Source of the DNA: Panopea generosa
Lineage: Eukaryota; Mollusca; Bivalvia; Adapedonta; Hiatellidae
Assembly: GCA_029582155.1 (NCBI GenBank)
Contig: CM055897.1
Span: forward strand, 2,897,001-2,961,000
Direction of reading: 5' to 3'
Length of the DNA stretch: 64,000 nucleotides
Shown here: in pieces, positions 1 to 64,000 of the stretch
Numbering within the stretch: position 1 is the stretch's first letter
Layout of the letters: every line of letters starts with the position of its first letter
Translations under genes and position numbers: made by a program
The notes under the pieces: generated by a model
Database searches by the model: none
What the model saw: the letters and a program-made list of their open reading frames with translations, nothing else
What the model was told of the DNA's origin: nothing

Positions 1-3000
1 AATGGATCTTGTGGCAGTTTAAATGGCTTAGTGACAAACAATGATAGATGTACGTTTTCAGTAATTTCCTGAAGTTAACTAATAAATATAAGTATTGCAC
101 GTTTGGCGAATTGCACACTTCCATGCAATGTTCCAGCGTGTATGTGTTAGGTTTGTATTGCGTATAACATTTATTGGCTGATTTAATAATTACCCAATTA
201 GTTTATCTAATCACGGAATATTGACTAGATAAATGTTCCCAATGCGTACATAGCAGTCCATGCAGTCGGCGCGGAGGCGTCAGAGATAATGTTGAAACAT
301 TTGATAAGATTGTATTTGCCTGAATTATTGGACATCGAAGAGAGACGCTTGTTGCAGAACGATTAGAATTGATAAGAAGAACGATTGGTTCATATTAGAG
401 TGATAAGGTAGTGCTTATGCCATAATGTTCCAGTGTTTGTGCGTTGTGGAATCGAGCTAACAATGATGCCATGTGACAAGATTCCCTACAAGATTAGAAT
501 CCCCACAGATCCGTGCAGGGTTTCATAGCATGGGGTGATTCCAGTTTTCCCATAAATGCTAGGCAGAATCAATAAAACAAAGAAACATGATAGCTGGTAA
601 TATTTTATTGCCATTTCCTATAATAATCACACTGTGAGCAAACGCTCGTTGGGTCATCTTGCAAATATGCAAATAAGCAAGGTCACAGGCCGGGCAAAAC
701 GCGTCAGCTGTCCAGTTGAATTGCTCAATCATGTGACACCTGTTGCAACTCTCGAGGGTCATGGAAAATAACCATAGAGCACACATGGATTGGTATGTTA
801 CGTTAAACTGTCATACATTATATTTCCCAATGTCGACGTAACATATAGTTCGGTCCACATGTATACTAGCTATATGGTTGAGAATAAACTTGATTTAGCT
901 TGTTTTTTTAAACGAGACCATTAACTTTAAACATTACATTTTTGTTCCTAAAATTTGGCCAATTTTCAGTGAGCACGTAGAATATATTTTCATTCTGACA
1001 GCGTGTAGATAAAGAAATATACCACAAGAACATGGTACATTTTTGACAAATAGCTAAACGTAAAAACAATTTTAAATTTTTCAGAACATTCACTACGTCT
1101 CAAGAGTATGAAACATTCATTACGTTACACTGGACCATCAAACCAGTAAATCAGATGTTGCCCTACTATCTCAACCAATACAATCGCTCAGATTTTTCAA
1201 AAAAGACCATACTATATTACATGACCGCCAGTAGATGCTGACCTACTATGTCAGCTAATGAAAACGCACATGAAAAAAAAAAGTAGATCAACTGTTGGAC
1301 AGTAATTATGTCACACCTACGAGATTATTATACATTCATTTCAGCACACCAGCAATACTTTGGACCAATTATAACGTCATAACAATCATTACGTCACACT
1401 AACAAGACTACAGAACAGTCATTAAGCCACATCAACAAGACGACATAACGTAAGAATATAGCACATGTAGCACGTCTCAACGCGATTGGAGAATATTTAT
1501 TACATCACACCGATAAGACGATGAAACCATTATTAAGTTTTTAAATCTGTATGTTAATTTGTTGTTTTTGTACATGTAGAGTGAAAATGGTTTCTTCCTT
1601 CCTGTTGGCGTCGAACAACCTATAATGTGTTGGTACGCCGTAAAACCCTATTTATTCATTCATTCCATTATTACGTCGCACCAACATTCATTTCGTCACA
1701 CAAACAAGACCATTCTTTCAAATCCCGCCCTTGACTTTCCTGAACCAACTTGCGGACAAGCACGCACAAATGATATCTTACAGAATAAAACTACAATTTT
1801 AGAAAAATAAAGACAAAAGTTAAAGGTGATTTAATACACGTATACGAAGAATGCTACTAGTTTTTACTGATATCAGCATCAGGTATATATATTCCGTGAA
1901 TTCACAAATATTCTCAAAAGTGAGTTTGGCTATACATGTATAAATAATTGTTCTCTCTAACGCAGACATCAACACGGCGGTTCTGACTGTTTATTTTCTC
2001 AGATATCCAAAAATAAATCTGCGGTGTACATTCAGGTTGGTGGTAAAGTAGCGTTCATATTTATTTCTGCGGTGTGCAATATGAAAATTGGCATCCAGCT
2101 GTTGGAGTTATTCGATATGCCTTAATGCGTTGCGTCACGAACTTTTGACCCAACGCCATCCAGCCAAACCAACATCAGACAAGTTCAAAGAGATCGTTAC
2201 ATCATTCAAACCTGAATACGTCCATACTCGAGTGAATATTTCAAACTTGAAAGTTTACTCAAGAGAAAACACTGCAACTCTAAACTCGGTTCATCGCATG
2301 AAAGATTAATATCTCTGCCAGAGAGATTTATAATTATTTATGGACCTAATGACGATTGGCAAAGTCACATTCGATAATCATTAGCGATTAAGTGATAATA
2401 GTTATTAATCAATTAATGACCGGCGACTAGGTATCAAATGACCGGTAAATTGTGTAAATTCTAATGTTATGCAAAGTTCAACTGTTATGTCAATATTTAG
2501 ATAACCCTAATTTAGATTTCTCAAGAATGTATTCCAAATTCAGTTTGACAACTTTATTTATTATACATGTGCATGTATGTTCAATATCACAAATAATGAA
2601 TAGTATAATCATATATACTGTACGGATCAGCTGTATGTATTTACAAATGCTAAAATTACGACGAACGCCACATTCTGAAAATACTATCGAAAAACGGAAA
2701 CTATTTTTTTTATCGATTTTTTTCGAAAAAAACAAAGCCTTCAAATAAAATTTAATAAAAGATAAACCGAGCAATGTTTGCATAATTTTTATATGATTTT
2801 ATACAATATAATGTTCAATTATTGTGAGATTTTTAGAAAAATTGACAAACTAGATTTTTTTATGAGATTCAATTATTTAACCCTTCCCTACGTCAAAAAC
2901 ACGCAAAACGGTCAACGTTGGTATAGCGCATTAAAGTGTTGGGTTTGTGATCATTAAATAAACTTGATATGCAATACATAACCTTATAAATATGTTGAAA

Positions 3001-3159
3001 ATGACGTTAAACCTCATTCTACAAAAACTAGTATTTTGTGCACACGAGTTATATCTACTTTTGCACTACTGCTAAGTGGCATTTATTTTGAGCCAGCCGA
3101 CAAACGTTCCGCATAGAGGTCCCTTACTAGATCGTGATCAACATCACCGTAATAAAAAA
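1..3159. other. Intergenic, no gene recognised
   Basis: I see no exon with a credible splice context or conserved motif here. Open frames are all under 100 codons and do not resemble known domains. The stretch from about 1080 to 1720 contains a loosely repeated phrase built around ATTACGTCACAC and AACAAGAC with spacing of roughly 40-50 bases, which looks like a decayed tandem repeat. The remainder is unstructured AT-rich DNA. Confidence 0.5.
1090..1720. repeat. Degenerate tandem repeat (ACGTCACAC phrase)
   Basis: The words CATTACGTCACAC, TTACATCACACC and CATTTCGTCACAC followed by AACAAGAC recur about a dozen times at irregular spacing. This is what an old, diverged minisatellite would leave. 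The period cannot be fixed by eye. Confidence 0.4.
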
Positions 3160-3162
3160 GCA

Positions 3163-3271
3163 AACTATCATCATCATACCTGCCATCATCATCACTGTCA
3201 TCATCATCATCATCATCATCATCGTCATCATCATTATCATCATCATCATCACCATCATCATCATGGTTATC
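3163..3271 (+). repeat. (CAT)n microsatellite
   Basis: An imperfect CAT/CAC trinucleotide tract. It creates apparent His-rich and Ile-rich frames that are artefacts of the repeat. Confidence 0.9.
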
Positions 3272-3289
3272 GTCATTTGCTTAGACGTT

Positions 3290-4380
3290 CTTAACATCCT
3301 TTATTTTGTTTTTTATCTATAGTTCTATTCTCTATGAAATACCACCAGCGTTATGTAAAAATCGGTTTTCATTAAATGTGTAAATAAACGTCGGCTATTT
3401 GCACGCCTGCGACTTTTTGTCCGCTTGGAGCTTTTTGTTCGCAACGCCTTTTATCCACAGGAAAATACAGAAATAGTCGTCTTTTGTCTCGATACGGTCA
3501 GAGTTCTTCATTGTCCTAATGGCGCCATTTTTTCCTCCCTCCAAATTGATGGAAGTAATGCACATGTATCTCATATCGATAGAAAATCGATCACTAACCA
3601 CTTATCTTCGTACACGTCAATGTAAATCTAAGATATTAGTTAAAGTATAACATTCTATTACTTTAAAGGGACACATCGCTATTTTAACACATTTTCATTT
3701 AAAGCAATTTCTGTAATTACTTAGGCCTAAAACATATACCCGTTTCTGGTTAGCCCGTAAAAAACAGTGTATACCACGTATGATTGTCTTTTTTCTCTCT
3801 CGAGGTACTAGTAATATTCAGAGCAAGCCGATCATTGGTTGTAGTTGTATGTTAACTGAGTTATATTATTGAGATGGGTACATTTAAGATTCACTGAACT
3901 GTTCTGAATAACAAAATAACCATTTGTTCAGGGCAGTATTTTCTGTCTCTCTTGGCGGCCATGTTTGATATCGTGCAGCACACACATTAGAATATTCAAA
4001 ATCTACATTTTGTTAGGTAAATTGCAGTGGCTGTGTAACGGGTATGATTTAAAAGAAATAAAATAAAAATAAGAAAATAATGTTTTTGATTCTTTTTTTT
4101 AATTTGGGAAAAATAGAGTTGGCAGTAAAGATTAATGACGGTCAACCAACTGGATTTTTTTTGCCCTATCAAATATGAAATTTAATACCTCAGTATAAAA
4201 AAAAACAAATCCAAAGAAATATCATTTTATAGCATTTCCACAGGTATATTCCACCCTAACAGACAATAATGTAATGATTTCACATAGGCCGATCGCGAAA
4301 TTCTGTACACTTATTCGTGCGCATCTGTATGGCACGAAATGCTGATTTTGCACGTGCTCTGATATTTTTTGCGATACTAC
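3290..4380. other. Intergenic, nothing recognised
   Basis: AT-rich sequence without exon-like, repeat or RNA signals that I can support. Confidence 0.45.
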
Positions 4381-4389
4381 GGCAGCAGT

Positions 4390-4995
4390 TTTAAATATTC
4401 TGGCAGTTTTATTTAAACGTACAGTTTTAATTCATCAGACAGTTTAAATTCAGCTTACCGTTTCAATACACCTGACAGATTTAGATAAGATTACAGTTTT
4501 AAATCAACTTACAGTTTTAATTAAACATTCAGTTTTAATTCATCTGACAGTTTTAATTTATCAGAAGTTTTAATTCAACTGACAGCTTTATTTCAAAATG
4601 AATTAAAACTGTCAGATAAATTAAAAAACTTCAGATGAATTAAAACTGTCGATACAACTTCATATGACAGATTTAATTCAACTGACAGTTTTAATTCAAC
4701 TGGCAGATTTAATTCATTCAGTGACAGTTTTAATTCAATTGACAGTTTTTATTCCACTGACAGTTTTAATTCATCTGACAGTTTTAATTCAAATTCAGAT
4801 GAATTGAAACGGTTAGATGAATTAAAACTGTCAAATGAATTAAGTTTGTCAGTTGAATTAAAACTGTCAGATGAATTAAAACTGTCGATACAACTTTACC
4901 TGTCAGATAAATAAAAACCAGATGAATTAAAACTGTCGATACATTTTCAGTTGACAGTTTTAATTCATCTGAAGGTTTTTATTTATTTGACAGGT
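4390..4995. repeat. Alternating-orientation 18-bp satellite
   Basis: The unit GACAGTTTTAATTCATCT (variants end in CAACT, or read CAGATTTAATTCA) is repeated about thirty times, but the orientation flips along the array. It runs forward from about 4390, is inverted near 4597-4655, forward near 4660-4795, inverted near 4795-4930, and forward again to about 4995. The array is therefore a set of nested inverted repeats able to fold back on itself, not an ordinary head-to-tail satellite. No coding potential. Confidence 0.85.
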
Positions 4996-5913
4996 AAATT
5001 TGGAATAAATTTGATACAAAAGCGATGTGCTGCTCGTTCTTATATAATCGATCAGCAAGTGACACAGCGCTCCAGTATAATAAGTTTTCAGTACTCGGGA
5101 ACTTGTTGCAATTAATTTCCAGTTGAGTACAATTCTCCACTTCGAATATGTTATTACATTCTTACATCCAATGTTTAGAATATTTGGAAGCTTCTAGTTT
5201 TGTTTCGTTAAAAAACTTCAATATGCTAGGGCCAGCGTTCTGTAAGTTGAAAATAAACAGCTGAAACTGAACACGGTGCAACCGGCGATATTTTAAGCTC
5301 TTCAGTTTTTGGCCGCCATCGGTCCTTCTGCTTTCTATGTTTAATATTGTATCAACAATGCATACACTGTATGTTTATATTTGGGAACAAATGAGCGTGA
5401 AATGTGTTACAGGGGCGTTTCTGAAACGTTATTTTAGGTCTTATTTAACCGTGTGAAAACAAAAAATATTTACATGCGCAATAATTATAATTCGTCTTTC
5501 ATTTACATACTTGTGAACGACCTTTGAAGTTATGAATGAAATCGGTTCGCGGATACGGAGGGTACACGGAAAGATATTTTCGCCAGCATTATGACTCGAA
5601 GTATTGACAATGGTTTGCATTATGAAATTGCTAATACGTTAATTATTCATGTTACTCAAATACAGTTTGTTTACATCATAAGTTTTAAATAATGGTTAGT
5701 TACAATATATATTACAATGAAGTTAAACGGAATCCACATACATCTGTATATACCGGACGGAACGGCTAACCCGCCACCTGACATTTTATAAACCTGATAG
5801 TTTATGAATTTTCTCAGAGAGTATCAAAGCAATACCCTTGAAATTTTGACGTGAATAAGATATTTAGGATATGAAAACAAACACATAATTCTATGTAAAT
5901 ATCATATATAACG
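4996..5913. other. Intergenic, with a MITE half-copy
   Basis: No gene recognised. Positions about 5748-5790 contain a one-sided copy of the TATACTGA-type MITE terminus (GAACGGCTAACCCGCCACCT), whose complete copies are at 41223-41341 and 46840-47086. Confidence 0.45.
5748..5800 (+). mobile_element. Solo terminus of TATACTGA-family MITE
   Basis: The sequence TATACCGGACGGAACGGCTA followed by ACCCGCCACCTGACATTTTA matches the terminal inverted repeat of the MITEs at 41223 and 46840 with a few substitutions. The other end is not found nearby, so this is a truncated copy. Confidence 0.6.
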
Positions 5914-6413
5914 TTTAAAGCAACACATCCACGTTTAAACGTTTTTAAAAAGTTTTTCAATTGAGTTGTGAGCACATTTCCCATACATAAATATATGGTC
6001 AGTGAGCTGTATATGTGCTAACAAACACTATCCAGAACGCTTTAGAATTATAAAAAAAGATGTCCAAATTATAAAGCGTGACAAACGCTTTATAAATTAT
6101 TTTTAAATTGCCGAGGATTCCAACTTGGCTTCAAATTGAATTATGCGAGTCGTATTAAAAAGCTTCACGTTTTAGTGCGTAGTGTACTTTACCTGCCTTG
6201 AAAGTCATTTTGACATTTTTTTTTTGACTCGGGTGAGTTACACGCTTGTTTTATAAAGTGTTAGTCATGCATTATAATTTGGGCATCATTTTGTTCGGGA
6301 TTGTGTTTATATGCTCATATACAGCTAATTGATCATATGTTTGTATGGGAAATGTGCTCTTAACTCAATTAAAATTTTTTTTTAAAAGTTCAAACGTGGA
6401 TGTGTTGCTTTAA
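5914..6413. mobile_element. TTAA-flanked foldback MITE, about 492 bp
   Basis: The left end TTAA-AGCAACACATCCACGTTT is mirrored by the right end, which reads AAACGTGGATGTGTTGCT-TTAA. The inverted similarity continues inward through the GAGCACATTTCCCATAC segment and into the centre (AAATTATAAAGCGTGAC against GTCATGCATTATAATTT), giving arms of roughly 190 bp. TTAA on both sides is the target duplication expected for piggyBac-type transposition, although the terminus does not begin with the usual CCC. There is no transposase, so it is non-autonomous. A PIF/Harbinger origin (TAA duplication) is the alternative reading. Confidence 0.8.
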
Positions 6414-7254
6414 TAGCGCTTCTCCACATTTTGACAAAGATATTGGAAATATAAAAGTGACGGATTATTCAGTATATTATAACAAATAATAACTTTGAAC
6501 AGAAAAAAATCAATTATTTCGACAGTGTTGTCAGGGGTGCTTTATATCCAACAAAACTATCAGCAGACGACTTGACTTTAACAAAATAAAGACCAATGAA
6601 ATGCATTCATTGGTCATCGAAAATGTAGTGAAGTAGTAACGCCTGTATTTTATGGTGTTACCTCAGACTGGTTGACCCCAGGTGGACTCAGAATTGATCT
6701 TCACAGTGGACTTATATAAATGCAATACAATAATGGGTTCATTGGGTCACTGTCAGAGCAAATATGAAGTTGTCCAAACTGAGGTTCATCTAGTCAAATA
6801 AATGGCAATCTTTTGTAAGAAATGCAAATTTATCTGATAATCAGCTATAAAAGGTGAATGACGGAGGCATTAAGGGTTACAATGCGTCCATAAAAGTAAA
6901 ATGACACCCAGAACTCGTTGTCAGTTTACAGACTGTACATAACGACTGTGTTTTGTATAAAACATTGACATGACATGAACATAATCTGGTAAATTAGTTA
7001 ATGGCTTATCACAAAGAGCTATTGGTCAGGCTCCATTGGTTAGTGCACGTATAATATTATAATATATATTTTTTCTCTCTCGTCGCCTATGTCGTGACCT
7101 TTTCCACATTTATTTGGTCCTGATTCTTCGAAATGCCTAGTTCGTGATCTTTCCGTACGTCCAGCTTGTGGTCATTCCTTTACCATTAGCTTGCGAACCT
7201 TTCTAACGGCTAGTTCGTGATCCTACCCTTCTAGCTCTTAATATTTCCAGACGC
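6414..7254. other. Intergenic, no gene; degenerate repeat at its end
   Basis: No exon recognised. From about 7080 to 7265 the phrase (G/C)CCTAGTTCGTGATC-TTCC recurs four or five times at about 35-40 bp spacing, a diverged tandem repeat. Confidence 0.4.
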
Positions 7255-7462
7255 CTAGACCAAATCCCCACGGACTATGTGATCAATCCCGACGTTAAGG
7301 TTTTGACCAGATCAAGAACTATCATCTAAATAATGAGCGCAAAGCGAGGACTCTTCTAGTACTATTTTTCAAGTCTTTGGTATGACCCGGCCGGGGATCG
7401 AACATATAACCTTCCGCATGTGAGACAGACGGACGCTCTACCCCTAGACCACGCTGCGGTCA
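7255..7462 (-). mobile_element. tRNA-derived SINE, family A
   Basis: On the minus strand the head reads like a tRNA gene. It has an A-box region around GGTCTAGGGGTAGAGCGTCC and a B-box region GTTCGATCCCCGGCC, followed by a conserved tail (ATACCAAAGACTTGAAAAAT). The same head and tail recur at 12745-12945. SINE heads use internal Pol III promoters. It is not a functional tRNA, because the arms do not pair fully. Confidence 0.7.
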
Positions 7463-9308
7463 TTTAAATCGTTTAACTTTCTGTAAGAAGGCATTTAAAG
7501 TAAAAATACAATAAAAATTACAGCAAGAAATTTCTTACTCTATTGTATGGCTATCGTAAATCAAATTGCATTTCGGCCCTACTGTATTCGTTTAGAAAAT
7601 TATGATAATAGGACGTTTCTACAGTTCTTTATAGCTAGGACATAAAACGCCTTAAATCGTCATTATTAGTTTTATTTCAAAATGTGCGTACATAAGTAGT
7701 TTCGGTGCAATGTTTCATCAATAACATTTGTATAGTTCCCTATTCGTTTCTTTACTTTGCATGGTTACATTTCTTGTATCAAACCTAGCCTTCATTTTAA
7801 TGAAATCGTTCGCTTTTGACACGTTTTACTTTCTTTTTATCTTTCAGATCTTTGAACATTTTCCAATACTTGCGCTTTAACACAGAAATCTAGCACTGAT
7901 TTTTTTATACTATAATGTTTTCGTTCAGTACACAGTTTTATTAGTTTTATACGTTTGTCGTTGTGGTGTTGACATAATGTTTATTTTTCAGCTAACACAC
8001 ATTGAAGAAAACAACCGTACAGAAGTAGCAGAGTCCAGAAAATCAAATGTAGTTTAAAGTTCGAATTTAATATCTGAATATAAACTGTTTCACTTAATGT
8101 ATCGGTAACTCAATATAATATAACCTTTTGGCGTATATGTGTGTGTTTTGAGTTTAAAACAACTTGTACGCATGACACATTTGGATTAGTAATATATAAC
8201 GATATGATATAGAGTTGCATACAATCCGAGTTAGCAATTGTTAAGCGATGCCCGTTTTTGTTTTCAATTGCCGTTTTCGCGGACAATAAATTTATTTTAT
8301 CAATACCAATTCAATGACCACTATCTCTTCCAACAATGGGCATGTGGTCCAGACTTTCTGCACAATCCTTTCTCTACTAGTTATAAGTATACATACTCGC
8401 ACATCAATTAACATTTCTATTACTATTTCTTGAAAGGGGATATTTCGGTGAAAATAAACATATAACATGTGGAGTACAGCTAACATGCTCATCTTTAATA
8501 CACACGCGCAAACATGCACACAGCACGAAATATCGACATTGCAATACTCATATAAAGTAGATTATACATGTAGTTTGCATAAACTCAAATATTGCAAAGT
8601 TTTATACAAATAATTTGTTTGTTTTTTTTATAATGAAAGCATTTATCAGTACTATTATTATTAAACATCTTTTTGCAAAGGCTTCAAAAATAAATTTGCT
8701 TAATTCAATAATTTCTGATTTATCATTCGATTGAAGAAGATTAATAAACGTTTCCTGAAAAGACAAGAATCAATAAGGTTTCTCTTTTTCTCTTTTGTCC
8801 TAAATACTTTAATGTTGTTATAATCTAATTGTATTTGGTATATTAACATGTACAATCGTGAATTACAGCAACAATGGCGAGTTACTGCGTCCAAAGTGAT
8901 GAAGCACTTGTAAGAACTATACGCACGTGAAGAAGTTTATGGCCCTGCGGTACAAAGGTGCTGTTTGTGTTTTATGGCGGTGTCTGTAGAGTTTATCTCC
9001 GTGTCAATAAGTCCATATACACTTAATCACATAAATTGTACACTCTTAAGGTAATATTTAGATATTGCTTCAGCTGTAATTGAACGACACTTAAATAAAC
9101 GGCAGAGGTAAAAAGTTGAACCAGTTTTTACATCTAATTGAAAAAAGTTGGTTGTCATGACCCGATAGCGGTGTGGACAGGTCAAGTGTGTTTATATTTG
9201 GTCAGTATAATGCACATTATGACGAAGGAATCGATAAACAACAAACATTTTTTACAAACCACGTATGCTGCCATATTGATTTAACAATTCACTTATTCAA
9301 TTATGTGG
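7463..9308. other. Intergenic, nothing recognised
   Basis: AT-rich DNA. Small open frames on either strand lack splice context or known motifs. Confidence 0.45.
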
Positions 9309-9640
9309 AGCGACCGGTTCAGTGGTAGAGCACCAAACCCATGATCGGAGGGTCGTGGGTTCTATCCTCCGCAACGGCTACGTGTGTGCGTGGTCCAGTG
9401 GTAGAGCACCGAACCCATGATCGGAGGGTCGTGGGTTCTATTCTCCGCTACGACTACGTGTGGTGTCCTTGAGCAAGACACATTTTTCCGCAAATGCTTT
9501 ATACTGGTTCTACCTAAGTTTAAACTAATTCACTACCTGTCTAATTTCTATAATAGACTACCTGTCCTTGTTAAGACTATTTCATTAGCATTAAAAATGG
9601 TGCAAAACGGCACGTGTACGCGAGCTCCTTAGGTTCCGAT
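9309..9640 (+). mobile_element. SINE family A with two tandem tRNA-like heads
   Basis: Two nearly identical tRNA-like heads of about 75 bp follow one another (about 9309-9383 and 9389-9463). Both have GTGGTAGAGCACC and GGAGGGTCGTGGGTTCTAT. They are followed by a tail beginning GTGTCCTTGAGCAAGACAC. The same tail (AAGACACTTTATACGCATAA) follows a single head at 11168. A duplicated head suggests a dimeric SINE or a nested insertion. Confidence 0.75.
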
Positions 9641-10196
9641 GACTCTGCACGTGCTACGTATTAGTTCATATCTCATGAACATTCAACCAATGAAAATCGT
9701 TAAATATTCTTAAATACAACATTCAACGTGTAAATGACACCCTTGGAGATTCAACTTATTTCTGAAACAAACCCCGGACAGTCAGCGAGTTATAATTAAA
9801 GACATCAATGACGCAAATAGCAAAATAATAGGTTAAATAGGTTAAATAGGTAACAATAAAGACATGTATAGGACGACGCTATATTAGGGAGCATGGAACT
9901 AAATCATAAACAATCAGGGGGCGCCACTGATATTGCCATAAAATTGTGTAACGTGAAATAATTATTATATGGTCCAACCGGTTCTTTAGTCCGGAATCCC
10001 AAACACAGGAAGCTGTATATGCGAATGAATACTTACAATAATCAAAATGGAAGCTTTTGCCACAAAGAAGAGACGAGATATTGGCGAGGTTTGAAACAAA
10101 AATTAGAAACAAACAGACATGGTTGTTTTAACAACAACATACTCAATATTGAAGTAGACTGTCTCAGGTTACCTGACAATAGTCTCATTCATGACT
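9641..10196. other. Intergenic, nothing recognised
   Basis: Only a short 10-bp triplication (AGGTTAAAT) near 9830 stands out. Confidence 0.4.
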
Positions 10197-10326
10197 TTTG
10201 GTGTAAGATTAAATAATATTTCATCTCGTGATCACCAAAAATAATATTCTCACTCGTGACATGACACTTGTGAGAATATGACTTTTGGTGATCACGAGAT
10301 GAAATATAATTCGATCTTCCACCAAA
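10197..10326. mobile_element. Long near-perfect hairpin, probable foldback MITE
   Basis: The left arm contains ATTTCATCTCGTGATCACCA followed by AAAATAATATTCTCAC. The right arm is its reverse complement, GTGAGAATATGACTTTTGGT then GATCACGAGATGAAAT. Similarity continues outward (TTTTGGTGTAAGAT against ATCTTCCACCAAAA). Arms are about 55 bp around a spacer of under 20 bp. It may be a tiny foldback transposon or a non-coding hairpin. Confidence 0.7.
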
Positions 10327-10329
10327 ACA

Positions 10330-11167
10330 AACAAATACCTGCTATGTAAAAATACCAATACATGTATATACTGTCATTTTAAACAAAACGTTCAAGTACG
10401 TCTAAAAAAACCATATAACCTCAATTGTTATAATTCATTATGAGGTAGTGAATTAACTTAATTAGTCCATGGTTGGTTACATTTGTGTAATCGTTAAGAG
10501 CCATGTATAATCTCAATTTGAGATAAATTGCACAATAGATTTAGTTTAAAAGAAATGCCTTTTTCGCTTACTTGTGTGAAAAATTCACAGATATTTATGT
10601 TAACACTTGGTAACATTGTCCGCGTAACACGTCACGTAATGACGCCAAATAGAGCCTCGAAGGCAGCAATTCGCTTTCAAGTGTGGAAAAAAGTTTGAAC
10701 AAAGTGTTCAGTTACGTATTAAGACGTGGAAGACGGTCGTTCCCACACTCACACAATACTGAATTAACGGACAGAAAGATGGTCCATAACCAAGGAAAAT
10801 GACCGCTGTCCAAACGACGGGTCATCGTGATGCAGACCGAGATTTTGATTGCTGACCACAGATGATGACCAGTGATGTCAAAACAATTATGGATTGGTTG
10901 GTGGTTGGGTAACATGAGGGAGAGTTATATTAGCTGGGGTGACCTTATCTTGGCCAAATATCACAACCGCAATGATTGGTAGCAGTCAGAAAATAATTAA
11001 ATATAATGAAAACTTCACCCGCCATTATCACTGAAATATTTTGTTCACTCATTTGAAAGATGTAATTATATTGTAATGTTCTGCAAACTACACGACGCTG
11101 TATCGCATATATGAGACTGACAACTATATAAACTTGGAGAGCTGTATACATATAACGCTGCTTTACA
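10330..11167. other. Intergenic, nothing recognised
   Basis: No exon, RNA or repeat signal that I can support. Confidence 0.4.
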
Positions 11168-11330
11168 GGAACGCGTGGTCCAGTAGTAGAGCATCAGTCA
11201 CAGGTTCATTGGATCGGGGTTCGATCTTCCGCCACGGTTATGTGTAGAACCTTTAGGTAAGACACTTTATACGCATAATTATGCTTAGTACTGTTTATAG
11301 CGAGGAGTATTTGGGCGAGATTTGTCTAAA
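11168..11330 (+). mobile_element. tRNA-derived SINE, family A
   Basis: Head GGTCCAGTAGTAGAGCATC with B-box-like GGGGTTCGATCTTCCGCCAC, then the tail AAGACACTTTATACGCATAA shared with the element at 9309. Confidence 0.75.
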
Positions 11331-11829
11331 TTGTAAGAAATTGTTTCACAATCAATGTAAACTAAATAAGTTTAAAACCAAAAATCAATAATGACATCGG
11401 TCAATGATTAGTTGACCTCCTGGGGAGTCTACTTCCCTTCATACGAATAAATCCGTGTGTATTGTAGTGTATGGTATTTAGGGTCGCTTCCAACAATATT
11501 TCAATCAAAACACGATGGTGTCCGATTGGGGTGGTATTCTAAGTGCTGTCACATGGACTATCATACATCTGAATGTACCACAGGGGCGTAGGCACCAAAT
11601 TGATATTTGTGCGGCTAGATAGTGTACAAAATTTGTAATTATATAGGCTTAAAACGAGCAACACACAGTGGCGACATCGTCCGAATTTGAGATAATTATA
11701 AAACAAGAAAAAAAAGAAAATAATCTATGCGGCATACAAAATAAATGTAGAAATAATTGGATATAACATGTAGCTGAAAAATGTAAAAATGTTTTGACAT
11801 TATTGTTGTGGCAATGCCACGCCCGAGTA

Positions 11830-11985
11830 TACGCCCACGTGCCTCAACCAGTCACATTATACTGACACTGAACAGATGCTATAAATGGTGAACATCAAGG
11901 GAGTAAGCTTTTAGTACCATTTCAAGTTTTTTGTTTGACCAAGCCAGACGGCCGCTCTACCACTAGAACACTGCTGCGGTTAATT
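11830..11985 (-). mobile_element. SINE family A, truncated head
   Basis: The minus strand carries CTAGTGGTAGAGCGGCCGTC and a body (GTCACATTATACTGACACTG on the plus strand) that parallels 12745-12945. The B-box half of the head is missing. Confidence 0.6.
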
Positions 11986-12744
11986 GCATTTTGAACGAAC
12001 CAACAGAATACTGTAACCGTGATCATGGAACAAACACACGACCTATGAATGTCTTCGCAAACTGTTAGTTGAGCTACACATACACATACGTCACATAAAG
12101 ATATATAATTATACGGATATCGAACATCGTTTTTATTGCTATGATTCACGCTCAGTATAAAATATAAATGCAAGCCGTTCCATTACAATTAACAACTCGT
12201 GGCGAGACTAGTATACCTTTCCAATACCAATTAACGAGTTTTAGACACAGCACAAAGACACGTACAATCAACTTTCCCAGTATGATGCACCTAGTATTGA
12301 ACTCGTGCATTATTTCAAATGCTTTAATCAATTTCTTTCTGATAAAACGCCTTGATATTTCTATTTCTATTTCTTGTACCCCACTGACCAAAAGCAGCAG
12401 CAGAATGTCAACCAATTGCCCGGATATGCGCTAGCACCTGCGCATTGTTACGAAATCGCTGGTGCAATACCGGGTCAGTTGCTTGCACAACAGAAATCCG
12501 ATTTATAAAGCCTTTAATTATAGAAATTATGAGGTGTCAAAATGCAGCTGTTATATTCTGCAGAAAGAGTCGGAAAGATCAAGGATGACGTTCGGGAAAG
12601 GGTTTCAGGGAACAGCAAGACACCATAACTTAGATATAAAAAAGTATGATTGTGATTTTCATTTCTGTTCAATAAAACTTGATGTTGTATTTGTAGTTTG
12701 ATGTTTTTTTCAGTCATATCGCGACGGTGTCTACTTCAGACAGT

Positions 12745-12945
12745 ATTCTGAGCGTTGCCACACTGGTGTATTATGCCGCAGACACATGGTTTGATACCCC
12801 ATCCAGTCACATTCTACTGACCAGACCATAAAACTACCATCTTAATGCTGAGCACCTAGCGAGTAAGCAATTTTCAAGTCTTTGGTATGACCTGACCGAG
12901 GATCGAACCCACGACCTTCCGCATGCGCATGATACCACGAATTAA
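12745..12945 (-). mobile_element. SINE family A
   Basis: The plus strand shows AAGTCTTTGGTATGACC, then GAGGATCGAACCCACGACCT, the reverse complement of a tRNA B-box region. The body upstream (CCAGTCACATTCTACTGACC) matches the copies at 7255 and 11830. Confidence 0.65.
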
Positions 12946-13089
12946 ATTAGAAAGTTTTGCCTAAATACTTCCCGCTTTAAAACATTCTGGGCAGTTATAT
13001 CTAAAATAATCGTTCGAAAAACACGAATTGTTGGCTGTTTGTTTGCCTACATGAGGGATTGTATTGTCTGTCTTAGAGTTTTCTAGTGG

Positions 13090-13270
13090 AAAGCGCTAAC
13101 GGCAACTTCCTCACCGCTGAGGTCGTTGGTTCGAATCCAGCTCGGTCAAAAAACTTTATATTAGAAAGTTTGACAGTTACTTGTGGAAGGACGGTGATTC
13201 TACTCAGATTCATTCAGAGGTTTTCTCTAATAATAAAACTTGAAAATATGCTTTCTATATAACTTATCCT
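13090..13270 (+). mobile_element. SINE family C
   Basis: A head with GAGGTCGTTGGTTCGAATCC (B-box) is followed by the family C body: AAACTTTATATTAGAAAG, CAGTTACTTGTGGAAGGACG and GATTCATTCAGAGGTTTTC. The same body is found at 18845, 22040, 22215, 30870 and 47490. Confidence 0.7.
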
Positions 13271-13497
13271 ACAATGGCGTCAAATCCCATTAAAATGTCT
13301 TCTCTTATACCGTAGTCCCAGGCTTGTGCAAAATAATCAAAGCAGTGTGTGGAATAAATTATGATTTGTTTTGTTGTTTATATTGGAGTCCTGTTTTGTT
13401 TACCACCGTTAAACAGTATCTACCAACTAGGTATATGATAACCTTATTGTTGATGAATACATTGCTGTGCTGAAGTATTTGTTTATTTGTTTATATA

Positions 13498-13732
13498 TTT
13501 AGCGTCATCTCGTGACATCGGCAGCTAACAGAATAAGAGATCCTAGGGTATTGAAAGTTTAACCAGTACTCGAGCACACCCATCTCCGCAAGTAACTGAT
13601 AACTTCCCCACATTCCTCACAGTGAAATCGTATATCAATCATCACGGAGACTGTGGCCGGGTGGTGATTCGAACTCATAATCCATGAATTGATAGTTAGA
13701 CGCGTTACCGACTGACGGCTAACCGGACCCAG
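13498..13732 (-). mobile_element. SINE family B
   Basis: The minus strand has a tRNA-like head with TCGGTAACGCGTCTAACTAT and GAGTTCGAATCACCACC. The tail includes CAGTTACTTGCGGAGATGGG. The same head is present at 27235 (minus) and 38545 (plus). Confidence 0.7.
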
Positions 13733-16700
13733 CTATGATGAGACTTGAATACACAAATAATTACAGGCGCATATTTTCACGAATAAATATTCAATTAGTA
13801 AGGTACAATGGTCCTGAAATCAGGACAGGCCTTGTGTTTTCCGGAATGCAAATCCATGACAACGCTGTAAGTACCGTAATGTGAAGGAAAAACGTGTCAA
13901 GCTGTTACGTCTATGATTGCTGTTGTTTTTTTAGCTCAGCAAATTTCAACATAATTGTTTGGGAAATGGAGAACTTGATAATTTTGGCTATTTATTGCCA
14001 TGATAATAAAAAACAATACTGAAAATGAAATTCCCTGATAGTAAAGACATTACTTGACCACTAGGTCGACATGTGTACAATGTTTCGTTATGAAATTTGT
14101 ATTCTTTAATAATTTTTCATGATGTTACTTCAAACCGTATAGGAGTCATGATCCGGAAGCCACAACTTTTAAATAAGAAGACGACAAAAATAGTACTAAT
14201 GACGTGGGGGCTAATAGTAAGGATGGCAACGAATGGCAATATTGATATTTAGTTAATAGTATTGGGAATCGGAAATACATTTTTAATTGATAAATCGGAC
14301 ATTTCAGAAGATCAATAAATGATTAAAACTGCCATAATGTGAAAATCACAAAATATGATGAGAAAAGTAGTGGTCATGTGTCATATTAGAGATTTTTATC
14401 TGTTCAGTGTGTACTGTTGACAAAGTGATGGTAGACTTCAAAAAATCATGTATTCATACCACAATTTTCAGGATTCAATTTTTTTATGGATTCACAATTC
14501 AAACATGACAATGCTTTCAAAATGTTCAAAATACATCAATGATGCCATTCAAATAAAAAATGAAGCATTAAAATAAGGAAAATGTATTTTTACTGACGAA
14601 GAAACAATGATTGTTGATAACCGTCATTATTTCCTGGTTCCAATGCCTATAAGGTATTGTATGATAAGATAGAAAACACAACCGTTATTATCATTGTGGT
14701 CCTTGATTCTGACGTAATGTCACACAATAAAACTATCAAATATTGCAGAATGTGAAGATCTATATTGTAACTTCAATGATACGTTTATCAGGGTGCCATG
14801 CTGTCTTTTTTATTTAGAGAAATAGAACGTTACATAAACTGTCAGTTAACTATACCGCTATATTACACCAGCCATGTACCAAAGTAAGAGGCATCATTTA
14901 GTAGATTATATCAAATCCATTAGGCTAGAAGCCCATAGGGATACATTTTTAAGCATATTTCATGACGAACAGTAAAAGTAACAACATACAAGAACAATTT
15001 CCACAATGTTTGATTTATATATGAGAACATATCTAATTCATAGATATACACCCAAAGCTAGCAACACATATGTATACAAAACAACAACAGTTAGACTGTA
15101 TAAGCGCATTTATATTTCTTACAAAGTAAGGAGATTGTCAAAACAAACAGTGGGGGAACATTGAACGTATTAAATTAACCCCTTCTTCACGGGCCTCGTA
15201 TTTTGTTTAATTTCAACACTTCAATTAGAGGCGGTTATTGGGCGATATGATGCGACCGGTCGTGAACAATACCAGTGGATTACGCTCAGTATTGCACAAA
15301 GTGACATATGGCCAGTCGTGCACGCTGAAGTGGCCCAATCTGCTCACAAACTGACCAGGGACCAAAACCGTCCCCTAACTGACCCTAAATTGCCATTCAG
15401 TCACTTTCTTTACAGATATATTTGGAAATTTCTATAATAGAGTGTTTAATTCTGTGTGTTGGTGCAAATTAGTCGAGGAAATGCAATAAATAGAAAACTG
15501 ACAATGCGTGAATTAGATTTAATGTTGATATCAAATGGTAGCAAGATAATAAAGTAAACACAAGTTTACTAATTCTTTTCAATAAAACACCATGGGGACG
15601 ATGTTTTAGCTGGTCCCCCTTTCAGAGTATAATACGGTTTAGCATGAATCACACATTTTCATACGCTATACCGTAGATACAACTTTTATACGGTTGTTTT
15701 ATTTCTGACCAGAAATCTAATTAATCAATAACTGGTAAATGAGATGCGCAGTTAGTAGCCTAAATCACCAGCTCTTGCACCGTATCGAAACCCCTTCCAA
15801 AGACAGCATATGTGTGGAACTAGTTCCTTTTTGGTGTATTTACATCAGTTAGTATCTTTTCGATGGGAACACTAACATTTCAGTAGTTTAATCCATGAAA
15901 TTTGACCACATGACTAATTAATATAATTCAACCAAGATGGAAAATAAAGATATTGTTTTTTTTTAAATAAATAAAATATAACAAAATGGTTTGTTTCTTT
16001 ATTTCCTCTTAAGATACATACAGGAAAGTTGAATAATGTAAAATGTACTATATTAAATTGTTAAAATTATATAATGACATTTTGCATAAATGTTGGACCA
16101 CAAGTAAAATGTATACCAACTTGAAATATTAAATATTTGCCAAGTTTGAGAAATCAATTTTGTTTTTGAAACTATAAAACCATAGAGAAAAAAAGCTCTT
16201 GTAATATGCTTGTCTCTTTTGCTGAAAGTGCTATTTTGACTTTTGCTGAAATACAACATGCATATCAGAATTGTTTACATTTTGTAATATATGCATATCA
16301 TTAATTTGCATGTATACATCAATATGGCGAGCCTCTCTTCCATTTGGCGCCAAAATATTGATAATTTTCCTACTTCCTACGCCGTATCAAACACGAACTG
16401 CTTCTATTCATTGATTCGTATATAAATTACAAGTATCATTACTTACGTAGCACTTTCACTATCAATTATTTCTATCAAATTTCGATTTTGACACTAATAC
16501 CGAACAAGAACTAGGGTAAGATGGCGCATTCATGCGGATATATTCCGTTATCTACGTAGTATACAACTTAAGCTTCCTCGTATTAATTATCATAAGTGCG
16601 GACATCACGGACACTCGTTACACAAGGCCGTACAGGACACGCAATGTGAGGGCTGTTTCACGGTATTTATACCAGATTACTTAATCACAATGACTTTTCC

Positions 16701-18840
16701 CGTTAATATTGAAGTATTATATGACCGGTCCTTATATCAACGGCCAAATGTCGGAAACTGATCAATAATGTTTGATAGAAGAAACTTATATTATTGCGTG
16801 TATTAGGATGTAAATGAACGCTCATATCCTCATAGTTACGTATAGTAGGATGTAACATTAGTGTAACCCGGATGTACTGTCCTTCAGTTCCGTTCAGTGT
16901 TTATATCCAATGTGACAGAAACTTGACCTAATGTCAAGTGTTGAAGGTTACACAAATATCTCAACAAGCGCCAACAAGAAAGACAATATGTTACTAGCCA
17001 TGACACAAACAACCACTGCCCCCACAACTTATTTATATTCAAGTTTTTACTAGCATAGACAGTTAAAGTATTAGCAATCAGTTGAGACAATTATGGTATG
17101 GAACGATGCAATTTACAGAAAAAAAGCCATTGCACTTTTTGCACTTAATACGATTTTTTTCATGCCCGCTTCATATCACCGGTGGTTTATCTCTATGCAG
17201 AGACGACGTTCGTTTTGCGAATTTTCTTGAAATATTATCTGCAAAAATGTTACCTGAATCGGGCGCTTTTCCTACATTTTTTTCACCACTCCATAGCATA
17301 AAGTCACATGATTCGTGACAACACATGTAAGGAGATCTAAATAAGACAGGTACCGATCTAAACTATGTGCCAACATACGAAAAATTAGTTTCTTCGTGGA
17401 ATTTAAATATTGAAAATGATTTATCAAAACCGTCATTTTCATTACAAACTCAATATAAATATTGTATTTAATGTCCAAGAAGTTGGAATTGTTCAAATCA
17501 GTGCTCCTCTGTTAAATACAGACTTGATTGTAATAATTATCATTATTATCTATAACTCCACTGCCACTGGGACTAATCCGATAATTCGGGACAAACTACA
17601 AGATTTTCTACACAAGTTTACTTCCTTTCATGACTATGTAGATCTACAACGTATTTTAACATGTGAACACCTTTAATTATACCCTCTCCGCCGCTTCCCC
17701 TCATCCACAACTGATCATTGTACCGGCAAGCAAGATAGTGTATTGGTGTTCCAATTGGACTACGAACCTTGGGATTGCACGTTCGATCGGTGCTTTATAC
17801 TGGGCATGTAAAAGAACCAGGGACGCTACAAAAATGTAATCTGTATCTCTGCTCTATCCTCCAAAAATCTAAAATTACTAATACTCGTCTGGAGGCGCCG
17901 CTCATACGGGTAACCGGTGACGACAACAAATTTATCATCATCACCGGCAAGCAAACAACACTCCCTGTCCATTCTCCGAGTACCAGTTCAGTCTGTATGC
18001 CGCTGTAAAGCACAGACCTTCTCCACATGCTCATAACAGACGTAAAGCCTAAAACGATGATGTGAGAAATCGCAGAAAACCATAATATTTATATAATAAA
18101 TTGGCCTAATTCCAGGCTCCGAAGCGTTTGATAATTTCTTGCTTATTGTTTACATAACATGGGAATCAAGTTAAATGGATTTTCGCACCTGGTTCGCGTC
18201 CTGGGTCACGCCGACACCTGAAAGTCAGGGCTGAAAGGTGATAGGACTTTACAAGCGCTTGACCTGCGCAATCTTCGGTCAGATCTGATAATTTCACGTC
18301 ATTTTCAAAACGCTCTTCAACTCGCCTAGACTAATTTATGGATTTTTGATAGATTCTCTTCACCAGTGTCAAGACAAATTTTAGTATCGCACACTTTTAT
18401 TACAACAATAATCATCGAGAGCACAAGAAGACGTATGGTGTTTTTCAGATTCGTGACAATTTCTCGATGTAAAATGACACCGGCATTAAAATCTTCTATC
18501 AGTTTATCTGGTTAATGTTTTCGTTCATTCTCAGTTTGCAGTCGGACATAAAATGTAAAAACATTCCTTCTTAGGTTTAAATCTCTGCAGACACCATGTA
18601 TAGATTGTACGATAGAATTACCATGTTGAAAAATAGGCAATGTCACGTGCATCGTTTGAACAACAATTTGAACGCCATTTTGACTTAAGTTAATGTCTGT
18701 ATTTTTCAGTTCATATTTTGAAAATATAAATGAACTAACAAATAAAAGCCTTTTATAAGTTATTTTACGCAATGTTAACTGTCACGTACAATGCAAGTAC
18801 ATGCATATGTGACAGAATTGGTGTTTGTGGTGTTTGGATT
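13733..18840. other. Intergenic, no gene recognised
   Basis: No exon that I can support. It contains one copy of the interspersed repeat described at 14335-14600. A stretch at about 17720-18050 (GGTAACCGGTGACGACAAC and CACGTTCGATCGG) looks like another decayed SINE-type repeat but has no second copy in this window. The region about 16300-16400 is unstructured. Confidence 0.4.
14335..14600 (+). repeat. Interspersed repeat R1, copy 1
   Basis: Shares long stretches with 55670-56060 (same orientation) and 60670-61060 (inverted). Common words are AAATATGATGAGAAAAG, GGTCATGTGTCATAT, ATCATGTATTCATACC, CAATTCAAACAT and TGCCATTCAAATAAAAAA. It is non-coding and probably a non-autonomous transposon or SINE of about 400 bp. 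Confidence 0.75.
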
Positions 18841-18844
18841 ATTC

Positions 18845-19045
18845 TTCTACCTAATCACGTAGCGAGCCCCCATCCCCTAACATATTTCACACGTAACCTT
18901 TCGCTTCCATATTTTTGAAGATATGCTCCGGACAAGCAAAAAATAACTCGCAAAATGGTATTTTGAGTCAAGGGCTCGAATCTGTGACCTCGGCGGTGAG
19001 AGCGAGTGAGTGTGAGACGGCACCAAAGACCACTCGGCCACTTCT
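18845..19045 (-). mobile_element. SINE family C
   Basis: The plus strand shows GGCTCGAATCTGTGACCTCG and then GGTGAGAGCGAGTGAGTGTG, the reverse complement of a tRNA-like head. A diverged family C body lies upstream (ACATATTTCACACGTAACC). Confidence 0.55.
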
Positions 19046-20375
19046 GGAAAGAGTACAAACAGTAAACCCTCAAGTTAATTGATATTAAAGCCTTTTTACA
19101 GTCATGTGATACAGGATAACCTAACCGAAACGTTACAACACGTCGATAAATGTTTACAGCTAGTGCAAATTTATCTTTGCCAGTATTATCTAACAGTGTT
19201 TGGTCGTACAAATTAACGCTGGTTTGATATGGGATAATTGAAACCTATTTTAAATGTTGTATAAAATGACCTAACGTAACAATTACGTGGTCAGATATAA
19301 TGGGTAGAAGCGGGTTCACACACATGTCACCAGGTCAACTGCCCGCTGTTATAACATCTTGTTCAATAATGTCACAACGTCGTGTAATACTGTAGCAACT
19401 GGTGGTTCAAACAATATTATCATACAAGATTGAAATATTTAAATTCATTCACTCTTCAGTAATGTCATTACATATTTATGATCTATTTAAAGGGAGGGAC
19501 GCGTGGAAATGTTGAAATTCATGTTCATGTACAAAAGCAATATTAACATTATCAACGCATTCGATTCAATATGGAAATATTTAATCATTAAATTAACAGA
19601 AACTGTATATGATATGCAGAGCTTAACAATTCTCGTAGAACTAGCGCTCTTGTACCTCTTTTGAAAATATAAGTAAATGAAACACACATTAGTATTATTT
19701 CTTTTCATTCCATCCCCCCCCCCCCCCCCCCCCCCCCCCACACTGAGCGAAAAGGAACAGCTGATCACTAATGAGCGAAAAGGGACAGGTGATCACTGCT
19801 GAGCGAAAATGGACGTATTTCAACCATTTCGCTCCTTCACAAAATATAACAGAAATTATGGGTAGCATGTAGTGGATATACTTTTTTCCAGGAAAACTGT
19901 AAAGTGGAAAGTAACCGAGATTGGTATGCCTCAACCAATGTGATGTTTATCATACATCTTGTTCAGAATGATCCAGTCTATTCTGCTATAAGTTTGACAT
20001 AGTCCTGTTTTAACGAATAAAACCGTACATTATTGAAATAGAAGACTTTCTGATGTACCAGAGACACTCAGTTTACTCAAGTATACTCTGAACGTTCTTC
20101 CGTATGTAACTGGCAGATTTTCTCACATTTAAAAGATTGCGACCAAGCCGGGCTCAAACCTGCGTAATTACCTGTGCAAGTCGGCAGTATATCTTCCTGT
20201 ACTATTGTCAGTGTGGTTTGAACTAACTAAACATGAATAACTTCCAAACTGGGGAAATCTTCCTTTCAAATGGTCATTAAAATTGCCTTTTATAAACAGA
20301 GTATTGGTTGAGTTATGGGTTTACAACAGTATGAATAATGACTTATTTATTTTACATTGATTCCAGTACTGTACA
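19046..20375. other. Intergenic with poly-C tract and short tandem repeat
   Basis: A run of about 26 cytosines lies at 19714-19739. It is followed by two and a half copies of a 28-30-bp unit (GAGCGAAAAGGAACAGCTGA, then TCACTAAT) at 19744-19815. Positions 20120-20190 hold an isolated tRNA-like B box on the minus strand. No gene recognised. Confidence 0.5.
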
Positions 20376-20384
20376 AATCACGAT

Positions 20385-21838
20385 CAATGTCAACACGAGT
20401 AGAATCAGTACGTCAATGTCAAACTGTGTAGAACCACTACTTCAATGTCAACCTGAGTAGAACAAGTACTTCAATGTCAACCCGTGTAGAACCACTACTT
20501 CAATGTCAACCCGTGTAGAACCAGTACTTCAATGTCAACCTGAGGAGTAGAACAAGTACTTCAATGTCAACCCGTGTAGAACCACTACTTCAATGTCAAC
20601 CCGTGTAGAACCAGTACTTCAATGTCAACCCGTGTAGAACCAGTACTTCAATGTCAACCCGTGTAGAACCAGTACTTCAATGTCAACCCGTGAAGAACCA
20701 GTACTTTAATGTCAACCCGAGTAGAAACAGTACTTTAATGTCAACCCGAGTAGAACTAGTACTTCAATGTCAACATGTGTAGAACCAGTACTTCAATGTC
20801 ATCCCGAGTAGAATCAGTACTTTAATGTCAACCCGAGTAGAACCAGTATCTCAATGTCAACCCGAGTAGAACCAGTACTTCAATGTCAACCCGAGCATAT
20901 CCAATACTTCAATGTTAACCCGAGCAGAACCAGTACTTCAATGTCAACCAAAGCAGAAACAGTACTTCAATGTCAACCCAAGAACAACAAGTACTTCAAT
21001 GTCAACACGAGTAGAACCAGTACCTCAATTTCAACCCGAGTACAACCAGTACTTCAATGTCAACCTGTGTAGAACCACTACTTCAATGTCAACCTGAGTA
21101 GAACCAGTACCTGAATGTCAACCCAAGTACAACCAGTACTTCAATGTCAATCTGTGTAGAACCACTACTTCAATGTCGACCTGTGTAGAACCACTACTCC
21201 AATGTCAACCCAAGCAGAACCAGTACTTCAATGTCAACCTGTGTAGAACCACTACTTCAATGTCAACCCGAGTAGAACCAGTACTTCAATGTCAACCCGA
21301 GTACAACCAGTACTTCAATGTCAACCTGAGTAGAACCACTACTTCAATGTCAACCCGAGTAGAACCACTACTTCAATGTCAACCCGAGTAGAACCAGTAC
21401 TTCAATGTCAACCCAAGAAGAACCACTACTTCAATGTCACCCTGGGTAGAACCACTACTTCAATGTCAATCTGAGTAAAACCAGTACTTCAATGTTAACC
21501 TGAACAGAACCAGAACTTCAATGTCAACCCGATAAGAACCAGTACTTCAATGTCAACCTGATTAGAATCAGTTATTCATTGTCAACCTGTGTAGAACCAG
21601 TACTTCAATTTCAACCCGATTAGAACCAGTACTTCAATGTCAACCTGTGTAGAATCACTACTTCAATGTCAACCCAAGTAGAATCAGTACTTCTATGTCA
21701 ACCTGTGTAGAACCAGTACTTCAATGTCAACCTGTGTAGAATCAGTACTTCAATGTCAACCCGAGTAGAACCACTACTTCAATGTCATCCGGAGTAGAAC
21801 CACTACTTCAATGTCAACCGGAGTAGAAACAGTACTGT
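20385..21838. repeat. 29-bp minisatellite, about 50 copies
   Basis: The unit is TTCAATGTCAACCCGTGTAG followed by AACCAGTAC (29 bp), repeated head-to-tail with small substitutions (GTGTAG/GAGTAG/GAGCAG, CCAGTAC/CCACTAC). Copies abut directly with no spacers. Apparent reading frames of up to 72 codons are repeat artefacts. Confidence 0.95.
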
Positions 21839-22039
21839 ACAATAAACCTGTACAACAGTATACACAGCCTTTAATGAGTGGATTGACAGACAGACGCACA
21901 ACGGACACCAGGTAATTATATAACCTGTAAGAGCTTTATAATTGCACAGGTGAAACTAAAGGGTACAACTCTTTTCTAAAAGTATGACTAATTATGATTA
22001 TTATACAAACCACTGTGACAATACTAGTATTAAAGGTCA

Positions 22040-22200
22040 AATCATCACACAGCCGAGTAGTCTACAACCACCTATCTCTCACATCTAAGGTTGTTGGTTC
22101 AGGTGATGCTGGGTCCAAACACTTTTTCAATTACTGACGGAAGGATGATGCTTCTTTTCAGATTCATCCAGAGTTATCCTCCACCAATTCATTCAGGGTT
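22040..22200 (+). mobile_element. SINE family C, plus copy of an inverted pair
   Basis: The head has CTAAGGTTGTTGGTTCAGGT. The body has CAATTACTGACGGAAGGATG and CAGATTCATCCAGAG. A second family C copy lies immediately downstream in the opposite orientation. Confidence 0.6.
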
Positions 22201-22214
22201 ATCCTCCACCAATA

Positions 22215-22455
22215 TTCTTTTTTGTTTGAATGGGGTGTAACACCATTTTCAACACAATTCAGGTTATATATGGCATATCTAGTTTGACTGGCGGAGGGAG
22301 ACATCAGAATGATGTAGATGCAGAATGAGTAGATCCACAGTCCACAAGCAACTGGCCAACTTCCCCACATAAAGTTTTTGGAGCAAGAGGGACTTGAACT
22401 TACGACTTTAGTGGTGAGACGTATGTGATATTAAGATGGCATCTCGGCCATGGAG
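22215..22455 (-). mobile_element. SINE family C, minus copy of an inverted pair
   Basis: The plus strand reads CAGGTTATATATGGCATATC, then CAAGCAACTGGCCAACTTCC, AAAGTTTTTGGAGCAAGAGG and GACTTGAACTTACGACTTTA. This is the reverse complement of a complete family C element with its tRNA-like head at the right. Confidence 0.75.
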
Positions 22456-23370
22456 GACCCCAAATGCCAATCAAAAGAAAAATAACACATGAAGTTTAAC
22501 CAGTACATCGTTACATAAATGAAAACCACATATACACAAATATTTAAATAGTTTTGATACAAAATCTGGCTACTTAATCACTACTGAATTATTCACAGAG
22601 TTTGATATTTGTTTTAAAAAGGTTTAACACAATTCTAACACATTTCAGGTTATATATGGCATATCCACCATGGTGGAGGAAGACCTCAAAACCTCAAAAT
22701 GAATATGAGTAGAACCACCATCATTCCGCATGTAACTGACAAACTATCTTACAGAATTAAAGTACGAGTCTCTGCTCCAGTGAGATTTTGTTTGGGGCAG
22801 ATGTCTGAGCCAAGAGTTTTGGGCTTTAATAAATACAATTTCAGTGGTGTATATATTTATACATATAGGTATTTGGAAATTGATCGTTTTTAGTGGTGAA
22901 AAAAATCTTTGGAGTAAAAAGAAATTCACATTAAGAACTTATATCAAATGTAAAAATCAATGTACATGTAATTGTAAATTTAGTGTTGCCATACCAACAA
23001 ATATTTAGATATTTTATAACAACTTCAGAAAGATGGAAAATAGATGAAACTTTCATCATTTCAAAATATCTGCATTTAAAACATCCTTTTTCAAAATTTT
23101 CATCCATTAGAAGTTTGCATTCAATTTGACCCACCAAAATCATCTTTTTGTGATATTTCAAAAAAGGTTCAACCGATTTTGAAAAATGCAGTATTTTTAT
23201 TTACCAATAATAAAATACTGTTCAACTATCAAATATGTTTTTTTGTTTTTCTGCTAAAAGTTGTGTTCACAAAATCCAAAACACCTATGGCTGAAGCATG
23301 TGCCACAACTAAAGTTTTGTTCAGTGCCATTTGAATTATCTTCCAATTGCAACAGTAATTTATCTTCCAT
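22456..23370. other. Intergenic, with a SINE body fragment
   Basis: Positions about 22640-22765 repeat the family C body (GGTTATATATGGCATATCCA and GAGTAGAACCACCATCATTC) without its tRNA head. Nothing else recognised. Confidence 0.5.
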
Positions 23371-23571
23371 TGACTTCGTCGATAAAAGTAATGGGAGACA
23401 ACTCCAAATTCACAATAACATAATTATAAGGTACGGATTATATACCTTGATTTAGTTAATGCATGGAGTTTCTTTGATAAAAGTAATGGGATACAACTCC
23501 AAATTCAATATAATAATTATAATGTACAGATTACATACCTTGATTTAGTTTATACTAATACTATCAAATTA

Positions 23572-24909
23572 ACATGAGGGTCGTGCAAAAAGTTTTGTCA
23601 CTAATGAGATTCTGCAGTTTTATCCCAGATATATTTTTAAAAACTTCACTGCACTTCAATCCTGTTTTCAATAGCTAAATATACCCATTTGTTTTGTGCA
23701 AATCACTTTTCAAATGACAGAGATATTTAAGTTTGAAATATATGCAGTCATTTACACTAATCATTTTACAAGTCACCTTGTAAAATGGACGAAAAGACTG
23801 AAATTCATTGCTATATAAAATGCTGCACTAATGACTATGCTTGGTATAAATGCAAAGCAGATATTTGATGAACTGTGCGATATATATGTACCTCAGTCCA
23901 CTACTATGCGTACGGTATTTAAGTGGGTTAAAGCTTTTAAAGCTGGGGAATTGTCTGTCAAAGATGACGCCGGCCTTGGTAGACCTAAAACCTCTATTAC
24001 CAAGACAAACATTGCTTCTGTAAAGGCTTTGGTGGAACAGGATGCCCGATTGTCAGTGAGAATTAGCCAGTAGTACTGGCATATCAGAAGGCAATGTGCA
24101 AATGATTCTGAAAAACATTTGTACTGGAGAAAGATTTGTGCTAGGTGGGTACCTCATTTGCTAACTGAGGAGCAACAGAAACAACGTCTAAATGTGCCCG
24201 AGAACTTCTGAAAAAATACAACAACTGTAATAGACAGGTTATTTCTAACTTGCTAACAGGTGACGAAACCTTGGTGCACATGTTTGAGACACAGAGAAAG
24301 GCTGATAACAAACAATGGAAACTAAAAGATCCAGCACCACCATGAATTGCCAAGAGAACCATCGGTACAAAGAAAATGTTGTACGCCATTGTCTTTAATT
24401 ATACGGGCCAACTGTTCAAGTGCCTTATCCATTTGGTCATACAATCACTGGACGCTTCTATAAGAACTCTGTTCTGAAGAAAGTGAAAAGGTTTTACAGT
24501 AAAAAGCATCCAAACAAAGGATGGTCAGGGGTCCATCTGATTCATGACAATGCCTCTTCTCACAGGTGCAAGTATGTTGAGGCTTTCTTGGCATCTGAAA
24601 ATATGCATGTTGTTAACCATCTGTCTTACTCACCGGTCCCGAGTCCATGCGACTTCTTTATATTTCCAAGGCTTAAGAAAATGCTTTCTGGGAAGAAATA
24701 TAAAAGCAGATGTTCTCTTGGCAGCGGTATATACCAGTGTCTCCAACAGATATCAAAAGAAGACTATATAACAGTGCATTTCACGACTGGGTAAAAAGGT
24801 TACAAAAATTTGTTTCCGTAAAGGGGGAATATTATTACTAAATATTTTTAATAAAACACCGCACTTCAAACATCCAACCCCAATGACAAAACTTTTTGCA
24901 GGACCCACG
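23572..24909 (+). mobile_element. Degenerate mariner (DD34D) transposon
   Basis: The terminal inverted repeats read GGGTCGTGCAAAAAGTTTTG at the left and GGGTCCTGCAAAAAGTTTTG (reverse complement) at the right. TA flanks both ends (23570-23571 and 24910-24911), the target site of Tc1/mariner elements. Length is about 1.34 kb, the usual size for a full-length mariner. It encodes a broken transposase and is non-autonomous now. Confidence 0.85.
23831..24794 (+). pseudogene. Mariner transposase, broken
   Basis: The first open piece (23831-24073) is the N-terminal helix-turn-helix region, with FKWVKAFKAGELSVKDD followed by GRPKT, typical of mariner transposases. It ends at an in-frame stop. Frames then shift through a middle portion with LTEEQQKQR and LTGDETLVHMF, whose second D would be the first catalytic Asp. 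The last piece (24420-24794) has HDNASSHR and YSPVPSPCDFFIF. These two aspartates are separated by 34 residues, giving the DD34D signature of mariner proper. Several stops and frameshifts make it non-functional. I have not reconstructed an intact frame. Confidence 0.85.
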
Positions 24910-25015
24910 TACATGTGTCTTCAATAACAGTAATGGGAGATAACTCCAAAATTCAAATTCAATATAATTATAATGTATGGATTATATATATCTTGGTTTA
25001 GTTGATACAAATTTA

Positions 25016-25745
25016 TTTTAGCTTGATTGCAAAGTAAGTCAGGGCTTATGGTCAGCTACCACCATTGCGTTTTCAATAGACTAACATTATAACGTTTGAC
25101 CAAATTTTCACTATTTCTATCATTGGCGGACCAAAAAGTCCTATATCATATTAAAGTACTGTCCTAGACTCAAATTAAAATGTCCCCAAAATAGAGTCAA
25201 AAGTATCACTTTTTACCACTTTTTGCCCCCTGAAGTTGGGTACCCCCACTTTCAGCATGAAAAAAAGTAAATTTCACCAATTTTACTTTCCATGCAGTTT
25301 CCTTGATAAAATGAATTTAGCCAGTCACAGAAACATAATTCTAATTTTTTATTGACACAAACATAATAAACTTATATTTTATTGTGATCATTTGCCAGTT
25401 TAACATTTTCATCCAACCAGAATTAAGCTTACTATAAAAATATATGCCCTCAACATCCCTATACTTTTTTCAGCCAATCAGAGAGCTCGTCTCAATGGCG
25501 GTAGCTGACCTTATATCAACCAGTCTCAAGTCTGCTTCCTGGGTAGAACCAGTGCTGAGTTTTATTTTTGAGAATTCAACGGATTGAAACCGCAATCTCT
25601 AGAGTGAGCAACCATCACTCTATCCACTGCACTACCACCCCCCTCCCCCCCCCCCTTTCACCGTTTCATATATCTTGGTTCTGATTACTATTGTCTGTCT
25701 ATTGGGTGAGGAACACATAAATTAAATTAAAATTGCATACATAAT
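25016..25745. other. Intergenic 3' of gene 1
   Basis: A minus-strand B-box-like fragment of a SINE lies at about 25560-25640 (GGATTGAAACCGCAATCTC), next to a C-rich tract at 25639-25656. No gene recognised. Confidence 0.45.
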
Positions 25746-25751
25746 TTTATT
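25746..25751 (-). promoter_or_regulatory. Poly(A) signal AATAAA of gene 1
   Basis: TTTATT on the plus strand is AATAAA on the minus strand, about 247 bp after the gene 1 stop codon. It is the nearest canonical hexamer in a plausible position. Confidence 0.45.
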
Positions 25752-25997
25752 ATCATTAATAAGTTATTGTACAATAAACTTAACTAATTAAAATCAAAGT
25801 TTAACACATTTCATAACATGGTGCTCCTCCTCCTCCCATGTTTCACCAACAAATGCTCACATATTTCATCAACAGGAAAACTCCCCTGGCTCCCCAGGGT
25901 ATATACAGATACCATGTGCACATGTCAATAAACAAAGGTTCTCCAAATGTTCATGAGCAGAAATATTTACTAATGCTTCTATCACCGTGTTACACAA

Positions 25998-26048
25998 CTA
26001 CAGGGTCGAGTTTAAGAAGTTTAACACTTCTGCTCTCGTCTTGTCTCG
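25998..26048 (-). CDS. Gene 1 exon 7 (terminal)
   Basis: Acceptor ATGTTTCAG. It encodes RDKTRAEVLNFLNSTL and stop TAG. It reads through in phase from exon 6. The ending, a short amphipathic helix-like segment, is the best handle for identifying the family. Confidence 0.75.
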   Translation of the reverse strand, partial: RDKTRAEVLNFLNSTL

Positions 26049-29000
26049 CTGAAACATAAAATATACACAAACATTGCACTGTCTTTCTATATAATTTTTA
26101 TTGCAATGTTGAGGATTCTAAATGCAATATATCAATATTTTCTGTAACTATATACCCCAACTGTCGACAGTTTAAATACAGTAGAACTTCGATGGCTCAA
26201 ACCCGGACAAAATAGTTGCAGTTAAGGGTTGTTCAAGTCAAGTACTGTTCAACATCATACCATACATGTACATTTGTAAAATGTAATATCGAAATAGGAA
26301 TTCGGCTGGGAACAGATAAGTGGTTTGAGCTATATATGGTGTTCCAGCCATCCGTGTTCTACTGTAATTGCAACTATGCTGACTAAACCAATTTTATGGA
26401 CCTTCACATATAATCTGAGCAGAAGAACAGGAGTTATTTCCCTTGCATTATAATTGCCAATTAAAAACTGTCTATATAACCTATTTGTAATAAAAATTTA
26501 GATCCTATTCTCAAAATGCAGTGATCATGGTTTTTCAACTGTGGCAGATACATTTGATAAGAGTTTTTCAGACCAGCCAGACATTACGAGCAGCATTCCT
26601 GTATAGTTTTATGAATATCTTATGCATAGTTCTGCAGAAGTCTACACAAACAAAAGTTTATAAACTGACCGTGAGACAAACTTTCAAATATATTGGTTTA
26701 GAAGCTTCTTGCAAAACAAATTTTGTCTGATTTATTAACAAGTAAACTGATTTTTTGCCCCTTTTACCAGTAGAGCTTAAAGTCAGGAAAATCATAAAAT
26801 AGCATGAGAACTTCCTACCAATAATATTTCAACAAATATGTACATGTATTCACAAAAAGAATTGAATATTTTATAATATTAACTGGCCATTATCATCACC
26901 AAATTTAATCTCAATTCTGTCAAAGCTGTCAATATCAATAGAGCTCAGTTATCTATATATTTCCTGCATCCAGTATCATATATTGCGAGATTATGTGTGC
27001 AAATAGAAATACTTTTAACAATTATGATAGATGGCCAAACAAATATACCAATCACCCAAACTTTTACGACTGGAGCCACAAGAGGCCCATAAGGCAATTA
27101 ATGTAATCTACCAGTATTTAACAAAAACTGTTCTATGTTCATGCATATCACACAATAAATGAATGGCCTTTATGAATTAATATTTGCATGAATACTTCAC
27201 GTCATTTTATACCATCAAGGGCTTACAGACGATCAGTTTACCTAACCACTCATTCCTGGAATCCTGGAATGTTAACCAGCACTAGGGCCACCAATCTCCA
27301 CAAGTAACTGATAGCTTTACCACTTGAATAAGCAGAGAGAGTAAAGAATGACAATAAACGCAATGTCATATACCAAGCATAACGGAAAATGTGACCAGAC
27401 AGGTATTCAAACCCACGACCTCTCCAGTGATAGTCAGACGTATTACCAAATGAGCTTACCAGGCTAATAAATGCATACAGAGATAACAATTCCATAAATA
27501 ATATACAAGTTATATGTACCTGTTTATCTTTTTTGGACTTCTTTAGTTTTAAATGGATTTTCCTCCCCGACACGACGCTCCTATCTCCAGACTTACGTTT
27601 TGTACCTTTCTCCTTCATGTACTGCAAATATTGTACAGAGATTGTGAACATCTTATAATTGCTATATATCTGTCCAGATTCATCCTACTTCCATACATAT
27701 AATTCAGTGAATGTATGCATGTTTTTACATGTTTTATATGTTATGTACCTTCTTATCAGAAACATTAAAAATATTAATATTTGATGAGGGCCATAACTCA
27801 GACCTCAACTGAGTTGACCAATTCAGCAGCAGAATATATTATTGTTACATTGTACCTTTAACTACTGTGTTAGATTAGTGAAGATCCAATTAAAAAAGTG
27901 GGTGCTTAGTGCACACAAGGCAAAGTAATTAAACTTTTCATTATTCAAAGGTCACAGCCCAAACATTAATTGGACCAATGTTTCCAAGATCTTGTGGATA
28001 TATGACAACTTGGTCAAGATACAATGAAAAATATCGATAATCAAATAGTGTATATTTATCAATTCAAGGGCCACAACTCAGACACAGGTAATTTATTCAA
28101 CCAGATTATTAATGACTTGTCTCAAGTCTTATAGTTACAGATCCAATAAACAATGGTGGTGCTCTAAGAGAATACACAAGGTTAGATAATTTATGTAAAT
28201 TTATGATTATATAAATACCTTTAAAGATTGATAAAGATTCAATAAAAATGCAGGCGCTAGAGAGCTAGACAACATTGAAATTAACAAACGATGACCAGAA
28301 TACCTCACAATGGGCTTTGCTCAGGTGAGTTGAATACATATACTTGCAATGAAAGGAATATATTCTCAATACTATAAACCATGGACTTATATAGAAGGAT
28401 AGGAAACTTGCATCTTCAGACTAAATGTTGATAAAATAGCACTCGAAGGATTAATTATTGGTTAATAATCATTCATAATTTACAGGCAACTGATTTCTTG
28501 TACATAAAATGTAAGGTGTATGTAATTTTATATGATATGATTATATGATTAAAATGTTTCAATCACGAAAATTGATCTTGAATTAAAAATATTGAAGCTT
28601 GAAGTAAACTTCTCGTAATTTGTTTTTATTTTAGCTGCAGTATACAAATGTTGATATCAAAGTACCGGTACATCAGCAATTTTAAACACAAATTGCTGGG
28701 AATGGTATTGTTTTGTTGAGAATTTCATTCTGCAATGCAACAAGTTTGACTTGTGTTCAAGAGTTAAGATAATTAAAAACAAGATATTACTAGATTTTGC
28801 GTGGATACACAAGCGTTCATAAAATATCAATCAGTTGCCTTTCCTTCTCTATATAATTCTTTGTATTAACCAAATCATACATATTGAAGTTATTTTACTT
28901 TAAATCTTAGCTGGAGGTTTTAAATGCCAACAGCGAAAAAGCTAATAAAAGCAAAACAGTAAAACTGCCAATGTAAGAAGTCATCTTAGTTTGCTTAATG

Positions 29001-32000
29001 TCTATCAAAGCAACAACATTTTTTGATAATATGAAAGACCAGGAATCAACAGTTACATAAATTGCCTTTAATTTCTTTCTATTTCTAATAATATGACAAA
29101 GATCCATTATTTATCAACTGGAAATTTTGCCCCCCTGAAAATACTGAGGAAGATTTTCAGGGGATGAGATTTGGTACACCGGTTTATCAAATACCTTAGA
29201 CAGCTTGACTGGACCTTTGTCATCCTTTTTCTTTTTACTTTTCCTCAACTTCTTCTTCTTTACATCAAAGTCAAATGGACCACATTGTTTGCGTCCATTA
29301 TTTCACATCCCCATGGCAACAGTGGTAAAACCAGTGTGTGTTTTTCCAAAAGTGTTTGTAGTTTCAATGTCAGTGCAGGATATAAGGAATTGGCATCCAT
29401 AAAAAAGAAAACACTAAGTAATACATGTAAAACAAGGCCACAACAAAAATGATTACATTTCTGTTAAAGTTTATTCTAAACTCATAAATGTGGCTGTGTT
29501 TTTCTATCCATATCTTGCCTAGCCATGCCTTCCCTTACCTGGCTAGGTTTACTATAAATGGATCAACAGTAATGTCGTCATATTAATATAACCTAGCCAT
29601 GCCTTCCCTTATTTATTATAAATGGATTAACGATAATGTCATATCTTCCTGTTAAATAAAATGTTTGATTTATTACGAATGCATTAACAGTTATGTCTTA
29701 ATATAGCCTAAAATTATATCCAGATCATGACTGTATCGAAACAAACAACAATAATGACAGTTGCCACAAATCATGAACAGTTACTCCTAGAATGGTATTT
29801 AAGTATAAAAAAATTTCAAAATTCACAATCCCAACACAATTGTGATCTCTGTTTGATAGTATTGCAGCTGGTAATGGGATTGAATAACCAGTTTATTGCC
29901 AATTTTTACATTTGTAAACCTTTTGGAAAGCAATGAGGCTGTAATCAGTTATTTGTCACTAACCAATCAACATTCTTTGATAGAAACCATGCCATAGAAT
30001 CAATTCATGGAAAAAGACACCCAACCATTTATGTTTTTATCCGGGCTTTATACCAAGCCCTGCTTGTGTGATCGTGATCAAGGTTTGCCATGTTGATCGC
30101 CACCAAAATAATCATATGTGACAGGGACTACTTTTTATTCCTCGAATTTCATTTTTTTCCTGCATTTTACATGCATTCTGCAAGCAGAAACAAATCAAAC
30201 CATAAACAATATTTTGTTGACATTATATTAATACATGTATGTCATTTTTGAAAAATGTTCCATCAAATAACAACCAAACACTACACTAATATCAATCAAA
30301 TAAGGAAGACCTATGAACATTTATTAAAGCCTGGCTATCAATACCTTCAAATATTTTGATTAAGAAATGCTGCCCACCACCCCTCCCCTTTGGTATGTTT
30401 TAATGGAATAGCTCTGAATTTATGTAATTTCAATTTGATAAGATACCTTATGCCTTTGTTTTTCCTTATCTTTATGACCATGATGACTGTGTCTCCTTTT
30501 CTTCTTGTGACGTTCATCTGCAAATAAATATTTACATTTTATTTAATTTTATATGAATGTTACTGGTAAACAGTCAACATTAAGGACTACTAATGCTACA
30601 CAGGAAATGTCACATGGATTATCTCTATATATCAAAGCATGTTGTCACCGTCAAACTACAATTTTGCATACTCAGCCAATTCCACCATCCTTCGGTTTTA
30701 TGCCTCATTGCTAGTACATGTAAACATCCTAATTTTGGGGTATTAACAGATTGATGTGAGTGTCGAATAGCACACTCCATTAGAATTATAATCATAGCAA
30801 ACATCACTGTTGTAAAATGACAAACAAAATATAGAAGTGTCAATCAAATGTGTGTTCTAACGAATTTAATTTCAACACAGGACAGGTTATATGAGGCAAC
30901 AGTGGCATATATCTGTATTTTATTGCTGGATGAAGATCACAAAATGGATCTGAGTAGAACCACTGTCCTTAGCAAGGTAACTGGCAAACATTCTCTTATA
31001 AAGTTTTTGGAGTGAGAGAGGCTCGAACCCACGACCTTTGCCCAATCAGCCACGATAAATATGTTGTATAATGATTATTTTATGATGCAGATAAAGAGAA
31101 CCAAGTCTTATTACAATGAAGTAGACCTGATAAACAAAAGTAAGACAAGTCAGAACTAAAACTGATTTGTGTACCAATTAGTTGAGAAAATTAAAATAAT
31201 TGTTACCTGAAGATGATTCTGAATCTGATGATGATGACGATGATGAGGAAGAAGATGAGGACGATGATGATGATGAGGAGGAGGATGAACTGGAAGAACT
31301 CTCTTGATGTTTGCTGTGTCTTCTTTTCTTCTTCTTTCTCTCTAAATCAAAATAAATACAAAACAATAATATATTTATATGCTAACTCTTCTCTTCCCTA
31401 GGTTCTCAGTGTCAAAGTGGTCTACAGTGCTATCACAAGATCACTCAGTGCCAAAGTGGTCTACAGTGCTATCACAAGATCACTCAGTGCCAAAGTGGTC
31501 TACAGTGCTATCACAAGATCACTCAGTGCCAAAGTGGTCTACAGTGCTATCACAAGATCACTCAGTGCCAAAGTGGTCTACAGTGCTATCACAGATCACT
31601 CAGTGCCAAAGTGGTCTACAGTGCTATCACAAGATCACTCAGTGCCAAAGTGGTCTACAGTGCTATCACAAGATCACTCAGTGCCAAAGTGGTCTACAGT
31701 GCTATCACAGATCACTCAGTGCCAAAGTGGTCTACAGTGCTATCACAAGATCACTCAATGCCAAAGTGGTCTACAGTGTTATCACAAAATCACTCAGTGC
31801 CAAAGTGGTCTACAGTGCTATAACAAGATCACTCAGATCCAAAGTGGTCTACAGTGCTATCACAAGATCACTCAGTGCCAAAGTGGTCTACAGTGCTATC
31901 TCAATATCACTCAGTGCAAGAGTGGTCCAAGGTGCTATCACATTATCACTCAGTGCAAGAGTGGACTCAGGTGCTATCTCAATATCACTCAGTGCAAGAA

Positions 32001-35000
32001 TGATCTAAGGTGCTATCTCAATATCACTCAGTGCAAGAGTGATCTAAGGTGCTATCTCAATGTCACTCAGTGCAAGAGTGGTCTAAGGTGCTATCTCAAT
32101 ATCACTCAGTGCAAGAGTGATCTAAGGTGCTATCTCAATATCACTCAGTGCAAGAGTGATCTAAGGTGCTTTCTCAATATCACTCAGTGCAAGAGTGGTC
32201 TAAGGTGCTATCTCAATATCACTCAGTGCAAGAGTGGTCTAAGGTGCTATCTCAATATCACTCAGTGCAAGAGTGATCTAAGGTGCTATCTCAATATCAC
32301 TCAGTGCAAGAGTGATCTAAGGTGCTATCTCAATATCACTTAGTGCAAGAGTGGTCTAAGGTGCTATCTGATTATCACTCAGTGCAAGAGTGATCTAAGG
32401 TGCTATCTGATTATCACTCAGTGCAAGAGTGATCTGAGGTGCTATCTCAATATCACTTAGTTCAAGAGTGGTCTAAGGTGCTATCTCAATATCCCTCAGT
32501 GCAAGAGTGGTCTACAGTGCTATCTCAATATCACTCAGTGCCAAAGAGGTCTACAGTGCTATCTCAATATCACTCAGCACAAGAATGATCTAAGGTGCTA
32601 TCACAAGATCACTCATTGCAAGAGTGATCTATAGTGCTTTCAAAAGATCACTCAGTGCCAAAGTGGTCTACAGTGCTATCTTAAGATCACTCAGTGCAAA
32701 AGTGGTCTACAGTGCTATCACAAGATCACTCAGTGCCAAAGTGGTCAACAGTGCTATCACAAGATCACTAAGTGCCAAAGTGGTATACAGTACTATCAAA
32801 AAATCACTCAGTGTCAAAGTGGTCTACAGTGCTATTACAAGATCACTAAGTGCCAAAGTGGTCTACAGTGCTATCGAAAAAAACACTCAGTGCCAAAGTG
32901 GTCTACAGTGCTATCACAAGATCACTCAGTGCCAAAGTGGTCTACAGTGCTATAAAAAGATAACTCAGTACCAAAGTGGTCTACAGTGCTATCACAAGAT
33001 CACTCAGTGCCAAAGTGGTCTACAGTGCTATCACAAGATCACTCAGTGCCAAAGTGGTCTACAGTGCTATCACAAGATCACTCAGTGCCAAAGTGGTCTA
33101 CAGTGCTATCACAATATCACTCAGTGCCAATGTGGTCTACAGTGCTATCTCAATATCACTCAGTGCCAAAGTGGTCTAAGGTTCTATCTCAATATTACTC
33201 AGTGCCAAAGTGGTCTACAGTGCTATCTCAATATCACTCAGTGCCAAAGTGATCTACAGTGCTATCTCAATATCACTCAGTGCAAGAATGATCTAAGGTG
33301 CTATCTCAATATCCCTCAGTTCAAGAGTGGTATAAGGTGCTATCTCAATATCACTCAGTGCAAGAGTGATCTAAGGTGCTATCTCAATATCCCTCAGTGC
33401 AAGATTGATCTAAGGTGCTATCTCAATATCCCTCAGTGCAAGAGTGGTCTAAGGTGCTATCTCAATATCCCTCAGTGCAAGAGTGGTCTAAGGTGTTATT
33501 TCAGTATCACTCAGTGCAAGAGTGGTCTAAGCAGTTATTTCAATGTCTGTTGAGGTAGTGGGTTTGAACCCTGAACTTGATGTAAGAAAGTGCATATACA
33601 GACGGGTGGTTGTTCTGCTCATATTCATATGCATAGTATAATGTTTTCCTTCATTCATTCTATAAACCTGTAATGTCCACATATTTTGATAACTCCCATT
33701 CTCTACATTATCTGACTATTTTGAAATCAATGATTTGTAAATTCATAACCTAGTAACAAAGTCAGATGCATAGCAACTAAATTAGTTAACAAATCTATCA
33801 GATTCAACAGTGACATCAATAAATAAAGGATTTCAGTAAACACACGTCAGATGGATCATTATTTCAAGACAGCATTAGAATACAATTAAAATGTTCATAT
33901 ATCATATATGAGGAAGCAAGTCAAGTGATAGTTATTAATATCATCAATGACTAAAACTACAGACATTGCAGAAACTAAATCTGACATACCTCTTTCATCT
34001 TCACTATCACTGTCCGGGCTCCTACCTCGGCTACTCTGGCTACTGTGTCGCCTTTTGTAACCTTTTAAATCTGGGGAATTAAAAACAAAAACAGCTCATA
34101 ATTATGAAGTAGAAATGCAATTTACAAATAACCATACATTTTTTTTACAGTAAAATAGGCAATGTTACTGACCATAAAGATCATATCAGACCAGAATGCA
34201 CACATAACTTCTATATATACAGTTTTTTTACCTTATTAAACAGGTCGGCATTTGGTGGCTTCCCAATTAAAAAATCATGCCCCCCCCCCCCCACCCCCCC
34301 CGCAAATGAGGCATACTAAATATGATGACTTTAACTGATTAATACAAGTTTTACTAGTGAAATATATTTCAATGAAGGCCTTACACTGCTCTTGAAAATG
34401 TGTTGAAAGTATTTACGCGCTCTTACCCAAGCACTTTCATTCATTTCTGTGGTGAATCCAGGTAAAATAATTTCCTTATAATCTAAAGTCATATGAGAGT
34501 TGTGGACAGAACAGGGTGGCTCAGCCTATGTTTTGGCCAAGTAGTCTCAACTCGACCTAAATACTAATATGGCAGTCAAATGACAAAATTTTTCTTCCAT
34601 GAGAGGAGGTAATATCAGGGATCATTCTGGAATTCTAACCCAAATTTCAATGGGCCAACAGGCCGGGGGTGTGGGGGCCGCCTAGATAATACTCACTTTT
34701 ACAGTAATGTTACCTTAATATAAAATCATTTTAATTGTAAATTGACAAAAATTAATTAAATTTCTGGAATTACATAATCATTTAACAAAATGAACTTTCT
34801 AAAAGTTTATTCCCTTCTTTTCCATAACCTTTTAAATGTCCGTTAAAGAAACATAAATGCCGCTGGGAATACCGCCGTAAAACTTGCACCGGCCGATGTA
34901 TAAACTGGTATTAAAATGTCACGCAAGCGCATCGCGATACCTTATAGAAAACAAAATAAAAAGTTTTCCAGATAGGCCTAGAGTAGGTCAACCGTACATC

Positions 35001-36474
35001 GTACACAACTTTTTTGGAAAGTTTCACAAATTCCACATTTCATCTTTATATACAAACATCTTAAAACTGGTATATATCAGCGCTATTGTTGCAGAGTACA
35101 TTTGTTTTCACAGATGTTGTCTTCAAACTACAATATTGCTTCACGGAAAATTATGTATGTGATCATAATCATCTATGCGATAACATCAATATAACATTGA
35201 TAACCAATTAAAACGTTAATGTAACTTAGTAGAACTGAGTAACCAGATTTCCCTGAATCACACCATGTGATCCGTCAAATCAGCTAGCATTGTAAAAATA
35301 ACTCTGAAACCAGCTTGCCGAAACAAATATGCATAATTTGAATTTCTGTAGTTTTAAGGTTGCATCATAGTGGATACACTGAACAAACTTGATTGTGTCA
35401 AATAAGATTTAATTGTGCCAAAAACGCAAGAAACTCGCTCTGGAGAAAAAACTGGTAAAAAAACATTATCTTCCATTGGGAAGGATCAGAAAAATTTAGA
35501 ACTTTTTTCAGAGGCATGCTGTTTTCTCCTCGGTTACAATCACCTGAATGCTTGTTATTGATTTTGGCCACAAACGTGCAGAACTATGCAAGCGTCTGCA
35601 TAGGATCATGATTTGAATGCAAAATGTGAAAAACACCGAGAGGTACCAATTGCACTGATAACTGACGAAAAACACCAAGAATTACTGAATTTAACTAAAA
35701 AAACATAATTAACCAACAAGAAACGTGACTGACCTTTGAAAGGTATGGGCCATACTGAAATTGAATGTGCCAAATCGGTGCACACCAAACTTTAAAGTGA
35801 GCCATCTGAAATTTGTGTGGTGCAATGATGCGGCCCAAAATGATCCCTGTAATATTTACCATTACTGTTTATATGGCTCTGAGTCTGGTGTAGTCATTCG
35901 CATGCTTACTACAAGACCCAGAGGTCCCCAGTTCGATTCACAGTGGAGTTTTGTCTGGGTTTTTCAAATGCACTCCCAGTGAAAGGTACTGTGAAAGCAT
36001 GAAATCCTTCGGAGGGGATTTAACATTTTAAAGTAATTGATCCCATGTACAGGGTGAGTCATACCCTGTGCAAGTAAAATATTTCACTGAACTTCTATGC
36101 TAATCAGTGGGGCAAATGCCTGTAAACCTCCCTTGGATACGAGACTTTCTATATATAACAATCAGAAATAATGGAAGAAAATGATGCATCTTTCGGAATT
36201 GTAAATCATGGACAGCTGTCTGGGATGGTGATCATTTTGGAACACTTTTTTTTTTAAAATCTTGCAATGTTTTCCAATTACATTAAAATGTGCAGGTTAC
36301 AAAAATCTTGCCAGCAGTTCTGCCAAATTGCTCCATTTAAATTACATTATGATTCCTTGAATTTATCAAATTAATGCTAAGATATCTAAATACTTAATTA
36401 TTGACAATGTCATCGTCTAACATAAGCAAAATTTGATAAAATTATTGGATTATTATTAACTTCCTACCTGCCAT
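25998..36474 (-). CDS. Gene 1: small Lys/Arg/Ser-rich protein, 7 coding exons
   Basis: The coding exons, in transcription order, are 36468-36474, 33990-34070, 31207-31341, 30447-30517, 29195-29257, 27520-27621 and 25998-26048. All junctions are GT-AG and phases agree throughout (1,1,1,0,0,0), giving 510 nt and a 169-residue protein. It begins M-A-D-L-K-G-Y-K-R-R-H and has an RS-type segment (SSQSSRGRSPDSDSEDER). Then come a KKKKRRH basic block, a run of 25 Ser, a DSESSS tail, a second basic block and a Lys-rich middle. The C-terminus, GRKIHLKLKKSKKDK followed by RAEVLNFLNSTL, looks folded or conserved rather than low-complexity. Composition suggests a nuclear, perhaps splicing-associated, phosphoprotein, but I do not recognise the family. 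It lies head-to-head with the antistasin gene. Introns 1 and 2 carry SINEs and the 39-bp minisatellite. Confidence 0.8.
26179..26364. mobile_element. MITE with CAGTAGAACTTCG termini, deleted copy
   Basis: It begins CAGTAGAACTTCGATGGCTC and ends TTCTACTG, with TA on both sides. The interior words GGAATTCGGC and GGTGTTCCAGCCATCCGTGT are shared with 40180-40385. About 13 bp of the right inverted repeat are missing. The TA duplication and the CAGTAGAA terminus suit Tc1/mariner or pogo/Tigger elements. Confidence 0.75.
27235..27475 (-). mobile_element. SINE family B
   Basis: The minus strand reads GGTAATACGTCTGACTATCA and GGTCGTGGGTTTGAATACC, then a tail with CAGTTACTTGTGGAGATTGG. Same head as 13498 and 38545. 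It lies between exons 6 and 7 of gene 1 and overlaps no coding exon. Confidence 0.7.
27520..27621 (-). CDS. Gene 1 exon 6
   Basis: Acceptor TTTGCAG and donor GTACAT, both phase 0, 34 codons. It encodes YMKEKGTKRKSGDRSVVSG then RKIHLKLKKSKKDKQ. The complex composition here suggests real constraint. Confidence 0.8.
28370..28760 (-). repeat. Interspersed repeat R2, copy 1 (inverted)
   Basis: The reverse complement of this stretch matches 37130-37500. Shared words include CAGCAATTTGTGTTTAAAAT, TTTATGTACAAGAAATCAGT, TGCCTGTAAATTGTG and GCAAGTTTCC. It has no coding potential and sits in an intron of gene 1. Confidence 0.75.
29195..29257 (-). CDS. Gene 1 exon 5 (Lys-rich)
   Basis: The donor GTATTT is clear. 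The acceptor is less certain because the sequence reads GTAAAGAAGAAG, and an AAG repeat allows acceptors three bases apart, all in frame. The stretch upstream of it is pyrimidine-poor. It encodes KKKLRKSKKKKDDKGPVKLS plus a final K. Confidence 0.65.
29470..29710. repeat. Short degenerate duplication
   Basis: CTAGCCATGCCTTCCCTTA and TATAAATGGATTAACGATAA phrases recur two to three times at about 75-80 bp. A minor local tandem duplication within an intron of gene 1. Confidence 0.5.
30447..30517 (-). CDS. Gene 1 exon 4
   Basis: Acceptor TTTGCAG and donor GTATCT. It encodes ERHKKKRRHSHHGHKDKEKQ then RHK. It repeats the KKKRRHS motif seen in exon 3, which hints at an ancestral exon duplication. 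Confidence 0.75.
30870..31060 (-). mobile_element. SINE family C
   Basis: The plus strand contains AAGTTTTTGGAGTGAGAGAG and CTCGAACCCACGACC, the reverse complement of the family C head. The body (GAGTAGAACCACTGTCC and GGTAACTGGCAAAC) lies upstream. In an intron of gene 1. Confidence 0.7.
31207..31341 (-). CDS. Gene 1 exon 3 (poly-Ser)
   Basis: Acceptor TTTAG and donor GTAACA. It encodes a basic block (RKKKKRRHSKHQE), 25 consecutive serines and DSESSS. The serines use mixed TCN and AGY codons, so this is not a freshly slipped microsatellite, although a TCA-rich core is present and may vary in length between alleles. Confidence 0.8.
31400..33550. repeat. 39-bp minisatellite in gene 1 intron, about 55 copies
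   Basis: The unit AGTGGTCTACAGTGCTATCA followed by CAAGATCACTCAGTGCCAA is repeated head-to-tail. Two subtypes alternate in blocks. Type 1 (CTACAG, CACAAGATC, GTGCCAAAG) occupies about 31400-31900 and 32640-33250. Type 2 (CTAAGG, CTCAATATC, GTGCAAGAG) occupies about 31905-32620 and 33270-33550. The type 1 to type 2 order therefore occurs twice. Because 39 is divisible by three, stop-free frames of about 300 codons arise on the plus strand. I treat them as artefacts, since they lie antisense inside an intron and have no start or splice context. Confidence 0.95.
33990..34070 (-). CDS. Gene 1 exon 2 (RS-type segment)
   Basis: Acceptor CCCCAG and donor GTATGT. It encodes LKGYKRRHSSQSSRGRS then PDSDSEDER, mixing Ser-Arg with acidic Ser-Asp motifs that would suit casein kinase 2 and SR-kinase phosphorylation. 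Confidence 0.8.
34279..34302. repeat. Poly-C tract
   Basis: C-rich run with one A, in intron 1 of gene 1. Confidence 0.85.
35870..36150 (+). mobile_element. SINE family D
   Basis: The head has GTGTAGTCATTCGCATGC and CCCCAGTTCGATTCACAGTG. The tail reads TTTGTCTGGGTTTTTCAAAT, then GTACAGGGTGAGTCATACCC. tRNA-like head with Pol III B-box-like sequence. There is only one copy in this window, in intron 1 of gene 1. Confidence 0.55.
36468..36474 (-). CDS. Gene 1 exon 1 (start codon)
   Basis: ATG-GCA-G then a GTAGGAAG donor. The single G joins AT of exon 2 to give Asp, producing M-A-D-L-K. A very short coding first exon is common for such genes. The start choice rests on phase agreement and an absence of upstream in-frame extension that I could identify. 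Confidence 0.65.
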
Positions 36475-36805
36475 GTCAAAAGCGGTGTTGCGTGTAATAC
36501 ACACGTTTATTATTTTCGCAAGTAGCTCAATTTGCCGCTCTCGTCAAATAGAGATATATATATTTAAAAATCCTACTTATTTCTGAAGAAGGAACACATT
36601 ACATAATGATTACGCCATATCGTGATCGATTAAATTGTTTTGATAAATTTGTACGAAAGACAGACTATTTATTTGTTAAAATGCTGATTATGTCGATAAA
36701 AGATAGTTTATCTTTGGACGCTATTGAAGTAGAAATAAGAATCACCTGTTCCCTTAACAGATAAATAAACAACTCAGACAACCTTACGTACTCGAATTAA
36801 AGGAA
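36475..36805. promoter_or_regulatory. Shared intergenic promoter region of genes 1 and 2
   Basis: Only 331 bp separate the start codons of two divergent genes. It contains GATA motifs at 36695 (GATAAA), 36702 (GATAG), 36708-36712 (TTATC, inverted) and 36760 (GATAAA). The two centred on AGATAGTTTATCT form a near-palindrome. No clear TATA box suits gene 2; the AT-rich TATATATATTTAAAA near 36552 is a candidate. Bidirectional use is inferred from the arrangement. Confidence 0.45.
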
Positions 36806-36872
36806 ATGGAATTCAAAATGGTGAAGGTTTTTCTCGTTGTTTTATTACTCCAGGTTGCACATTCTTTAAAAG
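36806..36872 (+). CDS. Gene 2 exon 1: signal peptide
   Basis: Two in-frame ATGs (36806 and 36818). The second gives M-V-K-V-F-L-V-V-L-L-L-Q-V-A-H-S, a textbook signal peptide with likely cleavage near A-H-S. The donor is G|GTAAGG, phase 1. The first ATG would add only M-E-F-K. Confidence 0.8.
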
Positions 36873-39205
36873 GTAAGGAGTAATTATAAATTTATTTAAA
36901 TAAGACTTGATTAATTGGTAAGTTCTGGCATTAATTAAGTCACTGGTTCTGTACGTTATATTCTAAGCGGTGGTGTCAGCATCTTATGTACATCTAGGTT
37001 CTCCAGCCACATAACACATAATTTGATCAAGACTTGTCAAAAGAAAAAAAAGCAATTGATTGATATTTTGTGAACGTTGGCGTATTCATGCATAAATTTG
37101 CAAATTATTCTAATGAATACAAATAAAAATTCTTAAATTGCTGAATGAAATTCTCATCAAAACAATACCATTCCCAGCAATTTGTGTTTAAAATTGCTGA
37201 AATACTTCTGATTACAAAATGTTAATACAGCAACTAAATCAACAACACATTATGAGAAATTTTACTTAAAACCTAAAAATCTTTAATTCAAATCAATTTT
37301 CGTGATCAAAACATTTGAAAACACCTAAGATTGCATACATGTTACATTTTATGTACAAGAAATCAGTTGCCTGTAAATTGTGAAAGATTAATTTGCCAAA
37401 TAATTAATCCTGAGTGTTCTATTTCATTAACATTTAGTCAGGAGATGCAAGTTTCCCATCCTTCTATATAAGTCCTTGTATAAACTGATGAAATAAGGAG
37501 TACTTGACGGAACATCCTTAATGTTATTAAATCTATGTATGGACATGTAGGGTCAAAAGTTAAACACGAAAATTTACGTATTGAAAGTTTTTGAATATTG
37601 TTTAGGGTTTAGGCAAGTCACATTTTGTGTTTTCAATGTTTAAACGATCTCGACGATTAATATTTTACTACTTTAAAGGAGCAGAAGGGATGGATATTGG
37701 AATACTGAAACTCTTTATCATAGACATACACATATTTTATTGACTTAAACTTTACAGTTTCTCATCATTATACATACAATTGACAATATTTTTGCACATG
37801 ACAGCTTTAAGCACTTAGAACATTTGAAAAAATATAAAATGTATAGTATATAGACGTATCTGTTAAGTAACAAAAAAAAACATATGATTTATCCATATAA
37901 TCTAAATATTTTACCCAACCAATTACAATAAATGAATTCAGCTTATTTATTAACAACACATATATAACATTTTGATATAGCTTCTGTGACAATTTGCTGT
38001 TAAATCATTTATTTAAAATAAAGTTCGGAATATCCTTCTGCACATGTACACTGGATACTTAAAGCAAATACTAATTTAATTTGTGCCCATTGTTGGGGTG
38101 ATGTTTTTTTGTAGTTTTAAGAAAAATTGATAAATTTTTGTGTAACTTTTTTTATTCAATAATTCAAAGGGCTTAAACATCCTATAAGGACATATACAGA
38201 AACATACATAATATGACACCAATACAATTTTCAATGGTAATAAATGTTTAACAAAAAATACCGATATCAATATAAATATACGGTCATAAATATAAAAAAA
38301 TGTATTACTTTGCATAACCATTTTACATAATACATTACGATACAACAAACTCACTATAAAGAACAGGATTTCGTTACTCAAATATAATGACTTGACTGAA
38401 TAAATCATAAAAAATCAAATTCTAAAACAAAAGGTAATTCATCATCTGTACCATTCCAGTGATTGCATATTCAATCATTTGTACGTATCTTGAAAATGAA
38501 GGTGTATTATGGATGGTTGTGTTTTTTCATATTCTATCTGTATGTAAAGCCGTCCGATTAGCTCAGTCGGTAACGCGTCTGATTATCAATCCAGGAGTCG
38601 TGCGTTCGAATCCCCACAAGGTCACACTCTGCATGATGACTGATTTACGACATTGAGTCTATCACCGCTGATTCAAATGGAAAAGTTAACAGGTACTTGC
38701 GGAGATTTTATGTTCGAATATTGGATAACCCGGCTTCAACGATCCCAGGAATGAGTGATTTGGGTATCTGATTGTCTGTTAGCCATCTGTGGAATAAAAA
38801 TGGCGCTAAATATTCCCATAATGCATTGCAGATTTTGATATTATAATTCAAACATTACTCTGTTTGACAGACGGACAAATCAAGGCCAAGACGCCTAATA
38901 CAACATTTAAAATGCTTTTGTAATTACATTACAGGCATACATGGACACAATGTCATAAAAAGGCAAGCCAAACGATACTCCAGCAGTCACCCAGCGTTCT
39001 CCATGTTTAGAAATGGACCTCCATCATTTCCCAGTCTTGGTATGCACAGTATGCATGGTTCGAGTTCCGGTTCCGGTTACATCGAATGCATTACAGACGA
39101 CATCGTGTGTCCTTCCTGGTGTCTAATGGAAGATGACTGGGGATGTAAAACATGTCCCTGTGGACCAGGTATGATACCAATTGCTATCCTCTCTCTCTCT
39201 CTTTG

Positions 39206-39250
<45 letters not shown>

Positions 39251-42200
39251 GTGCGTGCGTGCGTGTGTGTGTGTGTCTTCTTATTTTCTTTCTTACTCGA
39301 TATCTCTTATATATCTCTCTCTATTCCTCTATTTGCCAATGGAGTCACCGACAATCCGGAATATAGAAGATACCTTTTGCAAGACAACACAAATAACATT
39401 TGTTCTGTTCAACAATTCACATTGCAGCGAATGGCATGGCCCCACGTATTGTCAGTGAGGGTCGGGAACAGCATCACTCCGAGGAGAAGCACGACTGTAT
39501 AGGGACAATTCTCTGTATGCTCTCTTGTAAGGATAATTATAAACTCGGACAAAGGGGAAGTAACGGCTGCCAAACATGTTCATGCGAACGAAAGGATAAC
39601 ACACGAAAGAATGACACACGAAAGAATGACACTAAAAGCGGTAAGATTTCATTAATGTTATTTTAGAAAGTCTTTGTATGGAAGATTTATGATATACTCA
39701 AAAGTTATATAACGCAATCCAAATTATTTCTGTAAAACCAATTTCCATAACGTTTCATTGTAAATGCCTGCATGTACTGGTGCTCTATGCCGATCCGTGT
39801 GTGTAGTATACCATTCTACGCATGTAGCAATACTACCTTTACTTTTAAGATAAACAATTTTTTTTTGAAAATATATATCTATTAAAATAAGTGTATGATA
39901 ATAAGAAGGTTATTTTCTAAAACCATTTGTCATAGGTCAACATATAGTTTCCATTGCACAAGCAATTTTATGAAAGATCATCCATCATGATTGTTGTGCT
40001 TTATTATTTCTGGGATAATTTCAATTATTTTACCAAAACATAATTATATGTATATTCCCATAACAACCACAGAAAACAATAAATACCTAACATAAAGAAC
40101 TTGTAAGAACAATCAGGATTGCATATCAAAGACTTAATGCATAACTGGTCTAACTCAATACAGACTAAGACTGCAGGTACAGTAGAACTTCGATGGCTCA
40201 AACCCGACGGGACTGGACAAACTAGTTCGATTCAAGAGTTGTTCGAGCCAAGTATTGTTCAACATCATATACCATATATGTACATGTGTATACATCGAAA
40301 TAGGAATTCGGCCGGGACTATATAAGTAGTTCGAGATATATGTGGTGTTCCAGCCATCCGTGTTTGAGCCAACGAAGTTCTACTGTATACTGTATACACT
40401 CGTTTAAATCATACTATGTGCTCACTATTGTCACAGTGTGTACGTAACCTACTCGGAGAGGAATTTATGTAAGCTGTTCGGTTAGCTCAGACGGTAGAGC
40501 ATTCGCCCTGTAAGCGAAGGGTCTCGGGTTCGAGTCCCGGACTGGCTGCATATTTTACTCGTCCTGTAACATTGGCGCCCAACAAGGGACTGTGACTGAT
40601 ATATATTCCGAGAAACATTTCACATGATTCTCTGTTCTCTATGGAAATTCGGGACGAATTCCAAATTTGTGAGGGAATATGTCACAGTGTGTACGTAACT
40701 TACTCGGAGAGGAATTTATGTAAGCGGTTCGGTTAGCTCAGACGGTAGAGCATTCGCCCTGTAAGCGAAGGGTCTCGGGTTCGAGTCCCGGACTGGCTGC
40801 ATATTTTACTCATCCTGTAACACTATTATAAACAACTACCCAGACCATAACACCGGTTTATATGTACTGCTTATTTGACAGTTGCTCTGTTTAAAAAGCA
40901 TTCATTATGACGATCCAGGATGGAGGACATATACTATTTCATGAGCATCACATGAAATCCTGGATCTGTTCCTGGATGGTAAATGCTCTGTACTACTTAT
41001 AAAGTATTTAGGTACTTCTTGCAAAGTATTTACAATGAGTATGTTTTTGTCTGCAACACTTTAGCGGCTTCATCAAATACTTAGGCTACATAATGCTTTT
41101 CATATACTAAATATATTTATTTAATTACATTATGTCTCCGTCCGTATTTTTCATATATAGTGTATGTGTAAATGTAAAATTTTGAGTGCATACTATATAT
41201 AGGTATGTTATTAATCAATATATATACTGAACGTTACAGCTAACCCGCCACTTTTGACTACCATCTGAAAACTGATTTGACGACCCATTTCAATATTTAT
41301 GAAAGTATTCAAATGACGGGTTAGCTGTTCCGTTCAGTATATTTTAAATTGCAAGCGAACTCGTTTGTAAAACAGTTGATTAGAACCGGAGATTAGTTTA
41401 AACAGATTTTATTGCCATAAATATACAATTTGGTCGGGTCACAAGTTCTTACAACGTTAGTTACGACCCTTCCCTAAATACAATGTTACATAAATTAATA
41501 CATGGCTAAAATGTTGTTAGAAAGTTATACTTTTATAAACAAATACAATGCTTAAGCGAAAACAAACATATTCTCTGAATAGTATACAATATACATGTAA
41601 ACACTGGGAAGAATAAGTAAAGTGCGAAATGCTTAGTACATTGATCAAGCAGAGGATAAACAGTAATTTGAAAAGATAATAGTGGAAAGATAGAAGAGAA
41701 GATATATAGATGTACATGTCAACCAAACATCATTGCTCTGTTATTTAACATTAATCATTAGGCGGTATACGTGGTCGAAAGTGTCCACTCTCTTTAATAA
41801 ACTTATGAACGCATCTAATTAAATGTTCATTATGTTCTTGTTTTAATTCGGTGTTTCCATACAAGATAATGTTTATATTAAGCGGGTGAAAGTTCCTTAT
41901 AGATTGAAAAAGTTGGACTCTTTGAGTTGATTTCTATTGCATTTAAAGAAATAATGAGTTGCATTTTCAGTCTCACACAGAGAGGAATTTCGTAAATGAT
42001 TTAAAAATAAGTCGTTATTTAAGTCGCTGCACATGTTACGCAAACGTGCATGTAAGACCGACAATGATCGGGTACCAAAATAATAATATATTTGAACCTC
42101 TGTTCTTTGAAATAACGAGTTTGTAAGTTTATTTTTGAATATATTAAGTGATTCGGAATTGCGTATTTCGGGTGATAATTCGTTCCATAGTTTAATAGAC

Positions 42201-45200
42201 GATGGTAAAAATGAATTGGAGAACAAAACTGTTCTTGTTTGAAACATTTCAAAATTGTCCCAGTTTCTGAGATTATATGGGTTTATATTTTCTACAGTTG
42301 GAGGAAGAAGGTCAGTATAAAAATCTGGAACTAAACCGTTCTTCATCTTATAAATAAGTACTAATTTTTGTAGTTTCCTGCGATCTGACAATGAAATCCA
42401 GCCTATTTCTTTCATGAGATTAACAATTGAAACTGAACGAGTTAACCTTGTTACAATGTTGACAGGCAATATCAACATTATAATTGTAAAGAATTGACCA
42501 GTCGGTATTCGAAATAAGATCATTAAATCTGGGGAAATCTGCCCTTTTGTAAATCCAAACACGTCTGGTGAATGTCGAATTAATAAGTTGACACAACTGT
42601 ACATGTATATATGTACCATAATGGTCAGTGACGTCACGGGGCGTTTCTATAATACCAGAATCGTGAGTTTCTATAGAACTCAAAATAACGATGGGGTCTA
42701 TTAATGTCGACGTCCTGTTTGTTACACGTGTGGGCTCATTTATAACATTGGTCAAATTATTAAGTAAAACAAAATGTCTTTCAAACGATGATTATTTGCG
42801 GCCAATTGATCTTCGTTTATATCACCTAAAATAATAACACTGTTTGAAATTTCAAAGGCCTTTTCGATACTAATATTTAAGTCATCCCAAAAATGTACAG
42901 GGCCATTCGGTTGTCGGTATAGGGTACAGATAAAAATAGTTTTATTTTGATTTTTTATTTCAATCCAAATCGAGTCTGAAAGAGGATTTTCTAGTTTTTC
43001 AACTCTCTTTGCAATCAAATTATTTGAAACATAAACAAGGAGCCCTCCAGAATGCGCAGTGCTATCCTTCCTATATACATCAGAATGTGTATCAATGTAT
43101 AATATATCATCAGATACCATTTCAGTAAGATGTGTTTCGGTAAAACACAATATATGTATGACAATTAATGACGCCACTTACGATTTTGATACCGAATGAA
43201 TGACATCTATAATAATTTATTATTTAATTTTATTTTCCGACCAATTACATTAACTGGATAGCCAATTCTACTGGTCCGACGCAAGGATGCACATTTCCAC
43301 TTTGTGTGAATGGACGTAAGTAACAGTATCTGATCGTACATTATTTAAATGCCAATTAAATACTCTAACGAAATACACACTTACATATAGTGCAGTCAGT
43401 CACCTGCGATTCATCTGAACTCGTACAAGATGCTAGTCTAACACGTTATCTGTCTAAACTAAACTCTACACAGAGATAGAAACCACGTTCAACAATCTAC
43501 AGTCAACACAATATACAAATTGAAACAAAAGCTGAGACTACATACATAAAATTTAACTTTATAATATAAAAATTATATGAGATCAAATAAACAATCTATG
43601 CTTACAAGTTGTAAAACTTTATGTGTTATCCTGTGTAATATTTATGTCTCATATATATGTACCTAATTGTAACAGTAAAATACTATAATTGATAATTATG
43701 AAAAGTATTTAATACTGCGATTTAATATTTGTATTTTTGTGGTATTTATCTGTGATAATTGTTTGTGTTCCATGACATATATATAAATATATATATTCAT
43801 AAATAAATCTGTCTATCATTTCCAACAGAAAACCCAAACACTGGCCCAAGTTCGAATTCAGGTATGACGTCACTTCCGATTGGCGGTAAAGGATCTCTTA
43901 CATCAGACAAAGGTATCTACAACTGTGTATGTATCTTTTTACTCTACATGTTTCATTTCAGATAATTGAACTATCCTTTATGTGTGAACCCACATTACAA
44001 CGGGCCGCTGATGACCATGATGTCGTCTGCCAGTTACACAGTGGTTATCAGACAACAACCATCGTCAGCATTTGATTTAAAAAAAAATTTAACACATACA
44101 CATTTCCATTTATTGTGTTTGAATTTTTTTTTTGTAATTTTTTATTTTCATTCTCCAATACATGAAATATTACAATATGCTAATACAATTTCAATTAACA
44201 ACATGTATAGTACTTACATATATAAATAACAGATTCTTTTATACAGATTATATCTTATTTTAATATTATCATTTGAATAGTGAATAACATTGGATTTTAC
44301 CATAATTATGGTGCTATTAAATTAGTATCAATTTTGGAGGCAACAAATCAATGTTTTGAGTATTTTGTCTCTTAAATAATTAGAAAGTTGAAAAAAAAAC
44401 AAACAAAAAAAACAACAAAAAAACAAATTCAAATTGTGTTTGATTTTTAGGTTAATAAAATAAATAGAAATAACTATCATCGCCCAGTTCACTGAATCTA
44501 CGATCGTCAGTTTCTGTATAAACTTTCGGTTTATGGAGATTAGTATAGAATCCATTTTGGTCTAGCTTTGCAGCATAAACTTGAACAAATTTCAAAAGCA
44601 CACATTATAATACCTTACTATCCATTTCTTTCTTGATATGCAGACTTCGATTTTAGAATGACTATTTCAGCGCATTGTAATGATGCTCGCTGAAGCGTTT
44701 TTAGACAGTCATGTGTTTAATAATAGATCTGTATTTCCAATATAAAAATGATACAATGTCCAGCCTGGACTCATATACTTTTAGATAATGACACTTCGTT
44801 GCGTTTGTTGACACCAGTATTTCTCTTGTTATTATAAAGATGGCTGATCCCAAGCTGAGGTATTTTGTTCTATGAAATTGATATTGATTATTTATCTATT
44901 TAAAATAAACATATACTAAATATTATAGCAATAACTACCGCATATAGTATTTTGTCCCAAAAGTTGATGCAATGTATGCTATATCGTGCTAAGTAGTCTA
45001 TCCCAGAGCCTCATATCTCCCGACTCCGGTCTATTAACCCCTAGTGAAAAAGCAGGGAATTCTATACCTGTCCAAGCAATTAAACGCTTACTAATATATG
45101 ACGTCATCCAACTACCAGTTGAAAACTGACCAATCGACGTGCTCAAATGTGGTTTTCCCAACATTGCTATTTAACGGATCCAATCGTCCCACAGACTAGT

Positions 45201-48200
45201 GCTATGTTTATTAATGTTTCCTCTGTTTCAGACATCTTAGTGTCCGGTCTTGATTGCTTGGGACCTTCATGTTCAGCAAAAAATGGTAACCACGTTCTGA
45301 TAGTATACTAGAAACGTTATAATTTTCTTGCATAAAATTGTAACCTTTTTATAGTAAATTACAATTAGATGGTACTTTCATGTTATTATGTTTATATATT
45401 AATATAACATCATTTTGATATGGGTATTTCTTTTCCAGATTGTGATCTTACGAAAGCTGATGTGTGACATCTTAATTCTTTAAATAATTTAAAAATCGTG
45501 AATATATCATAGCGTTACACCATGTCAGCATAGCTATGTCAATAAATTGCCTGCCACTTGTTCATTATATACTATATATACTGCCGTCTGCCACTTGTTA
45601 ATTATATACTGCCGTCTGCCACTTGTTCATTATATACTGTACATATTGCCGTCTGCGGTACGGATCGGCTTTATGGTTATACGCTTTACGTTGCATGTTG
45701 GTTCAAAGGGGGGGAGGGGGGGGGTGTAAAAAGTCAAATATTCTGTTTGAAAGTAATGACAACCAATGATTTGTGAATACAGAATGGTTATCAACGATAT
45801 ACATTTTTACATTAAAGTATATTACGACCAGAAGAGCATATTGGTATACAGTGAAGAGGGAAATGCATCCTAAATTATCCTTTTTTCTGATGGGCTTGCA
45901 CGTTATTTTAAGGTCGACAATGGCGTAGCTGCCTTATTTTGACATATATCCAGGACATGCACCCCCCCCCCCCCCCCACCCCCAGGAAGCAGGAACTGCA
46001 TCCTAAATTATCCATTTTTTTCTGATGGGTTTGCACATCAATTTAGGGTCAGCTACGGCACAGGTATCGGTAAAACGTGCGTCCCAGCCGTCCTAACATT
46101 ATCGATTTCGAACATATACCCACATACATAATCTGCATTTGAACGCATCTTTCGTTATTCACGGGTTTTATTTGTTGGCTTCTCTAATCTAGGTATGCGA
46201 TTGATGGAACAGTTGACATCAGGCCAGAGTACGCAACACCCGTCTTCGAAACCAGCAACAATAACTCCGACTACACCAGCAACAACCACAAAACAACCAC
46301 GCTCCTGTCCAATCACCGACGCCTGTATACTGTATTGTAAGTTTACCATTAAACTCGGGGAACCAGGAGCAGACGGGTGCAAATCGTGCACCTGCAGTAC
46401 GGGTAAGATAACTGTTGTTTTGTTAGTGTTGATACTACATGTATATGAATACGTGCTTACTGGTTAACCAAGTACGGATCTGAGCACGCTGTCATGCTTG
46501 TCAACTTATGTTTTAACGTATTTCGTTAAACATATGGTATGCCTACTTATAACTCTATCTTTTCTGTCAGATATTTTTTTCGTTCTTATTTGTCACAATT
46601 TGTTAGTACAACAATTCTAAAACATGCGAGGGTCGTCAGCGAAACGAGCCACAGATGTTTTAAAAACCACACGATATGTAATTGTTTTACTCTTTTCTGT
46701 TGTTAGTTGCTTGATTTTCAACAACATACATCTATTTAGATAGCTAATTATTTGGGGTATGTACGTGTGATCGCGGGAAAAATGCAGAATTTAAGTATTT
46801 CAGTTGGCATTTTACTACTATTTTACCTAGGAAGCAACATATACTGAAGCGAACAGCTAACCCGCCACTTTTGTATTTCCAATATTTTTGTCGATATATC
46901 AGTAGTGTTATTAAAATTTATATATGGCATCAACAGTTTTAGTATTTTGATTATATATTGTTCAAATGTTCTTTCTTATAAAAGTCCTAATTTAAAAAAA
47001 AAATGCATTTATACTTTTTGAGAAAATACATATAATGTCCTGTACATAAAATGTCAGGTGGGGGGTTAGCTGCTCCGCTCAGTATATTATGTGTGTCGTT
47101 TAGTTTTTTAGCATTATATTCTATAGATATTTATATGCGTTTATGTGTGATATTTATAATTTCCCTTTGATAAAGACATAATGCCGAACTCATTTCAAAG
47201 TAAATGACCATGTATGTATATTAGTCATTTTGGATATGTACAAAGTATAATATTTTATTTCATTCAGCTAAAATGTAGTTTTGTTTTCAGCACCGGCCAA
47301 GCCTCCGCAGACAATTCTCCTTTCACCACCGACACGACCTCCAACAACTCCCAGACAGTGTCCAGAGGTACAGCGGTGTATGGCCACGTGTCGGTATGGG
47401 TATCGTATTCATTCTTCACAGAACGTTGATCAGTGTCCTGAATGCAAATGCGTGATCCGTACGTTTATATTTATTTTATTTTTTTAAATGGGATTTAACG
47501 TCATCATGTTATATATGGCATATCCAGTTTTATTGGTAAAGAAAGACCTCAGAATGAATCAGAAGAACCACCGTTCTTCCACAAGTAACTGGCAAACTCT
47601 CTCACATAAAGTTTTTGGAGCGAGTGCGTCTTGAACCTACGACCCTGGTGGTGAGATGAAAGTTGATCTTGAGACGGCGTCCTAGACTCAGAAGACTCTA
47701 GGTTTATCTTTATCTCAGGTGATAAAAGTTTTATCATTGTTTACACCTGCCGGTTTTCTTTTGTCGTTAAGTATACTATTATTATATAAACCTTTATCAT
47801 TTGAGCGAAACCAGTTAAACTGGACCATCCTACAATTTTCAAAATAAAGCGCAAACATTTTGGTGACAAACATTCGGGTATGCTGATCTAAAGCCTCCAA
47901 ATATAACATATAACATCAGATCATTTTCAAACTTTGCAGATTTATTGACCATATAACATGCATTACTCCAATACAAGGAAACTATTTTGGGGTAAAAAAA
48001 AATATTTTTAACAATTTTTCAAATTTTCAAAAAAGTTAATAAGGTTCTGAAAACCGTTTTCAATTACATTTTCTGGGTATGTCCACAAAACAGTTTGCAT
48101 TTTAATCAAGTATAATTTATATAGGGCATGGCTCTAAACTTATTTGTTTGAGTACACATGTATTACATTAATACTTTTATACCGAACCGAAGCTTAAAAC

Positions 48201-48898
48201 TTACACATGGTGACCATGTGCTGATGCATTCGATGTTTAAGTCTAGTTTTGTGCTAATATTTAATACACACTTTGATTATAGCTCTCAGCCCTCCCCCAC
48301 CGACGACAACCAGGATACCTAGTATTATCTCCCTGTTAAGGGTGTGTCCGGACGCAGTCCATTGCATGAAGACTTGTACGACAGGATACACATTAACAGC
48401 ATCTAATTTGAAGGGATGTCCACAATGTACCTGTAACCAAGGTGAGCTACCTAGTGGCGGTATCTGGGTACTTTCCCGAGTCTCCCCAGTTCCTGCCAAT
48501 TCTTTAAAAGTTGCTCTGTATAAAATTTGTTGCATTAACGATATCCCATCGCTATATACGAGTTTCAATACTCCACCAGCCCCATCCCTCAACCCCACAC
48601 ATTTCTTTCATTGTTTTATATCTAATAGTGTACTCTGATGCTTATTTATTATTCTGGAGCGTGAGACAGGCCTATCTTCCATTATTATACATTTTGTTTT
48701 TAACATGTACGAACGTATACCATGACCAATTTCTACCCCCCCCCCCCCCCCACCCCCCCCCCCAGATGAGGTTATAATATTATGATTAAAAAAGTATTAT
48801 ATGATAGAGTTGTGTCCCTTTTTATGGTTCGGAGTAGTGCTATTAAATACTGTTCTTTGAGAAACATGTCCTATGACAGTCCCCCCCCCCCTCCCCCC

Positions 48899-48929
<31 letters not shown>

Positions 48930-49687
48930 ACACAAATCGGCTGTGTCTAAGAAGGATTTAAACACTGTCCAAACGTTAAACTATATAATTATGCCACTTT
49001 TACTTTTTCCACAGAGCCGACAGTGATACTAATATGCGAGCGACCTCTGTCCTGCCCTAACATATGTACAATTGGGTATAAATGTGATGATATCGGCTGT
49101 CCCTCCTGCACATGTGTTACACCATCAGGTATTTTTAAAAAAAAATTGCTTGCAAAATCAATATGCTTAAGCTCTTCTAAATGTATCGGATACTTGAGTG
49201 GGTATAAGATGTAAAACTAACATTGCTGCTGCAGTTGATATAGATACACTTTACAGACTAACATCGTTTCTCTATTCAATGAAAACCATTGGCAGTTGGA
49301 CCGTGCTAAGAAGTACCGAATTACACTTCACTGGAGCTTCGGTGTGACGTTACTTTGAAAGAAAACTTACGTGACGTTTGCTGGAAGTTGGCATATTATG
49401 CGTGCGCTCATCTAACATGCTGCTTACGCTGCTGGTCCGCTAATGCCATTAATAATTAACTATATTTTCTAAATAAATATCTACATGAGAAAATAATCTT
49501 AAAGTTTTATATAAAATATTTGTTACAAAATAAGATGTAATTGTAAGTACTGAACTATTAATTTTGAGTATCGGGTATTGAAAACCATTAAACCAGGCAA
49601 TTACCATTACCATGTGAAACTGTGCTCGCAATTCTTAAATATGTTCAAGCTAAATGCAACCAGCCTTACTGAAAAACATAAAGCAAG

Positions 49688-49734
<47 letters not shown>

Positions 49735-52700
49735 CCACCTGAATATAAGAATGAATATATTTAATGTTAGCGAAAAGCACTTCAGTCTTCGCGAATATTA
49801 TAGTTGACTTCCAATAGTATCATCTTGTGAAAAATGAAAATTTTAACTTGCGCGATCGATTATTTAAACTACGTTTATACGTAAATCGTATTCAAAATAT
49901 ATGAATGTCAAACTACAAGTATAAAGTATATATATAACGATGTATAGAATAAGAGAGTCCTTTTCACAGAAGGGCACACGGTTACATCTGTTTTCTGCGA
50001 GAAACGACCTTTCTGTGTGCTAACATGACCTTGTACAGTTTAATAACTTGGCCTCTCTTATTTAAGCATGATGCCTCTTTAGTATTGTTATCTTAGTCTG
50101 ACCTTTCAGTGCATAGCTAGTATTCTAATCTTCTGATAACCCGCCCCGCCCCGATTCATTGTTTATCTAAGTAAGTTATGTATATATATCGCTGACCTTG
50201 GGGATTCCAAGAGGACCATTCAGCAAACATTAGCTACTACGGTGAAATTGTCTGTTGCTATCTAGTTCATTATATCTAACTATCAATATGTTTTCACTGT
50301 AAGCATGGATAAAATAAAGAAATGCACAAGACATGGTAGTCAGACCGTAAGACTCGCCATTACAACTATGTGGGTAGTTCCCTTTCTAACTTCCCATACA
50401 ACTGGCAATGCAACAAAACACATTAACTGCTCTCTTTCTTCTCACATTGCCTCACTGCTGACGCCGTTTGGTTCTCGTACATACATGCGTCATTCAGTTG
50501 ACCGTTCAATCTATAACATACGATTAAACCCAAGACAACCAAGTATACAGAATATATTCGGATTTGCCAAAGCTTAAAATCAAATTCAATCAAACATTAT
50601 CGCAGATCGACAATCTGATCACCTCGGCTTTTACGCTACGCAATCTACGGAGGATACGGAAATACCCGATGTTTCACGATTGGCAGATCGAGTGTAAAGA
50701 AACTGATAAGGTTTATTTATGCATAATTCTTGTGCTTGCTTACTGTATAATTCCTTATATGTACAAGGACATAATCATTGCAATCTGACTTTCATATATG
50801 TATTTACCGGTAAAGCAGTTTTATTGGATAGCGCCAACTTTTATTTTACGACAAAACATCTGAAAAACAGCCGGACTACTTTTTTATATATTCCTAGCTG
50901 TTCTACGCGTTTACTATGCAGCAGATAGTTTAAATTTTCATTCATATACTTTACTTGGGGTCGTCTCAAACTATAAATATCTGTTTATCTTTTAGATTTG
51001 AAATATAAAGATTAATTTCCATCTTTCTGCGTTTTATGCGAAGGTCTTTATTCGTTATGATTCGACATTCTTTACACATGCATAAAAAACAGAAAATGAA
51101 TTTAATCCTATAATAAATGTATCAGAATGCTAAATGTATGCATTCCCTCAGTATGCAGACGATTGTACTACTTTGTTAGACGATGGCATTGTATTTATTG
51201 ATAATGATGATGTAAATGTCCTACATTATATTTAAATCCAGTTTCATTCATACTTACCTACTCTCAGTTTTCTTTGGTTATGCGAGTATACTATCATTAC
51301 CGCCATTGGACGTTGGAAAACAAGTTATCATTAAAGAACTTGGTGATAAGATTCCGTTTCAACCATATTGCAGAGATCGACACAGAAGTTATATGTAATA
51401 CATATAAATTGTGCATGCCTTCGTATTCATTTCAGAGACATTACTGACGGTCAATGTTCACACACCTGTGACGGAAGCAGCACTGACCTGTGCTCCCAAA
51501 TTTTCATGTGTGGATAGGTGTACATTCGGGTACCAGACAGGCCACGATGGCTGTCCAACTTGCGTATGTTTGGAACCAGTGCTGTGTTAGTACTTGTTAG
51601 CCAAATAATTTTCATGTTTTAAAACACAAATAGTGAAAGCCACTCGGAACACCTTGGCTATTACTACGTAATAACCTCGGAAATAATACGGGGGCCGCCA
51701 TATTGCTGTGACCCGGCCTTTCTGCCGAGTACCAGACTAACACATGGCCGGACTACATTCAAAATGAAGACTATCATCCTGAAAACGTGCTCATTATGTT
51801 TACTAAAGAATAGAGACATGTATAGTGTTACTGGCAGAAAAAGCTTTGAAATAAAGCCTGCACGTCGAAAAGTCAGCCATTTTTGTTTACGATAATAACG
51901 GGAAGTAACTTGCCGGGGCAAATTACCAATTGGTGTATTCCTACAATTATTTACGAGGTCAAATACCGAAGATGACAGAATTTGCCGAGTATGTCCGATT
52001 GAGTGAAAGCAAGTTCATCAAACATCTACTAGGGATTTATAGAATGTTTGAAATAAGTATAATTGGCGAATCTACTGCAGTTTTGGTTTGATGAAAATAT
52101 GATATTTAGATCTTGCTGACCTAATAAACATCTGTCACATAATAGGTCAACACTAACTGTTACATAAATAGTTGAATTATGACGTTATTATTGTGATGCA
52201 ATGCACACATTACTACATACCAATGCAATATGTATATTTTGAATATCATTCGTGACAATTTTGTTTCATTTAAGTGAACGCCCATAACGAAGGACAGGTG
52301 CAGCTTGTTCCGGTGACGCATGCGCCCGCCACCAGTACACCAAATGTTTTTGGCGTAGGATGTTTAGGACCGTCCTGTTCCGCTATGAATGGATTAGGTA
52401 ATCCTTAAATAGTTAAATAAAATACATGTATTCAAGTCAAGTAGTAATATTATCTTGCAGTATTTTATACGTTATATTTTCAAATATATATATATTAATT
52501 TTAGTCTTCATTTCATTTTGATAATTATCACTATTTTGATTATATTATACTGACTTATCAATTATTAAATGTCAAAAAATATTTTATTTAGGCCAGTCAA
52601 ATATGTTCACGAATACTCTTCAAGGTGAACATATAGGACTAAATAATGCAGTAAATTCTGGACAGAACGGACATTTTCATTCAAACAATGGTGAAACTGG

Positions 52701-53572
52701 CGGAACCTCCGGAACTCAGTTCGGCCAATCAGTCAATAAACACACAATAAACACGGATAACAGTGGAGAACTGACCAATCAACTTACAGTAAATACGGAT
52801 AACAATGGAGAAACAACCAATCAACACGTTTCAAGTGTTGTCCAGAGCGGTACATTTTACGTTGGACAACATAGTACAGGAGCTGAGGTAGTCAACGTCT
52901 TCCATAAACCAAGTGCACACGCACCCAATCATGTTAATATGGCGACTGATGGAGGTACTAGGTTATGATATTACGATTCATCCATTTATATCCGTACTCA
53001 AATATATATTTTATTATAACACATGTACAAAGTTAGATGTGACAGACAGTAAGAATATCATATGACGCTGTTAAATTTCGATATATAAAAACAAAACATT
53101 GTTATCTAATGCAGTTTACAGAACAAACATTTAAACCTTGTATTTCTTGATTAATTGGATAAACATTTAGTCGACAAAATAATATACTTTTTAAAATAGT
53201 GTGTGTAAATACATTGAATAAGCAGAATTGAGTTTTCAAATCAAATGATAATTGGTGCTAATTATTAAACATATTCCAATTTAAAGCATACTATTGTTGC
53301 TAATACCCCGCTACCACTACTTGCTATTGTTGCTAATACCCCGCTACCACTACTTGCTATTGTTGCTAATACCCCGCTACCACTACTTGCTATTTGGAGG
53401 TAATTAAGCCATCATTATACTCTCTTTGAAATTTTTATAAAATATTCCGTTATCATAATTTGCTGTTTGGAATAGTTCAAAATCATTTCCGTTAGAAGTA
53501 TAAGCATTTTGTATTTGTTAAAAGTAGTTTCATGTCAGTAGATATGTTCATTGTTTTGAATTGTTGCAGAAT

Positions 53573-53631
<59 letters not shown>

Positions 53632-56600
53632 AGTGTTTATATGTTTCCGTTATGTGCAGATTGGAATTGTAAAAAAACAACAATTGCCTTATAGTTATGT
53701 ACTGTTGAAATGGTCGCAATTTACTTCATTATAATTATGTGCTGATAGAAAATGTTTCAAAATGTTTCCGTTGCCATTGTAAACTGTTTGAACTTGTTAC
53801 AATACGAAACATTTCCCATACCAATATGTACTGTTTGAAGTTGTTGCCACGTACTATATTACCACTTCTTCAATTAGTTCCAAAGTATTTACAAATTACT
53901 TGTTATTATGTGATGTTTTAAAAGTGGCGAAATCTGAACATTTTTTTATATCTCTCCTGTCATTGTTACAGTATCATTTTCTCTCGGATGAAGCTTCAAT
54001 CTCCGATTTGGTGAAACCTTTTTTGAGACTGGCAGATATTTTCAACACATTTGACATATCCGTTGTTGGAGGAAGTCATATAGATTGTAAATCATTATCA
54101 TAAAACATAATTCTTGACACACTGATCATTCATTGTTTTAATTTATTTAATAAATCATGAAAAAATATCAATAACTTGTACATTTTCGGGTCTTGCAGAC
54201 GAGTATCAATTATATGACTAATTTAGGTACAGATGACCGAATTCACTCTGCCATGGAGGCGTGCCCGGAGACAGTCACGTGTATAACAAGTTGTTCGGGG
54301 TCCTACAATCTCACCACCATTTCGGGCGTCTCATGTCCGAAATGCACGTGTCATCATGAAGGTAACAACAAGAGGTTTTGTTTATATGCTATGATGATTC
54401 TAAAAATACTTAGTACAAATTACCATGGTGAGTGTAATCTCACATGATAAACATATTGATAATTCCAATCTCGCTTTCATATATGTACTTAAAGCATTTT
54501 CATTGGATAACTCCAATGTTTTAAGACTTTCATTTTTCGATAAAAACCCTTGAGGCGTACTACATTTTTCGTTCCTAGCTGTTATGAATCCATTCGCGTT
54601 TTCTGTGCAGGGGATAGTATACATTTTCATTCTTAAACTTTACTAGAGGAGCGTCTAAAACTAAAAATATATCGTCAGGACTGGAATTGTAAGGATTAAA
54701 TTAATTTTTACTTCGTTTTTATGCATCTTGCTTTATTCGATTTGTGCGTGATTCGACATTCTTTACACATGCATATAAAATAGAAAAAAATCAAACTATA
54801 ATACAGTTCCAGTATGTTCAAAACATCATAAGACATACATTGGATAAAAAATACATTTAGGGAATTTTAGTGGTAATAGTCATCATCATTTAATACAATA
54901 ATATTTCACTGCCTGTGTACATAACGTCTAACACGTATAACGCCGAAACTAGCACTATGTTACCCACGTCCGTAGTCCGTTGTTATACTGAAAAGATAAA
55001 GAAACGCCGGGTGAATTTCATAGACACATAATCAGTTTTTGCAAACGATATTTACAGTTATATGCATATCAAGGTGTTTCCTTAATGACTTTGTCAATAA
55101 TTAAAATCACATTTACAAAATCATTAATGAAAAACCTTTACATACATATTTTAAAAATGTAAATATCGCTCACAATGGTTATTTAATGTGACTATGGTAT
55201 TCACCCAGCATTTTTTTACTCGTCGCAGCATAAATTGACCAGAATATCTGCCGAAATAGATAAACACAAACTACTTATATATACATATCATTTATAGTCA
55301 GCAAACATATAATCTGCTTATTTCTGTTTAAGTTTGAAGTGTATGTTAGTGCAGGCGACATTCTTAAGTATTGATTGGAAGAAATGTTCTACTAATATAG
55401 CTGATTGAATCTTTATATATAGAATGTTGGTGTTGATTTAGATGGTAGTACTAATTTTAAATATCTCAGCAGGACAAGCTTGTATGGGACCTTCTTGTGT
55501 AGTTCCTGTGTCTCACAGTAAGTAGTTATATTCTAAGAGCTTTAGAAGTATGTTTGATATACGAGTTTGTAACTCTTCAATATGGAGGCTGAAAAGGCTA
55601 TAGTTTTATGCTGAAGGTGTAATCCCACCATTGATTTGTGTTCGTTATTCTATAGTAAATAATAAATGTTTGAAGGCTTGTCATTCATAGGGAGACCCAA
55701 ATGAAAGAAATGAAGCTTACATTTTACTGTTTGTCAACCTCTGCACTATCAAAATATGATGAGAAAAGAAGGGGTCATGTGTCATATAAGAGATTTTTTC
55801 TGCTTAGTGAGTACACGGTTGTAAAAAATAGAAGTAGACTTCCGAAATCATGTATTCATACCCGTATTTCCAAGCATCTTTTTTTTTCTTAATTCACAAT
55901 TCAAACATAACAATGCTGTCAAAATGTTCAAAATATATCAATAATGCCATTCAAATAAAAAAAGAAAATTAAAATAAGGAAAATGCATTTTTAGAGAAGT
56001 AAAAACGAGGAGTTTTTATAACCGCCATTATGCAACTACCACACGGAAGCACTCCCTTTTTCCTTTTTCTAATGGTGGTACTATGCCTGAATATCGAACA
56101 ACAAAATATCAAATTACCATCAGTCTGTATTGACATACACTTCTTATCTCGTACTATCCATTTACTTCCTCTTGGCCTACCATTTGCCTTTGCTACAAGT
56201 AGTCACAATGGTTTTACCAAGTTGCGTAATTGGACTGTAATCCGTTATCTTAATTTGTGATGAATATGATATGGTGGCAATATATACTAAATACCATTTT
56301 AATCATACAAATATGCATACATTGATTCAGTTGTTTGAACTGCAACCCTGTTAAAATCCTAAACAATTTAGCATGATATGTCATTGAAAACCAAAGAAAA
56401 TAATTAGATATAAATACAATCTCATAACATGTTATGTAATATTCACCGTCGTTTATTGTGTACGTGTTTTCTTGTGTATACTTATTAGTACTTGTTTTAT
56501 GCATGTGTTGACCAATATTGCATTATATTTATTATCTGCGTTGTGCTTCGGTATGAATTATGTAAAAGCAATAGAGATCGGATGCAATAAGTATGTAAAC

Positions 56601-57013
56601 GAAGATATGATGCCGTCTTGTTGTGATGTTCATATTGAAAAACGTCCTATATTATCTTAAATATATATCAAATGTACTCTCACCACTTTGCAATCATTTT
56701 GCACATATTTCCTTACTAGTAAATGTACTTATGAGCAACCTGCTCATATTGCCATGCTCTTAGAACATTAAAAACAGTCTGGCGGAACACTTTAAAAGTA
56801 TGCAAATTGCTTATTTAATGGTTTATTCGACTCAAACTGAACCATACAGCTGACTTGTGTTTTCGCTGTGTTTTAGTTCCAGATATTTTACCAGCAGCGA
56901 CGTTATCTCCAGGCCAGTGTGTAGCCATTTTACATTGTGTGATGACGTGCCAGTCGGGTTATGACATAGGGGAATACGGACAAAATGGCTGCCCAACTTG
57001 CACGTGCTTGTAA
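36806..57013 (+). CDS. Gene 2: secreted multi-domain antistasin-like inhibitor locus
   Basis: A signal-peptide exon is followed by 15 exons found by GT-AG sites, every internal one phase 1 at both ends. Nine encode one antistasin-type domain each (consensus C-x5-C-x3-C-x10-14-C-x2-C-x-C). Three encode a CxGPSC module, one is an Asn/Gln/Gly-rich spacer and one is Ser-rich. Three exons carry stops (45467, 51590, 57013), so splicing of one promoter to alternative last exons would give about 209, 468 or 685 residues. Antistasins (leech antistasin, hirustasin, guamerin) inhibit serine proteases through a loop between the second and third Cys. Here the residue after the second Cys is Pro, Met, Ile, Met, Met, Pro, Val, Ile and Val in order, which suggests elastase/chymotrypsin-type targets. 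I found no second signal-peptide exon downstream, but tandem paralogues with a missed first exon remain possible. Confidence 0.8.
37130..37500 (+). repeat. Interspersed repeat R2, copy 2
   Basis: Inverted relative to 28370-28760. In intron 1 of gene 2. Shared segments cover GAAATTCTCATCAAAACAAT, ACCATTCCCAGCAATTTGTG and TATATAAGTCC near its end. Confidence 0.75.
38545..38790 (+). mobile_element. SINE family B
   Basis: The tRNA-like head GATTAGCTCAGTCGGTAACG, then GCGTTCGAATCCCCAC, has good A and B boxes, but the anticodon stem does not pair without a bulge. The tail AACAGGTACTTGCGGAGATT corresponds to copies at 13498 and 27235. In intron 1 of gene 2. Confidence 0.75.
38935..39168 (+). CDS. 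Gene 2 exon 2: linker and antistasin domain 1 (short)
   Basis: Acceptor TTACAG and donor G|GTATGA. It contains a possible KRQAKR dibasic processing site after the signal peptide, a Ser/Gly/Met-rich linker, and then C-x6-C-x3-C-x7-C-x2-C-x-C. The third inter-cysteine loop is much shorter than the 13 residues of most siblings, so this domain may have lost the inhibitory fold. P1-position residue is Pro. Confidence 0.8.
39190..39275 (+). repeat. (CT)n/(GT)n microsatellite
   Basis: CT dinucleotides, then GTGC/GTGT repeats, inside the 259-bp intron between exons 2 and 3 of gene 2. Confidence 0.9.
39428..39640 (+). CDS. Gene 2 exon 3: antistasin domain 2
   Basis: Acceptor ATTGCAG and donor G|GTAAGA, phase 1-1. 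C-x5-C-M-L-S-C-x13-C-Q-T-C-S-C with the conserved Y-K-L and G before the fourth Cys. Ends with a repeated polar stretch, RKNDTRKNDT. P1-position residue is Met, as in the leech elastase inhibitor guamerin. Confidence 0.88.
40180..40385. mobile_element. MITE with CAGTAGAACTTCG termini, full copy
   Basis: The left terminus CAGTAGAACTTCGATGGCTC is mirrored by GAGCCAACGAAGTTCTACTG at the right (one mismatch), with TA on both sides at 40178-40179 and 40386-40387. Length is 206 bp with no coding capacity. Same family as 26179-26364. Confidence 0.85.
40429..40571 (+). repeat. TRIM 5' LTR
   Basis: 143 bp, begins TGTCACAGTG and ends CTGTAACA. It differs from the 3' LTR at three positions: C/T in the CTACTC/TTACTC segment, T/G just before TTCGG, and G/A near the end. 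Confidence 0.88.
40476..40548 (+). tRNA. tRNA-like (TGT, Thr-type) in the 5' LTR, probably not a functional tRNA
   Basis: D arm GCTC/GAGC, anticodon stem TTCGC/GCGAA with loop CCTGTAA (anticodon TGT at 40509-40511), and T arm TCGGG/CCCGG around TTCGAGT. The A box TAGCTCAGACGG and B box GGTTCGAGTCC match Pol III consensus. Against function, position 33 is C instead of the near-universal T and the acceptor stem pairs poorly. It is part of the LTR, not an independent gene. Confidence 0.6.
40680..40822 (+). repeat. TRIM 3' LTR
   Basis: 143 bp, about 98% identical to the 5' LTR by eye, which indicates a fairly recent insertion. Confidence 0.88.
40727..40799 (+). tRNA. tRNA-like (TGT, Thr-type) in the 3' LTR, probably not a functional tRNA
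   Basis: Identical tRNA-like core to the 5' LTR copy, with anticodon-position TGT at 40760-40762, C33 and intact A and B boxes. Read from here, Pol III transcription would run into the host intron. Confidence 0.6.
41223..41341. mobile_element. TATACTGA-family MITE, short copy
   Basis: The left end TATACTGAACGTTACAGCTA, then ACCCGCCA, is mirrored by the right end reading TGACGGGTTAGCTGTTCCGT then TCAGTATA. About 119 bp with a nearly continuous palindrome. TA-rich flanks allow a TA duplication. Confidence 0.8.
41400..43200 (-). mobile_element. Internally deleted non-LTR retrotransposon (jockey/CR1-like)
   Basis: On the minus strand an endonuclease part is followed directly by the C-terminal tail of a LINE ORF2, with the reverse transcriptase core absent. 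The presumed 3' end has GGCAATAAAATCTG near 41410. The 5' end is truncated near 43190. It lies antisense in intron 3 of gene 2. Confidence 0.8.
41897..43177 (-). pseudogene. LINE ORF2 remnant: APE endonuclease fused to C-terminal tail
   Basis: The upstream piece (43177-42752) has CFTETHL, SGGLLVYVSN, IWIEI and VILGDINED, the hallmarks of the apurinic-type endonuclease of jockey/CR1-group LINEs. A frameshift near 42755 leads into INEPTRVT and DPIVIL with DVTDHYGTYI, the end of that domain. The 42637-41897 frame then jumps to the post-RT tail: LMKEIGWISLSDRRK then LVLIYKMKNGLVPDFY, SSIKLWNELSPEIRN, and a terminal C-x-H-x-C-like segment SLCETENATHYFFKC. Several hundred codons of polymerase are missing between them. 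The junction lies close to 42440-42480. Confidence 0.82.
43829..43912 (+). CDS. Gene 2 exon 4: Ser/Gly-rich linker with two possible donors
   Basis: Acceptor CCAACAG. Two donors are both in phase 1: TCAG|GTATGA after 43861 (11-codon version) and AAAG|GTATCT after 43912 (28-codon version, adding M-T-S-L-P-I-G-G-K-G-S). No cysteines. A flexible spacer between domains. Confidence 0.6.
45232..45285 (+). CDS. Gene 2 exon 5: CxGPSC module 1
   Basis: Acceptor TTTCAG and donor G|GTAACC, phase 1-1. It encodes DILVSGLDCLGPSCSAKNG. The C-L-G-P-S-C-S-A core recurs in exon 12 and, changed to C-M-G-P-S-C, in exon 15. Function unknown; the two cysteines may form a tight disulphide loop. Confidence 0.75.
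45439..45467 (+). CDS. Gene 2 alternative terminal exon 6
   Basis: A strong polypyrimidine acceptor (TTCTTTTCCAG) leads to D-C-D-L-T-K-A-D-V and stop TGA, in the phase left by exon 5. AATAAA follows 74 bp after the stop, so this is a credible last exon of a short two-domain isoform of about 209 residues (226 with the long exon 4). Confidence 0.65.
45541..45546 (+). promoter_or_regulatory. Poly(A) signal AATAAA after exon 6
   Basis: Canonical hexamer 74 bp downstream of the exon 6 stop codon, supporting transcript termination there. Confidence 0.55.
45556..45662. repeat. Short tandem repeat (CTGCCACTTGTT)
   Basis: CTGCCACTTGTTCATTATAT occurs about three and a half times at 30-45-bp spacing. 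Poly-G runs follow at 45708-45723. Confidence 0.75.
46193..46402 (+). CDS. Gene 2 exon 7: Thr/Pro linker and antistasin domain 3
   Basis: Acceptor AATCTAG and donor G|GTAAGA, phase 1-1. A mucin-like Thr/Pro/Ala/Ser stretch (KPATITPTTPATTTKQP), a likely O-glycosylation zone, precedes C-x5-C-I-L-Y-C-x13-C-K-S-C-T-C. P1-position residue is Ile. Confidence 0.88.
46840..47086. mobile_element. TATACTGA-family MITE, longer copy
   Basis: The left end TATACTGAAGCGAACAGCTA, then ACCCGCCA, mirrors the right end GGTTAGCTGCTCCGCTCAGT then ATA. About 247 bp in the intron between gene 2 exons 7 and 8. The unrelated interior differs in length from 41223-41341, as expected of a MITE family. Confidence 0.8.
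47291..47458 (+). CDS. Gene 2 exon 8: Pro-rich linker and antistasin domain 4
   Basis: Acceptor TTTTCAG and donor C|GTACGT, phase 1-1. Proline-rich leader, then C-x5-C-M-A-T-C-R-Y-G-Y-x10-C-P-E-C-K-C. P1-position residue is Met. The CRYGY motif is a close match to canonical antistasin repeats. Confidence 0.88.
47490..47700 (-). mobile_element. SINE family C
   Basis: The plus strand shows TTATATATGGCATATCCAGT, AAGTTTTTGGAGCGAGTGCG and CTTGAACCTACGACCCTGG, the reverse complement of a full family C element. It sits just inside the intron after exon 8. Confidence 0.75.
48283..48441 (+). CDS. Gene 2 exon 9: antistasin domain 5
   Basis: Acceptor GATTATAG and donor G|GTGAGC, phase 1-1. Pro-rich leader, then C-x5-C-M-K-T-C-x13-C-P-Q-C-T-C. 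P1-position residue is Met. Confidence 0.87.
48737..48932. repeat. Poly-C tracts and (CA)n
   Basis: Long cytosine runs at about 48737-48764 and 48881-48915, followed by a CA dinucleotide tract. In the intron between exons 9 and 10. Confidence 0.9.
49015..49128 (+). CDS. Gene 2 exon 10: antistasin domain 6
   Basis: Acceptor TTCCACAG and donor G|GTATTT, phase 1-1. C-x5-C-P-N-I-C-T-I-G-Y-K-C-D-D-I-G-C-P-S-C-T-C. It has an extra seventh cysteine in the third loop, unpaired in the standard pattern. P1-position residue is Pro. Confidence 0.85.
49970..50028 (+). pseudogene. Antistasin exon broken at the third cysteine
   Basis: A good acceptor (CCTTTTCACAG) is followed in the locus's usual phase by E-G-H-T-V-T-S-V-F-C-E-K-R-P-F-C-V-L-T and then TGA. 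This is the start of an antistasin domain (C-x5-C-x3-), closest to exon 10, which has C-E-R-P-L-S-C. The stop sits where the third cysteine codon should be, so a TGT or TGC has become TGA. Sequence after it no longer resembles the domain. It could be a dead exon or a short alternative terminal exon. Confidence 0.65.
50765..51135. repeat. Intronic paralogous segment, copy 1
   Basis: Shares CTTTCATATATGTA, TTCCTAGCTGTT, TTTTCATTC, CTAAAAATAT-type words and GATTCGACATTCTTTACACA followed by TGCATA with 54455-54840. It marks a segmental duplication within the locus. Confidence 0.7.
51436..51590 (+). CDS. Gene 2 alternative terminal exon 11: antistasin domain 7
   Basis: Acceptor ATTTCAG, 2+51 codons ending TAG. 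C-x5-C-V-D-R-C-T-F-G-Y-x7-C-P-T-C-V-C then L-E-P-V-L-C-stop. P1-position residue is Val. AATAAA at 51850-51855 follows 260 bp after the stop. Using it gives an isoform of about 468 residues. Confidence 0.82.
51850..51855 (+). promoter_or_regulatory. Poly(A) signal AATAAA after exon 11
   Basis: Canonical hexamer 260 bp past the exon 11 stop codon. Confidence 0.4.
52275..52397 (+). CDS. Gene 2 exon 12: CxGPSC module 2
   Basis: Acceptor CATTTAAG and donor G|GTAATC, phase 1-1. A polar, His/Ala/Thr leader ends in G-V-G-C-L-G-P-S-C-S-A-M-N-G, nearly the same as exon 5. It begins the third block of the locus. Confidence 0.78.
52592..52954 (+). CDS. Gene 2 exon 13: Asn/Gln/Gly/His-rich spacer
   Basis: Acceptor TATTTAG and donor G|GTACTA, phase 1-1, 120 codons without a cysteine. 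Two near-repeats, INTDNSGELTNQ and VNTDNNGETTNQ, lie side by side. The composition resembles disordered or self-assembling regions of extracellular matrix proteins, but no family is recognised. Confidence 0.75.
53292..53390. repeat. 33-bp unit, three exact tandem copies
   Basis: TATTGTTGCTAATACCCCGC followed by TACCACTACTTGC, three times without a difference, implying a recent expansion. Confidence 0.92.
53577..53632. repeat. (TTA)n microsatellite
   Basis: About 18 TTA trinucleotides with one AGT interruption. Gives a poly-Asn frame on the minus strand that is not coding. Confidence 0.92.
54227..54361 (+). CDS. Gene 2 exon 14: antistasin domain 8
   Basis: Acceptor chosen at ACTAATTTAG because it restores phase 1. 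The stronger-looking TCTTGCAG 28 bp upstream would put a TAA in frame. C-x5-C-I-T-S-C-x13-C-P-K-C-T-C. P1-position residue is Ile. Donor G|GTAACA. Confidence 0.78.
54455..54840. repeat. Intronic paralogous segment, copy 2
   Basis: Paralogue of 50765-51135, located about 95 bp after exon 14. Substantially diverged, so the duplication is not recent. Confidence 0.7.
55470..55517 (+). CDS. Gene 2 exon 15: CxGPSC module 3
   Basis: Acceptor ATCTCAG and donor A|GTAAGT, phase 1-1, only 48 bp. Encodes A-G-Q-A-C-M-G-P-S-C-V-V-P-V-S-H. Third copy of the two-cysteine module. An acceptor three bases downstream (CAGCAG) would shift the phase, so the first is preferred. Confidence 0.68.
55670..56060 (+). 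repeat. Interspersed repeat R1, copy 2
   Basis: Parallel to 14335-14600 and inverted relative to 60670-61060. Starts near CATTCATAGGGAGACCCAAA and ends near ATAACCGCCATTATGC. Lies in the intron between exons 15 and 16. Confidence 0.75.
56877..57013 (+). CDS. Gene 2 terminal exon 16: antistasin domain 9
   Basis: Acceptor GTGTTTTAG, 2+45 codons ending TAA. C-x5-C-V-M-T-C-Q-S-G-Y-x10-C-P-T-C-T-C then L-stop, so the protein ends right after the last cysteine. P1-position residue is Val. Joining exons 1-5, 7-10 and 12-16 gives 685 residues. Confidence 0.85.
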
Positions 57014-58363
57014 CCAAAGTGCATGACATTCGTGTACAGGAAACAAAACAAATATGCTTATATATTGATAGTCATAGTTTTTAAATGGTTATTCGTGACG
57101 GCTTTATTTCGTTTAATATAAATCATATATAAGTTTTCATTAAATATATTTATTCCTATGAAAGAAGAAACAAATCTTTATATATAAATTGTACAACACA
57201 AACAACGTGCAATTAAATGTTTGCTTTCACAAAACTGTATGTGTTATAAAATATCAAGTAAATAATGTATACAAATACTATATCATTACATGTAAATTTG
57301 TCAGCATGTTACCGAAATATTTTAATAATTAAATTTCATTATTTACAGTGATTCTGTCTATATTTTGTTAATCTGACCCTTTGTCTATAAACATCTCAAT
57401 ATAACTTCAATGACATTGGTCCTTTGACATGGTATTCTTTACAATTAAGTAAAAATATGTTATGACTTTAATTCTGTTTAGTCACTAAGTGTCCAATAGG
57501 TTTAAAGTTAGATTTTTAAGATGAGAAAAATCTCAGTAGTATATGTGTAGCCTTCCTCTGGCATTCCTCGCCTATTAACGTGTGACCCAGTCCCATTTCA
57601 AAATGATTAACATAAAATATGTTTAAACTAATAACTAATAACTGAGATAGAAACCTTACTTGTTTTCAAGCATTCTCTTGCATAGACTACCAGTTGGTGT
57701 CGTGTTTTTGGTGTTAATTAATATGGGTTAACGCCATTTTCAACACATGAAAGATTATGTTTAATAAATTCAGTTTTACTTATGAAAAAAGAGCTCAGAA
57801 TGAAGAACCACCAATATGAGATTTTGTATTAGTAAAACTTTCAACTACTGATTCTCACTTATTTCGATTAAATTGATATTCAGCATTGAGAAAAAATACA
57901 TTATTAAATTGTGTCAACGCAATACTTATATTATCTCAAACGTCTTGATAATGTCTTATTTTTTGGAAAAGAAATATAACGGAATTCTAATAATTTTTAT
58001 TATATTTAATTGGTTGATTCAAACAATCGGACTGCTTCGGCGATTACCATAGTATCAATTAACGTTCATGTCTTGTAATTAATTTTGCTTACGAGATGTT
58101 TTATGTGAGAAATAAATTAGATTAGACAATATTCATTTAGTTACATTTTCCTTTTGATAATATGACCATTACTTTAGAATCGAACATCCATAAGTAGGTA
58201 TTGCATCATTTATTGGAAATCGGTAAATACATGAGCCGCTAAATATGCCAGCTTTATATTTTGAGAATCTCCCTAGAACAGATTATTCTGAAATAGGCAA
58301 TAGATAAAAATCTGGTCACCAGATAAGGAAACGGTTTATCCTGTGTTTGACCTAAACTCCCTG
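57014..58363. other. Intergenic between genes 2 and 3
   Basis: Contains a partial family C SINE body at about 57715-57830 (GGTTAACGCCATTTTCAACA). GATA motifs at about 58302 (GATAAAAA), 58322 (GATAAGG) and the inverted TTATCC at 58336 lie just upstream of the gene 3 TATA box. No canonical AATAAA close to exon 16 was found. Confidence 0.5.
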
Positions 58364-58371
58364 TATAAATA
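58364..58371 (+). promoter_or_regulatory. TATA box of gene 3
   Basis: TATAAATA 40 bp before the gene 3 ATG. With the usual 25-30 bp spacing, transcription would start near 58392-58398, leaving a 5' leader of only about 10 bases. Confidence 0.6.
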
Positions 58372-58403
58372 CAGAACACTCAATTGCTGTAGAAAGTTAA
58401 AGA

Positions 58404-58444
58404 ATGGCTTGCTATTTTGTTGTTTTAGTTTTGGCTCTGTGTGG
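58404..58444 (+). CDS. Gene 3 exon 1: signal peptide
   Basis: ATG with 13 codons plus GG, donor GG|GTAAGT (consensus). The purine-rich AAAGA before ATG and the TATA box 40 bp upstream support the start. Confidence 0.75.
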
Positions 58445-61400
58445 GTAAGTTACATGTACATAATAAATTATCGCTGTATATGTATGTTTTACATGTCCGC
58501 TGTATGCTAATAAACGTGTTTTAATGTTAAACAACAGTTCAATTCAGACGGTATTTTCTTCTTATACATCACATCTGGCGTAGTACCCAAATCAGGCACA
58601 TTCTCACAGTGGTTAGTTTCCATCATGTCGTGTTGACTCAAAAAGAGCCTATAAAAACTCGATATCATATCGACAATATTGCCGCAGCTAAAGCCTGAGA
58701 GGTGAACGTTGCACATTGCAATGCCCATCCTCTGATTTTGGTTGTGTTCGGTTTGCTGTCAAGAGATGCGTTGATGTTATTCTGTTCGGGTATTACTCTG
58801 GACGCCAACTTTGTTGTGCTGTTGTTTTGTCAGCGCGTTTCGGTGGTTACATGAAATTATAAACACAAAATGGAAAACAAACTTGAAAACACTCCACGCC
58901 ACTCTACGACATCACGCCACATTTGCGTATCGTGTTGTTGCCCTAAATTACTATATTGTGAAATCCGTCATTATCTCAGACAATGGCCTTCCTGGCTCTC
59001 AAACACAGACCTTGCAAGATTGATTGTGTTTAAACCCTTGCTTGTTATTCATGCGGTGTTTAACATAAAATACCCATGTATGTCTCATACCGGTTAAGAT
59101 TTTGTACTAGGGTTACAATTATGATATTGATTCTGATAATATTTTGCACATTTCAAACATTTGGCCATTTATTCACACGTCATGAAATGAATCATACATC
59201 GTGTACCAAGTGTCTATGAGAAGATTGTCAAAATTTGACCGACACTGCATTTTGCAATTCACGCCTAGCCGTTAATATAAAGTGGTTTTATCGACTTTCC
59301 GAAATGCACATATTGCACGTGCCCAGATATATTGGACTAGTCAGTCCACATTAGTTCAACGGATCATTACAACATCTTTGTTTAATCCTATGATAAACCT
59401 TGATTAAACAGACCACACGTTTTCATGTTCTATGAGGAACCGATAGACTAAAATACTAACAACGGAGATGTTAAATTTGTTGCGAAAATTTTTGGACACA
59501 TAGTTTGAAAAGTGTGTACGGTGATCCAATGGGGATTCTGTGAGAATCGAGCGGCGTGGTATTTGTATAAAGCGTGTTTTTTGTTGTTTATTTTTTGTTG
59601 ATTTTTGTACGTGTTTCTTTTGTACAAACAAATTAATTTTCAGTTTTGACTAGTTTAAAACTATTTTATTGCCATATAAACACATATTACAATACTATAT
59701 TATGCTTGTAAATCAAATACAATTTTAGGCAAAATGGTCTGACCTAAAATAATATTTAATTTATATGCATAATACATACACATGGAAAAATTAAAGTGGC
59801 TCGAAGAAGATTATTTGACGGCGACAGATGCCGTAAAATAGATATGATTAATGCGGGCATATCCTACAAAGATGTTGGTCGTCAGTCCTACGATCCTTAT
59901 TGGTGGCGGATCGGTGATGATATGGGTCTGCCTGTGACACGATTATAAGTTGGACATTGTTACTGTCCGTGGCCTCAAGATACACAAACTGGACCCATCA
60001 GTAGCAAATCTGCAGTAACTGGCGCAAGCGATGCAACGAGAATGGTAAATATTTACCCAAGGACCTCATCCGACGTCTAACTGGTGGCGTTAAGGCTGTC
60101 AAACGTGAAGTGGATGCTACATACGTTATTGAAGATTGCGTCACAGTGTGTCATGTTTGGGTAATACCAGTCATTTTTAGTAAAAAACATTCACTTGGAA
60201 ACTACAACTCCATATATTTTTTTGTAAAAAACACCACCTGTGCTTGTGCCCCGATATTATGATTAGAAGGTGCACTCAACTGATAAATGTGCATGTTTCT
60301 GACAGTTGAAGGGTAATCATCACATTTTCTTATTCTTAGCTCAATCTGTCGGTCATTTCATGACAGCACTTATGTTGTAGTATTTTTGTCTGGTGTATAT
60401 ATGTTATAAGCATATTCATCATTTTCAAACTCCTGCAAGCCTGGCATGAACTTCGAACGGCCAAAGAAACGTTATGGCACATTTCGTTCATATATAAACA
60501 GAAACATCGTATTCATTTTCCAGAACAAACACAATGCAGACTCATTTTTTCGTTTTGGAATATGCTTTTCCTTAAAAGTTTAAAGATGCCGGCGTCAAAC
60601 ATTAAATTTAAATAAACTATAACAAAACATATATATTCCCATTACTTTTAGTTGTTTGAGGCATAGTACTACCATTGGGAAAACGGAAGTGCTTCCGTGG
60701 GGTAGTCGCATAATGGCGGTTATAAATAATCGTCGTTTTTTTTCTTCTTAAAAAATGCATTTTCCTTATTTTAATGCTCATTCTTTTTTATTTGAATGGC
60801 ATAATTGATGTATTTTGTACATTTTGACAGCATTGTCATGTTTGAATTGTGAATTTAGAAAAAAAATGATGCTTGGAAATTGGGGTATGAATTCATGATT
60901 TCGGAAGTCTACTTTCACTTTGTAAACAGTGTACACACTGAGCAGAAAAAAATTCATCATATTTCGATAGCGCAGATGTTGACAAACAGTAAAATATAAG
61001 TTTCACTTTTTTCTTTTGGGTGTCCCTATGAATGACAAGCATTCAAACTTTTATTATTTACTATAGAATAAAGAACAAAAAACAACAGTGGTTTACACCT
61101 TGAGGATGCTGAATTCCAAAAATTGAACCGTGTTGGTTACGCAATTTCGCCCAATGCGGTCATTTTTATCGATAAATAGAACGCTAGTAAAAGGAGCCGA
61201 AATGACGTAATGCCGTCACGTGACACATTTTTATACGCATTTTATCTGATTGTTTTCTTTTTACCATTCTTCATGTGTTTCTATGGCAATTAAATATGTT
61301 TAAACTGAACCGGTATAAATGTACATGCAAATAGTGGCATTGGAGAGGACTGTAAATAAATAAAGCTGTTATAATTGTATTCCAATCCATTTGCATGTGT

Positions 61401-62825
61401 TATTTATTTGTGATCAGCTGATGTTCGGTTGTATATGCCTTTATATATATGGTGAGACAGGGGCCAGGAATATTTAAGCTCTGCCAAGCTGCAACTTTTT
61501 GTATTTGTATAGGAAATACAGTCCTATATAACTCATTTAGACCGAGTGCAGTACTGCCGAGCAGTTGAACGGCGACTGTAAGCACGTGCGCGCGTGATTG
61601 CATGGATGTTCTTATACCCTATATACTTATCTAACTAATCTACCCAGGACAGTGTGGTGCAATAGCCATGGTGACGGACGTGGATTGTTCACACAGTATA
61701 ACGCTAACCACGACAGCTGTCTGGGACAAGACGAATTCTCAAAAATCTTCATGGACTTCGATTCATGGCCGAGTATGTTAACTTTACAAATCCATTCATT
61801 AGTTCCTTTAAAATTACTGCTTATTTCTAGTTTTTTATACCACATATTATTTTAGTCCAATACTCCATTTGCACGCACAACTGACAAGTCATAGAACTCT
61901 CCGTCCAGAGTGTTCGGGTATAAGTATATTTAGAACGCAATGCTGGTTAAACCAATTTATACTACATGTATCTGACAATATGTAGACACTCTTAAATAAA
62001 TAAAAAAAAATAGGCCTCAACTTTATTATCTCAAGCATAGCAATAAAACTGCACATTTATACCAAACAGCATATATTATGGATATTCTGTTCAATAACTT
62101 ATTGTATTTTGTCTCTGAAGTGTAAACTTCTATAATTACTAAATCGCGGCCCACAATAAAGTCACTCATTGGTCAGTGCCGGGTTATGTTAAAACATCGA
62201 CGAATGAAACGTGAAAGTATTAACGAATTTCTCATAAGGTAAACGACAGGGACGGAATCAACCTTTTGGTTCGTATGGGATCTTACTCTTTGTGAATCAA
62301 GGAACTTTTAATCAGTTACTGAACAGAACGTTATAGGTGATGCATAAATGCTCATCATACATTAAATATACATATAAAACATAAAAGAAAGCTATAATAG
62401 CATTTAGGCACATGTTTAAAATGAAACCTGATCGTATAAAACATATAAATTTAATCTTTTATACGTTATTACTTAAATCCTTTCGAGGAGTAACTTAAGT
62501 TGTAATTTACATGGTTTTTAAAACTATAATTTTACTTCAATTGTGAAACAAGTTTTTACAACTTAGACAAGCCACGCTTGAAGTCTTCCTGAGTCAGTAC
62601 GACTATAGTTCTATAACAATCACATAACAGCCAATAAGAATGCATTTGTTACAGAGGACCACCAAATAAGCCGTGCTGAATTTAGTAATGCCTGGACAAC
62701 TGACCACCTCCAGGATCAAGATAACGTACCATTCTACTTCGAGCTTGTGGATCATTCACCAAGAGATAACCACATCACGCAAACAGAGCTCACCATGCTG
62801 TATAATAGCGTGTTTGATCCCACAG
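58404..62825 (+). CDS. Gene 3: secreted EF-hand protein, 3' part outside window
   Basis: Exons 58404-58444, 61648-61772 and 62655-62825 join in phase (2, then 1, then 1). The first 14 residues, M-A-C-Y-F-V-V-L-V-L-A-L-C-G, are a signal peptide. An EF-hand follows with loop residues N32-A-N-H-D-S-C-L-G-Q-D-E43 (oxygen ligands at 1, 3, 5 and 12). Two further helix-loop-helix units end IS-RAEF (about 52-65) and IT-QTEL (about 88-101). Their loops look one residue longer than the 12-residue canon and have poor position-1 and -3 ligands, so calcium binding there is doubtful. It resembles secreted calcium-binding proteins of mollusc mantle or haemolymph in layout, but I cannot name a family. 113 residues are visible. 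The frame runs on to a TAA at 62846-62848 if exon 3 is not spliced; the GTGGGC donor suggests it is. Confidence 0.75.
58445..61647. other. Gene 3 intron 1
   Basis: A 3.2-kb intron containing the inverted repeat R1 copy (60670-61060). Around 59795-60130 are phrases such as GGATCGGTGATGATATGGGT and ACCTCATCCGACGTCTAACT with higher GC than the surroundings; these may be a decayed coding or transposon remnant, but I cannot identify it. Confidence 0.5.
60670..61060 (-). repeat. Interspersed repeat R1, copy 3 (inverted)
   Basis: The reverse complement matches 55670-56060 across most of its length, including the outer words ATAACCGCCATTATGCGACT and TCATAGGGACACCC. Confidence 0.78.
61648..61772 (+). 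CDS. Gene 3 exon 2: first EF-hand
   Basis: Acceptor CTACCCAG and donor A|GTATGT. The only frame consistent with exon 1 phase is also the one encoding FTQYNANHDSCLGQDEF then SKIFMDFD, which supports the model. Confidence 0.78.
62655..62825 (+). CDS. Gene 3 exon 3: second and third EF-like units
   Basis: Acceptor TGTTACAG and donor G|GTGGGC, 171 bp, phase 1-1. Encodes DHQISRAEFSNAW and ELVDHSPRDNHITQTEL. The last 32 bp of this exon are the founding part of the downstream minisatellite unit. Confidence 0.75.
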
Positions 62826-64000
62826 GTGGGCGATTGTTAACGATATAAATGTCTGATTCTATAAACTAAACATGCTATACAGTAGCATACTCGACCTACA
62901 GATGGACATTTGCTTACAACACAAATGCGTAAGTGTATGAACTGTACTTGTGCAGTTGTGTGTTTGAAACCACATATGGATTGTGTTGTTAACAGTACCA
63001 GCGCGTGATTGTATGAGCTAAACATACTGCACAGAAGAGTGTTTGATACCATATGTTGATGATTGTTAAAAAACAAAAATGCGTGATTGCATGGGCTGAA
63101 ACAGTTTGCACAGAAGGGTGTTTGACACCACACTTGGTTGATTGTTAACAATAAAAGTGCGCAATTGTATGAGCTAAACATACTGCACAGAAGGGTGTTT
63201 GACACTACACGTGGTTGATTGTTAACAATAAAAGTGCGCAATTGTATGAGCTAAACATACTGCACACAAGGGTGTTTGACACCACACGTGGCTGATTGTG
63301 TGGGCTAAACAGTCTGCAAAGAAGGGTGTTTCATACCTCACGTGGCTGATTGCATGGGCTAAACATACTGCACAGAAAGGTGTTTGACACCACACGTGGT
63401 TGATTGTTAACAATAAAAGTGCGCAATTGTATGAGCTAAACATACTGCACACAAGGGTGTTTGACACCACACATGGCTGATTGTGTGGGCTAAACAGTCT
63501 GCAAAGAAGGGTGTTTCATACCGCACGTGGCTGACTGCATGGCCTAAACATACTGCACAGAAAGTTGTTTGACACCACACGTGGTTGATTGTTAACAATA
63601 AAAGTGCGTAATCATAAGGGCTAAACATTCTGCACAGAAAGGTGTTTGACACCACACGTGGTTGATTGTTAACAATAAAAGTGCGTAATTGTATGAGCTA
63701 AACATACTGCACAGCAAGGTGTTTGACACCACACGTGGTTGATTGTTAACAATAAAAGTGCGTACTCCTATGAGCTAAACATTCTGCACAGAAGGGTGTT
63801 TGACACCACACGTGGTTGATTGTAAACAATAAAAGTGCATAATCGTATGAGCTAAACAGTCTGCAAAGAAGGGTGTTTGACACATCATTGGTTGGTTATC
63901 AACAATACAAGTGTGTGATTGTATGAGCTAAACAGTCTGCAAAGATGGATGATTGACACATCATTTGGGTGATTGTCAACAATACAAGTGTGTGATTGTT
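62794..64000. repeat. 77-bp minisatellite seeded at an exon-intron junction
   Basis: The first unit (62794-62870) spans the end of gene 3 exon 3 and the start of intron 3. Later units repeat it. Each has a block like CATACTGCACAGAAGGGTGT then TTGACACCACACGTGGTTGA (from the exon and donor site), and TTGTTAACAATAAAAGTGCG then ATGAGCTAAA (from the intron). Around 63261-63446 two 54-bp short units and one 77-bp unit form a 185-bp higher-order period. It continues to the window end. Cysteine-rich frames on the minus strand are artefacts. Confidence 0.88.

Follow-up and report, generated by a model that had tools for sequence, protein, structure and literature searches.

The window analyzed here, a stretch of 64,000 nucleotides from the bivalve Panopea generosa (GCA_029582155.1, contig CM055897.1, positions 2,897,001 to 2,961,000 of the forward strand), contains a complete TRIM of 394 bp at 40429-40822. 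The element is very probably an LTR retrotransposon of the Helenus type, non-autonomous and non-coding; Helenus elements are TRIMs in which each LTR holds a tRNA-like unit. Inverted and chimeric copies of the same family in the host genome break at or close to the oligo-T run that follows this unit. Based on these copies we tentatively suggest, with somewhat less than even confidence, that the Helenus RNA ends in oligo-U at a Pol III terminator in the 3' LTR. The U-tail would then prime reverse transcription on the RNA of the element or of a Gypsy retrotransposon, giving U3...U3 and chimeric DNAs that would be inserted by the Gypsy integrase with a 4-bp stagger. The features of the element are as follows:

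40425..40428, no strand: TSD CTAT, left copy (direct reading, flank comparison)
40429..40571, + strand: 5' LTR, 143 bp, TGTCAC...GTAACA (repeat search)
40476..40549, + strand: tRNA-Thr(TGT)-like unit of the 5' LTR (ARAGORN, Rfam)
40483..40494, + strand: A box TAGCTCAGACGG of the 5' LTR (direct reading)
40527..40537, + strand: B box GGTTCGAGTCC of the 5' LTR (direct reading)
40553..40556, + strand: oligo-T run TTTT of the 5' LTR, candidate Pol III terminator and break point of inverted junctions
40572..40679, + strand: interior, 108 bp, non-coding
40573..40590, + strand: PBS TGGCGCCCAACAAGGGAC, presumably tRNA-Lys-like
40669..40679, + strand: purine tract GTGAGGGAATA (27 of 33 interiors end in the same 14 nt)
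40680..40822, + strand: 3' LTR, 143 bp (repeat search)
40727..40800, + strand: tRNA-Thr(TGT)-like unit of the 3' LTR (ARAGORN, Rfam)
40804..40807, + strand: oligo-T run of the 3' LTR, putative RNA 3' end
40823..40826, no strand: TSD CTAT, right copy (direct reading, flank comparison)

The original prediction described two TG...CA repeats of 143 bp with three differences, and this agrees with the repeat search, where the two direct repeats came out at 143 nt each with 98% identity and differ at LTR positions 21, 47, and 133 (2.1%). The 108-bp interior, the PBS, and the purine tract could all be read in the window as described: the interior begins with a T followed by the PBS, which starts one base past the 5' LTR, and it is closed by the purine tract adjoining the 3' LTR. 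No ORF of at least 110 amino acids overlaps the element. The flanks read ...CACTAT and CTATTA..., giving a TSD of 4 bp. A TSD of 4-5 bp had been predicted; the shorter length holds while the longer one does not, as the duplication extends to 5 bp in 0 of 24 TSD-bearing copies. Both boxes of the tRNA-like unit are visible on direct reading of the LTR, ARAGORN calls a tRNA-Thr(TGT) in each of the two LTRs, and the Rfam tRNA model RF00005 scores 47.9 bits for each unit (gathering score 29), confirming the tRNA-like sequence with A and B boxes proposed for each LTR. The C at position 33 and the weak acceptor stem were also borne out by reading. In isolation the unit folds with no advantage over shuffled versions of itself (z -0.38), which agrees with its weak acceptor stem. 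The element sequences TGGCGCCCAACNNGGGRCT and GTGAGGGAATA may be compared with the LTR ends, PBS, and purine tract of Gypsy families. Directly upstream of the element there is a MITE-like unit at 40178-40387 with 29-bp TIRs (93%), and a relative is found at 26177-26358 (80%).

The host assembly comprises 1.47 Gb in 39 contigs, and a COX1 search aimed at the identity of the host gave no match. The first 21 bases of the LTR have 345 exact matches in it and a reversed-pattern control has none, so the element is neither a product of chance nor a lone oddity. When the assembly was searched with the LTR as DNA query, 2086 first-look candidates came up and 40 of them were scored. The best-match set consists of 35 loci, namely the window and 34 loci around the best LTR matches. 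Two full LTRs and one interior are present in 20 of these loci, and the LTR pairs of these full elements diverge by 0.7-7.0% (median 3.5%). Five loci have one partial LTR, seven are tandem or complex, and three have a single LTR match, one of them (L016) being a Gypsy chimera. A position-ordered sample was taken from 100 listed LTR-start matches and covers all 45 groups on contigs C1-C3 and ten loci on C4-C5. It contains 56 LTR-start clusters at 55 loci: 13 full elements, 12 single full LTRs, 3 tandems, 22 partial copies, 4 truncated single LTRs, and 2 inverted copies. Eight of the 55 loci were already in the best-match set, and the pooled total is 82 loci.

The original prediction had called for full elements, solo LTRs, and target duplications to be tabulated. 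When copies with repeated flanks are excluded (3 of 33 full elements and 3 of 16 single LTRs), a perfect 4-bp TSD is found in 17 of 30 full elements and in 7 of 13 single full LTRs from the 82 loci, against 34 of 1804 mismatched flank pairs (1.9%) in the control. The 13 single full LTRs include the chimera L016, and L084 and L085, for example, retain a purine-tract-like flank; thus not all single LTRs are clean solo LTRs. The full copy L018 and the single LTR L035 have matching flanks, as recombination between LTRs predicts. Pairs of copies that lie at separate places but have the same flanks (L074/L076, L094/L095, L113/L114, L116/L117, and L023/L027) are local or assembly duplicates. A plain tandem tRNA array, which would have spoken against a TRIM, is contradicted by these copies, as they have the form of LTR-interior-LTR elements, single LTRs, partial copies, and LTR-interior tandems.

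Five clear inverted junctions were found without targeting. Three came from the best-match loci (L017, L040, and L063, the last being the same locus as L016) and two from the position-ordered sample (L102 and L110). All five break at the T-run or within approximately 3 nt of it. In L040 the 3' LTR runs up to the T-run and is followed by reverse-complement U3 that reaches LTR base 1; CTCT flanks this copy on either side. L017 turns back into the interior at GAGAAA and has TAAG on both sides. These two are inserted fold-backs with 4-bp TSDs. L102 and L110 have kept the U5 side of the T-run and lost the tRNA side. A targeted pattern, in which the T-run is followed by reverse-complement U3, has seven exact matches in the genome (L040 included) and none in the control. 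The wider structures at the seven matches differ, and L071 consists only of the reversed arm, with no recognizable LTR ahead of the T-run. The claim for the T-run rests on the five untargeted junctions and on seven (one of them shared) obtained with a pattern in which the T-run is already assumed. In the position-ordered sample, the 22 partial copies were classed by their BLAST pieces, and a few that also belong to the first set were read, so junctions may have been missed. L011 was considered as a sixth inverted junction and dropped, because its tail could just as well be regular U5 that has lost one base and is cut off at LTR position 137. In L074 and L076, LTR position 132, just past the T-run, is joined directly to interior position 64 with loss of the PBS, and this join may correspond, in direct orientation, to the T-run junctions.

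Both outer U3 ends could be recognized in six inverted units, a set that excludes L065, L070, and L071. A perfect TSD is present in L017, L040, L063, and L067 (the latter with TGGG on both sides), and this suggests that the fold-back predates insertion. L068 and L069 have no perfect 4-bp TSD. In L065 both arms carry the same bases where they depart from the window LTR, and the arms of L068 do likewise with other bases, suggesting that at least some of the fold-backs are separate events; the reversed arm of L067 carries the bases of L065. When 322 element positions were scanned for pairing with oligo-U, the join sites in U3 and in the interior overlapped the positions ranked second and fourth. 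The best match is the purine tract, and no join was seen there. Because of a CTC microhomology, the fold-backs into U3 and into the interior place the RNA end only to within 3 nt. Taken as sequence patterns, the T-run junctions fit an oligo-U-ended RNA that primes reverse transcription inside a Gypsy particle, short of proving transcription by Pol III.

The inverted copies might instead be DNA rearrangements that took place after insertion, by slippage or double-strand break repair at microhomology between T-runs and A-runs, and they would then be uninformative with regard to the RNA end. T-runs and purine tracts do offer natural microhomology, the flanks shared by L074/L076, L094/L095, L113/L114, and L116/L117 indicate that local duplication is active, and two of the six units above have no perfect TSD. 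We find such an origin rather unlikely, however, as the other four, L017, L040, L063, and L067, combine perfect TSDs with LTR-terminal U3 at both outer ends, which is integrase-like, and as the T-run/U3 junction recurs on arms with different bases. Another explanation is that the T-run is a hot spot because the reverse transcriptase stalls at the foot of the tRNA-like fold, whichever polymerase made the RNA. The copies that keep the U5 side, L102 and L110, fit stalling as well as they fit an RNA end. Stalling on the PBS side alone, on the other hand, does not account for the U3-R copies that end at the T-run (L017, L040, and L063), and it leaves the complementarity between the T-run end and the joined sites unexplained; this explanation is considered doubtful to a similar degree.

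Priming from an oligo-U RNA end may also account for the chimera L063. It consists of a Helenus LTR, approximately 16 nt of the PBS, a Ty3/Gypsy segment encoding reverse transcriptase, RNase H, and integrase in the sense orientation, and a reversed Helenus LTR that is cut at its T-run, and the whole is flanked by TTAA on both sides. The Gypsy domains were identified as RVT_1 (4e-21), RNaseH (4e-32), H2C2 (3e-17), and rve (9e-11). Over 1.5 kb the Gypsy part matches eleven further copies in the host at 96-97% identity, and L063 lacks approximately 126 bp of the reverse transcriptase region present in those eleven. Homologues of the Gypsy piece are found in the bivalves Solemya and Saccostrea, among the named ones, and also in fishes and bacterial bins. 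The 5' junction of L063 lies near the end of the PBS, and it is near this point that plus-strand strong-stop DNA ends. At the 3' junction the Gypsy sense sequence GGAAAAATGCAGCCA is complementary to the Helenus RNA end UGGCUGCAUAUUUUU, except for a two-base bulge. The same junction lies within approximately 13 nt over which Gypsy and the reversed LTR are homologous by chance, and this homology could also guide a switch between DNAs. The two ends of the Helenus parts in L063 thus correspond to intermediates formed when an LTR element is reverse transcribed, which would be expected had both RNAs been present in one particle. A single chimera is a single event. The Helenus PBS pattern has 179 exact matches in the host, 100 of which are listed (C1 to C12:31.9 Mb), and among the matches listed none lies within 100 kb of the listed chimera-type Gypsy copies on C1-C5. 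That Gypsy may therefore use another primer, or it may not be the usual partner. The original prediction of mobilization by an unrelated LTR element gains support from one Helenus-Gypsy chimera. A PBS shared by Helenus and the Gypsy of the chimera was not found near the listed C1-C5 Gypsy copies among the matches listed.

The tRNA-like unit could also be an idle passenger in an ordinary TRIM transcribed by Pol II. A TTTT(T) run inside the 5' LTR should end most Pol III transcripts early, and the C33 and the weak acceptor stem favor a passenger as well. In the 57 LTRs of the position-ordered sample, moreover, conservation is no higher in the A and B boxes than elsewhere in the tRNA unit (p = 0.67), and in the same LTRs the unit as a whole is not clearly more conserved than the compared parts of U3 and U5 (p = 0.07). 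Since the boxes vary like the remainder of the unit, the earlier suggestion of selection for the promoter rather than for decoding is not shown within the host family. On the other side, the commonest box sequence is kept in most LTRs of the best-match loci (A box 48/62, B box 51/62), where the oligo-T run after the tRNA unit is mostly TTTT or TTTTT followed by C. A T-run of at least four is present in 50 of the 57 position-ordered LTRs, and the inverted junctions cluster at this run. Transcription by Pol II with an idle tRNA-like unit is therefore judged unlikely.

That the element is just a tandem pair of tRNA genes or SINEs is extremely improbable, for while ARAGORN and Rfam find two good tRNAs and a tRNA-headed SINE is abundant in the host, the copies show LTR ends, PBS, purine tract, 4-bp TSDs, and single LTRs, and the likeness between LTR and SINE is limited to the surroundings of the A box, where 16 of 18 bases agree. 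A tandem tRNA array was rejected on the same family structure and TSDs. The SINE in question (38521-38680; 4161 first-look candidates in the host, 40 scored) has a tRNA-like head with A and B boxes, like the LTR unit, but displays no LTR structure in a 20-copy profile. Its similarity to the LTR stops with the A-box region, and an origin of the LTR unit from this SINE is therefore not supported. At 9316-9462 two tandem 76-bp tRNA-like units are followed by a stretch with GTGTCCTTGAGCAAGACACATTTTTCC, and by eye this has the look of a dimeric tRNA SINE.

Regarding the primer, the PBS is presumably tRNA-Lys-like, and tRNA-Lys, as originally predicted, is a candidate. Two exact tRNA-Lys patterns both had zero matches in the host assembly. 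The PBS varies among the 33 interiors, with CAACGAGGGACT in 11, CAACGTGGGGCT in 4, CAACAAGGGACT in 3, and others in the remainder. This variation suggests either more than one primer tRNA or drift.

The replication cycle that we infer for the element, from the Pol III start and the RNA ends to the primer, the limits of R, the self-priming, and the Gypsy helper, would be as follows. Pol III would start at the tRNA-like unit of the 5' LTR and occasionally pass the first oligo-T run, and the transcript would end at the oligo-T run of the 3' LTR. R would then correspond approximately to the tRNA unit plus the T-run, U3 to the first approximately 47 bp of the LTR, and U5 to the last approximately 14 bp. 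A Lys-like tRNA would prime the minus strand at the PBS, the strand switch would take place via R, and the purine tract would prime the plus strand. Ty3/Gypsy enzymes would copy the element and insert it with a 4-bp stagger. Occasionally the oligo-U 3' end of the RNA might pair with Gypsy RNA, or with sites rich in purines within the element, and prime DNA synthesis there. The products would be fold-backs or chimeras that have U3 ends at both sides, and some of them may still be inserted.

If this is correct, the junctions provide evidence, at the level of sequence, for a Pol III-transcribed LTR retroelement in an animal and for a second, SINE-like priming route within the LTR particle, and the genome would preserve a fossil map of the Helenus RNA. 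In any case, the T-run junctions and the one chimera constitute genome-only evidence on two proposals made by Kojima (2024), namely the Pol III promoter and the mobilization by Gypsy. They also offer a simple test for other Helenus families, in which inverted copies may be gathered and their breaks located. Annotators should be warned that what is predicted as a tRNA-Thr gene in such a genome may be an LTR.

The window contains some further features. Two satellites are found, one at 31405-33529 with a 39-bp unit in 54.5 copies, which gives long repetitive ORFs, and one at 20384-21836 with a 29-bp unit in 50 copies. An apparent broken non-LTR retrotransposon lies on the minus strand at 41897-43177; one piece is an endonuclease (PF03372), and a second piece has no Pfam match and has homologues that include one from Dreissena. 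A weak Antistasin-type domain at 48273-48638 (E 0.014) is below the curated cut-off, and the ORF 39003-39458 has by eye a resembling cysteine pattern and no Pfam match.

Among known systems, biv-TRIM of bivalves is, like the window element, an animal TRIM with solo repeats and tandem arrays. It is described as having repeats of 202-218 bp, an interior of 77-80 bp, no clear PBS, and the PPT GGGGAGA in most copies (PMC6934838). The window element differs from this description in having repeats of 143 bp, an interior of 108 bp, the purine tract GTGAGGGAATA, and a PBS. Cassandra of plants is likewise a TRIM with a Pol III promoter in its LTRs and as such a precedent for the window element, and its RNA is said to run from the 5' to the 3' small-RNA unit (PMC10886601, introduction). 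Its LTRs carry 5S rRNA and not tRNA, while Rfam at gathering scores finds nothing in the window apart from the two tRNAs. In one Cassandra paper from open-licence PMC, searched by keyword, neither self-priming nor inverted copies were found, and a search of open-licence PMC for self-primed, fold-back, Pol III LTR retrotransposons gave no match.

For the tRNA-bearing equivalent of Cassandra that the original prediction raised, a lack of known examples is not supported: TRIMs with tRNA-like LTRs have already been published under the name Helenus, and they are found in fungi, animals, and one plant (Kojima, 2024; PMC10886601). According to this paper the Pol III promoter is proposed, without experimental validation, and the mobilization of animal Helenus by Gypsy is inferred from likeness of the PBS (PMC10886601). 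Inverted or fold-back copies and Gypsy chimeras are without mention in a word search of its main text (PMC10886601). Helenus elements are non-coding TRIMs of 311-1263 bp, for which solo LTRs and tandem arrays are known (PMC10886601), and the 394 bp of the window element fall within this range. They have in each LTR a tRNA-like unit with A and B boxes, the consensus being TRGCY..YGG and GGTTC (PMC10886601, section 3.5), as well as a PBS after the 5' LTR and a purine tract before the 3' LTR, all of which are present in the window element. The TSDs of animal Helenus are 4 bp (PMC10886601), the length found in the host family. Pteriomorphia bivalves have 51 Helenus families, and in bivalves the primers include tRNA-Lys and seven families can encode tRNA-Thr (PMC10886601); the window element is alike in its tRNA-Thr-like units, and its primer may likewise be tRNA-Lys. 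Assigned by structure, with the named families compared by their description, the window element thus belongs to the already published Helenus kind.
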